DNA from: Candidatus Omnitrophota bacterium
Lineage (GTDB): Bacteria > Omnitrophota > Gorgyraeia > JAFGGP01
Assembly (NCBI GenBank): GCA_016930485.1
Contig: JAFGGP010000026.1
Location: 1-48,850 of the forward strand
DNA length: 48,850 nucleotides
Reading direction: 5' to 3'
Positions within the stretch are counted from its first letter, which is position 1. Every line of letters starts with the position of its first letter. A program made the translations under genes and the position numbers. Of the stretch, positions 1-48,850 are shown in pieces. The notes under the pieces were generated by a model. The model did not search any database, had not been told where the DNA came from, and saw only the letters and a list, made by a program, of their open reading frames with translations.

Positions 1-199
1 GCTCAGCCAGTCTCCCCTCCTGGCTTCGCTCTGGGCGGCCATTCCTCCCCGCCTTGAAAGGCGGGGTATCCTGACCGGGCTAATGAAATCCAAAATCTCC
101 GCCATATGGCGAGACGGGCAAATAAACTAAAAAAATTTTTCAATTCTTTTTGGAATTTGGGATTAAGTGATTCATTTGTCATTTGAGATTTGGAATTTG
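1..199. repeat. Intergenic mosaic repeat block downstream of the binding-protein gene
   Basis: No gene is recognised here. Positions 47-66 form a strong hairpin (CCCCGCCTT and AAGGCGGGG arms with almost no loop). Positions about 150-206 are a run of near-identical short words (TTTGTCATT, TTTGGAATTTG) that recurs at 24758-25077 and 30712-31088. The last copy runs into the stop codon of the next gene (200-202). The small reading frame across this block only reads through repeats and is not believed. Confidence 0.7.
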
Positions 200-1840
200 T
201 CATTGCAGTAAGCGATACTTCTGCTGGTTCTCCGGGACGTACCACTTAATAAAATTATGTCCGATTCCTGCCGGGGCTACCTCTATGCCGTGAAACCGCG
301 CATGTACGATCGGGAGTGCATCGGGGACATAGAGGAAGACATACGGCACATCCTGATACAGAATCTCGTGAATCCGACGGTAAATCAGCGAGCGCTCATC
401 CTGGTCGAAAATGCGCCGGCCGTCCTCCATTAACCGGTCTGCTTCCGGATTGTTGTAACCGATGAAATTGAACTCGCCCTCTTTTGTCTTCGAGGAATGC
501 CAGATGTCGTACGGATCCGGTTCACGCGAAAGCCCCCACCCCAGGACAAGCGCCTCAAAGCGTCTCTTGTTGACAAACTCACTGATAAAGACACTCCATT
601 CGATAATCCGGATCTTTACCTTAATGCCCACTTCCCCGAGTCGGCGCTGGATAATCTCACAGGCCATTTTGCGCTGGTCGTTGCCCTGATTGGTAATAAT
701 AGTAAATACGAACGGCTGTCCGTCTTTATCGAGGACGCCGTCATTATCACTGTCGCGCCACCCTGCCTCGGCCAGTATATCCCTGGCCCGTTTCGGGTCG
801 AACGGCACCGGTTTAATGTCTTTATTATAGGCCCAGCTCTCGGGGGGAAACGGTCCGGTGCAGACCCTGCCGTATCCCAACAGGACCCCCTGGATAATCT
901 CCTCTTTATCAATCGCGTAATTAATCGCCTCTCTTACCCGCCTATCCTGAAACCGCGGATCGGCCAGATTAAAGGCCATATAGGTATAGCCGAAGCTCGG
1001 ATACTTATATTTCTGATAGTGCGTCTGAAAAAAACGGGTGTCTGTCTGCCTCTTATACTGAAGCGGCGAAAGCCCCATCATATCGATTCCCTCGGTCTGA
1101 AGTTCAAGAAACATCGCAGACTGATCCATAATCCGGTAGATATAGGAAGAGATGTAGGGTTCTCCTTCGAAATAATCCGGATTCGCACTAAGCTCGATTC
1201 TTTCGCCGGTCTTCCACCGCCGGAACCGAAACGGACCGGTCCCCACGGGGTTGCGTCCGAAATCCGTGGTGTTTATATCCTTGTTTTCCAATAGGTGTTT
1301 GGGGATGATGCCCATGCCCCAGCTGGACAGGCCGGGTGCAAACGGCTCCTTATAGGTAACCCTGACGGTATAGTCATCAAGAACCTCGAGAGACTCAACC
1401 ATCTTGAAATCGCCGCTGTAGGGGGTAATGACTGTGGGGTCGAGTAACTTCTGATAGGTAAACTGGACATCGGCCGCGGTAAAGGGCGCGCCGTCGTGCC
1501 ACCTCACATCGTGCCGCAGATGGAACACGATCTCGAGGCCGCCGTCGGTCACCTCCCAGCTCTCGGCAAGGTCCCCGGTAAGCTTGAGGTCTTTGTCGTA
1601 CTTGATGAGTCCGTTAAAAAGGAGCCCCGTGATATCTCCGGAGGCAGAGTCAGATGCCAGGATGGGAATCAGCCGCCGGGCGTCCCCAATAGACCCTACG
1701 ACAATCGCATCACCGTAAGAGGGGGCCTCCCGGACGATATGCGTTGACTCTTCGGCAAAAAGAGACAGGCAGAAAAAAAATAAAAAAGATACCATGATAT
1801 ATGGTATCTTTTTCAAAATGTTTCCTGAGGGTATATGCAT
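200..1840 (-). CDS. Peptide ABC transporter substrate-binding protein (SBP family 5)
   Basis: A 546-residue extracytoplasmic solute-binding protein of the OppA/DppA type (SBP_bac_5). It has a Lys-Lys plus hydrophobic signal segment at about residues 10-29 ending near LFA. The mature part has typical family features: the early domain with DLAESWEV and LRHDVRWHDGAPF, a GTGPF segment, and late motifs FIGYNNPEADRLM and VPYVFLYVPD. It probably binds oligopeptides outside the inner membrane, but no permease or ATPase gene is nearby, so the partner is encoded elsewhere. It starts 5 nt after secG. A TTG eight codons downstream, behind AGGAAAC, is an alternative start giving a cleaner signal peptide. 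Its stop codon lies inside a repeat word. Confidence 0.9.
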   Translation of the reverse strand: MHIPSGNILKKIPYIMVSFLFFFCLSLFAEESTHIVREAPSYGDAIVVGSIGDARRLIPILASDSASGDITGLLFNGLIKYDKDLKLTGDLAESWEVTDGGLEIVFHLRHDVRWHDGAPFTAADVQFTYQKLLDPTVITPYSGDFKMVESLEVLDDYTVRVTYKEPFAPGLSSWGMGIIPKHLLENKDINTTDFGRNPVGTGPFRFRRWKTGERIELSANPDYFEGEPYISSYIYRIMDQSAMFLELQTEGIDMMGLSPLQYKRQTDTRFFQTHYQKYKYPSFGYTYMAFNLADPRFQDRRVREAINYAIDKEEIIQGVLLGYGRVCTGPFPPESWAYNKDIKPVPFDPKRARDILAEAGWRDSDNDGVLDKDGQPFVFTIITNQGNDQRKMACEIIQRRLGEVGIKVKIRIIEWSVFISEFVNKRRFEALVLGWGLSREPDPYDIWHSSKTKEGEFNFIGYNNPEADRLMEDGRRIFDQDERSLIYRRIHEILYQDVPYVFLYVPDALPIVHARFHGIEVAPAGIGHNFIKWYVPENQQKYRLLQ

Positions 1841-1845
1841 AGATC

Positions 1846-2358
1846 TTACTGATTCTGAACGGGAGGTGCATCCGCATCCGTCGCCGCACCGACCGGCACC
1901 GATGGCGGCTCTGATTCGACGGCAGACCCCGCAGCCGTCCCGGGTTCTGGCTCCGGCATAGCGGCTGTTTCGGGCTCCGGCAAAGGCATCGGCTCAAAGT
2001 CATCCTCAGAAACAGGGAGGCCGAGCGGCCCGGATTCGGCATCAGGGAAAACAGGTAACTCCTCTGTCGTAGCGGACACCGGCCGCGCCTCTTCCCTTGG
2101 TGCATACTTAACGGCGATGGACCCGGTCCGTGTCTTTGAAAGTAGAATCAGCGATGAACAGGTTATCAAAAAGACGATTGCTGAAACCGTGGTCGCCTTG
2201 CTCAAAAACGAAGCCGCCTTTGTCCCCAGCATACCCGAGAGCGGATTTGAGCCTGAAAAGACATCCGCCAGACCCGCACCCCGGCCTGCCTGCAGTAAAA
2301 TAACGGCTATCAGGATAAAACAGACAATAATGTGGATAATCATCACAACGATGTACAT
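1846..2358 (-). CDS. secG: Preprotein translocase subunit SecG with a long acidic tail
   Basis: SecG is the small accessory subunit of the SecYEG channel. The first 75 or so residues are canonical: a membrane helix (about 2-22), the conserved LLQAGRGAGLADVFSG loop, and a second helix (about 52-74). About 90 further residues are rich in Pro, Glu and Ala and look disordered; most SecG proteins end soon after the second helix, so this tail is unusual. The gene follows tpiA by 9 nt with an AAGGGG ribosome site 6-7 nt before the ATG. The order pgk-tpiA-secG is common in bacteria, which supports the call. Confidence 0.93.
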   Translation of the reverse strand: MYIVVMIIHIIVCFILIAVILLQAGRGAGLADVFSGSNPLSGMLGTKAASFLSKATTVSAIVFLITCSSLILLSKTRTGSIAVKYAPREEARPVSATTEELPVFPDAESGPLGLPVSEDDFEPMPLPEPETAAMPEPEPGTAAGSAVESEPPSVPVGAATDADAPPVQNQ

Positions 2359-2367
2359 GGGAACCCC

Positions 2368-3138
2368 TTAGATGTCGCTGGTGACCAGCGCGCCTTTGAC
2401 AATCGCGACAAAACTGTCTGCCTTCAGACTCGCCCCCCCGACCAGCGCGCCGTCAATATCCTTCTGTTTCATGAGATCGGTGATGTTGTCCGGTTTGACG
2501 CTGCCCCCGTATTGAATGCGCACCGTCTCCGCCGTTTCGGCACTAAACCGCTGAGAGAGCCGCTGGCGAATAAACTGATGCACCTCCTGGGCCTGTCCGG
2601 GTGTCGCCGTCTTTCCGGTCCCGATGGCCCACACCGGCTCATACGCGATAACGATGTCGGTCATCTGGGCACCGGTAATACCCGAAAGCCCTTCTTCGAG
2701 TTGTTTCTTGACGACGTCGAAGGTCTGCCCCGCTTCGCGCTCTTCGAGTATCTCTCCGATACACATAATCGGCTTTATACCAGCAGTAAACAGAGCTTTC
2801 AACTTTCTATTAACAGAGTCGTTTGTCTCATGGAAATACTTGCGGCGTTCGGAATGACCCACGATGCAGTACATGCAGCCGATATCCTTCAGCATAGCCG
2901 GCGATACCTCTCCGGTAAACGCCCCCTCTGTCTCCCAGTAAACATCCTGGGCGCCAAGAGTTATATTCGATTCAAAGAGCGTCTCGGCGATCTCGCCCAG
3001 GGCAGTAAAGGGCGGGCAGACGCCGACCTCAATATCGGCGATATCGGAAAGTGCGCGCTTGAGGAGTGTGACAAGTTCGATGGCCTCCTGAACGGTCTTG
3101 TACATCTTCCAGTTTCCGGCAATAAACGATTTTCTCAT
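2368..3138 (-). CDS. tpiA: Triosephosphate isomerase
   Basis: A 256-residue TIM-barrel enzyme interconverting dihydroxyacetone phosphate and glyceraldehyde 3-phosphate in the cytosol. All catalytic elements are visible: Asn9 and Lys11 in AGNWKM, His95 in IVGHSERR, Glu167 in AYEPVWAIGTG, and the phosphate-gripping GGSV and VGGASL segments near the C-terminus. Length is normal. The ATG is preceded by GCGAGGATATC, a reasonable ribosome site. It lies 25 nt after pgk and 9 nt before secG, in an apparent glycolytic operon. Confidence 0.97.
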   Translation of the reverse strand: MRKSFIAGNWKMYKTVQEAIELVTLLKRALSDIADIEVGVCPPFTALGEIAETLFESNITLGAQDVYWETEGAFTGEVSPAMLKDIGCMYCIVGHSERRKYFHETNDSVNRKLKALFTAGIKPIMCIGEILEEREAGQTFDVVKKQLEEGLSGITGAQMTDIVIAYEPVWAIGTGKTATPGQAQEVHQFIRQRLSQRFSAETAETVRIQYGGSVKPDNITDLMKQKDIDGALVGGASLKADSFVAIVKGALVTSDI

Positions 3139-3163
3139 GATATCCTCGCACGGATAACGTTGT

Positions 3164-4357
3164 TCAACCCTTTTTGCCTGCTAGGTCGGGTATCGCGACA
3201 ATACCGGGGAGCGGTATCCCCTCAAGAAACTCGAGTGAGGCGCCGCCGCCGGTTGAGACGTGCGACATCTTATCGGTAACACCCAGCTGACGCACGGCGC
3301 TGACCGAATCACCGCCGCCGATAATAGTCGTTACCCCGGAAAGTTCCGCCACCGCCAGTCCAATCTCCCTGGTGCCCTTATCAAACGGTCTAGTTTCGAA
3401 GATACCGACCGGACCGTTCCACAATACTGTCTTTGCCTCTTCAAGATAGACTTTAAACTCCGAGACTGTCTTGGGACCGATGTCGACCCCCTTCCACCCA
3501 TCCGGGATACCGGGAGCAACAATACTGGTCTGGGCGCCCTCGGTGAGTTCCCGGGCCACCACATGATCACAGGGCAGGATAAAATGTACCCCTCTAGCCT
3601 CTGCCTTGGTAAGCAGCTCCCTGGCCAGATCTAGTTTATCGTCTTCTACCAGAGAATCACCGATCGCCTCGCCCTGCGCCTTGAGAAAGGTGTATGCCAT
3701 GGCCCCGCCGATCAGCATGCTGTCTACCTTCTCAAGCAAATTCTCGATAACCTTGATCTTATCGGACACCTTGGCACCGCCCAGAATGACGACAAACGGG
3801 CGGTCCGGAGCCTCAAGCGCCCTGCTTAAATAGCGGATTTCCTTCTCCATCAAAAATCCTATCCCGGCCGGCAGATACCTGGCAACGCCCTCGGTTGAGG
3901 CGTGCGCACGGTGTGCCGCCCCAAAGGCATCGTTGATGTAGACCTCGCCCAATCCGGCAAGCTGTTTGGCAAATGCCGGGTCGTTCGCCGTCTCCTCGGC
4001 GTGAAACCGGAGATTTTCGAGCAGCATAACCTCGCCTGGCTTGAGTTCCCGCGCTGAACGCGCAACCTCGTCACCTACACAGTCATCCATTTTCTTTACG
4101 GTGCGTTTGAGGAGCTCGCCCAGGCGCTTGGCAACCGGATCCATCTTTAGTTCATCCGCCGGCTTCCCCTTCGGCCGGCCCAGGTGACTCATCAGAATCA
4201 CCGAAGCGCCCTGCTCGAGCGCATAGGTAATCGTCGGTAAGGCAGCCCGTATCCGGGTGTCATCGGTAACAACCCCCTCTTTTAAGGGGACGTTGAAATC
4301 AACCCGTATCAGCACCCGTTTACCGGTAATATCGATATCTTTGATGGTGACTTTCAT
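3164..4357 (-). CDS. pgk: Phosphoglycerate kinase
   Basis: This enzyme makes ATP from 1,3-bisphosphoglycerate. The 397-residue protein has the N-terminal substrate signature RVDFNVP (residues 18-24), the basic patch [10 protein letters not shown], the nucleotide-domain segment [14 protein letters not shown], and the C-terminal GGGDS and [13 protein letters not shown] motifs. The ATG at 4357 is chosen because AGGGGG lies 8 nt upstream; a TTG two codons earlier (4363) is possible but worse placed. It sits 31 nt after gap and 25 nt before tpiA and is probably cotranscribed with both. Confidence 0.96.
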
Positions 4358-4388
4358 AGCCAATGCCCCCTGTAATTCAGACAGCGCC

Positions 4389-5453
<1,065 letters not shown>

Positions 5454-5523
5454 CTATAGGTATACGCTGTGTAAAAAGTGGCCGAATGGCCGTCGGGGAT
5501 GCGGATTGCGTTATTAACGTATT

Positions 5524-5552
5524 ATGATATCCGAATCGCCCCTGTTTTGCAA
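5524..5552 (-). promoter_or_regulatory. Predicted sigma-70-type promoter for gap-pgk-tpiA-secG
   Basis: On the minus strand TTGCAA (5547-5552) and TATCAT (5524-5529) are separated by exactly 17 nt. They match the -35 consensus at 4 of 6 positions and the -10 at 5 of 6. The site lies about 100 nt before the gap ATG, in the only sizeable gap after fmt. This is a consensus match only. Confidence 0.55.
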
Positions 5553-5570
5553 GTACTTATTTGACAGCCA

Positions 5571-6506
5571 TTACTCAAACCGGTCGCCGACGGCCACATG
5601 GTGACCCAGCGTAAAGGCATAGGCATTCATCTGTTTGCCCGATTCGCGCTGCAGCGACAGTACGGATAATACCCCTTTTCCGGCAGCAACCACAATCCCC
5701 TCCTCCGGGCTGATCGCAAGGATTGTCCCCGGCGGGGCCGCTGGGCCCTGCGTGGGAAGCGCCCGCGCCTCCCAGAAGGCAATGCGCGTCTCCTTTAAAA
5801 AAGAATAGGCACAGCCTACCGTGGTAAGACCACGGATAAAGTTACGTATGTCTGCCGATGACCTGGTCCAGTCAGTCCGTCTGTCTTGGGTCCTGATTTT
5901 CGGTGCCCGGGTCACCATCTTTTCGTCCTGAGGCTGGAATCGGGCAGTTCCTGTCTCGATCAATCTGATAGACTCCAGCAATGCCTGGGCACCTGCACGG
6001 CCGAGTTTGCCTGCCATACTCACCGCATCATCGGCATCAGAGATGGGAACCGCCTTCTGCCGTATAATATCCCCTGCGTCCAGCTTTTCGGTAACCCGGA
6101 AAATGGTAACCCCCGTCTCTGTTTCTCCGTTCACCAGCGCCCATTCGACAGGGGCTGCCCCACGGTAACACGGCAGGAGCGAGGCGTGGACATTGACGGT
6201 GCCCTCCGAGGGAATATCCAGTACGGCCCGGGTGAGAATCCGCCCAAAGGAAACAATAACAAGAAGGTCCGGCTTCATCCCGCCAAGCGTCTGAACAGAC
6301 TCTGCGGCGCAGATATCCTCGGGCTGATACAGGGGGATATTGCTCTCACGGGCAAATGCGGTGACCGGCGTCGAACTCACCTCCAGTCCCCTGCCCTTGG
6401 GCCTGTCGGGCCGTGAGATCACTCCTACCAGGTTGTGTTGACTGTTATACAGGGCCTCGAGCGAGGGGATGGAAAACTCCGAAGACCCCAGAAAGACAAT
6501 GTTCAT
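5571..6506 (-). CDS. fmt: Methionyl-tRNA formyltransferase
   Basis: Formylates the initiator Met-tRNA using 10-formyltetrahydrofolate. The 311-residue protein has the formyltransferase fold with catalytic Asn105 and His107 in VNVHASLLPCYRGAAP and Asp143 in LDAGD. The C-terminal tRNA-binding domain is present (from about residue 205), and length matches the family. The usual partner def (peptide deformylase) is not adjacent; here fmt precedes the glycolytic operon. A GGAG lies rather far (about 16 nt) before the ATG. Confidence 0.95.
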   Translation of the reverse strand: MNIVFLGSSEFSIPSLEALYNSQHNLVGVISRPDRPKGRGLEVSSTPVTAFARESNIPLYQPEDICAAESVQTLGGMKPDLLVIVSFGRILTRAVLDIPSEGTVNVHASLLPCYRGAAPVEWALVNGETETGVTIFRVTEKLDAGDIIRQKAVPISDADDAVSMAGKLGRAGAQALLESIRLIETGTARFQPQDEKMVTRAPKIRTQDRRTDWTRSSADIRNFIRGLTTVGCAYSFLKETRIAFWEARALPTQGPAAPPGTILAISPEEGIVVAAGKGVLSVLSLQRESGKQMNAYAFTLGHHVAVGDRFE

Positions 6507-6558
6507 TGCCGTCGTACTTTCTCTCCTGCTATCAGCATACTTATAGATGTAAGGGGTT

Positions 6559-6586
6559 ATTATAACAACCGAGGAAGAAAAATCAA
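6559..6586 (-). promoter_or_regulatory. Predicted sigma-70-type promoter for fmt
   Basis: On the minus strand TTGATT (6581-6586) and a perfect TATAAT (6559-6564) are separated by 16 nt, about 50 nt before the fmt ATG. It lies back to back with the plus-strand promoter at 6615-6644. Confidence 0.6.
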
Positions 6587-6614
6587 GGAAAAGCGCCCTT
6601 TATGCGACATTTTC

Positions 6615-6644
6615 TTGACAATACGGTTCTTTTATCCGTATGAT
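6615..6644 (+). promoter_or_regulatory. Strong predicted promoter for the TPR gene, implying a leaderless mRNA
   Basis: A perfect -35 TTGACA (6615-6620) and TATGAT (6639-6644) are separated by 18 nt. The ATG of the downstream gene begins at 6651, six nt after the -10 box, where transcription would be expected to start. No ribosome-binding sequence lies between. Confidence 0.7.
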
Positions 6645-6650
6645 AGCTGT

Positions 6651-7262
6651 ATGACAGAATTGTCATCTTCACAACTAACTCCACAAATACGAGAACATTA
6701 CGAAAAAGGCCTGGCCGCCCTCTCAAAGGGCAATCTGGAGTACGCCGCCGAACTGCTGTTTCAGGTAGTCTGCCTGGCGCCGGGTTTTACCGAGGCACGA
6801 AAAAACCTCCGGATAGCCCAGAAAAGGCTCTTAGAGGCGTCTCCCAAAAAAAATACGGGTGCGATAGGGAAAAAGATCTCGTCGGCCATACAGACCTTTA
6901 AGGCCATGCTCAAAGAGCAAAAAGACGATATAGCCGGCGCCGTCACAGGATATGAACAGGCGCTTTATATTAACCCTGCCAATGTTACCGCCCTCCGCAG
7001 GCTTGCCGGTGTCCTTAAGCAGGCAAAAATGGCGGCAGCTGCCATCCAGACATTCGAAGACCTCCTTGAAATCAACCCGGATGACCTGGATGCGGCAAAA
7101 AATCTTGCCCAGCTTTATTCTGGTGCAGGGAACTACGAAAAGGCAAAGGGGTATTTTGAAAAGGTGCTGAACGTCTCCCCAAACGACCAGGAGGCAAAAA
7201 AGGGGCTCAAGGACCTCGACGCCCTGGGCACCATCAAAAAAACCTTTGGGGATAATAAGTAA
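6651..7262 (+). CDS. Tetratricopeptide-repeat protein
   Basis: A 203-residue soluble protein built mainly from TPR units: one at about residues 27-55 (LEYAAELLFQVVCLAPG) and at least three tandem units at about 100-190, with typical ending motifs such as YINPANVTAL, INPDDLDAAKNLA and VSPNDQEAKKGL. TPRs bind other proteins; no catalytic domain or signal peptide is seen. The frame stays open further upstream, but the ATG at 6651 is preferred because the promoter lies directly before it, so the mRNA appears leaderless. The methyltransferase gene follows at once. The binding partner is unknown. Confidence 0.85.
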   Translation: MTELSSSQLTPQIREHYEKGLAALSKGNLEYAAELLFQVVCLAPGFTEARKNLRIAQKRLLEASPKKNTGAIGKKISSAIQTFKAMLKEQKDDIAGAVTGYEQALYINPANVTALRRLAGVLKQAKMAAAAIQTFEDLLEINPDDLDAAKNLAQLYSGAGNYEKAKGYFEKVLNVSPNDQEAKKGLKDLDALGTIKKTFGDNK

Positions 7263-7296
7263 CCGGCCCAATCAACGATCTCCCGATATCATCCCT

Positions 7297-8229
7297 ATGA
7301 TTACCAAAAAATATAAAAAAGTGACCGCCCCGGGCTTCTACGGTCAGGACGTTAGGTCCTGGACCGAAGAGTGGCTGCAGGCAGATTTGATTAAAAGCTA
7401 CCGTAATGTTGATAAAGATCATCTCTCTCCCTTTTTTAAGAAATATTTCCCCCGTCCGCCAAAAAAAATCCTGGAGGGAGGCTGCGGAACGGGCAAGTAT
7501 GTCGTGACGTACAGAAAACTGGGGTATGACATTATCGGCGTCGATTTTTCGAAAGAGACGATAGACTACCTGAAACACATGTTTCCGGATATGCCGGTCT
7601 CCTGCGGAAATGTAACAGACTTGCCTTTTGAGAACGGTTATTTTCACTGCTATTATTCTGGCGGGGTGATCGAACATTTTGAAGAAGGGCCGGACGAGGC
7701 ACTTAAAGAGGCACGCCGCGTACTTGCTGAGGGAGGCATACTGCTTGCAACCGTTCCCTACCTCAATCTGCTTCGCAGGTCGAAATTACTTTTTAGGACC
7801 GAAACAAAAAGCGATGTAAACCTCATTAAGAAGCGCCCCCGCTGCACCAAAGATAGCGGAATTGAGGGATATGCATTCACTTCGTATGCCTTTGATAGAA
7901 CTTCGCTTATGCCCTTTTTTGAAAAATATGGGTTTTCCGTAGAGGAAGTCTACCCTTGCAATTTTCTGCAGGGCGAGCTCGGTAAACCGATTCGCTGTAT
8001 GCTCGAGAGAAGAAAGACGGGCGGTAGGACCGCGCGAGGCATATCTGGTGAAGTAGCCGGAATCGTAGAATCTGACGCAGCGACTAGGGGGCAGGAAAAC
8101 GTCTTGAAACAGGCCTTGCGCAGTTTTCTTATTACCCAGGATTACACTAACCTTATATTCAGATATCCGCTTAAACTGCTTAATTATCTCAGCGGCCACA
8201 TGGTTCTCTTTGTTGCCAAGGCCGTGTAA
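7297..8229 (+). CDS. SAM-dependent methyltransferase (class I)
   Basis: A 310-residue Rossmann-fold methyltransferase. Motif I is ILEGGCGTGKYVV (first glycine-rich loop, acidic residue present), followed by IIGVDFSKETI and YYSGGVIEHFEEGPDEALKEARRVLAEGGI, as in Methyltransf_11/25 proteins. The C-terminal third is family-poor and ends in a hydrophobic stretch. Substrate is not readable from sequence; a small metabolite, quinone or glycolipid are all possible. The ATG at 7297 is used; a TTG at 7246 in the same frame would overlap the TPR gene. It lies 34 nt after the TPR gene and is probably cotranscribed with it. Confidence 0.83.
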   Translation: MITKKYKKVTAPGFYGQDVRSWTEEWLQADLIKSYRNVDKDHLSPFFKKYFPRPPKKILEGGCGTGKYVVTYRKLGYDIIGVDFSKETIDYLKHMFPDMPVSCGNVTDLPFENGYFHCYYSGGVIEHFEEGPDEALKEARRVLAEGGILLATVPYLNLLRRSKLLFRTETKSDVNLIKKRPRCTKDSGIEGYAFTSYAFDRTSLMPFFEKYGFSVEEVYPCNFLQGELGKPIRCMLERRKTGGRTARGISGEVAGIVESDAATRGQENVLKQALRSFLITQDYTNLIFRYPLKLLNYLSGHMVLFVAKAV

Positions 8230-8605
8230 TTCTACCTCAGACCAAAAAGTCGTCGGATCGTCTCTCCGCATTACTTCGCAGGCAGGAATAACACCATCTG
8301 TTTTTAAATCCTAAACTTACTAGTCACCGATCAGCTGTCATGCCCATACGGGCACAGGCATGTCACATGTCACAAAGTCACAAGCAATTAAATTTCTAAA
8401 TTCGAATGACCAAAACAAAAAACTGTTTTGGATTTTGAACATTTGGGTTTGTTTACCCCGTTAGAAAAAAGGTTTTCAAAACGGGAACAGCTTGCACCAT
8501 GTATTTTCTAACGGGGCTTAGGATTTAGATATTAGGATTTATTCACTATACGCTAGCCGCTAATCGCTATACGCTAAAAGAAAAATCCGTAAACCCGCTA
8601 ACCGA
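8230..8605. repeat. Convergent intergenic region filled with repeat words
   Basis: This 376-nt gap separates two genes that converge on it. It holds no believable gene. Seen are a hairpin TGCCC/GGGCA near 8340-8360, words of the GTCACAAAGTCAC family, a 13-bp inverted repeat (8456-8516, listed separately), and a CGCTAGCCGCTAATCG-like run near 8550-8575 that recurs at 29417-29754. The region may serve as a two-way transcription stop, but no hairpin with a following T-run is evident. Confidence 0.6.
8456..8516. repeat. 13-bp perfect inverted repeat with an internal palindrome
   Basis: CCCCGTTAGAAAA at 8456-8468 is exactly complementary to TTTTCTAACGGGG at 8504-8516, with a 35-nt loop. The loop contains GTTTTCAAAAC, itself a palindrome. 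It could be a bidirectional terminator or a remnant of a small non-coding repeat element. Confidence 0.75.
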
Positions 8606-10594
8606 CTAATACGGGTCCACGTCAATAGTCACGCCTGTCCCCTGAGGCGAACGCCTCAACTTCCCCCGCTCTTTGAGGGTTCTGACTAACGACTCAGTCT
8701 TTTCGACCTTCACCAGAACGGACCACCGGTATACCCCCCTCAAGCGGTAAGGTGTATCCTGAAACGGGCCGATAACGGCCGCACCCTTTACGTGTTTGCG
8801 GATGCTGTTAGCAAGGTGATAGGCATTACGCTTCATCAGCTTTTCATTCTTTCCTTTAAGACACAGCTTTATCGCATGGCCGAACGGCGGATACTTCAAA
8901 AGTTCCCGCAGCTCGATCTCTTTCTTAAAAAATCGCCGGTAGTCATGATTGACAACGGCCTGAATGACAAAGTTATCGGGCGCATATGTCTGCAGAATAA
9001 GCCTTGCGCCCTTGGATGCAGCCAGTTTTCCGGAGAGTTTGAACAAGAGCTGAAAGGTTTCCTCCGAGGCCCTGAAATGCGGAAGAGTAAGAATTAAATC
9101 TGTCGAGATGACCCCGATCAGATCCGCGCCGCCAAGACCGGGTTCCCTGGCTAATAACTGCGTACCTACCAGGATATCGATCTTATTATCCAGGAAATCA
9201 CGCACAATACTTTTTGTGTCAACGCCGCTCTTAACGACATCGGTGTCCATGCGCTGAATGCGCGCCTGCGGGAAAAGACGGGCGCATTCGCTCTCTATCT
9301 TTTCTGTTCCTACCCCCGCAAATTTCACATAGGCATTTTTGCATCGGGGACACAGCTCGGGCAAATCGAACTTCTTGTTGCAGCGGTGACACATCAGATA
9401 ACCATACTGATAGTGATAGGTGGCGCTGGTGCTGCATCGGTCGCACTGCAGGGTAAACTGGCAGGCGGGACAGCTGAGGTAGGTTGAAAACCCCCGGCGG
9501 CTGATAAAAAGAATCGCCTTCTTCCCTTTTTGCACCGCATCCTGGAGGGCGTGCTCCAGTCTCTTTGAAAATACCTTTGTCTCTTTTCTGCCCAGGGCAA
9601 GCCGCGCATCAACCGCCTCGATCCTACCGGAGAAGCGGCCGGGGGAAAGGTCGTCGATATCAACCGTCGCAACGGCCCCCTTTTCAGCCGCATAGAAGGT
9701 CTCGACGCTGGGGCATGCGCTGCCGAGTATGAGATGTCCGCCGGAGAGCGCCGTCCGGGTTTCGGCTACCTCACGGGCATGATACCGCGGGGTATCTTCC
9801 TGCTTATAGGAACTGTCTTCTTCCTCATCGATAATAAGCGCCCCCAGTTTCTCTACCGGGGCAAATACCGCCGAACGGGTACCGATGACGACTACCGGTG
9901 CGTCGCTTAAAAATATCCGCGTCCAGTTCTGTAACTGCACCCGCGGGCCCAGACGGCTGTGCAGTAAAACAATTTTTCCGGGAAAGCAAGCCTGGCATGA
10001 AACCGCTAAGGCCACGGCTGACTCCACCGCCGGGGCAAGGACAATGGCGGAGGCGTGCCGACGGAGACATTGCTCTATAATAGAGAGGTAGGCCCGGGCC
10101 CTGAAAGACCCATCTGAAGAAAGCACGAGTAACGGTTGACGTTTTGAACCGGCCCGCCCGATGGCAGCGGTGATATCGGATGGAAGAGAACCGTCTGTCC
10201 CGGCGGCCACACCGGCACTTTCCGTGTCATTCGTCTCGCGTATTGCGTCTTTTGGAACCGAGCGTTTTTTCTTAAGGGCGCTCGGCAGCATTGCCGCAAG
10301 CGCCTCGCCCTGGGAGCAGGCATAGCGGTCGGCCATCCACCCGGCCAACCGAAACATCCCGCTACTGAGAAGGGGTGTCTCGTCAAGTACGGCGGAAACC
10401 GGACGGAGTCCCTTCACTGCAGGGTCGGCCGCGCCTACTGACGCGACATACCCGACCTTTTCGCCCTTTCCGAACGGTGCGGTGACACGCACGCCGGGGA
10501 CAATAACTCCTTCGAGCTTTTCCGGAATCTCATAGTCGAAGGCCTTCTCGACAGGGATGGGAAAAAGGACATGTGCGATATGCTGTCTTGGCAT
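8606..10594 (-). CDS. priA: PriA-like primosomal protein N' with lost helicase motifs
   Basis: PriA recognises stalled replication forks and reloads the replisome. Family features kept in this 662-residue protein: the N-terminal fork-binding domain (FDYEIPEKL..PGVRVTAPFG), GTRSAVFAP, YHAREVA, and eight zinc cysteines at 375, 378, 384, 387, 402, 405, 415 and 418. The ATPase machinery is broken. The Walker A segment (normally GVTGSGKTEVYL) reads LSSDGSFRARAYL at about 158-170 with no GKT; the DEEH box is DEEE (256-259); GSATPS is GSACPS; AKGHDF is REPGLGG; and the GRAGR arginine motif is absent near 521-529 (SGKLAASKG). It is somewhat shorter than the usual 700-odd residues. A structural, non-helicase role is likely. 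It follows the uracil-DNA glycosylase gene. Confidence 0.9.
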   Translation of the reverse strand: MPRQHIAHVLFPIPVEKAFDYEIPEKLEGVIVPGVRVTAPFGKGEKVGYVASVGAADPAVKGLRPVSAVLDETPLLSSGMFRLAGWMADRYACSQGEALAAMLPSALKKKRSVPKDAIRETNDTESAGVAAGTDGSLPSDITAAIGRAGSKRQPLLVLSSDGSFRARAYLSIIEQCLRRHASAIVLAPAVESAVALAVSCQACFPGKIVLLHSRLGPRVQLQNWTRIFLSDAPVVVIGTRSAVFAPVEKLGALIIDEEEDSSYKQEDTPRYHAREVAETRTALSGGHLILGSACPSVETFYAAEKGAVATVDIDDLSPGRFSGRIEAVDARLALGRKETKVFSKRLEHALQDAVQKGKKAILFISRRGFSTYLSCPACQFTLQCDRCSTSATYHYQYGYLMCHRCNKKFDLPELCPRCKNAYVKFAGVGTEKIESECARLFPQARIQRMDTDVVKSGVDTKSIVRDFLDNKIDILVGTQLLAREPGLGGADLIGVISTDLILTLPHFRASEETFQLLFKLSGKLAASKGARLILQTYAPDNFVIQAVVNHDYRRFFKKEIELRELLKYPPFGHAIKLCLKGKNEKLMKRNAYHLANSIRKHVKGAAVIGPFQDTPYRLRGVYRWSVLVKVEKTESLVRTLKERGKLRRSPQGTGVTIDVDPY

Positions 10595-10602
10595 AACTTT
10601 TT

Positions 10603-10663
10603 AGCTTTCAGCCATCAGCCTTCAGCCATCAGCAGCTGAAAGCTGATCGCTGAAGGCTTTATA
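10603..10663. repeat. GCTTTCAGC/GCTGAAAGC repeat between the glycosylase gene and priA
   Basis: Tandem degenerate words (CTTTCAGCCATCAGC and similar) end in AGCTGAAAGCTGATCGC and GCTGAAGGCTT. The arms AGCTTTCAGC and GCTGAAAGCT can fold into a hairpin. The block fills the whole gap between the glycosylase stop and the priA ATG, so priA has no recognisable ribosome site. A close relative lies at 17279-17346. Confidence 0.75.
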
Positions 10664-10665
10664 AG

Positions 10666-11364
10666 TTACTCGTTCGCGGCGGCCAGTTTCGCCTTGATTG
10701 TCTTCATGTCCTCCCAGACCAGTTTTTTATCTCCGGGATTGCGCAGCAGATAAGCGGGATGAAACGTGGGTATTACCTCGATGTTGCTGTACCAGAAACT
10801 CTTTCCGCGGATCCGCGAGAGCGACTCGGTCGTATCCAGCAGTGCCTGCGTCGCAAAACGCCCCATCGTGCATATTATCTTCGGCCGGATTATCGCAAGC
10901 TGTTCTCTCAGATAGTGAATGCACAATGCCACCTCGCTCGGCAGCGGATCCCTGTTTTTGGGAGGCCGGCACTTGAGGACATTCATAATAAATACATCTT
11001 CCCGCTTAAGGCCCATCGCATGAATGATTTTCGTAAGAAGCCTCCCTGCCTCGCCGACAAAAGGGCGCCCCTGCCGGTCCTCTTCGTAACCGGGCGCCTC
11101 ACCGACAAAGACAAGATCGGCGTTGGCATTGCCCTCTCCAAATACGGCACGCGTCCTCGTCTCGCCCAGAGAACACCGCTTGCAGCCAGTAACCGCCTCC
11201 CTGATTTTTTGAAGGACCTCTTCCTTCTGGCCCCTGCCCCCGTCTGTCCTGCCGGCAGAAGATAACTCACTGGATATCTCGTTCACACCCGAAAGTTTTT
11301 CGAGCTCAAGCGCCTCCCGCAACGAAGTGAGGAGACCGGATAATTCCTCAAGCTCCCTCTTCAT
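10666..11364 (-). CDS. Uracil-DNA glycosylase, family 4 (iron-sulfur type)
   Basis: Removes uracil from DNA at the start of base-excision repair. The 232-residue protein has the family-4 active-site segment GEAPG (88-92) with EEDRQGRPFVG, four cysteines placed for a [4Fe-4S] cluster (61, 64, 132, 148), and the DNA-contact motif HPAYLLRN (202-209). The first 45 residues are a helical, charged extension. The ATG at 11364 is chosen because GGGGAGG lies 5 nt before it; it overlaps the upstream glycosyltransferase gene by 17 nt. A DNA-polymerase-linked annotation often given to this family is not supported here. Confidence 0.93.
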   Translation of the reverse strand: MKRELEELSGLLTSLREALELEKLSGVNEISSELSSAGRTDGGRGQKEEVLQKIREAVTGCKRCSLGETRTRAVFGEGNANADLVFVGEAPGYEEDRQGRPFVGEAGRLLTKIIHAMGLKREDVFIMNVLKCRPPKNRDPLPSEVALCIHYLREQLAIIRPKIICTMGRFATQALLDTTESLSRIRGKSFWYSNIEVIPTFHPAYLLRNPGDKKLVWEDMKTIKAKLAAANE

Positions 11365-12484
11365 GGTTTCCTCCCCTAAGGACATATTCAATAATAGTGC
11401 GTGCAGCGCGCCGGCAGGCAAGCTGCCCGGCACTTTCTCTCATCGCGTAAAAGACCGCCTCATCACCCAGTATCTTCTTAAGCGCCTCCCTCACCTTCTT
11501 TAATGTATGACAGGTAACGGCGGCACCCCGGCGTGTCAGGATGCGCGCGTTGTTCGCCTCCTGCCCGGGTATGGGCTTAAGGAGAATCATCGGGAGGTGT
11601 TTTATCAGTGCCTCCGACGTCGTCAGCCCCCCTGCTTTGGTAACAATCACATCGCTGGCTGTCATCAGCTCGTGCATGTTATCCACGAAACCGAAAAGCC
11701 GCAAACGGTCCGCATGGCGGCCGGACAGCGGCAGGAGTTTTTCCCGTAACCGGGCGTCATGTCCGCACACTACCAAAACCTGAACATGCGGAAAATCGGT
11801 GAGTACCGTCTCGACCACCTGCGCAATGGGCCCCACACCAAAACCGCCGCCGCCCACCAGGACCGTCATGCGGTCGGGGGCTATGCCGAGCGATGAGGCA
11901 ATCTGGCCCCTGTCGCCCTCTTTTCCGAAGAGCGGGCGGATGGGAATTCCCGTCACCCTCACTTTCTCAGGCACAACACCCTTCCGTATAAGCTCTTCCT
12001 TTGTGAGCTCTGAGGCGACCAGATAGGTATGCGTCTTATCCGAAAGCCAGATATTATGCGCCCCGAAATCGGTGATAACTGTCATAAGCTTTGATTGCAG
12101 CAACCCTTCCTTTACGAGATGAGTCGCCACCTCGGTAGGAAAAAAATGCGTGGAGACGATGTACTCGGGGTTAAGCGAGGTAAAAAGATGCCGAAGTCGC
12201 TTTGAATAGTGCTGGTTTATCACCCTTCTTACTTTATTGGCTATCCGAAAAATCGCTTTATTTTCGAGGGCATAAAAAAAGAAGGCCCACAACAATGAAA
12301 GATGCCTCACCATAAAAAGGTAGGCGGTGGGATAGACCCATCGGTAAAACCTGTTGGTATAATCAAGGACATCGATGAGCATCACATCGCCGGCGCAGCC
12401 TAACTCGGCACATGCCTCATTGAGGGCCTCGGCGGCCCGGCGATGCCCGCTTCCGGCGGACGCATAGGTAATCAGGATCTTCAT
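11348..12484 (-). CDS. MGDG-synthase/MurG-like glycosyltransferase (GT28 type)
   Basis: A 378-residue GT-B glycosyltransferase. The N-terminal half fits the monogalactosyldiacylglycerol-synthase domain (AGSGHRRAAEAL at 10-21, STHFFPTEVA), and the C-terminal half has the nucleotide-sugar-binding features VLVGGGGFGVG, GFVDNMHELM and DVIVTKAGGLTTSEAL. Such enzymes add a sugar to diacylglycerol or a similar lipid at the inner face of the membrane; the actual sugar and lipid cannot be read. A hydrophobic patch near residues 50-80 may touch the membrane. It overlaps gmhB by 4 nt (ATGA), so the two are probably translationally coupled. Confidence 0.88.
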   Translation of the reverse strand: MKILITYASAGSGHRRAAEALNEACAELGCAGDVMLIDVLDYTNRFYRWVYPTAYLFMVRHLSLLWAFFFYALENKAIFRIANKVRRVINQHYSKRLRHLFTSLNPEYIVSTHFFPTEVATHLVKEGLLQSKLMTVITDFGAHNIWLSDKTHTYLVASELTKEELIRKGVVPEKVRVTGIPIRPLFGKEGDRGQIASSLGIAPDRMTVLVGGGGFGVGPIAQVVETVLTDFPHVQVLVVCGHDARLREKLLPLSGRHADRLRLFGFVDNMHELMTASDVIVTKAGGLTTSEALIKHLPMILLKPIPGQEANNARILTRRGAAVTCHTLKKVREALKKILGDEAVFYAMRESAGQLACRRAARTIIEYVLRGGNHEEGA

Positions 12485-13035
12485 AGGGTACGATCTTTGA
12501 GAATAACGGTCTGGACCGCGTCCAGGAGGTCGTAGGCTATCCAGTCGGGCTTCGTCTCCCAGCCCTCGGCATCCAGAATGGTGCTGCGACCCGAGAGAAC
12601 CAGAATGCTCTTAATGCCCGCGTTCTTTGCCGTCTCAATATCACTGCGCGCATCGCCAATAAAATACAACCGGTCAAGGACATCCTTACCGAGCGACCGG
12701 AGTTCTGCAAAAAGGCCGGTGTTCGGTTTTCTGCAGGCGCACTGTTCATCCGATGCGTGAATGCAGTAGCGTACGTCGTCTATAACCGCGCCTTCTTTCG
12801 CGAGGGCACTTTTCATCCTTCCGGTAATCTCGTCCAGGGCGCCCTGAGAGTAAATCCCCCGCCCCACGCCCGACTGATTCGAGATAACCACGACGGTGAA
12901 GCCGGCCTCTTTCAGTTTTTTCAGGGCCTCGGGGACGCGCGGCAAAAACTCGAACTCTTCCCAGCTTTTTACATAGTCGCCGTAACCGGGGAATTTATTG
13001 ATAACGCCGTCTCGGTCTAAATAGACTATCTTCAT
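12481..13035 (-). CDS. gmhB: D-glycero-D-manno-heptose 1,7-bisphosphate 7-phosphatase (HAD family)
   Basis: A 184-residue HAD phosphatase of the GmhB/HisB-N type, which dephosphorylates heptose bisphosphate on the route to ADP- or GDP-heptose. Seen are the nucleophile pair Asp7 and Asp9 in LDRDGVIN, the SNQSGVGRG loop (52-60), the zinc-binding Cys91, His93, Cys99 and Cys101 in CIHASDEQCACRKPNTG, and the late FIGDARSDIETAKNAG motif. Length is normal. It leads a four-gene unit with the glycosyltransferase, glycosylase and priA. None of the other heptose genes is nearby, though a heptosyltransferase-like gene is at 26411. Confidence 0.9.
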   Translation of the reverse strand: MKIVYLDRDGVINKFPGYGDYVKSWEEFEFLPRVPEALKKLKEAGFTVVVISNQSGVGRGIYSQGALDEITGRMKSALAKEGAVIDDVRYCIHASDEQCACRKPNTGLFAELRSLGKDVLDRLYFIGDARSDIETAKNAGIKSILVLSGRSTILDAEGWETKPDWIAYDLLDAVQTVILKDRTL

Positions 13036-13152
13036 GCTGCCTTTCAGGGTTGCAAGGTCACAAATAGTTCACGGGTTCGCGGGTTCAAAAATGGTTCTTC
13101 GGGTTAACTGCCCACCACCTCACAAGTCTCCGGCCCAAAGCAGTGAAATCTC

Positions 13153-13185
13153 CTCTATTTTATAGAGAAAACCGGTAAATGGCAA
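13153..13185 (-). promoter_or_regulatory. Predicted promoter of the gmhB unit with an overlapping palindrome
   Basis: On the minus strand TTGCCA (13180-13185) and TAAAAT (13157-13162) are separated by 17 nt, each matching consensus at 5 of 6 positions. The -10 lies inside a perfect 15-bp palindrome, CTCTATAAAATAGAG (13153-13167), placed as an operator would be. The remaining part of the 161-nt gap holds words of the GTTCACGGGTTCGCGGGTTC family. The leader would be about 115 nt long. Confidence 0.55.
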
Positions 13186-13196
13186 GGGATATGCCG

Positions 13197-14117
13197 TCAT
13201 CGTAGAAAGCCCTTGATGAGACCGGCGTAGAGCGCCGTATACTTCGCCTTTGCCGAAGGAATCACGTGATCCTCGGAATCGCCGACGTCCTCATCTGTTA
13301 TAACTATCCTGTCGGTAAGCAGCTTTATTCCCGTAGACGCTATCGCGTCATCGATCTTTTCCCTGTAGTCCTCCGAAGAGACGGATATTGGTTCCCATAT
13401 CGGCCCGTGGACATAGAGGAGGTTTATGTTGTTTTTCCTGCATAGAGCCACAATCTTTGCAAGAAACCTGAGTTTGTCCTTATTGGCTACGTACTCGATC
13501 GGTTTGACGCTGCGGTGAATATCAATCTTTCCGGCCTGTTTCACAAAATCATTTTCTATGATGTCCCCCCCGGGCGCTGTCTTTCTATAATGCCGGTATA
13601 TCGCCTTCAGGTTCACCGGCGAAAGAACCGCATTATAAAAGGCCGCAAGGAGCCGGCCCTTTTCATATCTATCGAGATCCTCGATATCGGCGGGTGAATC
13701 TATGGTGTAGAGGTAGCCGTCATAGGCAACGGGTCTCATTATCATGTCGATTGATTGAACGATAACGACGTTTTTAACAGGGTATGCCCTGAGTGCCTTT
13801 TTTATCATATTGAAGGAGCCGGCATAACCGTGTATCCCCGTAAGGGCGAGATTGACCGTTTTTGTCGAGGTAAGACGGCTGAATAGTTCCGCGTCTATCG
13901 CGTTTCCGAGAGAGCTGTCCCCGACAAGAACCGTCTCCACCCCGTTGACGGTACCCAGTTTTTCAAGCTGGTAGGCGTATAATTTCTGGTTAGTGAATAC
14001 CGAATCAAAAAAGAGCATCCTCGCGGCAAAAACCGTAATAAGGACTAAAAGGACGATATTCACCGCGGCAAAGAGGCCTATGTATTGTTTCGGGGAAATC
14101 GTTCTATGAATATTCAT
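13197..14117 (-). CDS. SGNH/DltD-like membrane-anchored partner of the MBOAT protein
   Basis: A 306-residue protein with one N-terminal membrane helix (about 12-34) and an extracytoplasmic domain. GDSS (66-69) has the form of an SGNH block I nucleophile, and a C-terminal DSEDH (280-284) followed by PSAKAKYT resembles the catalytic Asp/His end of this fold. Proteins of this kind (AlgJ, AlgX, DltD, PatB families) work with MBOAT channels to move acyl groups onto extracellular polymers. It begins 17 nt after the MBOAT gene with an AGGAG site, supporting a joint function. Exact family and acceptor are not known. Confidence 0.7.
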   Translation of the reverse strand: MNIHRTISPKQYIGLFAAVNIVLLVLITVFAARMLFFDSVFTNQKLYAYQLEKLGTVNGVETVLVGDSSLGNAIDAELFSRLTSTKTVNLALTGIHGYAGSFNMIKKALRAYPVKNVVIVQSIDMIMRPVAYDGYLYTIDSPADIEDLDRYEKGRLLAAFYNAVLSPVNLKAIYRHYRKTAPGGDIIENDFVKQAGKIDIHRSVKPIEYVANKDKLRFLAKIVALCRKNNINLLYVHGPIWEPISVSSEDYREKIDDAIASTGIKLLTDRIVITDEDVGDSEDHVIPSAKAKYTALYAGLIKGFLR

Positions 14118-14134
14118 CTAACCGGCTCCTGCCA

Positions 14135-15703
14135 TTAAAAAGTAAAATAAATAAACTCTGTGGCGCTCGATATATTGATTATCGCGTATACCGATAAGAG
14201 GGCGAGCAGAACGGCCCAGTAAGGCGAAAGCGTAAAACGCAGCCACCGCATCCTCGGTCTTTCACGGCCGCTGTACGTCTCAAGTGCCGGTTGGTATGCC
14301 AGGGTAAACTCCTGGGTGCTCGGAAAAAACCAGGCAATGATAAAGAGAAAAAGCAAAAAAACAAAGCAGCCTTTAAAGGAATACATGAAATTCCCGCTGT
14401 GCAGTCTGAAAGAGGTGGTGATCCTCTCTCCAATCAGCGGGTAGGTTATCCGCAATCCCGGAAGCGGGATGCCGTTTTTGCCTGACATGGCCGCAAGCAT
14501 ATTGACCGCGCCGGTAAAACTCTCTGCCCGGAAAAATACCCAGGCAATGACAACCGCCGTAAAGGTGGTAAGGTGTGAGAGGGCTCTCTCCCACCACGAG
14601 GAAACAGCAGCGCCGCTACCCTTCAGGCTGCGAAAGACCGTTCTCCAGAGGTGGTTGGCAACTATATAGACACCATGCAGCGTACCCCATATGACGAAGG
14701 TCCAGCCCGCACCGTGCCACAGTCCTCCCAGTACCATCGTGACCAGTATATTCAGGTAGCGCCTCGGACTGCCCTTCCTGTTGCCGCCCAGGGGGATATA
14801 GAGATAGTCGCGCAGGAACCGGGAGAGTGTTATGTGCCACCGTTTCCAGAATTCGATGATACTCAATGCCTTGTACGGAGAGTGAAAGTTGAGCGGTAAC
14901 CGGATGTCGAACATCTGCCCGAGTCCAATGGCCATATCGGAATAGGCGGAAAAATCAAAATATATCTGAAAGGTATAGGCCAGTGTACCGCACCAGGCCT
15001 CGAGAAAGGTGAGTGTGGCAGTGTGTTCTGCCGCCGCAAATACCGGACTTGCGTAGGCGGCTATGCCATCGGCCAGGACAACCTTTTTAAAGAGACCGAT
15101 ACAGAAAATCGTAATGCCGAGGGCGAGTCGTTCGTGATTAACTTTATAAATAGTATTTTTTGCGAACTGGGGAAGCACCTCTTTATGGTGGACAATGGGC
15201 CCGGCGATCAGCTGAGGAAAAAAAGTGACAAATAGACAGTAATGCAAAAAGTTGCGCTCGTATGTCTCACCGCGGTACACATCTGCCAGATAGGCAATCT
15301 GCTGAAACGTAAAAAAGGATATCGCCAGAGGAAGGACAATCTTCCCCAGATGAAAACCCGTGCCTGTCAAGGCGTTTACCGTATCAAGAAAGAAATGGGC
15401 GTATTTAAAATAGCACAGCAACAGAAGATTGCCGGTAATGCCGGTGACAAAAAATATTTTTTTTCTGAATCGGTTCGATGGGGCACACTCACTCGCGAGT
15501 CCGGCTCCTATAGTGTAATTAAAAACAATGGAGCCAAGGATGAGGCAGAGATAGACAGGATTCCACCACCCGTAGAAAAACAGGGAGGCGGCCACGAGCC
15601 AGAGGATGGCGGCCCGGTGGTTTTTCAATCTGCCTATACCAAAAAACCCTATCAGGACAACCGGCAAAAACAGAAAAATAAACTCGTACGAATTAAATAG
15701 CAT
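14135..15703 (-). CDS. MBOAT family O-acyltransferase (AlgI/DltB-like)
   Basis: A 522-residue polytopic membrane protein that would transfer an acyl (often acetyl) group across the inner membrane to an exported polysaccharide or other polymer. Typical AlgI-class features: N-terminal MLFNSYEFIFLFLP, the conserved EFWKRWHITLSRFLRDYLYIPLGGN region (284-308), and the catalytic His330 in GGLWHGAGWTF. The ATG at 15703 is used because family members begin like this; AGGG lies 6 nt before it, and a possible pseudoknot precedes that. The SGNH-like partner follows. The neighbouring tRNA-Arg island lies directly upstream. Confidence 0.93.
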   Translation of the reverse strand: MLFNSYEFIFLFLPVVLIGFFGIGRLKNHRAAILWLVAASLFFYGWWNPVYLCLILGSIVFNYTIGAGLASECAPSNRFRKKIFFVTGITGNLLLLCYFKYAHFFLDTVNALTGTGFHLGKIVLPLAISFFTFQQIAYLADVYRGETYERNFLHYCLFVTFFPQLIAGPIVHHKEVLPQFAKNTIYKVNHERLALGITIFCIGLFKKVVLADGIAAYASPVFAAAEHTATLTFLEAWCGTLAYTFQIYFDFSAYSDMAIGLGQMFDIRLPLNFHSPYKALSIIEFWKRWHITLSRFLRDYLYIPLGGNRKGSPRRYLNILVTMVLGGLWHGAGWTFVIWGTLHGVYIVANHLWRTVFRSLKGSGAAVSSWWERALSHLTTFTAVVIAWVFFRAESFTGAVNMLAAMSGKNGIPLPGLRITYPLIGERITTSFRLHSGNFMYSFKGCFVFLLFLFIIAWFFPSTQEFTLAYQPALETYSGRERPRMRWLRFTLSPYWAVLLALLSVYAIINISSATEFIYFTF

Positions 15704-15775
15704 GGCACGCCCTGGTATAGGAGTCTTGAACGGAAGAAAAGAGGGGGGGGTCATTCACCTATACCAAATGACCCC
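15704..15775 (-). promoter_or_regulatory. Possible H-type pseudoknot leader of the MBOAT gene
   Basis: In the minus-strand RNA, GGGGTCATT (15747-15755 on the other strand) and AATGACCCC (15767-15775) form a perfect 9-bp stem with an 11-nt loop. Eight loop bases, GGTATAGG, are perfectly complementary to CCTATACC located 25 nt later (15714-15721), directly in front of the AGGG ribosome site. Together they would form a classic H-type pseudoknot next to the start codon, as in translational riboswitches. No known riboswitch class is recognised. Confidence 0.5.
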
Positions 15776-15971
15776 TTGCAAAAACTATTATCACCGGATG
15801 TACGGACGGCTGCATTAAAAAGCTGGTATTCGGGGGCGCGTATCGCATCTGGCGCCCATCGACAAGCGTGCGCTCCCTACTCGGCGCGCGTCGATTCCTT
15901 CTCATCCTGCCGGTTGCTCCTCTATCACAGTTACGTCACCGGCTCGATTACCGTCTTCGAAGAAAGCATAC
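15776..15971. other. Spacer between the MBOAT leader and the island, nothing recognised
   Basis: About 200 nt with no recognisable gene, promoter or repeat family. It was probably the sequence directly downstream of tRNA-Arg before the island was inserted. Confidence 0.4.
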
Positions 15972-16023
15972 AAATCAAGCGCGCCTGGCAGGATTCGAAC
16001 CTGCGACACCTGGCTCCGGAGGC
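15972..16023 (-). repeat. Distal att site: displaced 3' part of tRNA-Arg
   Basis: These 52 bp are identical to 17193-17244. Positions 15980-16023 correspond to the tRNA-Arg acceptor 3' strand, T arm, variable loop and anticodon arm down to the anticodon; then similarity stops abruptly. The copy cannot encode a tRNA. It is the hallmark of integration into a tRNA gene. Confidence 0.88.
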
Positions 16024-16140
16024 TGGCAGGCCTTATCCTATAACATATTTTTTTTACTTAAGTTACGTATAATCCAATAAACTTAGTTTTATTGCTACAA
16101 TACCACACAATACCAAAACTATCACAAAAAATCACCTGCT

Positions 16141-16158
16141 GCAGTAGGTTTGTAGTAG
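16141..16158. repeat. Left-end iterons, GTAGTAG type (2 copies)
   Basis: GCAGTAG at 16141 and GTAGTAG at 16152 have an 11-bp start-to-start distance, followed by a T-rich stretch and GGCGCTTTTTT. The same unit occurs three times at the right end of the island with the same period. Helical phasing suggests protein binding, for example integrase arm-type sites. Confidence 0.6.
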
Positions 16159-16241
16159 GCTTTTTAGGCGCTTTTTTGAGATAAAACACTGCTTACGATA
16201 CGGCATTTCTACTTTATTCGGTTAAACTATTTATCTTCTTG

Positions 16242-17051
16242 CTACATACTTTTCAAATCTTCATAAGCCAATATACTTGGGATATCCTCGTTGTTATATT
16301 CTAGAAAAATATTTTCTTTTTCTTGGTTGAATCGAGGAATGCATCCTTTTGGCATAATAATATATTTTACATATTTTTCTTCAAATTTAAAATATCTATA
16401 TCCATCCTCTCGTCGATCTGTGATCATGGCTGAAAAATCTCGCTCAAACAATGAGCTTGGAATAAGTCGCCATTCTCTTTCAAAATATCCTGCTTTTATA
16501 TTTTCAAAAAACGATTCTTGCTGTGATAACAGAGTGGGGGGTGACTTGCCATATGAATAAGGAAATTCTTTATCTTTATCGTATTCTTCATAATATGAAA
16601 GAATGTGTTTCAATAACGGCAGAAGTCCACCGTTAATCGTGTATCCTTTTTCTTTATCATTCAAATCAAATTTTTCTTCACCATTTTTTATTAAAATTTC
16701 GTTTACTCTTTTCAGGATTTCGAAGACATAATCAAGATTGCCGAAAAAAGCGGGATTTTGAGAATATGCTACTGGGGTTGTATATAAATTGGTTAGATAT
16801 GCTTTTTCAAAAGAAATACCGAATTTTGAATAATTTGCACAATGAGATTCACATTCTGAAAGCGGGATATCTGTAAAGCTAATCATTTCACAGATAATAT
16901 CCTTAAAAAACTTAGACAAAAAGCTTAATTTGCAATTACCAAAACGTAATTCTTTTTTCTTCAAAATTTTTTCGGTAAATATAGAATATTGCTCTCCTTC
17001 GTCCTTCTTGCTAACTGCCCAATGAGTTAGTATATTCGATATATATGCCAT
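16242..17051 (-). CDS. AbiGi-family protein (abortive phage infection, antitoxin type)
   Basis: A 269-residue protein recognised as an AbiGi-type member by its order of motifs: YISNILTHWAV at the start, MISFTDIPLSECESH with NYSKFGISFEKAYL (about 56-86), TTPVAYSQNP, and a late KAGYFEREWRLIPS followed by VKYIIMPKG. In Lactococcus, AbiGi acts with AbiGii in abortive infection; AbiGii is not present here. No membrane segment is seen. A weak promoter (TTGACC, 17-nt spacer, TACGTT, 17073-17101) precedes it, with GAGGG about 12 nt before the ATG. The gene is much more AT-rich than its neighbours. A DUF2971-type protein is an alternative label. The activity itself is not shown by the sequence. Confidence 0.75.
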   Translation of the reverse strand: MAYISNILTHWAVSKKDEGEQYSIFTEKILKKKELRFGNCKLSFLSKFFKDIICEMISFTDIPLSECESHCANYSKFGISFEKAYLTNLYTTPVAYSQNPAFFGNLDYVFEILKRVNEILIKNGEEKFDLNDKEKGYTINGGLLPLLKHILSYYEEYDKDKEFPYSYGKSPPTLLSQQESFFENIKAGYFEREWRLIPSSLFERDFSAMITDRREDGYRYFKFEEKYVKYIIMPKGCIPRFNQEKENIFLEYNNEDIPSILAYEDLKSM

Positions 17052-17072
17052 GTAGTTTATGTTCCCTCAGAT

Positions 17073-17101
17073 AACGTATTTTATTAAATGCTCGCGGTCA
17101 A
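17073..17101 (-). promoter_or_regulatory. Weak predicted promoter of the AbiGi-like gene
   Basis: On the minus strand TTGACC (17096-17101) is followed after 17 nt by TACGTT (17073-17078). The -35 matches 5 of 6 positions, the -10 only 3 of 6. It lies between the right iterons and the gene, so proteins bound to the iterons could affect it. Confidence 0.35.
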
Positions 17102-17120
17102 CTCCCACAACCGGCCTCTC

Positions 17121-17149
17121 GTAGTAGTTTTGTAGTAGATTTGTAGTAG
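17121..17149. repeat. Right-end iterons, GTAGTAG type (3 copies)
   Basis: GTAGTAG begins at 17121, 17132 and 17143, exactly 11 bp apart, with TTTT or ATTT between. A T-rich stretch and GGGCGTTTTTT follow, as at the left end (16141-16177), in the same orientation. They lie about 45 bp from the right att repeat. Confidence 0.7.
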
Positions 17150-17192
17150 TTTTTTACTTGGGCGTTTTTTAAGAATTGTCGTAACTCCTTTA

Positions 17193-17244
17193 AAATCAAG
17201 CGCGCCTGGCAGGATTCGAACCTGCGACACCTGGCTCCGGAGGC
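17193..17244 (-). repeat. Proximal att site inside intact tRNA-Arg
   Basis: This copy of the 52-bp direct repeat overlaps the 3' part of the intact tRNA gene (17201-17244) and 8 bp beyond it. It is identical to 15972-16023. The crossover must lie within this identity segment. Confidence 0.88.
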
Positions 17245-17274
17245 CAGTGCTCTAATCCCCTGAGCTACAGGCGC
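17201..17274 (-). tRNA. tRNA-Arg (anticodon CCG)
   Basis: Read on the minus strand the 74 nt fold into a complete cloverleaf. The acceptor stem GCGCCTG pairs fully with CAGGCGC, the D stem is GCTC/GAGC, the anticodon stem CTGGC/GCCAG encloses CTCCGGA (anticodon CCG), and the T stem GCAGG/CCTGC encloses TTCGAAT. The discriminator is G and CCA is not encoded. It follows the sugar-epimerase gene and its repeat and may be transcribed with it. It is the integration target of the adjacent island. Confidence 0.96.
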
Positions 17275-17278
17275 GCGT

Positions 17279-17346
17279 TTTTAGCTTTCAGCCGCAGCCA
17301 TCAGCCTCAAGCTGCTGAAAGCTGAGAGCTGATAGCTGAAGGCTTA
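17279..17346. repeat. GCTTTCAGC/GCTGAAAGC repeat between the epimerase gene and tRNA-Arg
   Basis: Closely related to 10603-10663: it begins TTTTAGCTTTCAGC and ends with AGCTGATAGCTGAAGGCTTATA directly at the stop codon of the epimerase gene. The arms AGCTTTCAGC and GCTGAAAGCT can form a hairpin. Confidence 0.75.
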
Positions 17347-17350
17347 TAGT

Positions 17351-18385
17351 TTATAGGATCTTTTTGTTCTTTTCAACCCATTCGATGAGGCGGTCGATGC
17401 CGTCACTCACCGAAATAGCCGGCTCCCATCCCAGTGCCGTCCTCACCTTGGTGAGGTTTGACACGTATACCTTCTGATCGCTCGGCCGCCAGTCGGCCAG
17501 CGAATACGAAAGTGTCCTGCCTGTTTTTTCCTTAAGGAGGCCAATCAGCTCAAGGAGAGAAAGCGTCAGCTCGCGGCCACCGCCGATATTAAATACCCCG
17601 TGCCTGAGCGGCCCTTTGATAAATATATCAAACGCCCTGACGAGGTCGCCGACATACAGAATATCCCTGAGCTGTTTCCCGTCGCCATAAATAGTGACCG
17701 GGCGGCCGAGGACCGCCGAGATAATAAAATGCGCTATCCAGCCCTGGTCTTCAAAACCAAACTGCCGTGTCCCGTAGGTGCACGACATCCTGAAAATCCC
17801 GCATTTCATGCCGTAGCTATAGCTGTATTCCTGGGCGTACAGTTCTCCGGCATACTTGCTCACTCCGTAGGGGGTATGGCCGGTACCGTCTATGGGCATC
17901 TCTTCGGTAATGCCATCGATCTCGGCAAACCGGTATCTCATCTTCTCTTCAATGAGCGGAAGCTGGGAAACGTGCTCTCCGTACACCTTATTTGTCGAAC
18001 AGTACACAAATGCCGCCTTGGGGGAAATGGTGCGCATTGCCTCCAGCACCGTAAATGTCCCCAAGGCATTAATGCTGAAGTCCTCGCGGGGATCCATTAT
18101 GGAAAACCCGACCCCCGGCTGTGCCGCGCAGTGTATGAGGGCATCGACGCCGCTGCCTATTGCCTCGGCTACGTCATCCGCATTTCTGATATCGCCCTTT
18201 ATCCTCGTAATTCCCTTGAGCGTCCCCAGATATTCCCAGTTATATTCGACGCTCTTTTTGTCCATGCCAAAGAGCCGGGAACGCATCAGGTTATCCAGAA
18301 TGACCACCTCCGCGCCACCTGACGCATAAAACTCCGCGGCATGAGAACCTACCATCCCCGCCCCGCCGGTTATCAATACTCTCAT
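17351..18385 (-). CDS. NAD-dependent sugar epimerase, CDP-paratose 2-epimerase-like
   Basis: A 344-residue extended short-chain dehydrogenase. GGAGMVGSH (7-15) binds NAD, STNKVYG (130-136) carries the active-site Thr, and Tyr173/Lys177 in YGVSK form the catalytic pair. The YNWEYL segment, CSTNKVYGEH, and CTYGTRQFGFEDQGWIAHF resemble CDP-paratose 2-epimerases, which make CDP-tyvelose. The rest of that pathway (CDP-glucose enzymes) is not in this window, so a related NDP-sugar substrate is equally possible. It starts 47 nt after the DUF502 gene and is followed by tRNA-Arg. The ATG sits close behind GAGGGGGT. Confidence 0.82.
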   Translation of the reverse strand: MRVLITGGAGMVGSHAAEFYASGGAEVVILDNLMRSRLFGMDKKSVEYNWEYLGTLKGITRIKGDIRNADDVAEAIGSGVDALIHCAAQPGVGFSIMDPREDFSINALGTFTVLEAMRTISPKAAFVYCSTNKVYGEHVSQLPLIEEKMRYRFAEIDGITEEMPIDGTGHTPYGVSKYAGELYAQEYSYSYGMKCGIFRMSCTYGTRQFGFEDQGWIAHFIISAVLGRPVTIYGDGKQLRDILYVGDLVRAFDIFIKGPLRHGVFNIGGGRELTLSLLELIGLLKEKTGRTLSYSLADWRPSDQKVYVSNLTKVRTALGWEPAISVSDGIDRLIEWVEKNKKIL

Positions 18386-18432
18386 ACCCCCTCATCTTTC
18401 TTTGGCGTGCCTCACTATGGGGCATGCGGTCT

Positions 18433-19032
18433 TTAGGTATATTGCATCTTTTCGGGCCCGATAATCCCGCCCGAGATGATCATTTTCATGGCTTCTTCAA
18501 TAGACCAATGCGGATCCTTAGTCTGAGATTCCTTTAGAATGACCAAGAAACCGGAGGTCGGATTGGGGACAGTGGGGATAAAGACCTTTAAGAAGTCTTC
18601 CCCGGTCTGCCTGTCGCTGAGGCGGCCTGTAACAAATCCGACAACCCAGGCACCGGGCTTAAAATAATCGACCAGTACTGCTTTTTTGAATATCTGTCTC
18701 TCAGGGAGAGATAGCGTATTTGACAGCTGTTTTCCGACCTGATACGTCGTGTTGATGAGCGGGATGCGGCTTGTGATATCATCCAGTATGCCAAACAGTC
18801 TTTTGCCGAGCACATTGCTAGCAACCATACCGGTAAGGTATAATACAATAACAAACAAAAGTAATCCGAGGCCGGGGACGCGATAACCGATATATTGATC
18901 CACCAGCTCCATAACCCGCTTATCGATAAAAACGTAGATAATCCGTATGGTAAAAATGGTCAGTCCTAATGGTATCAATGCAAGTAATCCTCTAAAGATA
19001 TACAGCTTTACATGCATAAGAACTGTTTTCAT
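18433..19032 (-). CDS. DUF502 family membrane protein
   Basis: A 199-residue protein with two membrane helices (about 11-34 and 49-75) and a cytoplasmic or periplasmic C-terminal domain. Motifs typical of DUF502 are seen: RGLLALIPLGLTI at the first helix, IPLINTTYQVGKQL, FIPTVPNPTSGFLVIL, and the late EEAMKMIISGG. The function of the family is not known. The ATG at 19032 follows AAAGGAG; the frame is open further upstream but without a better start. A 166-nt gap separates it from the HprK-like gene, in which no clear promoter was found. Confidence 0.88.
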   Translation of the reverse strand: MKTVLMHVKLYIFRGLLALIPLGLTIFTIRIIYVFIDKRVMELVDQYIGYRVPGLGLLLFVIVLYLTGMVASNVLGKRLFGILDDITSRIPLINTTYQVGKQLSNTLSLPERQIFKKAVLVDYFKPGAWVVGFVTGRLSDRQTGEDFLKVFIPTVPNPTSGFLVILKESQTKDPHWSIEEAMKMIISGGIIGPEKMQYT

Positions 19033-19198
19033 GGAATAACCATCTCCTTTGATAAGATAAAGTTGCAATAGTCGCGAGGTGCTGCCCGCCCGCCCAAAAA
19101 AAAGTCGTTCACGTGCCACCTCCCAAGAGTAACGCATTGCCTCTGAGGGCAGACAGTGATATGGATTGCCTGTAGTATGAGAGAACGACACATATCGA

Positions 19199-20257
19199 TT
19201 ACGTGCCCTCAAGCCAACTCAAAATAGTGTGTGCCAGTGTCTCTATATCGCCGTCCCGCTTCACGCGCAAAATTGCCGAACGCGCACCAGAGAGCAGTTT
19301 CACTAATTTCTCCCGCCGTGAACTATCGATCGCCGCATCGGGACGCAGCATGCTCATACAGGAAACAAAAGGCTGATAACCGCCGATCTCGCCCGTCAGG
19401 TGATTGGCGGCCAGGATAAAATGAGCGCATTGCTCTGCGGAGATCGGAATAATCTCGGTGCGGTCACCACATACCGGAAGAAACACGGCCTTAACCGCTG
19501 TAGCTTCATCAAGGCAGGCATTGCCCAGCTCATAAAACCCCTTTTGCGCCTTCCCCATACGTATTTTTCGCAACGAAAGACGGCTCATAAAAGGCAAGGC
19601 TGTGCTGTGCAATCTGATCGGTTCGGGCATAGTGACAACGCCGGTCTCTGTGTAACACAGTATATTGTCGGAGATCAGTTCGCCGTCATATCCTAGAAAC
19701 GCAAGGGCTAAGGTAGTTTTTCCTATTCCCTCCAGTCCCGCAAAAACAACCGCGCTGTCTCCTAACCGAACGGCAGAGCCATGCAAAAAATGCACTCCTT
19801 TTGCGGTTTCCAAATAGTACCATGCGGGATAATAGACCAGTTGATACGTAAGTTCGAAGAGGCGCAGGCTTCCGGAAGAACCCAGTAGTTCCTTTGTGAC
19901 GTCTTTTATCACTTTGCGCTGAAAAAGCGACTCGACAAGAAACCGGTTCTTTTGCCAGGTAGCGATAATCCGTAATCGGCGGCCTCTCAACTTCTGCACC
20001 CAGCAGATCTCGTTTTCTGAACGCACAATACTGCCCCCTACCCGGTCGGGGAAACGTTCGGTGCGTTCGGCACGCAGCGGACGAGAACCCCATAGCTCAT
20101 TCAGCCAAAGTCCGTTTATATCGATATCGACGTCGTCCCGGCTGTCCGGCGTAAGCAATTTTCCAAAGTGCATATCCAGATATTCTTTCCATGGAAGATA
20201 ATCGGTGCTGATCCGCACCTTTGCACCCGCTATAGCAAACCTTCCTGCGATATACAT
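19199..20257 (-). CDS. HPr-kinase-like P-loop protein
   Basis: A 352-residue protein. The second half has the HprK C-terminal-like kinase core: FLHGSAVRLGDSAVVFAG, the P-loop GLEGIGKT (174-181) and an ISDN acidic segment (196-199). The first 150 residues do not match the HprK N-terminal domain, and no HPr or PTS gene is nearby, so it is not a true HPr kinase. Such proteins are often found with peptide- or glycan-modification genes, substrate unknown. It begins 20 nt after the RtcB-like gene with a GGGAG site and is probably cotranscribed with it. Confidence 0.75.
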   Translation of the reverse strand: MYIAGRFAIAGAKVRISTDYLPWKEYLDMHFGKLLTPDSRDDVDIDINGLWLNELWGSRPLRAERTERFPDRVGGSIVRSENEICWVQKLRGRRLRIIATWQKNRFLVESLFQRKVIKDVTKELLGSSGSLRLFELTYQLVYYPAWYYLETAKGVHFLHGSAVRLGDSAVVFAGLEGIGKTTLALAFLGYDGELISDNILCYTETGVVTMPEPIRLHSTALPFMSRLSLRKIRMGKAQKGFYELGNACLDEATAVKAVFLPVCGDRTEIIPISAEQCAHFILAANHLTGEIGGYQPFVSCMSMLRPDAAIDSSRREKLVKLLSGARSAILRVKRDGDIETLAHTILSWLEGT

Positions 20258-20277
20258 AGCATATCTCCCTGATCGCG

Positions 20278-21768
20278 CTATCCCTTTATCACCGCCAACG
20301 GCTGAAGTTTTAAGACCGGGCGGGCAAGCTGAAATCGATGCACCGCCTCGATGACCAAATCCACATCCTTATAGGCGTAGGGCGCCTGAACAGACATAGA
20401 TTCTGAGCCGACCTTAAAAAGCTTGATATCCCTCTCCTCCAGAAAGGCCTTAACCGAATCGTCGCTGTATTTTCCCCTTGCCTCCGCTTTATTAAGATAT
20501 CTGCCGGCGCCGTGATTTATCGAATAGCAAGACTCCCTAACGCCTGGCAAGGTCGTACATATATAAGAAGGCATGCCCATGGCACCGGGCATCAGTAGGG
20601 GCTGGCCTGTTTTTGAGTAAACCGTATCCCCAGGAAACGCCGACGCCGGAAGCGCGCAACTCGCCCCTGATCGATGAACCCACATGCGTTTTCCGTCGAT
20701 ACATTCTTCCTTGATGGATTCATGAGAAACATCGTAAATCAAACGCCATGTAACATCGCCGACGCACCGGCTTAAAAGTCTTCTCATGTCGTTAGCCAAA
20801 CTCAGACGGTTGACAACACAGTAATTTTCGATAGCAAGTGCGGCGCAATAATAGCGGCGTCCCTCGGCAGAGTAGGCATCGATGCCCCTCTGCGATGTAT
20901 CGCAGAAATAATCGTGCCACATTGCCCCGAGATGCATGAAACGGCGCGAAGCGGCATGAAAATATACTTTTCTTAACAGCTGCTTTTTGTTGAGGTTGCC
21001 GCATTCTCCAACATAATATTTTCCAAAACGCGGGCTCAGGGCACCCGAATCGGCATGTACCATGAAAATAATCTGGTCTTTTTTTAGTCCCCACATGTCG
21101 GCTATCGGCGCGTCATATATATCGATAACACGCTGCATCTCGATAAAATGATTGCCTATGGCACCCAGGCAGCCAAATTTTTTCAGACCGCCACTGTAGA
21201 CGTCCGAGGGAATGGCCTTTTTGACGTCTCTCTTTGAAAAATGGGTGTCCCTGAGAAAATTGCCGTTATTTTCTATATGATACAATGTCTCCCCGGGCAA
21301 GGAAAAGGCATCTAAGGCCCATTCGGCCCCGTTATATAAAATATCGTCAAGGGTGTGGCACTCAAGGCGGACAGTGGAACCCCGCACATCGGGAACCTTT
21401 TTTATGAACGTATTAAATACAGAATCGACCATCTCGGAAGATACATCCGAATAAGAAAGGGACGTCGCTATAGCCTGCATGCCGCAGCCAACACGTTTGC
21501 CTATCACCGAGGGATGGATATACGAATGAGTAAAAAATGCCATGCCGGTAGGAAACGGATGGAGCTCCTTCGAATGCAGATCCGGGAGAAGGGCAATCTC
21601 CTGAATATCGTACAACCCTGATAATCTTTCAATCTGTTCCTTCGCCCTCGGACCAGGCTCAAGCTCCGGCGTTAAAAATGACCGAATGAAAGGGCCTTTG
21701 GGCGATCTGTAGGATGTAACAGTACTTTCCTGGTGGCTGTATCCCTCACTCTTTTTATCATCGAACAT
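20278..21768 (-). CDS. rtcB: Divergent RtcB-family RNA ligase with one metal ligand changed
   Basis: RtcB seals RNA 2',3'-cyclic phosphate ends to 5'-OH ends using GTP and Mn. This 496-residue protein keeps PDLHS (62-66), Cys95, the GNHFIEMQ segment (205-212), His238, His349, the WVHRSGA and PGAMGMPSY guanylylate-binding segments, and the nucleophile-type His419 in SINHGAGR. However, the metal ligand aspartate in the usual VGxDxxCG motif is Arg92 here (IGKRVGCGM). It is also longer and clearly diverged. No RtcA or archease gene is adjacent; it lies between glycosyltransferases and an HprK-like kinase. The ATG at 21768 has AGGGG 7 nt upstream; a GTG at 21795 is possible. Confidence 0.82.
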   Translation of the reverse strand: MFDDKKSEGYSHQESTVTSYRSPKGPFIRSFLTPELEPGPRAKEQIERLSGLYDIQEIALLPDLHSKELHPFPTGMAFFTHSYIHPSVIGKRVGCGMQAIATSLSYSDVSSEMVDSVFNTFIKKVPDVRGSTVRLECHTLDDILYNGAEWALDAFSLPGETLYHIENNGNFLRDTHFSKRDVKKAIPSDVYSGGLKKFGCLGAIGNHFIEMQRVIDIYDAPIADMWGLKKDQIIFMVHADSGALSPRFGKYYVGECGNLNKKQLLRKVYFHAASRRFMHLGAMWHDYFCDTSQRGIDAYSAEGRRYYCAALAIENYCVVNRLSLANDMRRLLSRCVGDVTWRLIYDVSHESIKEECIDGKRMWVHRSGASCALPASAFPGDTVYSKTGQPLLMPGAMGMPSYICTTLPGVRESCYSINHGAGRYLNKAEARGKYSDDSVKAFLEERDIKLFKVGSESMSVQAPYAYKDVDLVIEAVHRFQLARPVLKLQPLAVIKG

Positions 21769-21804
21769 CGTAAAGCCCCTTACAAACGGCGACACCCCTG
21801 ATTG

Positions 21805-22572
21805 TCATTGTGTATCCGTATCCTTGAACAGTTCTCTGTACTTGGCGTAACTCAAAAGCTGGTATAGCCCTCCGAAAACGGCTACGATAAAACCAACAAA
21901 ACCGTCTTTGTACCCCCTCTTAGCTATGTATGTCCTCAAAAATCTATCGCATGTCTTTCGAAGACAAGAAAAAACGCCTATCGTTCTTTTGTCCTTCACC
22001 CATTTCCTTGCCTCAAGGGTGGTCTGGGCGTTTAAAGAAGTGACAAAATCGGCGATGCCTCTGTAAGAATAATGTATAACATCTCCGTCCAGATGACCGC
22101 AACTCCCCCGTAGCAACGCACGCGGATGCACCTCAACCTCCTCGTACTGGAAAAAGTTTTTATCAAAAAACCGTAATTTTCTCCCCGGATACCAGCCGCC
22201 GTACCGAATCCAGTAATCGCCTATGTACGTCTTTATCGGAACAGTATACCCCTTATGTTCGATTTCGCGGGATATTGTTTTTTCTAAATCTTGCCTGAGT
22301 TCATCCGTAATCCTCTCATCCGCATCGAGACTGAAAACCCAATCGAAGGAACTGTGCGCATACGCCCAATTTCTATGCGTGCCTTCTATATCCATGCGCC
22401 GTTGCAGGACGCGCGCGCCCAACCTCTTGGCAACCGCAACGGTGCTATCCGCGCTAAAATCATCCACCACCAAGACCTCGCCCGCCCACAGTGCACTCTC
22501 GATGCATCCGGCAATATGCCCTTCTTCATTTTTGGCGATAATGACTACTGATATCGGGATTTGTGCTGCCAT
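21805..22572 (-). CDS. Glycosyltransferase family 2, WaaE/KdtX-like
   Basis: A 255-residue GT-A enzyme. The N-terminus reads ISVVIIAKNEEGHIAGCIESALWAGEVLVVDDFSADST, with the later FSLDADERI metal-binding DxD and a GGWYPGRKLRFF acceptor segment, the pattern of lipopolysaccharide core glucosyltransferases of the WaaE group. A hydrophobic stretch near the C-terminus (GFVGFIVAVFGGLYQLLSY) suggests membrane contact. It overlaps the preceding GT2 gene by 28 nt, which indicates translational coupling. The sugar added is not known. Confidence 0.88.
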   Translation of the reverse strand: MAAQIPISVVIIAKNEEGHIAGCIESALWAGEVLVVDDFSADSTVAVAKRLGARVLQRRMDIEGTHRNWAYAHSSFDWVFSLDADERITDELRQDLEKTISREIEHKGYTVPIKTYIGDYWIRYGGWYPGRKLRFFDKNFFQYEEVEVHPRALLRGSCGHLDGDVIHYSYRGIADFVTSLNAQTTLEARKWVKDKRTIGVFSCLRKTCDRFLRTYIAKRGYKDGFVGFIVAVFGGLYQLLSYAKYRELFKDTDTQ

Positions 22573-23651
22573 AGTCGTTTCATCTCCTCGCCGTCAGGAT
22601 TGACATACATATCAGCGTGATGCAGAAATCGCACTGTTTTTATCCACTTCGCAAAAAGAGGGCTGTCGGTAAAAATCAAATCGTACTTTTTTTTCTTGGT
22701 TAGTATCTTCGTTGCCGCGCGACATGACAGACCCGGCCCCGGACTATTAAATAGCCGTATATTACCATGTTCAACCATATTATGCATGCGAAAAATATCG
22801 CTCCCCTGTAATAGCCTGCCGTGCCTGAAAAAAATATGAATGAACGAACCCTTGGTGCCGAGCCAGGCATTGTTTTTTAACATATTCCCGAAGGACTTGC
22901 CCTGAATATCCCTGTTAAAAATGACGTTTATTATTCTTAACGGTCTGCCCCATTTTTTAAAAAACCGCTCCTGATTTTCTTTAAATAACTTTTCTTTTTC
23001 CTCCCCTATTTCATTAACAGAGCTGTGTTCTCTGTGAAAAACATACGCCCCTTTAGCCAACACACACTGAAAACCCCGCTCGACGGCACTCCGAGAATAA
23101 TCCGTATCCTCAAAAAAGAGGCTGTATCGCTCTTCGTCCAGATAGCCTATCTGATCGATCACCTCTCTTTTAATCAGCATGCAGAATCCGACACAGGCGC
23201 CATTTATCACATAGGTCCCCCTGTCTTTGGAGCGCCGCGCAGCCACGTCGTATATGTCCTCGCCGGGCGCGGGATACACCCCAAAATTGTTGCTGTGCGG
23301 GTTGATGAGGCCGATTTTTTTATGCATCTCTCCCACACGAATCATCTCTGTCAGCCAGCCCGGCGCAACAACGACATCATTATTCAACAAACAAACATAA
23401 GGGGCGCTTGAGGCCTTCATGCCTCTATTCATGCCTCTTGCAAACCCTTCGTTCTTTTCATTTCGAAGCAGCAGAACGTTGACCAGTTCAGTATCCTGAA
23501 CCGTCTCCAGATATTTCTGCACGCCGGTCTCGCTGCCGTTATCAACAATGATAAGGCGTGTCCTGACCAGTGTATTCTCGAAAATGCTGTCTATGCACTT
23601 TTTGGTCAGCTCGTACTGATTCCACACAAGAAGAACGATATCACAGTTCAT
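22545..23651 (-). CDS. Glycosyltransferase family 2, rhamnosyltransferase-like
   Basis: A 368-residue GT-A enzyme: IVLLVWNQYELTKKCIDSIFENT, LIIVDNGS, NEGFARGMNRGM, CLLNNDVVV (the DxD-type region) and GFCMLIKREVIDQIGYLDEERYSLFFEDTDYS, all typical of WbbL/GT2 rhamnosyltransferases. The last 120 residues are unrelated to the catalytic domain, rich in Lys and aromatic residues, and contain no recognised motif. It overlaps the upstream epimerase gene by 4 nt (ATGA). The nearby dTDP-rhamnose genes fit a deoxyhexose donor, but this is inference. Confidence 0.87.
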   Translation of the reverse strand: MNCDIVLLVWNQYELTKKCIDSIFENTLVRTRLIIVDNGSETGVQKYLETVQDTELVNVLLLRNEKNEGFARGMNRGMKASSAPYVCLLNNDVVVAPGWLTEMIRVGEMHKKIGLINPHSNNFGVYPAPGEDIYDVAARRSKDRGTYVINGACVGFCMLIKREVIDQIGYLDEERYSLFFEDTDYSRSAVERGFQCVLAKGAYVFHREHSSVNEIGEEKEKLFKENQERFFKKWGRPLRIINVIFNRDIQGKSFGNMLKNNAWLGTKGSFIHIFFRHGRLLQGSDIFRMHNMVEHGNIRLFNSPGPGLSCRAATKILTKKKKYDLIFTDSPLFAKWIKTVRFLHHADMYVNPDGEEMKRLWQHKSRYQ

Positions 23652-24757
23652 CGGATTAACGAACGCCTGTTCAGTTCCTGCTGCGCCACCTCAATACGGT
23701 CCTCTGCCTTCACGTCCCGCGTTCCGGCAAGGAGTTCTTTGAAGCCTTCCGCAAGGGTGACCGACGGCGCATAGCCCAAAGCGGTTATTTTTGATATGTC
23801 CGCATAGCAGTGACGGATATCGCCGATCCGGAACTTGTGTTCGACGGTGGGATCGACGCGCTCCCCGGTCAGTGTGATAAGGGTATTGGCTATGTCCAGT
23901 ATGGTCGTCAGACGGCCCGTGCCGACATTGAAGATCCCGTAGTCAAAACGGGTGTCGGAGAGGGCAAGGAGATTTGCCCGAACAATATCGTCGACATAGA
24001 CAAAATCACGCGCCTGAAGTCCGTCTTCAAAGATGAGAGGCGGCTTTTTGTTTTTAATTCTCGAAAGAAAAATAGCACACGCCCCGGTATAGGGATTTGA
24101 CAGGGATTGCCGCGGTCCGTATACATTAAAATACCTGAGGGCAACCACCGGTATTTTATAGGAGACGCCTATCATCATGCACATCTCCTCTTGATCTTTT
24201 TTTGAAAGCGCATAAATGGACGTTGCCATGAGCGGTTTGTTCTCGGTGGTCGCAACCGGCGTCACCGTCTTCCCGCACAGGGGGCACTCTGCCTCCCACT
24301 TCCTCAGGATGAGCTGCGACTCGGCACGAAGAGAAGGATATATCTCGCCACAGTCCGGGCACCTGTAGGTGCCCTCGCCGTAAATGCTCATGGAGCTAGC
24401 TATGATACATTTCCGGATCGAGTGCCTTTCGTTGACCAGACAATCACAAAGATAGGCTGTTCCTAACGTATTGACATCAATATACTTAGAAATCTGATAC
24501 ATTGACTGGGCCACGCCGACACTCGCTGCCTCGTGAAAGACCACTTCATTGCGCCGAAGGAGAGAAATCCAGGTATCTCTGTTTCTCACATCGCCTTCAA
24601 TATACTCGGCCTCGCTATTGAGATAAGGCGGCCGTCTGCCCTGATGCACCTGTGGTTCAAAGTTGTCCAGAACAGTAACGGCATGCCCCTGTCTCACCAG
24701 CGCATCAACAAGGTGAGAGCCAATAAAACCGGCTCCGCCGGTAACTAATATTTTCAT
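23648..24757 (-). CDS. dTDP-L-rhamnose 4-epimerase-like protein with zinc-ribbon insertion
   Basis: A 369-residue extended [11 protein letters not shown] (7-14), SSMSIYGEG, and catalytic Tyr182/Lys186. Between the active-site Ser and Tyr it carries an insertion with two Cys pairs (133/136 and 158/161, CPDC and CPLC). The layout and the segments SNPYTGACAIFLSR and EDGLQARDFVYVDD resemble the WbiB-type enzymes that turn dTDP-L-rhamnose into dTDP-6-deoxy-L-talose. GAAAGGAG-type ribosome site (AAAGGAG, 5 nt spacer). It heads a run of GT2, GT2 and RtcB, after a 320-nt repeat block. Confidence 0.83.
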   Translation of the reverse strand: MKILVTGGAGFIGSHLVDALVRQGHAVTVLDNFEPQVHQGRRPPYLNSEAEYIEGDVRNRDTWISLLRRNEVVFHEAASVGVAQSMYQISKYIDVNTLGTAYLCDCLVNERHSIRKCIIASSMSIYGEGTYRCPDCGEIYPSLRAESQLILRKWEAECPLCGKTVTPVATTENKPLMATSIYALSKKDQEEMCMMIGVSYKIPVVALRYFNVYGPRQSLSNPYTGACAIFLSRIKNKKPPLIFEDGLQARDFVYVDDIVRANLLALSDTRFDYGIFNVGTGRLTTILDIANTLITLTGERVDPTVEHKFRIGDIRHCYADISKITALGYAPSVTLAEGFKELLAGTRDVKAEDRIEVAQQELNRRSLIR

Positions 24758-25077
24758 TGTAGCTCCTTTTATAACGTCACTAAGTCACCAGGACACCCCC
24801 TTCTTCGCCAAGCAGCTTCCGCGCTTGGCTTCGCAGGGCAGGCATGACACCGTGTCACCAGTAATACAATTCCAAAATCCTAATGTCCCTACTTCGCTAA
24901 AGCTACGAAGGGCAAGCAAAATCCAAATGAAATCCAAAACCCAAATAAATCAAAAATCTTTTTATTTCTTTTTTTGGGATTTGTCATTGAACGATTCGTT
25001 TGTCATTTGCCTGCCAGCTCTTTAGCAGGGAAATTTGTCATTTGTCATTGAAAGTCACTGGTGACTTTGTGACCAGG
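24758..25077. repeat. Intergenic mosaic repeat block
   Basis: No gene is seen in these 320 nt. Contents: GTCAC words near 24775, a GCCAAGC/GCTTGGC hairpin near 24810-24830, TTCGCAGGGCAGGCATGAC, a run of CAAAATCCAAAT words, TTTGTCATTTGTCATTG, and the perfect 8-bp palindrome AAAGTCAC-TG-GTGACTTT (25051-25068). The block ends at the stop codon of the next gene on the left side of transcription (25078). Confidence 0.75.
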
Positions 25078-25938
25078 TTATTGTTTTGATATATGCTTGT
25101 CTATATAACCCAGCATCTCCGCTACCCGCCTGACATACGTATGTTCCTGCATAACCAGCCGGTGACCGGCATCCGCTATCCTCCGACGCTCCTCATCATG
25201 CGTAAGATAGTAAGTAATGGAATGAAACAGCTCATGGGCATTGTGATAGACGACCATATTTTTTCTGTCAATAAAACCGAGCTGGGCCAAGGCATCCTCT
25301 TCCCCGTGGTTGGTCAGGATCATGGCCCCGCAGGCGGCGATCTCGAATAACCTCTGCGTGATCACGCTTTTGTTAGTGAAATAAGACCGGATATACTGGA
25401 ATCCTATCTTGGATCTGGAGTATACCTCGTTCATCCTTGTGTGATCGATCATTCCGATAAAACTATGCGGATACCTTTCCCTTATTTCCTGCAGATAAAA
25501 CTTTCGGGGGACCCCGCCGTCCGTACCCACAAAACCCACGTCGTACTCCTCTTTCACATCAACTCTGTTATGAATGCGCGGATCACACCCTACGGGGATC
25601 CATCGGACCCTTCTGCATACCCTCTTCAGATTTTCTACGTCCGACTTCTGCGGACAAAACACAACGTCATAGCGTGCGGCAATCTTTGTTATTTTTTTGT
25701 ACGGGTACTTCAGATGGGTGTCGAGAGGCCAATATGCCGACGGCCGCAAATAGGAAGGAATGTCGTATTCATATATCCCCTCGTCCACCCGGAAATACAG
25801 ATCAAAGGTGTCGGGAATCGCGTATGCCTCCCTTGTCCAGAAATGGGTAAACGGCACCCCTAACTCCCTCAGTGCGGCCGCCACATAATTGCCTACGCAC
25901 CGCTTGGTCAACTCATCATATATGAGAGCTACATTCAT
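25078..25938 (-). CDS. CgeB-like glycosyltransferase (GT-B, Glyco_trans_1_2 type)
   Basis: A 286-residue protein with the C-terminal half of CgeB-type transferases: YDVGFVGTDGGVPRKFYLQEIRERYP, IGFQYIRS, QRLFEIAACGAMILTNH (the conserved nucleotide-sugar-binding EIAACG box), and YLTHDEERRRIADAGHRLV. The N-terminal half is a shortened Rossmann-like domain. It would act in the cytosol on a growing lipid-linked glycan. It overlaps the small membrane-protein gene before it by 4 nt. The repeat block downstream begins at its stop codon. Confidence 0.8.
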   Translation of the reverse strand: MNVALIYDELTKRCVGNYVAAALRELGVPFTHFWTREAYAIPDTFDLYFRVDEGIYEYDIPSYLRPSAYWPLDTHLKYPYKKITKIAARYDVVFCPQKSDVENLKRVCRRVRWIPVGCDPRIHNRVDVKEEYDVGFVGTDGGVPRKFYLQEIRERYPHSFIGMIDHTRMNEVYSRSKIGFQYIRSYFTNKSVITQRLFEIAACGAMILTNHGEEDALAQLGFIDRKNMVVYHNAHELFHSITYYLTHDEERRRIADAGHRLVMQEHTYVRRVAEMLGYIDKHISKQ

Positions 25939-26414
25939 CCCTGTAATTCCCTTATAAACGTCTCGAGGGTAAGTTCGGATTCACTGTTATAAAATCTATC
26001 ATAGACTCTAAAACCTCCCGCACTGTTCTTTTCGCATGAGTCGCACGCCCCCGGTGCCCGATCCTCTGATATGCCGGGTTCTCTTTTAACCGCCTTTATT
26101 ATAAAAAGTTTCTTTTTAAATAAATCAAAAAAAGGCCTGAAGGAATCGGCTGTAAATCGGCCGTCGACAATAAGTGCCTTCATTTTCCCACTTAACAAAA
26201 AGAACAGTACAACACAGAAAGCGATAATGCTATAACTTCTCCGCCAAAGAGACCGTATCCTGATACTGCTATATGGCGTTATCTCTTCTACTATATCCTT
26301 TGGAAGGACACCTTTAATAATGCATACACTTTCTATCCCGTTGTGATGCAACAGGATGCTGCATTCCCTCTGTGCCTGCCAACCATGCTCGATTAAAAAG
26401 AGTACCTGTTTCAT
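25935..26414 (-). CDS. Unknown 159-residue membrane protein in the glycan cluster
   Basis: No family is recognised. The N-terminus MKQVLFLIEHGWQAQRECSILLHHNGIESVCIIKG looks like the first Rossmann strand-loop-helix of a GT-B protein; a hydrophobic segment (about 61-77, SIIAFCVVLFFLLSG) follows. The C-terminal part has a CDSCEK pair and no further motif. It could be a degraded or minimal glycosyltransferase N-domain that works with the CgeB-like protein encoded next; both overlaps are 4 nt (ATGA), so the three genes look translationally coupled. Confidence 0.6.
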   Translation of the reverse strand: MKQVLFLIEHGWQAQRECSILLHHNGIESVCIIKGVLPKDIVEEITPYSSIRIRSLWRRSYSIIAFCVVLFFLLSGKMKALIVDGRFTADSFRPFFDLFKKKLFIIKAVKREPGISEDRAPGACDSCEKNSAGGFRVYDRFYNSESELTLETFIRELQG

Positions 26415-27529
26415 GGCGTTGCGTTTTTTGTGCACGAATGACCCTGAAGCAGCTCTTTGCACGCATGACATACCTCGTCCACACCAATAGAGGTCACGCA
26501 CTCAAAATGCATATCGCAGCTCGGAAGTCTAAAGTTCTTATAGCAAGGGCGGCATGGGATGTCCTTTGATATAACCCTAACCGTATTTCTTGCAGGATAG
26601 GGACCGTAAATCCCCGGGTCGGCCGGACCAAAGATGCCTACGGTCCTCGCATTCTGACTTACCGCAATATGAAACGGGCCGCCGTCGTTTGAGACAATCA
26701 GGGAACATCGAGAAATGCAGGCCGCAAACTCTTCCAGTGAGGTTTCCCCGGCCAGATTAGCACAACCGCCTTTGATTGCCTTCTCCGTCTTCTCACACAG
26801 CTGTCTCTCGGACGCTGCCCCAAAAAGCACAATCCTTGCTTCAAACTCATCGATTAATCCGCCGGCAAGCTCCGCAAATTTATCTACCGGCCACCTCTTC
26901 CTTACGGCAGAAGCACCCCAGCTGTCTCCTCCGCCGGGCACAATGCCCACAATAATGCCCCCTGCTCGCAGCCCCTTCCTCTCGAATAGTTCTCTCGCCG
27001 CCTTATATGCCGGTTCTGAAACAGGGAACTCCGACGGCGTGACTCGGTCCTCTTTGATGCCAAAAGAGCGGCCCAGATCCAGATAATACTCTGCAATATG
27101 CTTGTGCGCAAAACCGTCCGGCACATCTACCTTTTGGGTCAAAAAGCGTCCTCTTTTTTTATAGTGAAACCCTACCCGTTTTCCGATTCCCAGCCCCATA
27201 ATAACAAGGCCGAATTTATCGGATAAAGACATATCGATCGCCGCTGTAAAGTTCTCTTTTTTGAGCTGGCGTAAAAAATGCGAAAATGTCTTTACGCATC
27301 GAATCTTGGAGGTCTTCCAAAGGTCACCATACTCATCCTTCTCATAAATAAATATCTTATTAACGTTGGCATTGTGCCGAAGCACATCGGAGGCCCTGCG
27401 GTTAGCTACATAGGCGATAAAGGCATCGGGGTATGTTCCCCGTAGAGCCCCCACTAACGGCGTAGAGTAAAGCACATCCCCTATGCCAAAAGGGTTAATA
27501 AGCAGTATGCGCGGCGGGTTCCCCTTCAT
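26411..27529 (-). CDS. Glycosyltransferase family 9, ADP-heptose:LPS heptosyltransferase-like
   Basis: A 372-residue GT-B enzyme: LINPFGIGDVLYSTPLVGALR at the start, KRVGFHYKKRG, GIVPGGGDSWGASAVRKRWP, and the donor-binding VSNDGGPFHIAVSQNARTVGIFGPADP. This is the WaaC/WaaF/RfaQ pattern. The C-terminal tail holds six cysteines in about 55 residues (CRPCYK, SCDMHFEC, CHAC), which is usual in some members. The gene gmhB at 12481 fits a heptose donor. The ATG at 27529 overlaps rmlD by 4 nt; a longer N-terminus is possible but without a ribosome site. Confidence 0.9.
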   Translation of the reverse strand: MKGNPPRILLINPFGIGDVLYSTPLVGALRGTYPDAFIAYVANRRASDVLRHNANVNKIFIYEKDEYGDLWKTSKIRCVKTFSHFLRQLKKENFTAAIDMSLSDKFGLVIMGLGIGKRVGFHYKKRGRFLTQKVDVPDGFAHKHIAEYYLDLGRSFGIKEDRVTPSEFPVSEPAYKAARELFERKGLRAGGIIVGIVPGGGDSWGASAVRKRWPVDKFAELAGGLIDEFEARIVLFGAASERQLCEKTEKAIKGGCANLAGETSLEEFAACISRCSLIVSNDGGPFHIAVSQNARTVGIFGPADPGIYGPYPARNTVRVISKDIPCRPCYKNFRLPSCDMHFECVTSIGVDEVCHACKELLQGHSCTKNATP

Positions 27530-28467
27530 TGCTGCACTATGCCTTCCTGTATGCAATATGACTTCACTAGTGCCGGATATCCCTCGTCCTGCAGGCGCTT
27601 CATCTCTGTAATACTCTCCTGAAGATCAGGCAGAGGTGTCTTCAGGATGAGCCGGGCCTTTGAAACGCTTAAAGAAGAATCGGCCGGTCTTGCGGCGGGC
27701 CCCCGAAAGCTGGTTCGCGAAACCGGACTAAGGCATGTTTTATCTAAGGAAAAGACATCGCATATACACTCGGCAACCTCAAACCGGGAGCATCGTTGGG
27801 CCCCTGTCACATGTAACGTGCCGGTATAGCGGCCTGCCGCAAGCTCAAGAAGGGCATCCGCAAGATTATTGGTAAGGATCGGCGAATAATACTGGTCTAT
27901 AAAAAGTGGGGTTTTCTTCCCCGCGCTCACCCCGGCGATAACCCACTCGGAAAAACTCAATTTGTCCTGGGCGTTCCAGCCATAAAGTGAGGTCCTCACG
28001 ATGCAGTAACTCTGGCAGGTCGAACGGATAATCTCCTCTGCCCTTACCTTTGTCTCGGCATAGTATGAGAGCGGGTTGACCGCGTCCTCTTCGGTGTAAT
28101 ATGATTTTTTGCCGTCAAAGACATAATCCGTTGAGATAAAGATGAGACGGGCACCGATCTTTGCCACCTCCTCGGCGATCAGCTGTACGGCGACTACATT
28201 CGAGCGTTCTGCCTGCGCCCGATCGACTTCGCATCCGTCAACATTGGTAAAGGCGGCGGTATGAATGATGGCCTCTGGCTGTACGCCATCGATAAGCCCC
28301 CGGAAAACACCCCTATCCGCCAGGTCCGCCTGTATTATGCCGGCTGCTCCGGGAACTCGAAAGGGATATGTATAGTAGGTCAAAAATGTCTCGTAATCCC
28401 TAACGGCCTGCATCGCGACAGCCGATCCCAAAAGACCGCTGCCTCCGGTAATAAGCACCCTCTTCAT
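27526..28467 (-). CDS. rmlD: dTDP-4-dehydrorhamnose reductase
   Basis: A 313-residue atypical SDR that makes dTDP-L-rhamnose from dTDP-4-keto-rhamnose. Signatures: ITGGSGLLGSA (6-16), HTAAFTNVDGCE, STDYVFDG (112-119), catalytic Tyr136/Lys140 in YAETK, and RPADSSLS near the C-terminus, which is typical of RmlD. A methionine-adenosyltransferase beta-subunit-like annotation would be the main alternative. It lies 16 nt after the UDP-glucuronate decarboxylase-like gene and is coupled to the GT9 gene. RmlC is not in the window. Confidence 0.88.
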   Translation of the reverse strand: MKRVLITGGSGLLGSAVAMQAVRDYETFLTYYTYPFRVPGAAGIIQADLADRGVFRGLIDGVQPEAIIHTAAFTNVDGCEVDRAQAERSNVVAVQLIAEEVAKIGARLIFISTDYVFDGKKSYYTEEDAVNPLSYYAETKVRAEEIIRSTCQSYCIVRTSLYGWNAQDKLSFSEWVIAGVSAGKKTPLFIDQYYSPILTNNLADALLELAAGRYTGTLHVTGAQRCSRFEVAECICDVFSLDKTCLSPVSRTSFRGPAARPADSSLSVSKARLILKTPLPDLQESITEMKRLQDEGYPALVKSYCIQEGIVQQ

Positions 28468-28483
28468 AATATAACGATTCTCC

Positions 28484-29416
28484 CTACCTCTGTTTTTTGA
28501 AATACTCTATTGTCGCCGCAATGCCGTCGCGCGTAGACACCCGGGGAAACCAGCCCAGACACTCCTTCGCCCGTGAGATGTCCGGCTGACGGACCTTGGG
28601 GTCGTCGACCGGCAACGGCTCAAAGATAATCCTGCTCGAACTCCCGCTCATCTCGATAATCAGCTCGGCCATACCCTTCACGGTGTACTCATCGGGATTG
28701 CCTATGTTCACCGGTGTATTCAGACCGGATATAAGAAGTCTGAAAATGCCCTCGACAAGATCGTCGATAAAACAGAAACTCCTGGTCTGGAGTCCGTCAC
28801 CGAAAACAGTGATATCCTTGCCGGCGAGGGCCTGGTTGATAAATGTCGGGACAGCCCTTCCGTCGTTCCTTCTCATCCGCGGACCAAAGGTGTTAAAAAT
28901 GCGCACTATCTTGGTGTTCAGGCGATGGGTATGATGATATGCCATCACCATCGCCTCGGCAAACCGCTTTGCCTCGTCATAGACCCCCCGAGGACCGATC
29001 GGATTAACGTTGCCCCAGTAGTCCTCGCTCTGCGGATGCACCAGGGGATCGCCGTATACCTCGGAGGTCGATGCCAAAAGAAACGCGGCGTTCTTTTCTT
29101 TTGCGAGGCCCAAGGCGTTATGCGTACCCAGTGCCCCTACCTTCAGCGTATGTATGGGGTACTGCAGATAGTCGATGGGGCTGGCGGGTGAGGCAAAGTG
29201 GAGTATATAATCGAGCGGCCCCTCTATTGTTATATGTTCGCAGACATTGTGTTTCATAAATTCAAAGTTCCCGTTTCCGGTCAGATGTTCGATATTGGAC
29301 AATTTTCCTGTCAGGAGGTTGTCCAGACAGATGACCGACATCCCTTCTTTTAACAACCGTTCGCAGAGATACGAACCGATGAAACCTGCCCCTCCAGTAA
29401 TTACTGCCCTTTTCAT
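28484..29416 (-). CDS. UDP-glucuronate decarboxylase (UDP-xylose synthase)-like SDR
   Basis: A 310-residue protein of the usual UXS length. [10 protein letters not shown] (8-17), [41 protein letters not shown], catalytic Tyr146/Lys150 in [16 protein letters not shown] and [17 protein letters not shown] match the UXS group, which decarboxylates UDP-glucuronate to UDP-xylose. The ATG at 29416 follows AGAGGG; a longer start would read into repeat sequence. UDP-glucose dehydrogenase, the usual supplier, is not in the window. It is followed by rmlD. Confidence 0.9.
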
Positions 29417-29754
29417 AGAACCCTCTTTTCTTTGTTCACATTGATAGAAATTCCAAATTAGTTCTTCGGGTTGCTCGGGTCTGGCGGGTTCGCGGGTTCG
29501 AAAGTAGTTCATTGGTTCTTCGAGTTACTCGGGTTACTCAAGTTCATTATAGCGTCTAGCAGATAGCGTTTAGCGGTTAGATTTTTTTCTTTTTCTATAC
29601 GCTGGCCGCTAATCACTACACGCTAAAGAAGAACTCGTTAACTCGCTAACCATTTTTAACTCGTGAACTCGCCTGCCCTGAGTCCCTCGACCGCACTCGG
29701 GATAAACTCAGTCGAAGGGTAGAACTCGTTAACTCGCGAACTACTGGTGACTTG
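29417..29754. repeat. Intergenic mosaic repeat block
   Basis: No gene in these 338 nt. Families seen: GTTCGCGGGTTCGAAAG and TTACTCGGGTTACTC words (also at 13070-13110), TAGCGTTTAGCGGTTAG with CGCTGGCCGCTAATC (also near 8550), AACTCGTTAACTCGC, and a CCCTCGAC-AGTCGAAGGG hairpin near 29680-29720. The block ends in ACTGGTGACTTG, directly at the rmlB stop codon. Confidence 0.75.
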
Positions 29755-30711
29755 TTAGTGTTTCAGTGGTCTCCACCACCATTCATTCTTTCTGTACCAG
29801 TCAACCGTGTACGACAGCGCCTTTTGAAAATTCCATTGAGGACGCCACCCCAGTGAGTGTACCTTGGTCGAGTCAAGAGAATAGCGCCTGTCATGTCCCG
29901 GCCTGTCAGGAACAAATTCGATAGATGTCTCAGGTGCCCCGCACTCAGCTACTATCATCCTGGTCAACTCTCTGTTGGGGACCTCAAAGGAGCCGCCGAT
30001 ATTATAGATTTCCCCCGGGATGCCCCGGTGGAGAACACAATCAATCGCCAGGCAGTTGTCTTCGACAAAGAGCCAGTCACGGATATTCATCCCGTCCCCG
30101 TACAGAGGGACCTTTTTGCCTTCGATAAGGTTGGTGACAAAAAGTGGTATGACCTTTTCGGGAAACTGATATGGACCGAAATTATTGGAGCTGCGGGTAA
30201 CAATGGCCGGGAGGCCGTAGGTTACAAAATAAGACCTGGCAAGGTGATCACCTGCCGCCTTACTTGCGGAGTACGGGCTATTCGGCATAAGGGGAGATGT
30301 CTCCGTAAAAGATCCCTGTTCGATCGATCCGTAAACCTCGTCGGTTGAAATCTGAATAAAGCGGGGCGTCTTACTATCCAGGGCCGCCTCGAGAAGCGTA
30401 TAGGTCCCCATGACATTCGTTGCTAAAAACTTCGAGGCATCCGCTATCGAACGGTCAACATGGGTCTCGGCAGCAAAATTGACGATGGCCTGACAGCCCG
30501 GCACAATATCCCGCAGCAGACCGGCATCGCAGATATCCCCCTTGATGAACGTATAACCGGCGCGACCCTCGAGGTCTCTGAGGCTTGCGCGATTGCCGGC
30601 ATAGGTCAGTTTATCCAGATTGACGATGTCATATTCAGGATATTTTTTCTTGAGGAACCGGACAAAATGAGAACCGATAAAACCGGCCCCTCCTGTAACT
30701 AATATCTTCAT
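29755..30711 (-). CDS. rmlB: dTDP-glucose 4,6-dehydratase
   Basis: A 318-residue extended SDR that converts dTDP-glucose to dTDP-4-keto-6-deoxyglucose. The NAD loop GGAGFIG (7-13), AAETHVDRSI, the Thr123-Asp124-Glu125 triad in STDEVYG, Tyr147/Lys151 in YSASK, and RSSNNFGPYQFPEK are all characteristic. An AAGGGAG site precedes the ATG. It stands between two repeat blocks and may be its own transcription unit, though rmlA lies upstream on the same strand. Confidence 0.95.
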   Translation of the reverse strand: MKILVTGGAGFIGSHFVRFLKKKYPEYDIVNLDKLTYAGNRASLRDLEGRAGYTFIKGDICDAGLLRDIVPGCQAIVNFAAETHVDRSIADASKFLATNVMGTYTLLEAALDSKTPRFIQISTDEVYGSIEQGSFTETSPLMPNSPYSASKAAGDHLARSYFVTYGLPAIVTRSSNNFGPYQFPEKVIPLFVTNLIEGKKVPLYGDGMNIRDWLFVEDNCLAIDCVLHRGIPGEIYNIGGSFEVPNRELTRMIVAECGAPETSIEFVPDRPGHDRRYSLDSTKVHSLGWRPQWNFQKALSYTVDWYRKNEWWWRPLKH

Positions 30712-31088
30712 TTTTGACTCCCTTCATAACGTCATCGGTTCTTAAATCTCAAATGCCGAATGACAAATCTCAAATGAATCATTCAATTCCAAATACCAAA
30801 CGTGTTTGCCATCCCTGCGGAACCTGTCCTCACGAAACTAGGAAGCAGGGATCCAGAAAAATAGTGGATTCCGCATCAAGTGCGGAATGACATATGTGTA
30901 CTCTTTTTAAAATAATTTGGATTCTGCCCTGAACCAAAGCGCAGCTTGGTACAGGGCAACCATGTACCGAATTATGTTCTGGTTCATGGTCGGATTTCGT
31001 TTGGGTTTTGCCTGCCCTGCGAAGCTATGCACGAAAGTAGCATAGCGAAGAAGGGGAATTTGTCATTTGTCATTGAACATCACCGGTG
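30712..31088. repeat. Intergenic mosaic repeat block with two hairpins
   Basis: These 377 nt hold no recognisable gene. Seen are CAAATCTCAAATG words, a perfect ATTCCGCA/TGCGGAAT hairpin (30868-30888), a second inverted repeat with 13-nt arms and one mismatch (TGCCCTGAACCAA at 30925-30937, TTGGTACAGGGCA at 30946-30958), and TTTGTCATTTGTCATTG followed by ATCACCGGTG. The block ends at the rmlA stop codon. Confidence 0.75.
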
Positions 31089-31808
31089 TTATGTTCCCTG
31101 TTCCGCGACCAGCGCGCTTGCGCGATAGAGGGACTCAAAGGTCCCCGCATCAGTCCACCATCCCTCCAGGATTTCATACTTCATCCGATTCTTCTTGATA
31201 TAGTAATTATTGACGTCTGTGATCTCCAGTTCACCGCGGCCTGAGGGCCTTAATGTCTTGATAATCTCAAAGACCTGCCTGTCATACATATATATCCCGG
31301 TCACGATATAGGGCGATTTGGGCCGTGCGGGCTTTTCCTCGATGCCCACGATAGCATCTCCTGCAAGTTCGACAACGCCGAATCGTTCGGGGTCCCGAAC
31401 CTCCTTAATAAGAATGCGCGCACCTTCTGCCTGAGTTTCAAAGCGTTCAACGGCACCTTTAATATTTCTTTCGACAATATTATCGCCCAGTATGACCACT
31501 ATCTTGTCCTCTTCGGCAAAATGCTCGGCGAGAGACAGCGCGGCGGCGATGCCGCCCTCGCCCTTCTGATAGGTATAATTAATATGTTTGAGTCCAAAGT
31601 CAGCGCCGTTGCCTAACAGCCTGAGAAAATCGCCGGCGCTGTTGCCGCCGGTGACAAGCATAATATCGGTAATGCCCGCGTCTACCAGCGTCTGAATAGG
31701 ATAGTAAATCATAGGCTTGTTGTATACCGGCAGCAGATGTTTATTGGTGACTCTCGTCAGAGGATCTAAACGCGTACCCAAACCGCCCGCCAAGATGACG
31801 CCTCTCAT
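31089..31808 (-). CDS. rmlA: Glucose-1-phosphate thymidylyltransferase, short type
   Basis: A 239-residue nucleotidyltransferase: VILAGGLGTRLDPLT (4-18), NKPMIYYPI, VILGDNI (the metal-binding Asp), EEKPARPKS and GELEITDVNNYYI. It charges glucose 1-phosphate with dTTP, the first step to dTDP-rhamnose. The classic RmlA is about 290 residues; this one lacks the C-terminal helical extension, as in other short members, so a different allosteric behaviour is expected. AAGGAG precedes the ATG by 7 nt. It follows the small winged-helix gene by 30 nt. Confidence 0.92.
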   Translation of the reverse strand: MRGVILAGGLGTRLDPLTRVTNKHLLPVYNKPMIYYPIQTLVDAGITDIMLVTGGNSAGDFLRLLGNGADFGLKHINYTYQKGEGGIAAALSLAEHFAEEDKIVVILGDNIVERNIKGAVERFETQAEGARILIKEVRDPERFGVVELAGDAIVGIEEKPARPKSPYIVTGIYMYDRQVFEIIKTLRPSGRGELEITDVNNYYIKKNRMKYEILEGWWTDAGTFESLYRASALVAEQGT

Positions 31809-31838
31809 AATACGGCTCCTTGTTATCGGTGGTAGTGA

Positions 31839-32084
31839 TTACCGTTCTGCCCCGACCGTTTCGGTCTGATGCACCAGATCAATTCCCCGGTGTTTATTCA
31901 GAGACCGCTTAATAAAACCCTTCTTCTCAAGGGCCAGCAAACGGTCGATGGTTCCCTTATATGAAGAGATGCCGCATCCCTCCTGAATCTCCCGGATATA
32001 AGGGGCCCGGTTGTAATGCTCGAGGTAGGTTACGATAAATTCGTAAACCGTCCTCTGCCCTTCTGTTAAATTATTGCCTATCAC
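31839..32084 (-). CDS. Stand-alone LexA-type winged-helix protein
   Basis: An 81-residue protein that consists only of a LexA DNA-binding domain: LTEGQRTVYEFIVTYLEHYNRAPYIREIQ, then GISSYKGTIDRLLALEKKGFIKR and RGIDLV align along the whole domain. The LexA peptidase half (Ala-Gly cleavage site, Ser/Lys pair) is absent. The start is the GTG at 32084, since a full AAGGAGG lies 6 nt upstream; the gene then overlaps the fusion transferase by 14 nt. A role as local regulator of the glycan genes is inferred from position only. Confidence 0.82.
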   Translation of the reverse strand: MIGNNLTEGQRTVYEFIVTYLEHYNRAPYIREIQEGCGISSYKGTIDRLLALEKKGFIKRSLNKHRGIDLVHQTETVGAER

Positions 32085-33930
32085 TGCAAACCTCCTTCTG
32101 TTGCATTTCGTTAAGTGTTTGGGTCTGCACATCGCTCTTCAGTGCCGTATGAGTAAACGAGGACGTGTGCCTCACGGTAATATTGTTTTTCCTGCACTCC
32201 TCAAAAAGCCTCGATGTTTTCGTCTGGTCCGCCGGAGACATGGCAACGATAATTTCCTGGACCCCCTCCCTCTTGGCGATAGTCACCATGTCGTCCTGCG
32301 TGCCTAAGACAGGAATCCCGTGTATCTTCTTGCCGAGTTTCTTCGAGTCGTCATCCACAAAACCTACCGGTAGATAATGCAAAAGACTGTTGTTTCGCAT
32401 GGCCCTCAGCAGCAACTCACCCATATCGCCGGCACCCATAATCAAGACGCGCCGGCTGTCTTTTTTGGGGAGTGTCGAAAATAATTCCTGAAGCAGACGC
32501 AGGGTCGTACGAGAACCCGATATAAGCAAGAAAAGCAGGAGACCGTCGATGATAAACGCGGTTCGGGAAAATCCCTCGAAGCGGAAAAGGTATACGAGCG
32601 CACAGACGGAGAGGCTTGAGCCGACGATGACCGCCTTGAATATTGCCACAATATCCTGCAGGCTCACATACCGCCACACTCCTCTATAGAGGCCGAAATA
32701 AAAGAAGGCGGGTAGTTTAATGGCTATGATAATGGGGAGCGATTTCAGTATCAGTTCGGCGTTCCCCTCGGAAATGACACCTTCATATCGCAAAAGATAC
32801 GCCGCAATATAGGAAATACATATAAGCAAAAAATCAATCCCTACCTCTACAATGCGCCGTTTGTAAAGGATCAGGCCGTTCAGGAATACATTGTTATTGC
32901 GTTTCGTCGCCTGGGCGCGTCGCACTTCTTCTTCCGAATATATCTTAACCTCCCCCAAAAACATGCCGAAGAAAAAGAGAACCACCATAAATAATCCGGC
33001 GGCGGTAAACAGCATAAAGGTATTCCAGCGCCTATTCAACAGTACAATAACCCCCGCCACGGTACTGATGGCATACAGCACGAGTACCGCCCTTCTCTCG
33101 CTTAAACCGAGGGCAACGAGACGGTGCGATGTATGATCCTTTCCTCCCTGCACGATTGATTTCCGATAGAGACGCCTCATAAACGTCACAAATATCGTGT
33201 CAAATATGGGGACACTCAGCACCATCACCGGGAAAGACAGGGTCATCATAAGGTTTGAGGCGTGCTCGAAGGAACCGAAGACGGTTGCGGCGGCCAAGGC
33301 AAATCCCAGAAAATGACTCCCGCAGTCACCCATAAAGATCTTTGCTGGGTTAACATTAAAATAAAGAAAACCGAGCGTCGAGCCGGCGATAAGGGCGGAA
33401 AGAAGGGCAACAAAGTAAGAATCGGTAGAGAGAGAATAGAGGCACAGAAAAATAGACGAAATACAGGCCACACCGGCGGACAGACCGTCCATGTTGTCCA
33501 AGAGGTTAAACGCGTTGACAATCCCAACCATCCACAGAATGGTCAGCGGCAAACCGATGAGCGGATTTATTATATTGAGATAAAACCCGAAATAGGCAAA
33601 CAGACAGGCAACGATAATCTGTCCGGCCAGTTTGGTATAGGGCGGCAAACCGACGATATCGTCCACGAGCCCCAGCGCAAAAATAACGATGCACACGGAG
33701 CAGAGCTGCCAAAACTGCGCCGTATGTTCGGCAAAGAGCCAGAAGCTAACGAGAAAACTCGCGATGATAGCCACGCCCCCCAGGAGAGCGGTGGGTCGTT
33801 TGTGCCACCTGTCCTCCTTTGGCTTTGCCACCAGTCCCTTTTTCTCGGCCAGATACTTCACTAGAGGGGTAAAGCCGAATGATAAGATCAGACTGATCAC
33901 AAACGCATGCCAGATCTGTTGTGTATTCAT
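32071..33930 (-). CDS. Fusion: WecA/MraY-type sugar-phosphate transferase plus CapD/FlaA1-like half
   Basis: A 619-residue membrane protein of two parts. Residues 1-330 form a polyprenyl-phosphate sugar-1-phosphate transferase of the WecA/TagO group with LVDDIVGL (88-95), NAFNLLDNMDGLSAG (139-153), MGDCGSHFLG (200-209) and the HTSHR loop (266-270). Residues about 350-480 are a four-helix membrane segment of the CapD/WbpM/FlaA1 type (GLYRGVWRY at 413-421), followed by a Rossmann domain (RVLIMGAGDMGELLL, 494-508) that stops before the catalytic SDR domain. The first part would start glycan assembly on the lipid carrier; the second may sense a nucleotide or CoA ligand. AAGGGG lies 8 nt before the ATG. 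Confidence 0.88.
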   Translation of the reverse strand: MNTQQIWHAFVISLILSFGFTPLVKYLAEKKGLVAKPKEDRWHKRPTALLGGVAIIASFLVSFWLFAEHTAQFWQLCSVCIVIFALGLVDDIVGLPPYTKLAGQIIVACLFAYFGFYLNIINPLIGLPLTILWMVGIVNAFNLLDNMDGLSAGVACISSIFLCLYSLSTDSYFVALLSALIAGSTLGFLYFNVNPAKIFMGDCGSHFLGFALAAATVFGSFEHASNLMMTLSFPVMVLSVPIFDTIFVTFMRRLYRKSIVQGGKDHTSHRLVALGLSERRAVLVLYAISTVAGVIVLLNRRWNTFMLFTAAGLFMVVLFFFGMFLGEVKIYSEEEVRRAQATKRNNNVFLNGLILYKRRIVEVGIDFLLICISYIAAYLLRYEGVISEGNAELILKSLPIIIAIKLPAFFYFGLYRGVWRYVSLQDIVAIFKAVIVGSSLSVCALVYLFRFEGFSRTAFIIDGLLLFLLISGSRTTLRLLQELFSTLPKKDSRRVLIMGAGDMGELLLRAMRNNSLLHYLPVGFVDDDSKKLGKKIHGIPVLGTQDDMVTIAKREGVQEIIVAMSPADQTKTSRLFEECRKNNITVRHTSSFTHTALKSDVQTQTLNEMQQKEVCSDRQ

Positions 33931-33935
33931 CAGTA

Positions 33936-34895
33936 TCACCCCTTAAAGTGTGTGATGATTGTTTCGATGATATCGTCGAGTGAATACCGCGGATTATATC
34001 CTATAGCCCCCTGAATCTTTGTGATATCGGGGCTCCGTCTCTGCATATCTTCAAAACCGAGGCCATACGCCTTTTCATAGGGGATAAACTCGATCGGCGA
34101 GGAGCTATTACTCATTTTTTTTACCTTCTCGGCAAGGTCCTTTATCGATATCTCCTCATTGCTTCCTATATTAAAGATGTCGCCCTCAGCCTCCGGACAC
34201 CTCATAAGCCCTATCATGGCATCGACCACATCGCCGACATACGTAAAGCTTCTTGTCTGATTCCCGTCTCCGTACACACAGATGGGTTTTCCGAGCAAGG
34301 CGGATTGGACAAAATTGGGCAGGACCATTCCGTACTGGCCGGTTTGGCGCGGCCCCACCGTGTTAAAAAGCCGCGCCACCACAACCGGGAGCTTTTTTTC
34401 CAGATAGTAAGCAAGCGCCAGAAACTCATCGAGGGTCTTTGAACACGCATACGCCCATCGCCGCTTTTTTACCGACCCGAGGATCCTGTTGTCGTCTTCG
34501 GCAAGTTTATGTTCAACGTGATTGCCGTAGATCTCGGAGGTAGAAGCAAGGAGTGCCTTGCGCTTATACTTATTTGCCAGCCGCAGAACCACTTCGGTCC
34601 CTTTTACATTTGTCTCGATCGTCTCGAGGGGCCGGTCCATAATAAGTTTGACGCCGACCGCGGCGGCCAGATGATAAATCTGGTCGCACTTTGCGATCAG
34701 CGCGTCCATCCTCTTCTCGTTCATCACCGAGTCAATCGCATAGTGAAAATGTCTGTGACCGATGAGGTGTTCGATATTTTTCAGACTCCCTGTGGAAAGG
34801 TTATCGATAACATATACCTCATCCCCATTTTCCAAAAGCCGCTCTGCAAGATGAGAACCGATAAATCCCGCACCGCCGGTGATCAGGATATTCAT
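33936..34895 (-). CDS. NAD-dependent nucleotide-sugar epimerase/dehydratase
   Basis: A 319-residue extended [17 protein letters not shown] (7-20), HLAAAVGVKLIMDRPLETIETNVKGT, ASTSEIYGN, catalytic Tyr149/Lys153, RLFNTVGPRQTGQYGMVLPNFV, and GNQTRSFTYVGDVVDA. Similar to UDP-glucose 4-epimerase/UXS-like proteins found in capsule clusters; exact substrate not readable. The segment FEDMQRRSPDITKI near the C-terminus is typical of this group. It overlaps the GT4 gene by 4 nt and precedes the fusion transferase by 5 nt. Confidence 0.87.
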   Translation of the reverse strand: MNILITGGAGFIGSHLAERLLENGDEVYVIDNLSTGSLKNIEHLIGHRHFHYAIDSVMNEKRMDALIAKCDQIYHLAAAVGVKLIMDRPLETIETNVKGTEVVLRLANKYKRKALLASTSEIYGNHVEHKLAEDDNRILGSVKKRRWAYACSKTLDEFLALAYYLEKKLPVVVARLFNTVGPRQTGQYGMVLPNFVQSALLGKPICVYGDGNQTRSFTYVGDVVDAMIGLMRCPEAEGDIFNIGSNEEISIKDLAEKVKKMSNSSSPIEFIPYEKAYGLGFEDMQRRSPDITKIQGAIGYNPRYSLDDIIETIITHFKG

Positions 34896-36103
34896 TGCTG
34901 TACCCCTTTTTGTATAAGCAGTTCGTGGTATAACGTCTCAACGTCATTAATGAGCCTCTCGGAAGAATACCTGCCGCTTACAGCGACACGTGCACAAGCG
35001 CCGAGTCGTGAGCGTGCCGCACCGTCGGTAAGCAGGCCTGTCAGCGCCTCCGCAAGTGATGCCGGATTCCCCGGTGGGACAATAATACCGCTTACCCCGT
35101 CTGTGATGACATCCCGTATGCCGCCGACATCGGTGGCAACTACAGCTCTGCTGCTCGCCATGGCCTCGATGACAGAAACGGGGGTGCCTTCATTATCGGA
35201 GCTGCACACGACGATATCGAGGTCGCGATAGCATGCCTCGATATCCGTGCGCCATCCGGTAAAGATCACCTGTTCGGCTATCCCGATGGCACGCGCATAC
35301 CGTTCAAGCGCCGGGCGTAATGCGCCGTCTCCTATAACAAAAAATACCATCTCTGCCCGGTTCGGCGCCCTGCTCAGCAGTATCCTGGCAGCATCCAAAA
35401 AACACCTGTGGTTCTTAATCGGGACAAGGCGGCCCACTATGCCGACCGAAAGAGCCTGTCTGGCAATACCGAACTCTTCATAGAGTGCCCCCGTCTTATC
35501 GCGGATATCCAGAAATTTCTTCAGATTGAAACCAAGCGGAATAACGTTCATCTTCTCTCCGGAGACAATACGGAACTTTTCGGAAATTTCCCGTGCCAGC
35601 GATTCGCTGACCGTTACAATGCGGTCGGTAAACAGTCCTAAAAAACGCTCGATCAAGAGAAAAGCCTTTGTCTGTAGCGGACCAAAATACCCCTTGAAGA
35701 CGTGACCGTGGAACGTATGGATTTTGACCGGTACCCCCGCGACAATGGCCGCAAGGCGTCCAATGGTCCCTGCCTTCGCCGTATGTGTGTGAATAATATC
35801 GGGGCGCTCGGTCCTGATGATGCCGAGGATTGCAAAAAATGCCCTGATGTCACTGGCGGGGTTCAACGTCCGATTGAATCCCTCGATGACCCGGAACTCC
35901 ACGCCGTGCGAGTCGGCGTAATATGACATATCACCCTCATCGGCGGTGGGTTCTCCGCAGACGAGGGTAGTCTGAAACCGCTCGGGATCGAGCCCCTTCG
36001 TTAAAAGAATGGTATGAATGGCCGGTCCCCCGATATTCAACCGGGCAATAAAACGGATTACCTTAAAGACCCTTTTATTGTTTTCTCGTGGTAAAGTCTG
36101 CAT
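34892..36103 (-). CDS. Glycosyltransferase family 4
   Basis: A 403-residue GT-B enzyme: [18 protein letters not shown] at the N-terminus, [39 protein letters not shown] and the catalytic/donor region [40 protein letters not shown] with the EX7E-type motif. It transfers a sugar from a nucleotide donor at the cytosolic side of the membrane, and similar genes (EpsF/EpsD-like) occur in capsule clusters. It overlaps the acetyltransferase gene by 29 nt. Confidence 0.92.
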
Positions 36104-36845
36104 CCTGATTCTCTAACAGTTGTTCGTCGGGGACATCTCTGAGCACCCTGGCCGGAATGCCCACCGCTACCTTCCGCGCCGGGACATCGCGGGTCACTAC
36201 ACTGCCGGCCCCGACAACCGCATCCTCCCCGATCTCGACACCGGGCAGTATCGAGGCATTGATGCCGATGCGGGACCCGGTGCGCATCGTCATTCCCTTG
36301 TAATGTTTAAACCGCTCTTTTGTGCGCCCCAGAAAATTATCGTTGCTCGTTACCACACACGGACCGATAAACACATAGTCTTCTATGGTAGAGTAGGCGG
36401 CGATATAGACGTTTGACTGCACCTTACAAAATGACCCGATAATGCAGAGGTTGTCGACCGTTGTCCCCCGTCCGATAATAGTGCACTCCCCTATGCGCGT
36501 CTCTTCGCGGACCGAGGCGAGGTCGCCGATTAATACACCCCTTGCTATCTCGCTTCCCGCCGCGAGCACCGCATTCGCCCCTATCAGCACGCCGTCTCCT
36601 ATCAGAATAGGCTTGAGCTGCTTCTCCTGAGTCATCGCGCTGATTGCGGAACGCAGCGGATACTTTCCGATCACGCTCCCCGCGCTGATAGTCACGTTAT
36701 CGCCGATCTGCGCGCCCCGTAAAATAACGACGTGGTGTGATATGGTGCAGTTATCGCCGATAACGACGCTCTCCTCGATAACCGTTTCTTCTCCGACAGA
36801 GGTCCCGTTACCGAGCTTAGCGCTCTTGTGTATCAATGTTGACAT
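36075..36845 (-). CDS. Hexapeptide-repeat acetyltransferase (left-handed beta-helix), WlbB/WbpD-like
   Basis: A 256-residue left-handed beta-helix protein with about 20 isoleucine-led hexapeptide turns (for example [27 protein letters not shown]) and a C-terminal [20 protein letters not shown] loop with [29 protein letters not shown]. This resembles the WlbB/WbpD enzymes that N-acetylate UDP-3-amino-sugars in the UDP-diacetamido-uronate pathway. The dehydrogenase encoded directly before it is WlbA-like and overlaps it by 29 nt, which supports this reading. The aminotransferase that should act between them is not in the window. Confidence 0.8.
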
Positions 36846-37875
36846 AGCTTATGTCTCCTTTCTCGACAGGCATCAGGTCTACCGGAACACCATTTTTCTC
36901 AAGGGATATCTGGGCGGCCTCGAGAATCCGCACTACATGGAGCCCGTTGGTGCCGTCACTGATGGGATCGAGCGACTGCTGGATACAGTCTAAAAAGTGC
37001 TGGCACTCTATTTTTAACGGTTCGGTCATGTTCACGCGGGGAATTACGATATCCCCGAAGCGCAGCGTAATCGCGTCGCCGTATGAATCGTACTCCTTGG
37101 GTATGTTGGCTCCTTTATCGTAAACGCGTATTTTCTCGGCAGGCTGCATATCGTCGAAGACCGCCATCTTTTGGCTGCCGACAATGGTGAGTTTGCGTTC
37201 CTTGTGCGGGTCGAGCCAACTGAGCTGTATCTGGGCGGTCTTGCCGTCGGGAAAATGCATATGCACGAACACAACATCATGAATGCCGCTGCGCAGATAG
37301 CTCCCGCCGCGCGCGCTTACATTGTCCGGTGTCTCACCCAGGAGATACAGAATAACGGAGATGTCGTGCGGTGCAAAACTCCAAAGCGCGTTCTCATCGC
37401 TGCGGACCTGCCCCAGATTGACCCGCTGGGAATAGATATAAAAAATATCTCCTAACTCTTTCTTTTGTATAAGGTTCTGTAGTTTTTGAACTGCCGGATG
37501 ATAGAGCAGCAGATGCCCAACCATAAGACGTACATCCTGCGTGGCGGCCAGTGTTATGAGTTCCCGGGCATCCCCGCTGTTAAGCGTCATCGGCTTTTCT
37601 ATAAAGACATGCTTTTTGGCCGAGAGCGCGTCGAACGCCAGGGCATAGTGCGTCCGCGCGGAAGAGGCGATAATGCAGCCGTCCACCTCCGGATCGCGGA
37701 AGATCTCTTCGCTCCTCGTCGTCAGTCGCACCGAGGGATAAAGTCTCTGCATTTCTCTCAAGCGGTTCTCATTGACGTCGCATATCCATTTGAGACGCGC
37801 CTCGGGCAATTCTGAAAAATTCCGTATCAGGTTTTTGCCCCAGTTGCCTGCCCCGATACATGCGATAGTAACCAT
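36817..37875 (-). CDS. Gfo/Idh/MocA oxidoreductase, WlbA-like
   Basis: A 352-residue NAD(P)-dependent sugar dehydrogenase: N-terminal [14 protein letters not shown], catalytic EKP (Glu93-Lys94-Pro95) in [30 protein letters not shown], and [14 protein letters not shown], the pattern of UDP-N-acetylglucosaminuronate 3-dehydrogenases (WlbA/WbpB). It is likely to oxidise a UDP-sugar at C3 before amination. The ATG has an excellent GGAGG 5 nt upstream. It is preceded by a structured 166-nt leader and followed by an overlapping acetyltransferase gene. Confidence 0.82.
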
Positions 37876-38041
37876 GTGCGCCTCCTTTACATGAGCCCCC
37901 CTCGTCTTGATTCGTTTTACTTCTCAAAACGAATCAGCGGGGGCGAATGTATCCCGAAGCCCTCTCAGAGGACAAGCCTACCGGGAACAATATCGAAGAG
38001 ATTGTCCCGGTGTTTAGGCAAGGGATATTCTGTTCTTCTTT
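37876..38041 (-). promoter_or_regulatory. Structured leader between asnB and the dehydrogenase gene
   Basis: This gap can form three stem-loops in the minus-strand RNA. One (37976-38019) pairs ACCGGGACAAT with ATTGTTCCCGGT (one bulge) inside GCCTA/TAGGC; a short CCTC/GAGG hairpin lies near 37960-37972; and a perfect 10-bp GATTCGTTTT/AAAACGAATC stem (37909-37935) lies about 35 nt before the dehydrogenase ATG. No T-run marks a simple terminator. It may be a processing or attenuation region. Confidence 0.5.
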
Positions 38042-40006
38042 TTATTCCATACCCGCGGGTCTTAGTTCACCAAGATCCGCAAGCGCCTCTTTCTGCCCTG
38101 ACGGGCCCTCATCCAAAAACATACGATGCCACAGCTCGAGCGTTATTAAGGACCATATATGATACGAGTAGTCGTGCGCTCCCTTGATATGTCTGGCAAG
38201 GAGCGTCTCAAGCGCCTCTTTTTTGAAGTAGTTTCTGCCGATGGTCTTTTGATCCAGCAAGACAGAAACCGCCAGATTCTTAAGCTTTCCCCTGAACCAG
38301 TAATTCAGTGGTACCCCAAAACCCATCTTTGGTCGACGCAGGACCGCATCGGGAACAATCCCTGTCAGGGCCCGTTTTAAAATATACTTGAGCGTGCGCC
38401 CTTTTATCTTTAACGCGGAGGGGATCTGTGCCGTATATTCCATGAACCGATGGTCAAGAAACGGGCTGCGGCCCTCAAGGGAATGGGCCATCGTCGCAAT
38501 ATCCATCTTCACGCACAGGTCCTCGGGCAGATTGGAATGAATATCGGTCCACAACAGCCGGTCTACCAGATCGGGAAGCTGGGCGTTTTGATATATATCC
38601 TCCAGATACGCATAGGCACCGCCGGCGGTAAGAGCCTGTTTCGTGCTGTCGGTAAAAAGGGCCTCCTTGTCGCGATCGGCAAAGCCGGAAACCCACATAT
38701 AATGCCGGGTTAAAGCGTCTTTATCGGCTGCCTCAAGAAAGCGTTTTATCCGGTATATTCTATTTTTCCGGGTCGCCTCGCCCGGTAAAAAATCAATCAG
38801 TGGCTTCAGGATAGCGCGCCTTAAAAAGAAAGGGAGAGACTGATACGTATCCGCCATTCTTCCCGCCAGATACCGTTCATATCCTGCAAAGTTTTCGTCG
38901 CCGCCGTCGCCGTTCAGGGCCACAACAACTTCCTCGGCGGTCTTCTGGGCAAGGTAGAAGGAGGCAATGGCCGAAGAGTCTGAGTACGGTTCTCCGTAAT
39001 GCCAGATAAGCCCGGGCAATATTTGCAGTATATCCGGTTTCACAATAAAGGTCCTGTGCTCCGTCTGAAAGGTATCAGCAACCAGCCTGGCAAAATGTGT
39101 CTCGTTATACGACCCCTCTTCGAATCCGATCGAAAACGTCTTGATTCTCTGAGGCGACATCCGACTCATCAGGGCTACTACAGTGCTCGAATCGATGCCT
39201 CCGCTTAAAAATGCGCCCAGCGGGACGTCGCTTACCATCCTGAGGCGCGTTGCCTCCTGCAGCAACTCAAGGACCTGATTCGCACAGTCTTTTTCTTTCA
39301 GGGTGGTTTTCTTTCGAAAATCCAATTGCCAATATCGCTGGACAGTCGCCCCTCGTCTGTCATACACCATATAATGAGCGGGAGGGAGTTTTTTTACCGA
39401 CCGCAAAATCGTCAGTGGTGACGGTACGCAGAGATATGTCAGAAACAGGTCGATCGCGTTCATATCGACCGAACGCGGAACCGCCTCATCCTGAAGGATG
39501 GCCTTCAGTTCCGAGGCGAATAACAACGATCTGCCGACAGCGGCATAGTACAGCGGCTTTTTGCCGATGCGGTCCCGCGCCAGAAAAAGACGGGAGCGGC
39601 CCTTATCCCAGATGGCAAAGGCAAAAGGCCCGCGCAGGCGCTTAAGGCACCCGACACCCTCTTCTTCATACAGATGGATAACGGTCTCGGTGTCGCTCCT
39701 TGAACGAAAACTATGGCCTTTGCCGATAAGTTCCTGCCTGAGCTCTTCGAAGTTATATATCTCCCCGTTAAAGACGATCTGAATCGTTCCATCCTCATTT
39801 GTCATCGGCTGATTCGCGCTGTCAGAGAGGTCGATGACCTTGAGTCGCCGGTGACCAAGGCCGACGGCCGGCAGGTCGTCGTCAGAACGAACAAAAACAC
39901 CCGAGGCATCCGGGCCTCTGTGCACCAGCATATCGTTCATCTTCTCTATAAGAAACCGGTTCACCGGCCTTCCTGAAAAATCAATTTTTCCGCAAATTCC
40001 GCACAT
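38042..40006 (-). CDS. asnB: Asparagine synthetase B-type glutamine amidotransferase
   Basis: A 654-residue protein with both AsnB domains. The N-terminal glutaminase has the nucleophile Cys2 (MCGICG), LVHRGPDASG and VFNGEIYNF; the ATP-pyrophosphatase domain has the SGGIDSS loop (268-274), GGDENFAGYERY and a late GRSPFLDHRF. Such genes in O-antigen clusters (for example WbpS) are believed to amidate uronic acids rather than make asparagine. The position before WlbA- and WlbB-like genes and within glycosyltransferases suggests this use, but the acceptor cannot be read. It starts 6 nt after the GT39-like gene. Confidence 0.92.
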   Translation of the reverse strand: MCGICGKIDFSGRPVNRFLIEKMNDMLVHRGPDASGVFVRSDDDLPAVGLGHRRLKVIDLSDSANQPMTNEDGTIQIVFNGEIYNFEELRQELIGKGHSFRSRSDTETVIHLYEEEGVGCLKRLRGPFAFAIWDKGRSRLFLARDRIGKKPLYYAAVGRSLLFASELKAILQDEAVPRSVDMNAIDLFLTYLCVPSPLTILRSVKKLPPAHYMVYDRRGATVQRYWQLDFRKKTTLKEKDCANQVLELLQEATRLRMVSDVPLGAFLSGGIDSSTVVALMSRMSPQRIKTFSIGFEEGSYNETHFARLVADTFQTEHRTFIVKPDILQILPGLIWHYGEPYSDSSAIASFYLAQKTAEEVVVALNGDGGDENFAGYERYLAGRMADTYQSLPFFLRRAILKPLIDFLPGEATRKNRIYRIKRFLEAADKDALTRHYMWVSGFADRDKEALFTDSTKQALTAGGAYAYLEDIYQNAQLPDLVDRLLWTDIHSNLPEDLCVKMDIATMAHSLEGRSPFLDHRFMEYTAQIPSALKIKGRTLKYILKRALTGIVPDAVLRRPKMGFGVPLNYWFRGKLKNLAVSVLLDQKTIGRNYFKKEALETLLARHIKGAHDYSYHIWSLITLELWHRMFLDEGPSGQKEALADLGELRPAGME

Positions 40007-40012
40007 GGCTCG

Positions 40013-41290
40013 TTATTCCTCGTTCACTTTCTGTGCATCCCTGCGGGTTAGATAAGCAATCCCCGCCCCGGTAAACATGAAATAAAGCGGTATAACCTGA
40101 AAACGGTGCCTGATAAACGACCCGATATTCCCCTCCATAAGGGCAAACCCGCAGGCCATGCCCAGGCAGTACAGAAGGGCCGCGATACCAAAAAGACAGC
40201 TGTCTTTTCTTCTGCACACACGCCAGATCCCGATAACCCCTGCCATAAACAGCGGATACCAGACAATGTTTTCCAGAAACGCCGCCATAAGGCGCACATT
40301 GGTCACATTGGCCGGAAACGGCGCAAAGAAAAAATAAAAGAGCCCTACCGGCAGAAATTTCAGAATAGATAGAGGAGTGGACAGATCAACCCCTTTCATA
40401 AAGGCTGAATTATCAACCGTCATCCTGTCACGCCATATACTCAGCCAGGTAAAGTCCCTGATATTGACAAATGCAAAAAAGGGATGCACGAGATAGTAAA
40501 AAAAGACCAGAAAAAAGCAGAGGCCGAGAGCCGCGAACAGAAGGCGGACGGCCGTAACGTGTCTGCACAGAGGCCTTATAAAAAGCAACGTCACCGGATA
40601 TATAAAGAGCAGGAATCCGGCGGAATATCTCTGAAAATAATACAACAGCCACAGCGTCACCGTAGCAACAATCAGGCTGGTAACGGAAAACCGCCGCATG
40701 AGCGAAAAAAAGGCGGCTACCCCTGAGGTAATAAGTGCCACAATCCAGGTCATCTTCAGGTTCAGGCTTGCCCAGAAAATACACGAAGGCCACACCGCAT
40801 AGAGCGAGGCCGCAATAAAGGCCGCCTTCTCGGATGTAAAGAAACGGGCCGCTCTGTATATGAACAGTACAATCACCGCGCCTATGAGCGCATTACATAC
40901 TTTCGGGATAAGGATATGATGCCCAAAGACATAATAAAGGGCCGCAAGCCATATGAGATACCCTTTGCTCAAGGATTTGTAGTCCTTGCCCAACACAAAC
41001 GTATCTCCGGTACGCCAGTGGGTTGCCAGTTCCCAGCCGGCCCGGTCATATGTCTGCTCGTCCAGAAATTCCCGGTGAGTCTCACAATAGCTGTGCAGAA
41101 AAAGCGCCGAACCGACCCGCGCTATAAGGGCGATACAAAATAACGCGACTATGGCCTTTCTCCGGATGAGTCGCGGCACAACACCCTGGGGCGGCACGTT
41201 ATCTGTTAACGGCGTCTTCTGTGTATTGCCGGTCTCACGCGGTAGAGGCCCGAACCCAAGCCCTTCTATTTTCTCTGATGGTGTATACAT
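40013..41290 (-). CDS. GT39/ArnT-like integral membrane glycosyltransferase
   Basis: A 425-residue protein with about ten membrane helices after a hydrophilic 44-residue N-terminus. The pattern of dolichyl/undecaprenyl-phosphate-sugar:protein or lipid transferases (PMT/ArnT fold) is seen: an acidic loop directly after the first helix (HREFLDEQTYDRAGWELA), GYLIWLAALYYVFG and WPSCIFWASLNLKMTW. It would use a lipid-linked sugar donor in the periplasm. No good ribosome site precedes the ATG. It is 43 nt after the GT2 gene and 6 nt before asnB. Precise family within the clan is uncertain. Confidence 0.78.
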   Translation of the reverse strand: MYTPSEKIEGLGFGPLPRETGNTQKTPLTDNVPPQGVVPRLIRRKAIVALFCIALIARVGSALFLHSYCETHREFLDEQTYDRAGWELATHWRTGDTFVLGKDYKSLSKGYLIWLAALYYVFGHHILIPKVCNALIGAVIVLFIYRAARFFTSEKAAFIAASLYAVWPSCIFWASLNLKMTWIVALITSGVAAFFSLMRRFSVTSLIVATVTLWLLYYFQRYSAGFLLFIYPVTLLFIRPLCRHVTAVRLLFAALGLCFFLVFFYYLVHPFFAFVNIRDFTWLSIWRDRMTVDNSAFMKGVDLSTPLSILKFLPVGLFYFFFAPFPANVTNVRLMAAFLENIVWYPLFMAGVIGIWRVCRRKDSCLFGIAALLYCLGMACGFALMEGNIGSFIRHRFQVIPLYFMFTGAGIAYLTRRDAQKVNEE

Positions 41291-41333
41291 AGTAATGTGT
41301 TACGAAATACGTTGTCGTTGCCGCGTTTTCCTC

Positions 41334-42326
41334 TCATATATTTAAAAATGTCTCGGAAATCGATTTTTTCATTGAACGGGGCAATGACTTAACAAGTCTA
41401 AGGTTTCGCGGCGATGAAATAAAAAAATACGCCCATATCTTCCAGCTCTTTATCAATCCACCCTTGACCGCAACGGCAAGTCCTACATTCTTTCTGGCAA
41501 GCTCGCAATCGCCCGCCTTCATGTGTATCTGCGCCTGTGCCAGCATACGCTGTGCGAGGGCATCGATAGCGCAGGGTTCGAGATAGGAAAGATGCGTTTT
41601 CCCCGGGGGGAGATTCGAAAAAATATGTCTGATAATCATATAGTGATTCATCCCCCTGATATTCGTCCTATCGTAGTAGAGGCCCGCGTCTCTACCGTGA
41701 TATCGCGCGCAGACGGTCTTTGTATCGATATAACCGAAGCTGCGGTCATCCAGGGCAATCCTCAGCCACATGTCCCAGTCTCTCGACCCCGTAGCAACAC
41801 CCTCGTTGAATGAGCCAAGAGCGAGAAAACACTCCCGCCTCGCCATCGCCGTCGGCACTACTATATAATTACCCAGAATCAGTGTCTTGAACACCTCTTC
41901 CCCGCTTCTGACCCAGTCCCCGTCAAACGGCTGGTATTCCTTGACCCTGTTCCCGTTTGTATCGATGTACTCGGCGGCAGAAAACACCAGTCCTACTTCA
42001 GGGTGTTCGTCCAGAATCCGCACGCGCTGAGCGAGCGAATCGGCCGTATACACCTCATCAGAAGGAAGAATGGTTACATACTCCCCCCTTGCCAGAGAAA
42101 TGCACTTATTGATATTTTTCAACCGGCCGATATTTTTTTCGTTGCGATAGAACCGTATACGGGAATCGGAGAAACCCTCTATAACGGAAACCGAATCATC
42201 ACAGGAGGCGTCATCAACGATAATCAGTTCAAAATCCGTAAACGGCTGAGCGAGCACGCTCTCGACCGAACGGCCGATAAAGGAGGCATAATTGTAATTA
42301 GGCATGCAAATACTGACTTTTGGCAT
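41334..42326 (-). CDS. Glycosyltransferase family 2
   Basis: A 330-residue GT-A enzyme: VSICMPNYNYASFIGRSVESVLAQPFTDFELIIVDDASCDDS at the start, NIGRLKNINKCISLARGEYVTILPSDE (the DxD position is SDE), and SFNEGVATGSRDWDMWLRIAL. The remaining 110 residues are a helical tail with no known motif. The ATG at 42326 is chosen since GAGAGG lies 7 nt before it; two earlier start codons exist. It overlaps the radical SAM gene by 29 nt. Confidence 0.88.
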   Translation of the reverse strand: MPKVSICMPNYNYASFIGRSVESVLAQPFTDFELIIVDDASCDDSVSVIEGFSDSRIRFYRNEKNIGRLKNINKCISLARGEYVTILPSDEVYTADSLAQRVRILDEHPEVGLVFSAAEYIDTNGNRVKEYQPFDGDWVRSGEEVFKTLILGNYIVVPTAMARRECFLALGSFNEGVATGSRDWDMWLRIALDDRSFGYIDTKTVCARYHGRDAGLYYDRTNIRGMNHYMIIRHIFSNLPPGKTHLSYLEPCAIDALAQRMLAQAQIHMKAGDCELARKNVGLAVAVKGGLIKSWKIWAYFFISSPRNLRLVKSLPRSMKKSISETFLNI

Positions 42327-43848
42327 CTTCATACCTCTCGTTATCTCCGGCGAGTCCACAGAGACGCTTTTTGAGTCTTGCGTAAAGAGGGTCGCTACCC
42401 CGCATCAGATCACAATAACTCCTCAGACCGTCGATAAAGGGGCGAAAATAAAAATAGGAGCCCTCGAGTGTCTTCATGAGATCCAGGTAATAGGCGATAA
42501 TCTTCGGCTGGCTGTAGAATTCGGCGTGCGCAAAGCGCTGCAGGGCCAGCATATCCTCCTTTGAAAAACCGACGGGAGCGGCCACCGCGTTACCCCAGCG
42601 CCTGAACTCAGACCAGCTCCAGCCCTCACTCAGAAACCGGTATCCGTCCCGCTGTTCCGCGCATGCAAAGAGCCCGGTGCCCGGGTATGGCGTGGCGATA
42701 TTAAACGCGGCGTGATAGAGATCCAGTTCCCTGGAAAAGGCGATGGTATCGGCCATGGTCTCGAGCGTCTCGTGAGGAAGGCCGAGTATGAAAGAACCCC
42801 TGCATTCAATGCCGCACTCATTGATGATGCGGTAGGCGCGCCGGTACATCTCTTTAGTCGTTCCTTTATTGACCCGCCTAAGAATCTCTTCGTTGCCCGA
42901 TTCGACCCCCATGGAAAGCCTGACGCAGCCCGCCTCCCTGGCAAGCTCGATTAGCTCTTTACTGACGGTATCGGCCCGTGTCATACACTTAAACCGTATG
43001 TTCATCCGTGAGGCTATCAGTCCAGTGAGCAGTTCGGTGAGATGTTTCGTGTTGGTCATAAACGTGTCGTCTACAAAATTAATACATTCGACACCCTTCT
43101 TCTCTTTAAGATACCGGATCTCTTCCAGTATCTTTTCCGGGGACCGGAACCGCACTTTTCTAGCAGATTCCTGGAAACAGAATATGCACCGGTACGGACA
43201 ACCCCGGACAGTCTGGACCATGGCAGAACGCTGCATACCGCTTCTTCCCATAGGATAGAGATACCGGTGCATATCCACCAGATCCCACGCAGGCATAGGA
43301 AGCGCATCAAAGTCCTGAACAGCGCCCGCCCCGGTCGAAACAATCGAACCGTCCTCACTCCGGTACCATATGCCCTCTATCTGCGAAGGTTTTTTCTTCT
43401 TCGCGATAACGCTGTCGGCTATCTCCTTGAGCGCTCTCTCCCCTTCACCGCAGACCACAATGTCAAAGGCGGGAAATTCTTCGAGCGTCTCCCGGGGAAG
43501 GGCGCTTGCGTGTGAACCGCCTATGATGACCGGGACACCAGGCATACACCTCTTGCACAACACAGCAATAGTGCCGGCCTCTATGATCTCTGCGGTGGTC
43601 GCGGTGATGCCCACGAGAGCAGCATCCATATCCTGCACCCGTTCCGCCACCCGCTCCGGAGATAGAAGCCATGCCTCGGCATCCAGCAGACACACATCAT
43701 ATCCCCCCTCCTGCCTCAGATAGGAGGCCAGATATAACAGGCCCAGCGGAGGATTGATCTGGCGGTCCTGCAACCGGGTATCGGCGTAGTACGTATACAC
43801 GCCGGAATAAGACGGTCTGATGAGAATGATATTACGTCGCAATGACAT
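42298..43848 (-). CDS. Radical SAM enzyme with N-terminal B12-binding-like domain
   Basis: A 516-residue protein of the B12-binding radical SAM group (BchE/HpnJ-like). The N-terminal domain (about 1-150) has the fold pattern of a cobalamin-binding domain (PPLGLLYLASYLR, VGITATTAEI, VPVIIGGSHASALPRE, DIVVCGEGE). The radical SAM core carries the cluster cysteines Cys217, Cys221 and Cys224 in RGCPYRCIFC, then VDDTFMTN and SMGVESGNEEILRRVNKGTT. Such enzymes methylate or rearrange unreactive carbons of lipids and sugars. Its place among glycosyltransferases suggests a lipid or glycan substrate. AAGGGG precedes the ATG. Confidence 0.9.
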   Translation of the reverse strand: MSLRRNIILIRPSYSGVYTYYADTRLQDRQINPPLGLLYLASYLRQEGGYDVCLLDAEAWLLSPERVAERVQDMDAALVGITATTAEIIEAGTIAVLCKRCMPGVPVIIGGSHASALPRETLEEFPAFDIVVCGEGERALKEIADSVIAKKKKPSQIEGIWYRSEDGSIVSTGAGAVQDFDALPMPAWDLVDMHRYLYPMGRSGMQRSAMVQTVRGCPYRCIFCFQESARKVRFRSPEKILEEIRYLKEKKGVECINFVDDTFMTNTKHLTELLTGLIASRMNIRFKCMTRADTVSKELIELAREAGCVRLSMGVESGNEEILRRVNKGTTKEMYRRAYRIINECGIECRGSFILGLPHETLETMADTIAFSRELDLYHAAFNIATPYPGTGLFACAEQRDGYRFLSEGWSWSEFRRWGNAVAAPVGFSKEDMLALQRFAHAEFYSQPKIIAYYLDLMKTLEGSYFYFRPFIDGLRSYCDLMRGSDPLYARLKKRLCGLAGDNERYEDAKSQYLHA

Positions 43849-43883
43849 ATTCCCCTTTTCTGTAGAATCCCCCCGTAGATATC

Positions 43884-45179
43884 CTATGTCATGCTGTCCG
43901 CATAGGCGGCCGATGTCCCTGCGGGATGGCGCCTCTCTATGGCAACGCCCAGTCCCTTTAATTTAACGTCTATCTCCTCATAACCCCTGTCTATCTGATA
44001 GACATTATCGATTTCGGTCGTGCCCCGGGCACACAGCCCTGCTATCAATACCGCCGCCCCTGCCCTCAGGTCACAGGCATGTACGCGGGCGCTCTTCAAA
44101 GGGGTCCCGCCGGCAATAATAATCGTGTTGCCCTCTCTGGAGATCCGGGCCCCCATCTTTAAGAGTTCGGTTACATAATCAAACCTGTCCCGAAAACGGA
44201 TATCGGTAATGGTGCTCACGCCTTCTGCCTGCGTGGCATACGCCGTAAACAAAGGCTGGAAATCCGAATTAATACCCGGATAAGGTCCCGTGCTTATGTC
44301 AAGGGCGGTAAGCCTCGCGGGCGCTGTAACCCGAAGCGACCTCTCGGCAACATCAAAACGCACGCCGGATTCCCTCAGGTAAATAAGGGGAATCTCCAGT
44401 GCGTCAAGAGGACACTCTGCTATTTCGATATCTCCCCGTGTCACTGCGGCAGCGATAATGAAGGTAAGTGCCTCGACGCTGTCAGGAATGATGCCGTAGC
44501 TGGTCCCGTGCAGTTCCTTGACCCCTTCTATCTCGATCCATCCGGAGCCGACAATGCGGATATCGGCACCCATCGTATTTAAAAAACGGACCAGGTCAAA
44601 TACCTCGGGCCGGGTATGGGCATTTTTGAGAACCGTCCTCCCCTCTGCGAGACAGGAGGCAATAATGGCATGTTCGGTCGCACCGGTCGTCCGCAACGGG
44701 AATGTAATCTCCGCACCCCTGAGCCTGTCGCATTCAGCCTCTAAAAAACCGTCGTCAGAAACCTTGACCGTGGCACCTAATTTTTCCAGGACCATGATAT
44801 GTAAGTCATATTTTCTTTCTCCGATCGTGCATCCGCCGGGCAAAGGTACGCGGCCTTCTCCGAACCGTGCGAGGAGGGCGCCGAGCATCAGTAAAGAAGT
44901 CCTGATGCCCTTTTCTTGATCCATTATCACCTCATAGCCTGAGATCGAAGAACCGTCGATACAGACTTCCGCGCCGCTGGCCACAACACGGACGCCTATG
45001 CTTTCAAGCATCCCGAGTTGCACCTTCACATCCTCTATCCCGGTCGGTATATTACTCAACCGGACCCCTTCGGGTGTCAAGAGAGAGGCACATAGCACCT
45101 TCAGGGCAGCATTTTTTGCCCCGCTTATTGCAACGGTTCCTTCCAATCGTCCGGGTCCGTTGATAACCAATGAGTCCAT
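43884..45179 (-). CDS. murA: UDP-N-acetylglucosamine 1-carboxyvinyltransferase
   Basis: Adds enolpyruvate to UDP-GlcNAc, the first committed step of peptidoglycan synthesis. The 431-residue protein has Lys22 and Asn23 in SGAKNAALK, Cys117 in PLPGGCTIGERKYDLH (the fosfomycin-target cysteine, with Arg122), GATEHAIIASCLAEG, GPYPGINSDFQPLF, and DLRAGAAVLIAGLCARGTTEIDNVYQIDRGYE. The ATG at 45179 follows GGAGG by 5 nt. It is separated from murB by a flippase, a deacetylase-like and a methyltransferase gene, which is an unusual setting. Confidence 0.95.
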   Translation of the reverse strand: MDSLVINGPGRLEGTVAISGAKNAALKVLCASLLTPEGVRLSNIPTGIEDVKVQLGMLESIGVRVVASGAEVCIDGSSISGYEVIMDQEKGIRTSLLMLGALLARFGEGRVPLPGGCTIGERKYDLHIMVLEKLGATVKVSDDGFLEAECDRLRGAEITFPLRTTGATEHAIIASCLAEGRTVLKNAHTRPEVFDLVRFLNTMGADIRIVGSGWIEIEGVKELHGTSYGIIPDSVEALTFIIAAAVTRGDIEIAECPLDALEIPLIYLRESGVRFDVAERSLRVTAPARLTALDISTGPYPGINSDFQPLFTAYATQAEGVSTITDIRFRDRFDYVTELLKMGARISREGNTIIIAGGTPLKSARVHACDLRAGAAVLIAGLCARGTTEIDNVYQIDRGYEEIDVKLKGLGVAIERRHPAGTSAAYADSMT

Positions 45180-45192
45180 TGTGACCTCCCCC

Positions 45193-45903
45193 TTATATCT
45201 TTTGCGCAACTACATAGACAAAACGGGAAAACCTCCGCATCCTTTCAGAAAAAGGCCTGAATTCAACCGCCTCCAGAATATTAAAAAACCGCTGAGGAAG
45301 CCGCGGGACCACGGATTTCCCCAACACTTTTCTGGTGCACACATCCCAGCACCTCTGCCAGCACGCGTTAAAAAGACTGACGCACAGACTCACCATCCCT
45401 CCTGCATATACCATATTCCTAACGGTAAAACCACTTGTCTCAAGGTTCGCCTTAAGCGCCTGAGGATCAAAATGCCTCCACTTCCCATTACCAAACAGTC
45501 TATCCGGCGCCAGCAAACTATACGGCAGTCTCCTGCGGGAGACCAGAATCACTGCGGTTCCCTTATCCTGTAAAACCCTTCTTACCTCGCTAAAAAGGCG
45601 CATCTCATCATCCTGCGAAGTACCGCCCAGCACCGCTATCATGCTGACCGCTTGAACACACGCATCCTGAACAGGGATATGCCTGATATCGGCTTGTATA
45701 TACCTCGATCGCGGTTTGAGGCTCCGTGCCCGCAGAAGTGCGCGTGCGGATATATCCATCCCGATGATATCCCGGTCCGGGAGATAGCGTTCGAGAAGGC
45801 CCTCACCGCATCCTATGTCTAAAATCCTCTTACCTGCGTACGCACGTAGAAGATCGGAGGCAACCTTCAGCTGATTATGCCGGCGAAAAGAGTGTGTATT
45901 CAT
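45193..45903 (-). CDS. SAM-dependent methyltransferase
   Basis: A 236-residue class I methyltransferase. Motif I is ILDIGCGEGLLERYL (27-41), followed by IIGMDISARALLRAR, YIQADIRHIPVQDACVQAV and VRRVLQDKGTAVILVS. The last 80 residues contain a hydrophobic patch with several cysteines (GGMVSLCVSLFNACWQRCWDVC) and may touch a membrane lipid. The substrate is unknown; position suggests a glycan or polyprenyl-linked intermediate. It lies 13 nt before murA and 8 nt after the deacetylase-like gene. Confidence 0.88.
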   Translation of the reverse strand: MNTHSFRRHNQLKVASDLLRAYAGKRILDIGCGEGLLERYLPDRDIIGMDISARALLRARSLKPRSRYIQADIRHIPVQDACVQAVSMIAVLGGTSQDDEMRLFSEVRRVLQDKGTAVILVSRRRLPYSLLAPDRLFGNGKWRHFDPQALKANLETSGFTVRNMVYAGGMVSLCVSLFNACWQRCWDVCTRKVLGKSVVPRLPQRFFNILEAVEFRPFSERMRRFSRFVYVVAQKI

Positions 45904-45911
45904 AATGCCCG

Positions 45912-47018
45912 TTATAACGGCCGCAATGCAATCGGGCCTCCGTTCGGTATCGCCTCGTAACAGACATGCGTGCTATTTTGCCCCCGCCCCACCGCAATTT
46001 CCTGGCGGGCCTCATCCTGCATAACCGCGACCTTTGTCCAATGAGAAGGAACGCGTGTCTTTAATGTCACCGCTGTCTCGCCGGCTTCCGAAGCGCCGCT
46101 GCTATGCAGAAAAATCGTTGCCGCCTTATCCGCGTATCCGGAAACATTGACCCTGCCGGAACCCCTCTGCCTTATATATTTCGTTATGTTCTCCTGTGTA
46201 TCAACCCACACATCCTGAGATGCTATGTACGACACGTGATCCCTGAAGGATGAGAACGGGGCCTCATAAGGATACCCCGTCGTTCCGTCGGTGGTTATAA
46301 TATGAAATACCTCTATAAGCCATGCCCCCTCTTTTACGGCAGAAACAACCCATTCATTGGCGGTATCGGTATTCACGGCCGCGTGCCACACCCTGGTCTT
46401 CAGCGCATACAAATTCCGTATATCGGAGGGGTTATGTCCCGCCTCGGTAGAGCGCGCCGAAAGAAACCCCGCCTCTTTGAGCCGTTGCTGCAACGGGCGA
46501 TTATACCGGCCTCCCGGATAGGCAAAACTGGTAACGCGGTGAAAAGGTATCTTCTCTTCGATCGCGCGCTTGGACTGAATCGCCTCCTCCAACAGCTCGC
46601 CCCATCGCACCCCCCTGCCTTTTCTTGCGACTGTATCCCGCGCCTGGGCAAATACCCTTTTTGCTTTAGAAAAGACCCTCGCATCGACCAAACCCAGCCC
46701 CCTGCGCCTCAGGGAATCGCGCATTGTTTTCATTATCTCGCCCCGGACAGTCAGGGCCAGCTTGGGATGGGTCACCGTATGCGCAGCTATCTCCATGCCC
46801 TGCTGCGAGGCCCGGAACCAGTCTGCCCAGGATAGAACACTGCGTCCGTCAAGAAGAGCTCCGACAGAACCGGTCACTACAAACCACGTCGCCGGCATAT
46901 GGTGCCGGCAAAGCTCCCCCATCGTCATGTCGTAACAGGAAGCATACCCTCCATCAAACGATAATGTTACGGCCGCCTGAGCGTTGTTTTTCCACGGCGT
47001 TATAATCGTCTGAAACAT
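45912..47018 (-). CDS. NodB-type polysaccharide deacetylase with altered metal site
   Basis: A 368-residue protein. The N-terminal two thirds form a NodB domain: TLSFDGGYAS (18-27), the zinc-type His80 and His84 in IAAHTVTHPKL, and SFAYPGGRYN. In most active members the first motif is FDDG; here it is FDGG (Asp22-Gly23), so a metal ligand is missing, and catalysis may be altered. The C-terminal 100 residues look like a beta-sandwich. No signal peptide is evident. GGGAG lies about 10 nt upstream of the ATG, and the gene overlaps the flippase gene by 65 nt. Confidence 0.82.
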   Translation of the reverse strand: MFQTIITPWKNNAQAAVTLSFDGGYASCYDMTMGELCRHHMPATWFVVTGSVGALLDGRSVLSWADWFRASQQGMEIAAHTVTHPKLALTVRGEIMKTMRDSLRRRGLGLVDARVFSKAKRVFAQARDTVARKGRGVRWGELLEEAIQSKRAIEEKIPFHRVTSFAYPGGRYNRPLQQRLKEAGFLSARSTEAGHNPSDIRNLYALKTRVWHAAVNTDTANEWVVSAVKEGAWLIEVFHIITTDGTTGYPYEAPFSSFRDHVSYIASQDVWVDTQENITKYIRQRGSGRVNVSGYADKAATIFLHSSGASEAGETAVTLKTRVPSHWTKVAVMQDEARQEIAVGRGQNSTHVCYEAIPNGGPIALRPL

Positions 47019-48600
47019 ATCCGCGGATCTCCCGGTTGTTTGTCACTGTGTTGAGTGCGCCGTCCGGGCGCGGTTTGAGCCGTGCCAGCGTCGAAAGCGC
47101 CATACCGACAACATTTTTTCTTTCCCACTCCTCGATGCCGGTTACATAAAAAACCGCCGCATACGCCAGCACATACACGCCTACGCATGCCCCTGCCTCC
47201 ATGAGATTATTCGGGCTCCAGTACCGGCACAACACATACAGCCCGACTGCCGGAATAATCGCCTGGGGATACGTCCTGGCAATGACGTTCTTGAGATACC
47301 TTGTGAGCGGCACGTCAAATTTTCTTAAAATCTGGCGGACGAAAAAGGGTTCAAGGACTGCGTAGGGAATGGCGGTTCCCAGCACCACCCCCATAAGCCC
47401 AATCCGTTTGACCAGAAAAATACTCAACGCAAGGTTCAATGCCGCCGAGCCCGTATAATACCACAGGGCATCCCTGATCTGGTTCATGCCGACCAAAAGA
47501 TAGTAAGCAAAGATATGATTAAAGCTGAAAAATAAATGAGAAATAAAAATAACAACAAGGAGATAGTGCCCTCCAAAACCGGGTCCCATCCAGTACGTCA
47601 ATATATACCTCGCCAATATCAATACCGGTACGGCAAGGGCCAGGAAAAACGCCGTCGTGTATTTTGTGCCGCTCAGAAATAATTTCCGGATAGACCCGGT
47701 GTCGTTCGTTGCGTTTAATTCCGAAGTAGCCGGTATAATAGCCGATGCCAGTACCTGCGGGGCCAGGACGACAAAGTGATATATTTTATACGCGGCCTCA
47801 TAAAAAACAATCAGGCCTATGGGAAGAAATGCGCCGATAATCAGCCGGTCCGTTGAGTAGATGACGATCATACAGATATTGATAATAAGTAACGACAGCG
47901 CGAGACCCATCAGGACCTTCACCATTCCTTTATCAAAAAGAGAGATCTGCACACGCAACGCCGGAAAAAGTTTTTTGGTATAGTACAGCGTGAGCAGCCA
48001 CCCGCAGACGGCGGTTAGCGATTCAATCAAAACCAGCGTCACGATTCCTCGCCCCATCACAAGAAAGACAATAGTCAGAATAATGGTAGGCAGCGAAACA
48101 AGAAAACCTATGAGGTTAGTCAGGTCGTACCGCTGCAGGCCCCTTAATACAGAGGCAAAGGTCTTTGCGGGAAAGCCGAAAAGCAGTGTAATGCCAATAA
48201 GATAGGTTATCAGCCTCGCCTCCTTGAGCAATGCCGGCGGGATGGTAAAACAGGTGATAAAAAAACGGCCCAGAATAAACATTCCTGTCGCCGCAACCAG
48301 GCCCATCGCCGAGGCAATCACGAGCGCTACGGTTATCGCCTGATTTATTTTTCTCTCATTGCGCTGGGCCCTGTATTGAGCGATATGCTTGATTAAAGAG
48401 CCCCCCATCCCCAGATCCAGGAACGCAAAGTGGGCGGCAAAAGACCCTGCCAGAAGCCAGACACCCGCTGCCTGCGGCCCGAGGCGGCCCACTATAAAGG
48501 GGAAAAGGAAAAAGCCGGTGATCCATCCCCAGAATCGCATGACATAGTTAGTCAGCGTATTCGTAAACAGCCTTTGTTTAAGGGTGGCTTTATAACTCAT
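46954..48600 (-). CDS. Wzx-like oligosaccharide flippase (MOP superfamily)
   Basis: A 548-residue protein with about twelve to fourteen membrane helices. Typical features of polysaccharide-biosynthesis flippases: TLTNYVMRFWGWITGFFLFPFIVGRLG at the start, GVWLLAGSF, LDLGMGGSLIKHIAQYRAQRNE, and SVLRGLQRYDLTNLIGF. It would move lipid-linked oligosaccharide across the inner membrane. The final 60 residues are hydrophilic and overlap the deacetylase-like gene. The ATG at 48600 lies within the end of murB (11-nt overlap) and follows GAGAG. It resembles Wzx more than MurJ. Confidence 0.92.
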   Translation of the reverse strand: MSYKATLKQRLFTNTLTNYVMRFWGWITGFFLFPFIVGRLGPQAAGVWLLAGSFAAHFAFLDLGMGGSLIKHIAQYRAQRNERKINQAITVALVIASAMGLVAATGMFILGRFFITCFTIPPALLKEARLITYLIGITLLFGFPAKTFASVLRGLQRYDLTNLIGFLVSLPTIILTIVFLVMGRGIVTLVLIESLTAVCGWLLTLYYTKKLFPALRVQISLFDKGMVKVLMGLALSLLIINICMIVIYSTDRLIIGAFLPIGLIVFYEAAYKIYHFVVLAPQVLASAIIPATSELNATNDTGSIRKLFLSGTKYTTAFFLALAVPVLILARYILTYWMGPGFGGHYLLVVIFISHLFFSFNHIFAYYLLVGMNQIRDALWYYTGSAALNLALSIFLVKRIGLMGVVLGTAIPYAVLEPFFVRQILRKFDVPLTRYLKNVIARTYPQAIIPAVGLYVLCRYWSPNNLMEAGACVGVYVLAYAAVFYVTGIEEWERKNVVGMALSTLARLKPRPDGALNTVTNNREIRGYVSDDYNAVEKQRSGGRNIIV

Positions 48601-48850
48601 ATAATCTCTCGCATCCTCTTCCCAGAAGCCGTACCTCCGGTTCGAGCCTGACCGCGCATGTCTCAAAGACCTTCCTCTGGACATCATTCATCAGTTGCAC
48701 GATATCCCGGCTTGAGGCATTGCCGCCGTTGACAATCCAGTTAGCATGCACGTCCGATACTCTGGCATCGCCGATACACATCCCCTTGCAGCCGCAGGTT
48801 TCTATGAGTTTGCCTGCGTAATCGTCGCGCGGATTTTTGAAAAAGCTCCC
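48590..48850 (-). CDS. murB: UDP-N-acetylenolpyruvoylglucosamine reductase (C-terminal part, cut by the window edge)
   Basis: Only the last 86 codons are in the window; the gene continues past 48850. They read through the MurB C-terminal domain: GSFFKNP (with the proton-donor serine), AGKLIE, KGMCIGDARVSDVHANWIVNGGNAS, and EPEVRLLG near the end, carrying the catalytic glutamate. MurB reduces the enolpyruvyl group to lactate in UDP-MurNAc synthesis, using FAD and NADPH. The flippase gene starts inside its last codons. The remaining upstream part is not visible, so its start and neighbours are unknown. Confidence 0.92.
   Translation of the reverse strand, partial: GSFFKNPRDDYAGKLIETCGCKGMCIGDARVSDVHANWIVNGGNASSRDIVQLMNDVQRKVFETCAVRLEPEVRLLGRGCERLYEL

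Follow-up and report, generated by a model that had tools for sequence, protein, structure and literature searches.

The 48,850-nt stretch of Candidatus Omnitrophota DNA analysed here (the window) carries a 1,221-bp unit downstream of a tRNA gene, which is probably a minimal island devoid of integrase, resulting from site-specific entry into tRNA-Arg(CCG) and corresponding to a deletion derivative or a cis-mobilizable element (CIME) with one probable defence gene. An exact duplication of the 3' portion of the tRNA, arm-like repeats, an ancestral tRNA flank beyond the distal repeat copy, and a search in which no cognate integrase was found together argue for a site-specifically inserted integrase-less island, of a kind already known. 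The analysis of the locus also uncovered a family of small structured elements matched to the T-arms of tRNAs, probably a more important outcome than the island.

Repeats and layout of the island

The single tRNA gene detected by ARAGORN in the window, tRNA-Arg(CCG), is intact and resides on the minus strand at 17200..17274 (Rfam RF00005, 67.6 bits). Its 3' 45 nt belong to the proximal copy of a 52-bp direct repeat (17193..17244, minus strand), the distal copy of which is located at 15972..16023 (minus strand), 1,221 bp away from start to start. A repeat finder run on the window returned the two copies as identical and at the positions given in a preliminary description of this DNA. The repeat spans the tRNA from the anticodon loop to the 3' end, plus 7 bp; the 8 additional bp originally reported are obtained with the Rfam boundary of the gene. 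The DNA between the copies (16024..17192, no strand assigned) has a GC content of 0.32, vs. 0.49 and 0.53 in the flanks, and the AT-rich interior noticed earlier, set in a neighbourhood of about 50% GC, is thus confirmed. In a set of approximately 33 tRNAs of the genome, this is the only one with a 3' duplication of such length, the next longest measuring 34 bp and being of a different kind; a duplication of 52 bp, exact and ending in a tRNA, is not a chance occurrence. Apart from the distal copy, no long copy of the tRNA 3' end was found up to 15 kb downstream. A candidate D-arm remnant beside the distal copy was discarded as not significant, being matched in 28% of shuffles.

Tyrosine recombinases bind arm-type sites, short direct repeats flanking the core on both sides. 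Just inside both 52-bp copies the repeat finder identified five 11-bp direct repeats, all in one orientation and conforming to the consensus TGYAGTAGNTT (arm motif of the island, TGTAGTAGNTT), about which the preliminary description was silent. Three of them (CGTAGTAGTTT, TGTAGTAGATT, TGTAGTAGTTT; 17120..17152, plus strand) are found at the tRNA end, two (TGCAGTAGGTT, TGTAGTAGGCT; 16140..16161, plus strand) at the distal end. Direct arm-type repeats on both sides of the core are the hallmark of a tyrosine-integrase attP, and the predicted arms, in 2 + 3 copies, are arranged in this way; position and repetition suggest that the 11-bp repeats are putative tyrosine-recombinase arm sites, as expected for such an element. 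Judging from the layout, all five repeats would flank one core in a circularised unit. The paired motif was found nowhere else in this genome, nor in 383 other genomes of the class (384 in total). The arm pattern has seven matches in viral contigs, where the 18-mer GTAGTAGNTTTGTAGTAG occurs at L032:1054, L027:130 and L028:466. At least one of the matches, that in L032, marks the end of a prophage, with a host gene on one side and phage genes on the other, a position suited to a phage arm site; no integrase or tRNA could be linked to it.

Sequence comparison identifies the distal copy as the one carrying the ancestral tRNA 3' flank, which the tRNA-proximal side lacks. As a substitute for an empty-site comparison, use was made of a contig of the same genome (C37) that terminates with the 3' end of a paralogous tRNA gene. 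The 3' flank of this tRNA aligns, with a score of 48 reached by 0 of 2000 shuffles, with the sequence outside the distal copy, and is not homologous to the flank beside the intact tRNA (score 12). A fragment of a T-arm-linked element fitting tRNA-Arg(CCG) is found 67 nt outside the distal copy and not beside the intact tRNA, a spacing within the 49-73 nt range seen at most other tRNAs of the genome. Flank homology and element fragment concur in indicating that the tRNA 3' end was once at 15979, and that the unit was inserted between this 3' end and the 5' part of the tRNA.

The layout of a tRNA-integrated element made up by two ends and one cargo gene, proposed at the outset, therefore stands, supported by the exact repeat, the arm-like repeats and the ancestral flank. 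The interior is integrase-less as described, only one gene being present between the copies. Two features of a CIME or an integrase-less island are present, att copies on either side that stem from the 3' end of a tRNA, and the lack of integration or transfer genes; descent from an integrase-bearing element, for which a neighbour in tandem is common but not necessary, may be a third.

The AbiGi-family gene

The gene (16242..17051, minus strand) encodes a 269-aa protein, its ATG being preceded by GAGGGA about a dozen bases upstream; the only other long frame, 89 aa, runs antisense within it. The protein matches the Pfam AbiGi family PF10899 with 37.5 bits (E 3.3e-9; curated cut-off 22.4 bits), in agreement with PADLOC (AbiGi, E 4.3e-9), and the assignment to AbiGi, formerly based on motif order, holds in the profile search that had been recommended as a check. 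The role in abortive infection ascribed to it has its sole basis in the family name. AbiG, known from the lactococcal plasmid pCI750, is made up by abiGi and abiGii; the island has no second gene, and so no AbiGii partner, and the two-component definition of AbiG does not apply to it. A search of the genome with the AbiGii profile PF16873 gave no match, and the control search was likewise silent. AbiGi is found in 9 of the 384 class genomes, and no AbiGii was recognised by reading beside AbiGi at the loci inspected.

The closest relative, 57% identical, is from Ca. Omnitrophota DeMMO3_19, a member of another family of the phylum, where the gene sits in an unrelated context, with no tRNA nearby; the stretch searched contained no flanking repeat. 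Single-sequence searches of the genome_contigs, viral, phage and plasmid collections gave no close homologue; pair alignment gave one homologue in genome_contigs, and none in viral contigs. At L034:7673-8642, a locus of a further Omnitrophota genome (G255), AbiGi is encoded about 200 bp 5' of tRNA-Arg(TCT). It was rejected as a second tRNA-linked case, lying on the 5' side of the tRNA with no 3' duplication found.

Five residues (H10, Y96, E191, E193 and W194 in the numbering of the window protein) are common to eight aligned AbiGi members. AlphaFold models of modest quality (pLDDT 65-66) were obtained for the window protein and a shorter AbiGi relative. PDB matches of the former are all insignificant, with DarT and Tpt1 within the first five. 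For the latter, DarT is the top match (E 6.3e-3, probability 0.95), Tpt1/KptA is also at the top, and ranks 1-21 are all occupied by proteins of the ART fold. A fold search of BFVD gave no significant match. At the sequence level, hhalign found no match between the AbiGi alignments (A1 and A5) and a shallow alignment of three DarT sequences from the same class (A7). Most likely the cargo is a defence effector that works as a single protein. Taken as a lead, held with roughly even confidence and leaning on the predicted fold, it may be an ADP-ribosyltransferase of the DarT/Tpt1 type with nucleic acid as its target, a reading favoured over an antitoxin. The 'antitoxin' label attached to PF10899 in Pfam is doubtful, because AbiGii is absent and the model of a family member resembles DarT/Tpt1, a weak lead; the label may be wrong, and may hide an ADP-ribosyltransferase, a correction for the AbiGi family which can be tested. 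Lactococcal AbiGi alone is non-toxic in E. coli (PMC3985639).

T-arm-linked elements behind tRNA genes

The element fragment in the window (15833..15911, minus strand) is in the host flank, outside the island, and starts with 8 nt (GGCAGGAT) that show complementarity to the T-arm of tRNA-Arg(CCG). It aligns with an element behind tRNA-Arg(TCT) with a score of 104, the best of 500 shuffles scoring 28. Elements of this type are structured, about 110-130 nt long, sometimes in tandem, and usually reside 10-75 nt 3' of a tRNA gene. In the genome under study, one such element follows many of the tRNAs at a distance of 49-73 nt, its first nucleotides being complementary to the T-arm of the tRNA concerned. 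Full copies include L043:234-357, L045:383-508 and L068:248-373. A model (R1) built from eight copies (alignment A3) detected elements in 81 of 246 class genomes (E<=1e-3) and, at the stricter threshold of E<=1e-9, in 49 of 285 genomes of the phylum, other classes included. Among 44 copies examined, 34 are located 10-323 nt 3' of a tRNA on the same strand, several others being at contig edges.

The 5' segment of the elements, usually 9-15 nt long, is complementary to the T-arm of its own tRNA over 10.0 nt on average, vs. 5.9 nt for other tRNAs. At the right border, the tRNA sequence that runs from C56 to the CCA end is usually found again. In the closing helix 96% of positions are paired, and double changes are numerous. 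Covariation is strong, with a score of 0.331 vs. 0.103 in shuffles, a value leaning towards structure because it comes from an alignment fitted to the model. Rfam contains no family matching the elements (tRNA and sub-threshold chance matches only), and no description was found in a limited search of the literature, which is weak evidence of absence. By sequence analysis the elements appear to be an undescribed family that has no entry in Rfam and extends across the phylum Omnitrophota. They raise the question of how a structured element of about 120 nt acquires its match to the T-arm of whichever tRNA it follows.

Several elements (L045:748-909, L050:14621-14775, the element behind the L052 tRNA-Arg(TCT), L014:11583-11765, and 15833-15901 in the window) contain a GC-rich hairpin module (GAAGGAATCGACGCGCGACGAGTAAGGAGCGC...), either as an insertion or in place of some of the element sequence, which suggests modular recombination. 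Four contigs of the genome under study (G000; contigs C10, C37, C39 and C43) end inside or beside elements, which thus probably fragment Omnitrophota assemblies.

Origin of the island and relation to known systems

The MAG from which the window derives is 89% complete, about 11% being absent, and consists of 57 contigs. It contains three matches to tyrosine recombinases. Two of these, one after topA on contig C25 and one among housekeeping genes on contig C55, look by context like the housekeeping XerC and XerD. The third, a 421-aa protein, is encoded on contig C44 (L011), along with a VirB4/FtsK-like ATPase, near the enolase gene; C44 reads as archaeal by gene content and is possibly a binning error. 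A cognate integrase was found neither inside the island, nor beside it, nor among these three proteins, and no empty site, further insertion or excised circle came to light; any mobility is accordingly putative. The mobilisation in trans by a resident integrase suggested at first gains nothing from two XerC/XerD-like recombinases and one on a possibly mis-binned contig. None of the three is an obvious helper; given the incompleteness of the MAG, mobility in trans may nonetheless exist.

According to the scheme that would best account for the locus, a mobile element entered tRNA-Arg(CCG) by site-specific recombination of the tyrosine-integrase type, its identical copy taking the place of the tRNA 3' part, which was thereby displaced by 1.2 kb. 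The integrase may have been supplied by an element since lost, or never long resident; the inserted unit would have been without its own integrase from the start, or would have lost it later. Two att copies, arm-like sites inside each of them and a single gene of the AbiGi family would be what is left, an island either dependent on an integrase from elsewhere or stranded. It is unlikely, in comparison, that the unit is a minimal defence cassette mobilised in trans, combining att core, arms and a stand-alone AbiGi ADP-ribosyltransferase, at a tRNA locus also hosting T-arm-guided elements. Were the unit mobile, the lower bound for a tRNA-integrating element would be about 1.2 kb, with two ends and one gene.

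The term satellite, used in the preliminary description, implies a dedicated lifestyle, and since there is one copy in one genome, such a unit cannot be told apart from an internally deleted or decayed island. That integrase-less cassettes with a single defence gene form a stable class, regularly hijacking the integrase of another element, seems rather improbable: both ends do look complete, with core and arms on each side, and only an intact ORF remains between them, a tidier state than random decay would leave, but no second mini-island was found at any other tRNA examined in the genome, the arm pattern is missing from the 383 other class genomes, the cargo has no close relative in the phage, plasmid and viral collections, and no helper integrase is known. 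Hallmarks of phage satellites (PICI, PLE, P4-like) are missing as well, the island having no integrase, regulatory or packaging genes of its own.

Two further explanations were considered. An assembly or population artefact, in which the 52-bp repeat misled the assembler into attaching foreign DNA or a circle already excised to the contig, might be suspected in a MAG in 57 contigs, others of which break at tRNA-linked repeats; it is nonetheless very improbable, both flanks being continuous with the genome, the distal side bearing the correct ancestral tRNA 3' flank, and the arm sites suiting an integrated element. Hardly credible is a chance partial duplication of the tRNA into which AT-rich DNA was later inserted with no site-specific recombination. 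Partial duplications of tRNA 3' ends, 17-34 bp long, are indeed common in the genome, yet these begin in the T-loop and lie 166-255 bp downstream, behind a structured element, whereas the repeat of the island begins in the anticodon loop, is exact over 52 bp, and encloses an insert with matching arms at both ends.

The preferred reading, an integrase-less island derived from site-specific entry, finds a precedent in CIMEs as defined in PMC5704250, which lack integration and transfer genes and retain attL and attR at a tRNA 3' end. The island differs in being only 1.2 kb long, with one gene and no ICE or IME in tandem, and its mobilisation is putative. The 15 ssrA islands of Dehalococcoides without an integration module (PMC3146451) are similarly integrase-less, and bounded by direct repeats of the 3' end of a tRNA-like gene. 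They form tandem arrays with integrase-bearing islands, involve a serine recombinase, and use the T-loop of ssrA; the island described here is in contrast a lone unit, with a repeat starting in the anticodon loop and arm repeats of the tyrosine type. The cargo belongs to the same family as the AbiGi component of the AbiG system of pCI750, and differs in standing alone, with no abiGii partner. It may be likened to DarT and Tpt1 (KptA) by the predicted fold of the AbiGi family, and by conserved H and E residues at positions plausible for a putative ART site; at the sequence level it is set apart from them, no link having been found.

Follow-up and report, generated by a model that had tools for sequence, protein, structure and literature searches.

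In the window, a 48,850-nucleotide stretch of a Candidatus Omnitrophota genome (contig JAFGGP010000026.1), a single open reading frame on the reverse strand encodes a complete WecA/MraY-type phosphoglycosyl transferase followed, in the same chain, by a linker, a four-helix bundle and a PF13727 Rossmann domain (Table 1). Its GTG start overlaps the stop of the upstream SDR gene by 4 bp; the alternative in-frame ATG is the end coordinate given in the original prediction. There, the chain had been read as a WecA-type transferase joined to the membrane and Rossmann part of a CapD/FlaA1 protein lacking the SDR catalytic domain, and domain searches bore this out. Pfam placed PF00953 at residues 79–221 (E 2.8e-34; 118.9 bits against a cut-off of 27) and PF13727 at residues 415–590 (E 5.7e-20), and found no Polysacc_synt_2/SDR domain (PF02719) after the Rossmann domain, past which the chain terminates within about 27 residues. 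A monotopic catalytic core (bacterial sugar transferase domain) was also absent from the chain in Pfam and NCBIfam searches. WecA- and MraY-type NCBIfam models matched the N-terminal half and the N-terminal parts of WcaJ/WbaP/EpsB-type models matched the C-terminal half, all below their cut-offs.

Table 1. Features of the fusion locus, in window coordinates.
Feature	Position	Strand	Details
Fusion gene, 622 aa	32071..33939	-	GTG start; alternative ATG at 33930, 619 aa
Polytopic phosphoglycosyl transferase (WecA/MraY type), residues 1-329	32953..33939	-	Pfam; PDB matches; structure match to 9zno_A, Z 32.5; conservation
Lys/Arg-rich linker (junction), residues 330-351	32887..32952	-	Predicted cytoplasmic in the fusion model
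Four-transmembrane-helix bundle of CapD/FlaA1/Lg-PGT type, residues 352-488	32476..32886	-	Fusion model; structure matches
PF13727 Rossmann domain, residues 496-595	32155..32454	-	GAGDMG 502-507, GFVDDD 526-531; Pfam, structure matches
Extended SDR, 319 aa, UXS/ArnA-like	33936..34895	-	Conserved partner, directly upstream of the fusion
Glycosyltransferase, group 1, GT4 type	34892..36103	-	30 of 72 fusion loci have a homologue within 7 kb

The predicted structure of the whole chain (pLDDT 84.7, pTM 0.80) has 15 helices, 11 in the transferase and then four, and its lowest-confidence stretch ahead of the C-terminal tail is the linker. The positively charged face of the model bears the catalytic loops, linker and Rossmann domain, so that Rossmann domain, active site and linker are predicted to share the cytoplasmic side of the membrane. 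WecA has 11 helices, and the N-terminal half has its fold, catalytic motifs and 11-helix topology in common with WecA, WbpL and TagO (PF00953) and with MraY/DPAGT1; the model of this half matched MraY and DPAGT1 with Z-scores of about 29–32 over 275–294 residues. The NxxNxxDxxDG and FMGD motifs, the His loop and the catalytic Asp pairs of the WecA/MraY superfamily are all present, so that the motif set is complete, as originally claimed. Across 70 aligned relatives, the catalytic motifs (D93-D94, N145xxD148NxD151G, FMGD205 and GGxDHxSHR at 265–273) are near-invariant, and D93, D94, N142, N145, D148, D151, D205, H269 and H272 are conserved in at least 93% of the fusion alignment. Because these motifs are near-invariant, the N-terminal half is expected to be enzymatically active. 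Fold and motifs are evident in the chain; from them we infer the activity, in which a sugar-1-phosphate, its exact sugar likewise a matter of interpretation, would be moved from a UDP-sugar to polyprenyl phosphate.

The C-terminal half, when folded by itself, gave the same structural matches as in the whole-chain model. In searches with either, the Rossmann domain matched 3nkl, deposited as a UDP-D-quinovosamine 4-dehydrogenase (Z 15.8–16.2, r.m.s.d. 1.8–2.1, 100–102 residues). It also matches Rex NADH sensors, which makes NAD(H) a possible ligand. Bundle and Rossmann domain together matched WbaP (8t53_A) with Z-scores of 11.3 and 12.0 over 216 and 221 residues and r.m.s.d. values of 11.2 and 11.8 Å; the fusion and the WbaP module have the bundle-plus-Rossmann fold in common, and the large r.m.s.d. 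indicates that the Rossmann domain is positioned differently relative to the bundle in the fusion. The GAGxxG/GFxDDD nucleotide fingerprint is conserved among fusions. Ten Rossmann residues (G502, A503, G504, G507, G526, D529, D530, K534, G541 and G546) are 95–100% conserved in the fusions and 100% conserved in the seven CapD proteins compared, and several of them vary in Lg-PGTs. Among close relatives, dN/dS of the C-terminal half is mostly 0.05–0.2, similar to that of the N-terminal half. Fingerprint conservation and low dN/dS together suggest that the module is under selection and likely binds a ligand. An exception is L070 (7944–9704), in which the C-terminal half has evolved faster in comparison with L054 and L064 (dN/dS of about 0.6–0.7 against 0.3) and the module may have been replaced.

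An assembly or frameshift artefact at the junction, and the lack of any relative with this architecture, had been named as what would undo the prediction. The source genome is incomplete and in 57 contigs. Both outcomes are nevertheless excluded, because the architecture runs uninterrupted through dozens of independent genomes from several phyla, some of them on contigs longer than 2.5 Mb; the relatives sought for comparison amounted to 70 distinct full-length proteins. Within Omnitrophota, 39 of 285 genomes carry the architecture, two of these being one partial case and one with an internal stop. Desulfarculia, the class of Dethiosulfatarculus, yielded 17 full-length cases among 63 genomes, and Rhodothermia, the class of Longimonas, yielded 19 in 195 (one cut by a contig end); further cases lie in Nitrospinota, Desulfobacteria and others. 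Cultured carriers are Longimonas halophila, Dethiosulfatarculus sandiegensis, Desulfocarbo indianensis and Desulfatitalea alkaliphila. Several Rhodothermia genomes contain two fusion copies, and L. halophila has a second, more divergent one (L164:7532–9937) without an SDR neighbour. A plasmid search gave no match covering more than half of the fusion protein. Two variants were seen beside the standard form. In an Acidobacteria relative (L087:7953–9431), the transferase and helix bundle are present without the Rossmann domain, with the same SDR upstream. In an Ignavibacteriales MAG (L074:1–3273), a 1091-aa frame combines the transferase and bundle with two Rossmann domains and a PF02719 SDR domain that appears degenerate by eye; this could be a recombination or assembly product. 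A search of 148 further genomes of its class yielded no such three-part form and, L074 being the sole case, we rejected a form with retained SDR as a general type.

Phylogenies of the two halves were consistent with a common history. In the tree of the C-terminal half, all 71 fusion modules fell on one side of a branch (support 86), adjoining the modules of six of seven CapD/FlaA1-type dehydratases (support 96), and the modules of Lg-PGTs formed a separate branch (support 98); on this tree, an Lg-PGT origin of this half was rejected. In the tree of the N-terminal half, every fusion lay in one group (support 98) that also holds L090, a sequence cut by a contig end, and L087, which has lost its Rossmann domain. 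Both trees are quick searches without bootstrap, some rows have long branches, and the fusion served as bait in gathering the relatives. These sequences are most simply read as the outcome of one fusion event between a polytopic transferase and the N-terminal module of a membrane dehydratase, which would then have spread. The original prediction therefore needs correcting in one respect: it spoke of two different kinds of glycan-initiation proteins, and the C-terminal half groups with the CapD/FlaA1 dehydratases, makers of sugar nucleotides, not with the initiating Lg-PGTs. Grouping with CapD and the missing SDR catalytic part would also fit a module that is a dispensable relic of a gene fusion within a transferase-dehydratase operon, its dehydratase part since lost. 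We hold this to be very unlikely, given the strong purifying selection seen in dN/dS and the conservation of the module over several phyla and its persistence in 70 or more distinct proteins.

We also considered whether a CapD catalytic domain might act in trans. In the genome of the window, PF13727 occurs in the fusion and in one other protein, which at 496 aa has the size of an Lg-PGT. At a threshold of E 1e-60, the sole PF02719 match of this genome is a 349-aa frame on a different contig, which could not accommodate the module too. At E 1e-60, PF02719 had no match in 7 of the 13 fusion-bearing genomes tested, several of them incomplete. We therefore rejected this candidate and conclude that the module is not awaiting a dehydratase partner.

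The most conserved neighbour of the fusion is the SDR gene, with the two genes overlapping or nearly touching. An orthologue lies directly upstream in 61 of the 68 fusion loci with enough upstream sequence, and in each of the 10 Rhodothermia loci inspected, of which one is a repeat of L075. The SDR is nearest in sequence to UDP-glucuronate decarboxylases and ArnA and stays below every NCBIfam cut-off; the test of its clade is partly circular, as the comparison group was picked by score. Probably, it makes or modifies the UDP-sugar donor of the transferase. For Acinetobacter baumannii, a substrate inference of this kind was drawn because itrB lies near qnr and gdr (PMC3628348). Such constancy would also be expected of a docking platform, on which the module keeps the neighbouring SDR, or other enzymes of the pathway, at the transferase for direct hand-over of the UDP-sugar, with nucleotide binding secondary; the same module is indeed joined to an SDR in CapD/PglF proteins, and a similar gene order, wbpK (SDR), wbpL (transferase) and wbpM (membrane dehydratase), occurs in Pseudomonas aeruginosa (PMC6804347). 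There too an SDR gene directly precedes that of a polytopic transferase, and a module-bearing protein is encoded downstream of it, but the genes are separate, WbpM is a full dehydratase, and the fusion's neighbouring SDR is UXS/ArnA-like rather than CapD-like. Moreover, the same SDR adjoins seven of the nearest module-free transferases (L020, L101–L105 and L107), which indicates that the SDR-transferase pair is older than the fusion and exists without the module. We thus regard docking as an unlikely account, though one to be kept in mind.

Comparison with known systems sets the fusion apart in several ways. Polytopic transferases are listed as 'PGT only' (PMC10942596, Table 1), and relative to WecA, WbpL and TagO, the fusion adds a C-terminal four-helix plus Rossmann module. 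The Lg-PGTs WbaP and WcaJ resemble it in the kind of initiating reaction, as predicted here, and in having a four-helix bundle and PF13727 module on a transferase. However, their catalytic domain is monotopic and unrelated to the polytopic transferase of the fusion, their module is N-terminal instead of C-terminal, and by sequence the module of the fusion belongs to the CapD branch and not to theirs. Closest in sequence to the C-terminal half are the membrane UDP-sugar 4,6-dehydratases CapD, FlaA1, PglF and WbpM, which, unlike the fusion, have the SDR catalytic domain PF02719. For the CapD module, no ligand measurement is known to us. Of the relatives of the module, WbaP alone was found to have been measured in the open-access literature: its module is stabilized by UMP, UDP and UTP and supplies most of the dimer contacts, and UMP inhibits the full-length enzyme at an IC50 of 4.1 µM (PMC10942596).

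These properties of the homologous WbaP module make ligand-controlled initiation, as originally suggested, plausible by analogy. On balance, we lean towards a fusion that acts as a polytopic initiating transferase of a surface polysaccharide, with a ligand-binding, dimer-forming module that tunes commitment of the lipid carrier. In this scheme the C-terminal half is a CapD/FlaA1-type module that, as the trees and domain searches indicate, was gained a single time and has been retained with no dehydratase catalytic domain. It would most likely form a dimer and bind, on the side of the membrane where the active site lies, either a uridine nucleotide (UMP, UDP or UDP-sugar) or NAD(H), thereby tuning how much lipid carrier is committed, as is thought for WbaP; the donor would come from, or be modified by, the SDR encoded directly upstream. 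Counting against this reading are the greater closeness of the C-terminal half to CapD than to WbaP, its loose superposition on WbaP over the residues aligned, and the Acidobacteria relative, which retains the helices but has no Rossmann domain. The last of these, like the part of the WbaP module in dimer contacts, would suit a purely structural add-on, a dimer former or membrane spacer without ligand control. This we consider slightly less likely than docking, as the best-conserved Rossmann residues are a nucleotide-binding type loop and the acidic residues that end strand 2.

In the 2024 structural study of WbaP, the sharing of one module by unrelated enzymes is called a puzzle (PMC10942596). 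A WecA-type transferase with a C-terminal CapD-type module was undescribed in the open-access papers searched, a scope outside which most subscription journals fall. More tentatively than for the tuning role itself, and with somewhat less than even confidence, we propose that the four-helix plus Rossmann unit of CapD and WbaP is a mobile regulatory module found on three unrelated classes of surface-sugar enzyme, namely dehydratases, monotopic transferases and, at the opposite end of the chain, polytopic transferases, and that in the third it would gate lipid-carrier use as a sensor of a uridine nucleotide, a UDP-sugar or NAD(H). The first step is worth controlling, since polyprenyl phosphate is in short supply and peptidoglycan synthesis draws on it too. 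Now that the module is seen in a third class of enzyme, unrelated to the other two, and close module-free transferases occur in the same gene setting, there is a natural comparison of what the module does when present and absent, and the cultured carrier species make a test practical.

Several further genes were observed around these loci. In the unfused sister group, one transferase (L104:2271–4550) shares a 760-aa frame with an O-antigen ligase/polymerase-like part (PF04932), in the same gene setting. Directly downstream of the fusion gene in the window, and overlapping its end, a small gene (about 31839–32084, reverse strand) encodes a LexA-type DNA-binding domain (PF01726, E 8.3e-13); similar genes lie near L024, L025 and L104, and it is possibly a local regulator. 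Elsewhere in the window, all on the reverse strand, an AbiGi-like gene for a putative phage-resistance antitoxin lies within the sugar cluster region (16242–17051; PF10899, E 3.3e-09), an RtcB-type RNA ligase gene is found at 20278–21795 (PF01139), and a MurA-like protein, recognized by eye from its translation, is encoded inside the polysaccharide cluster at 43884–45209.
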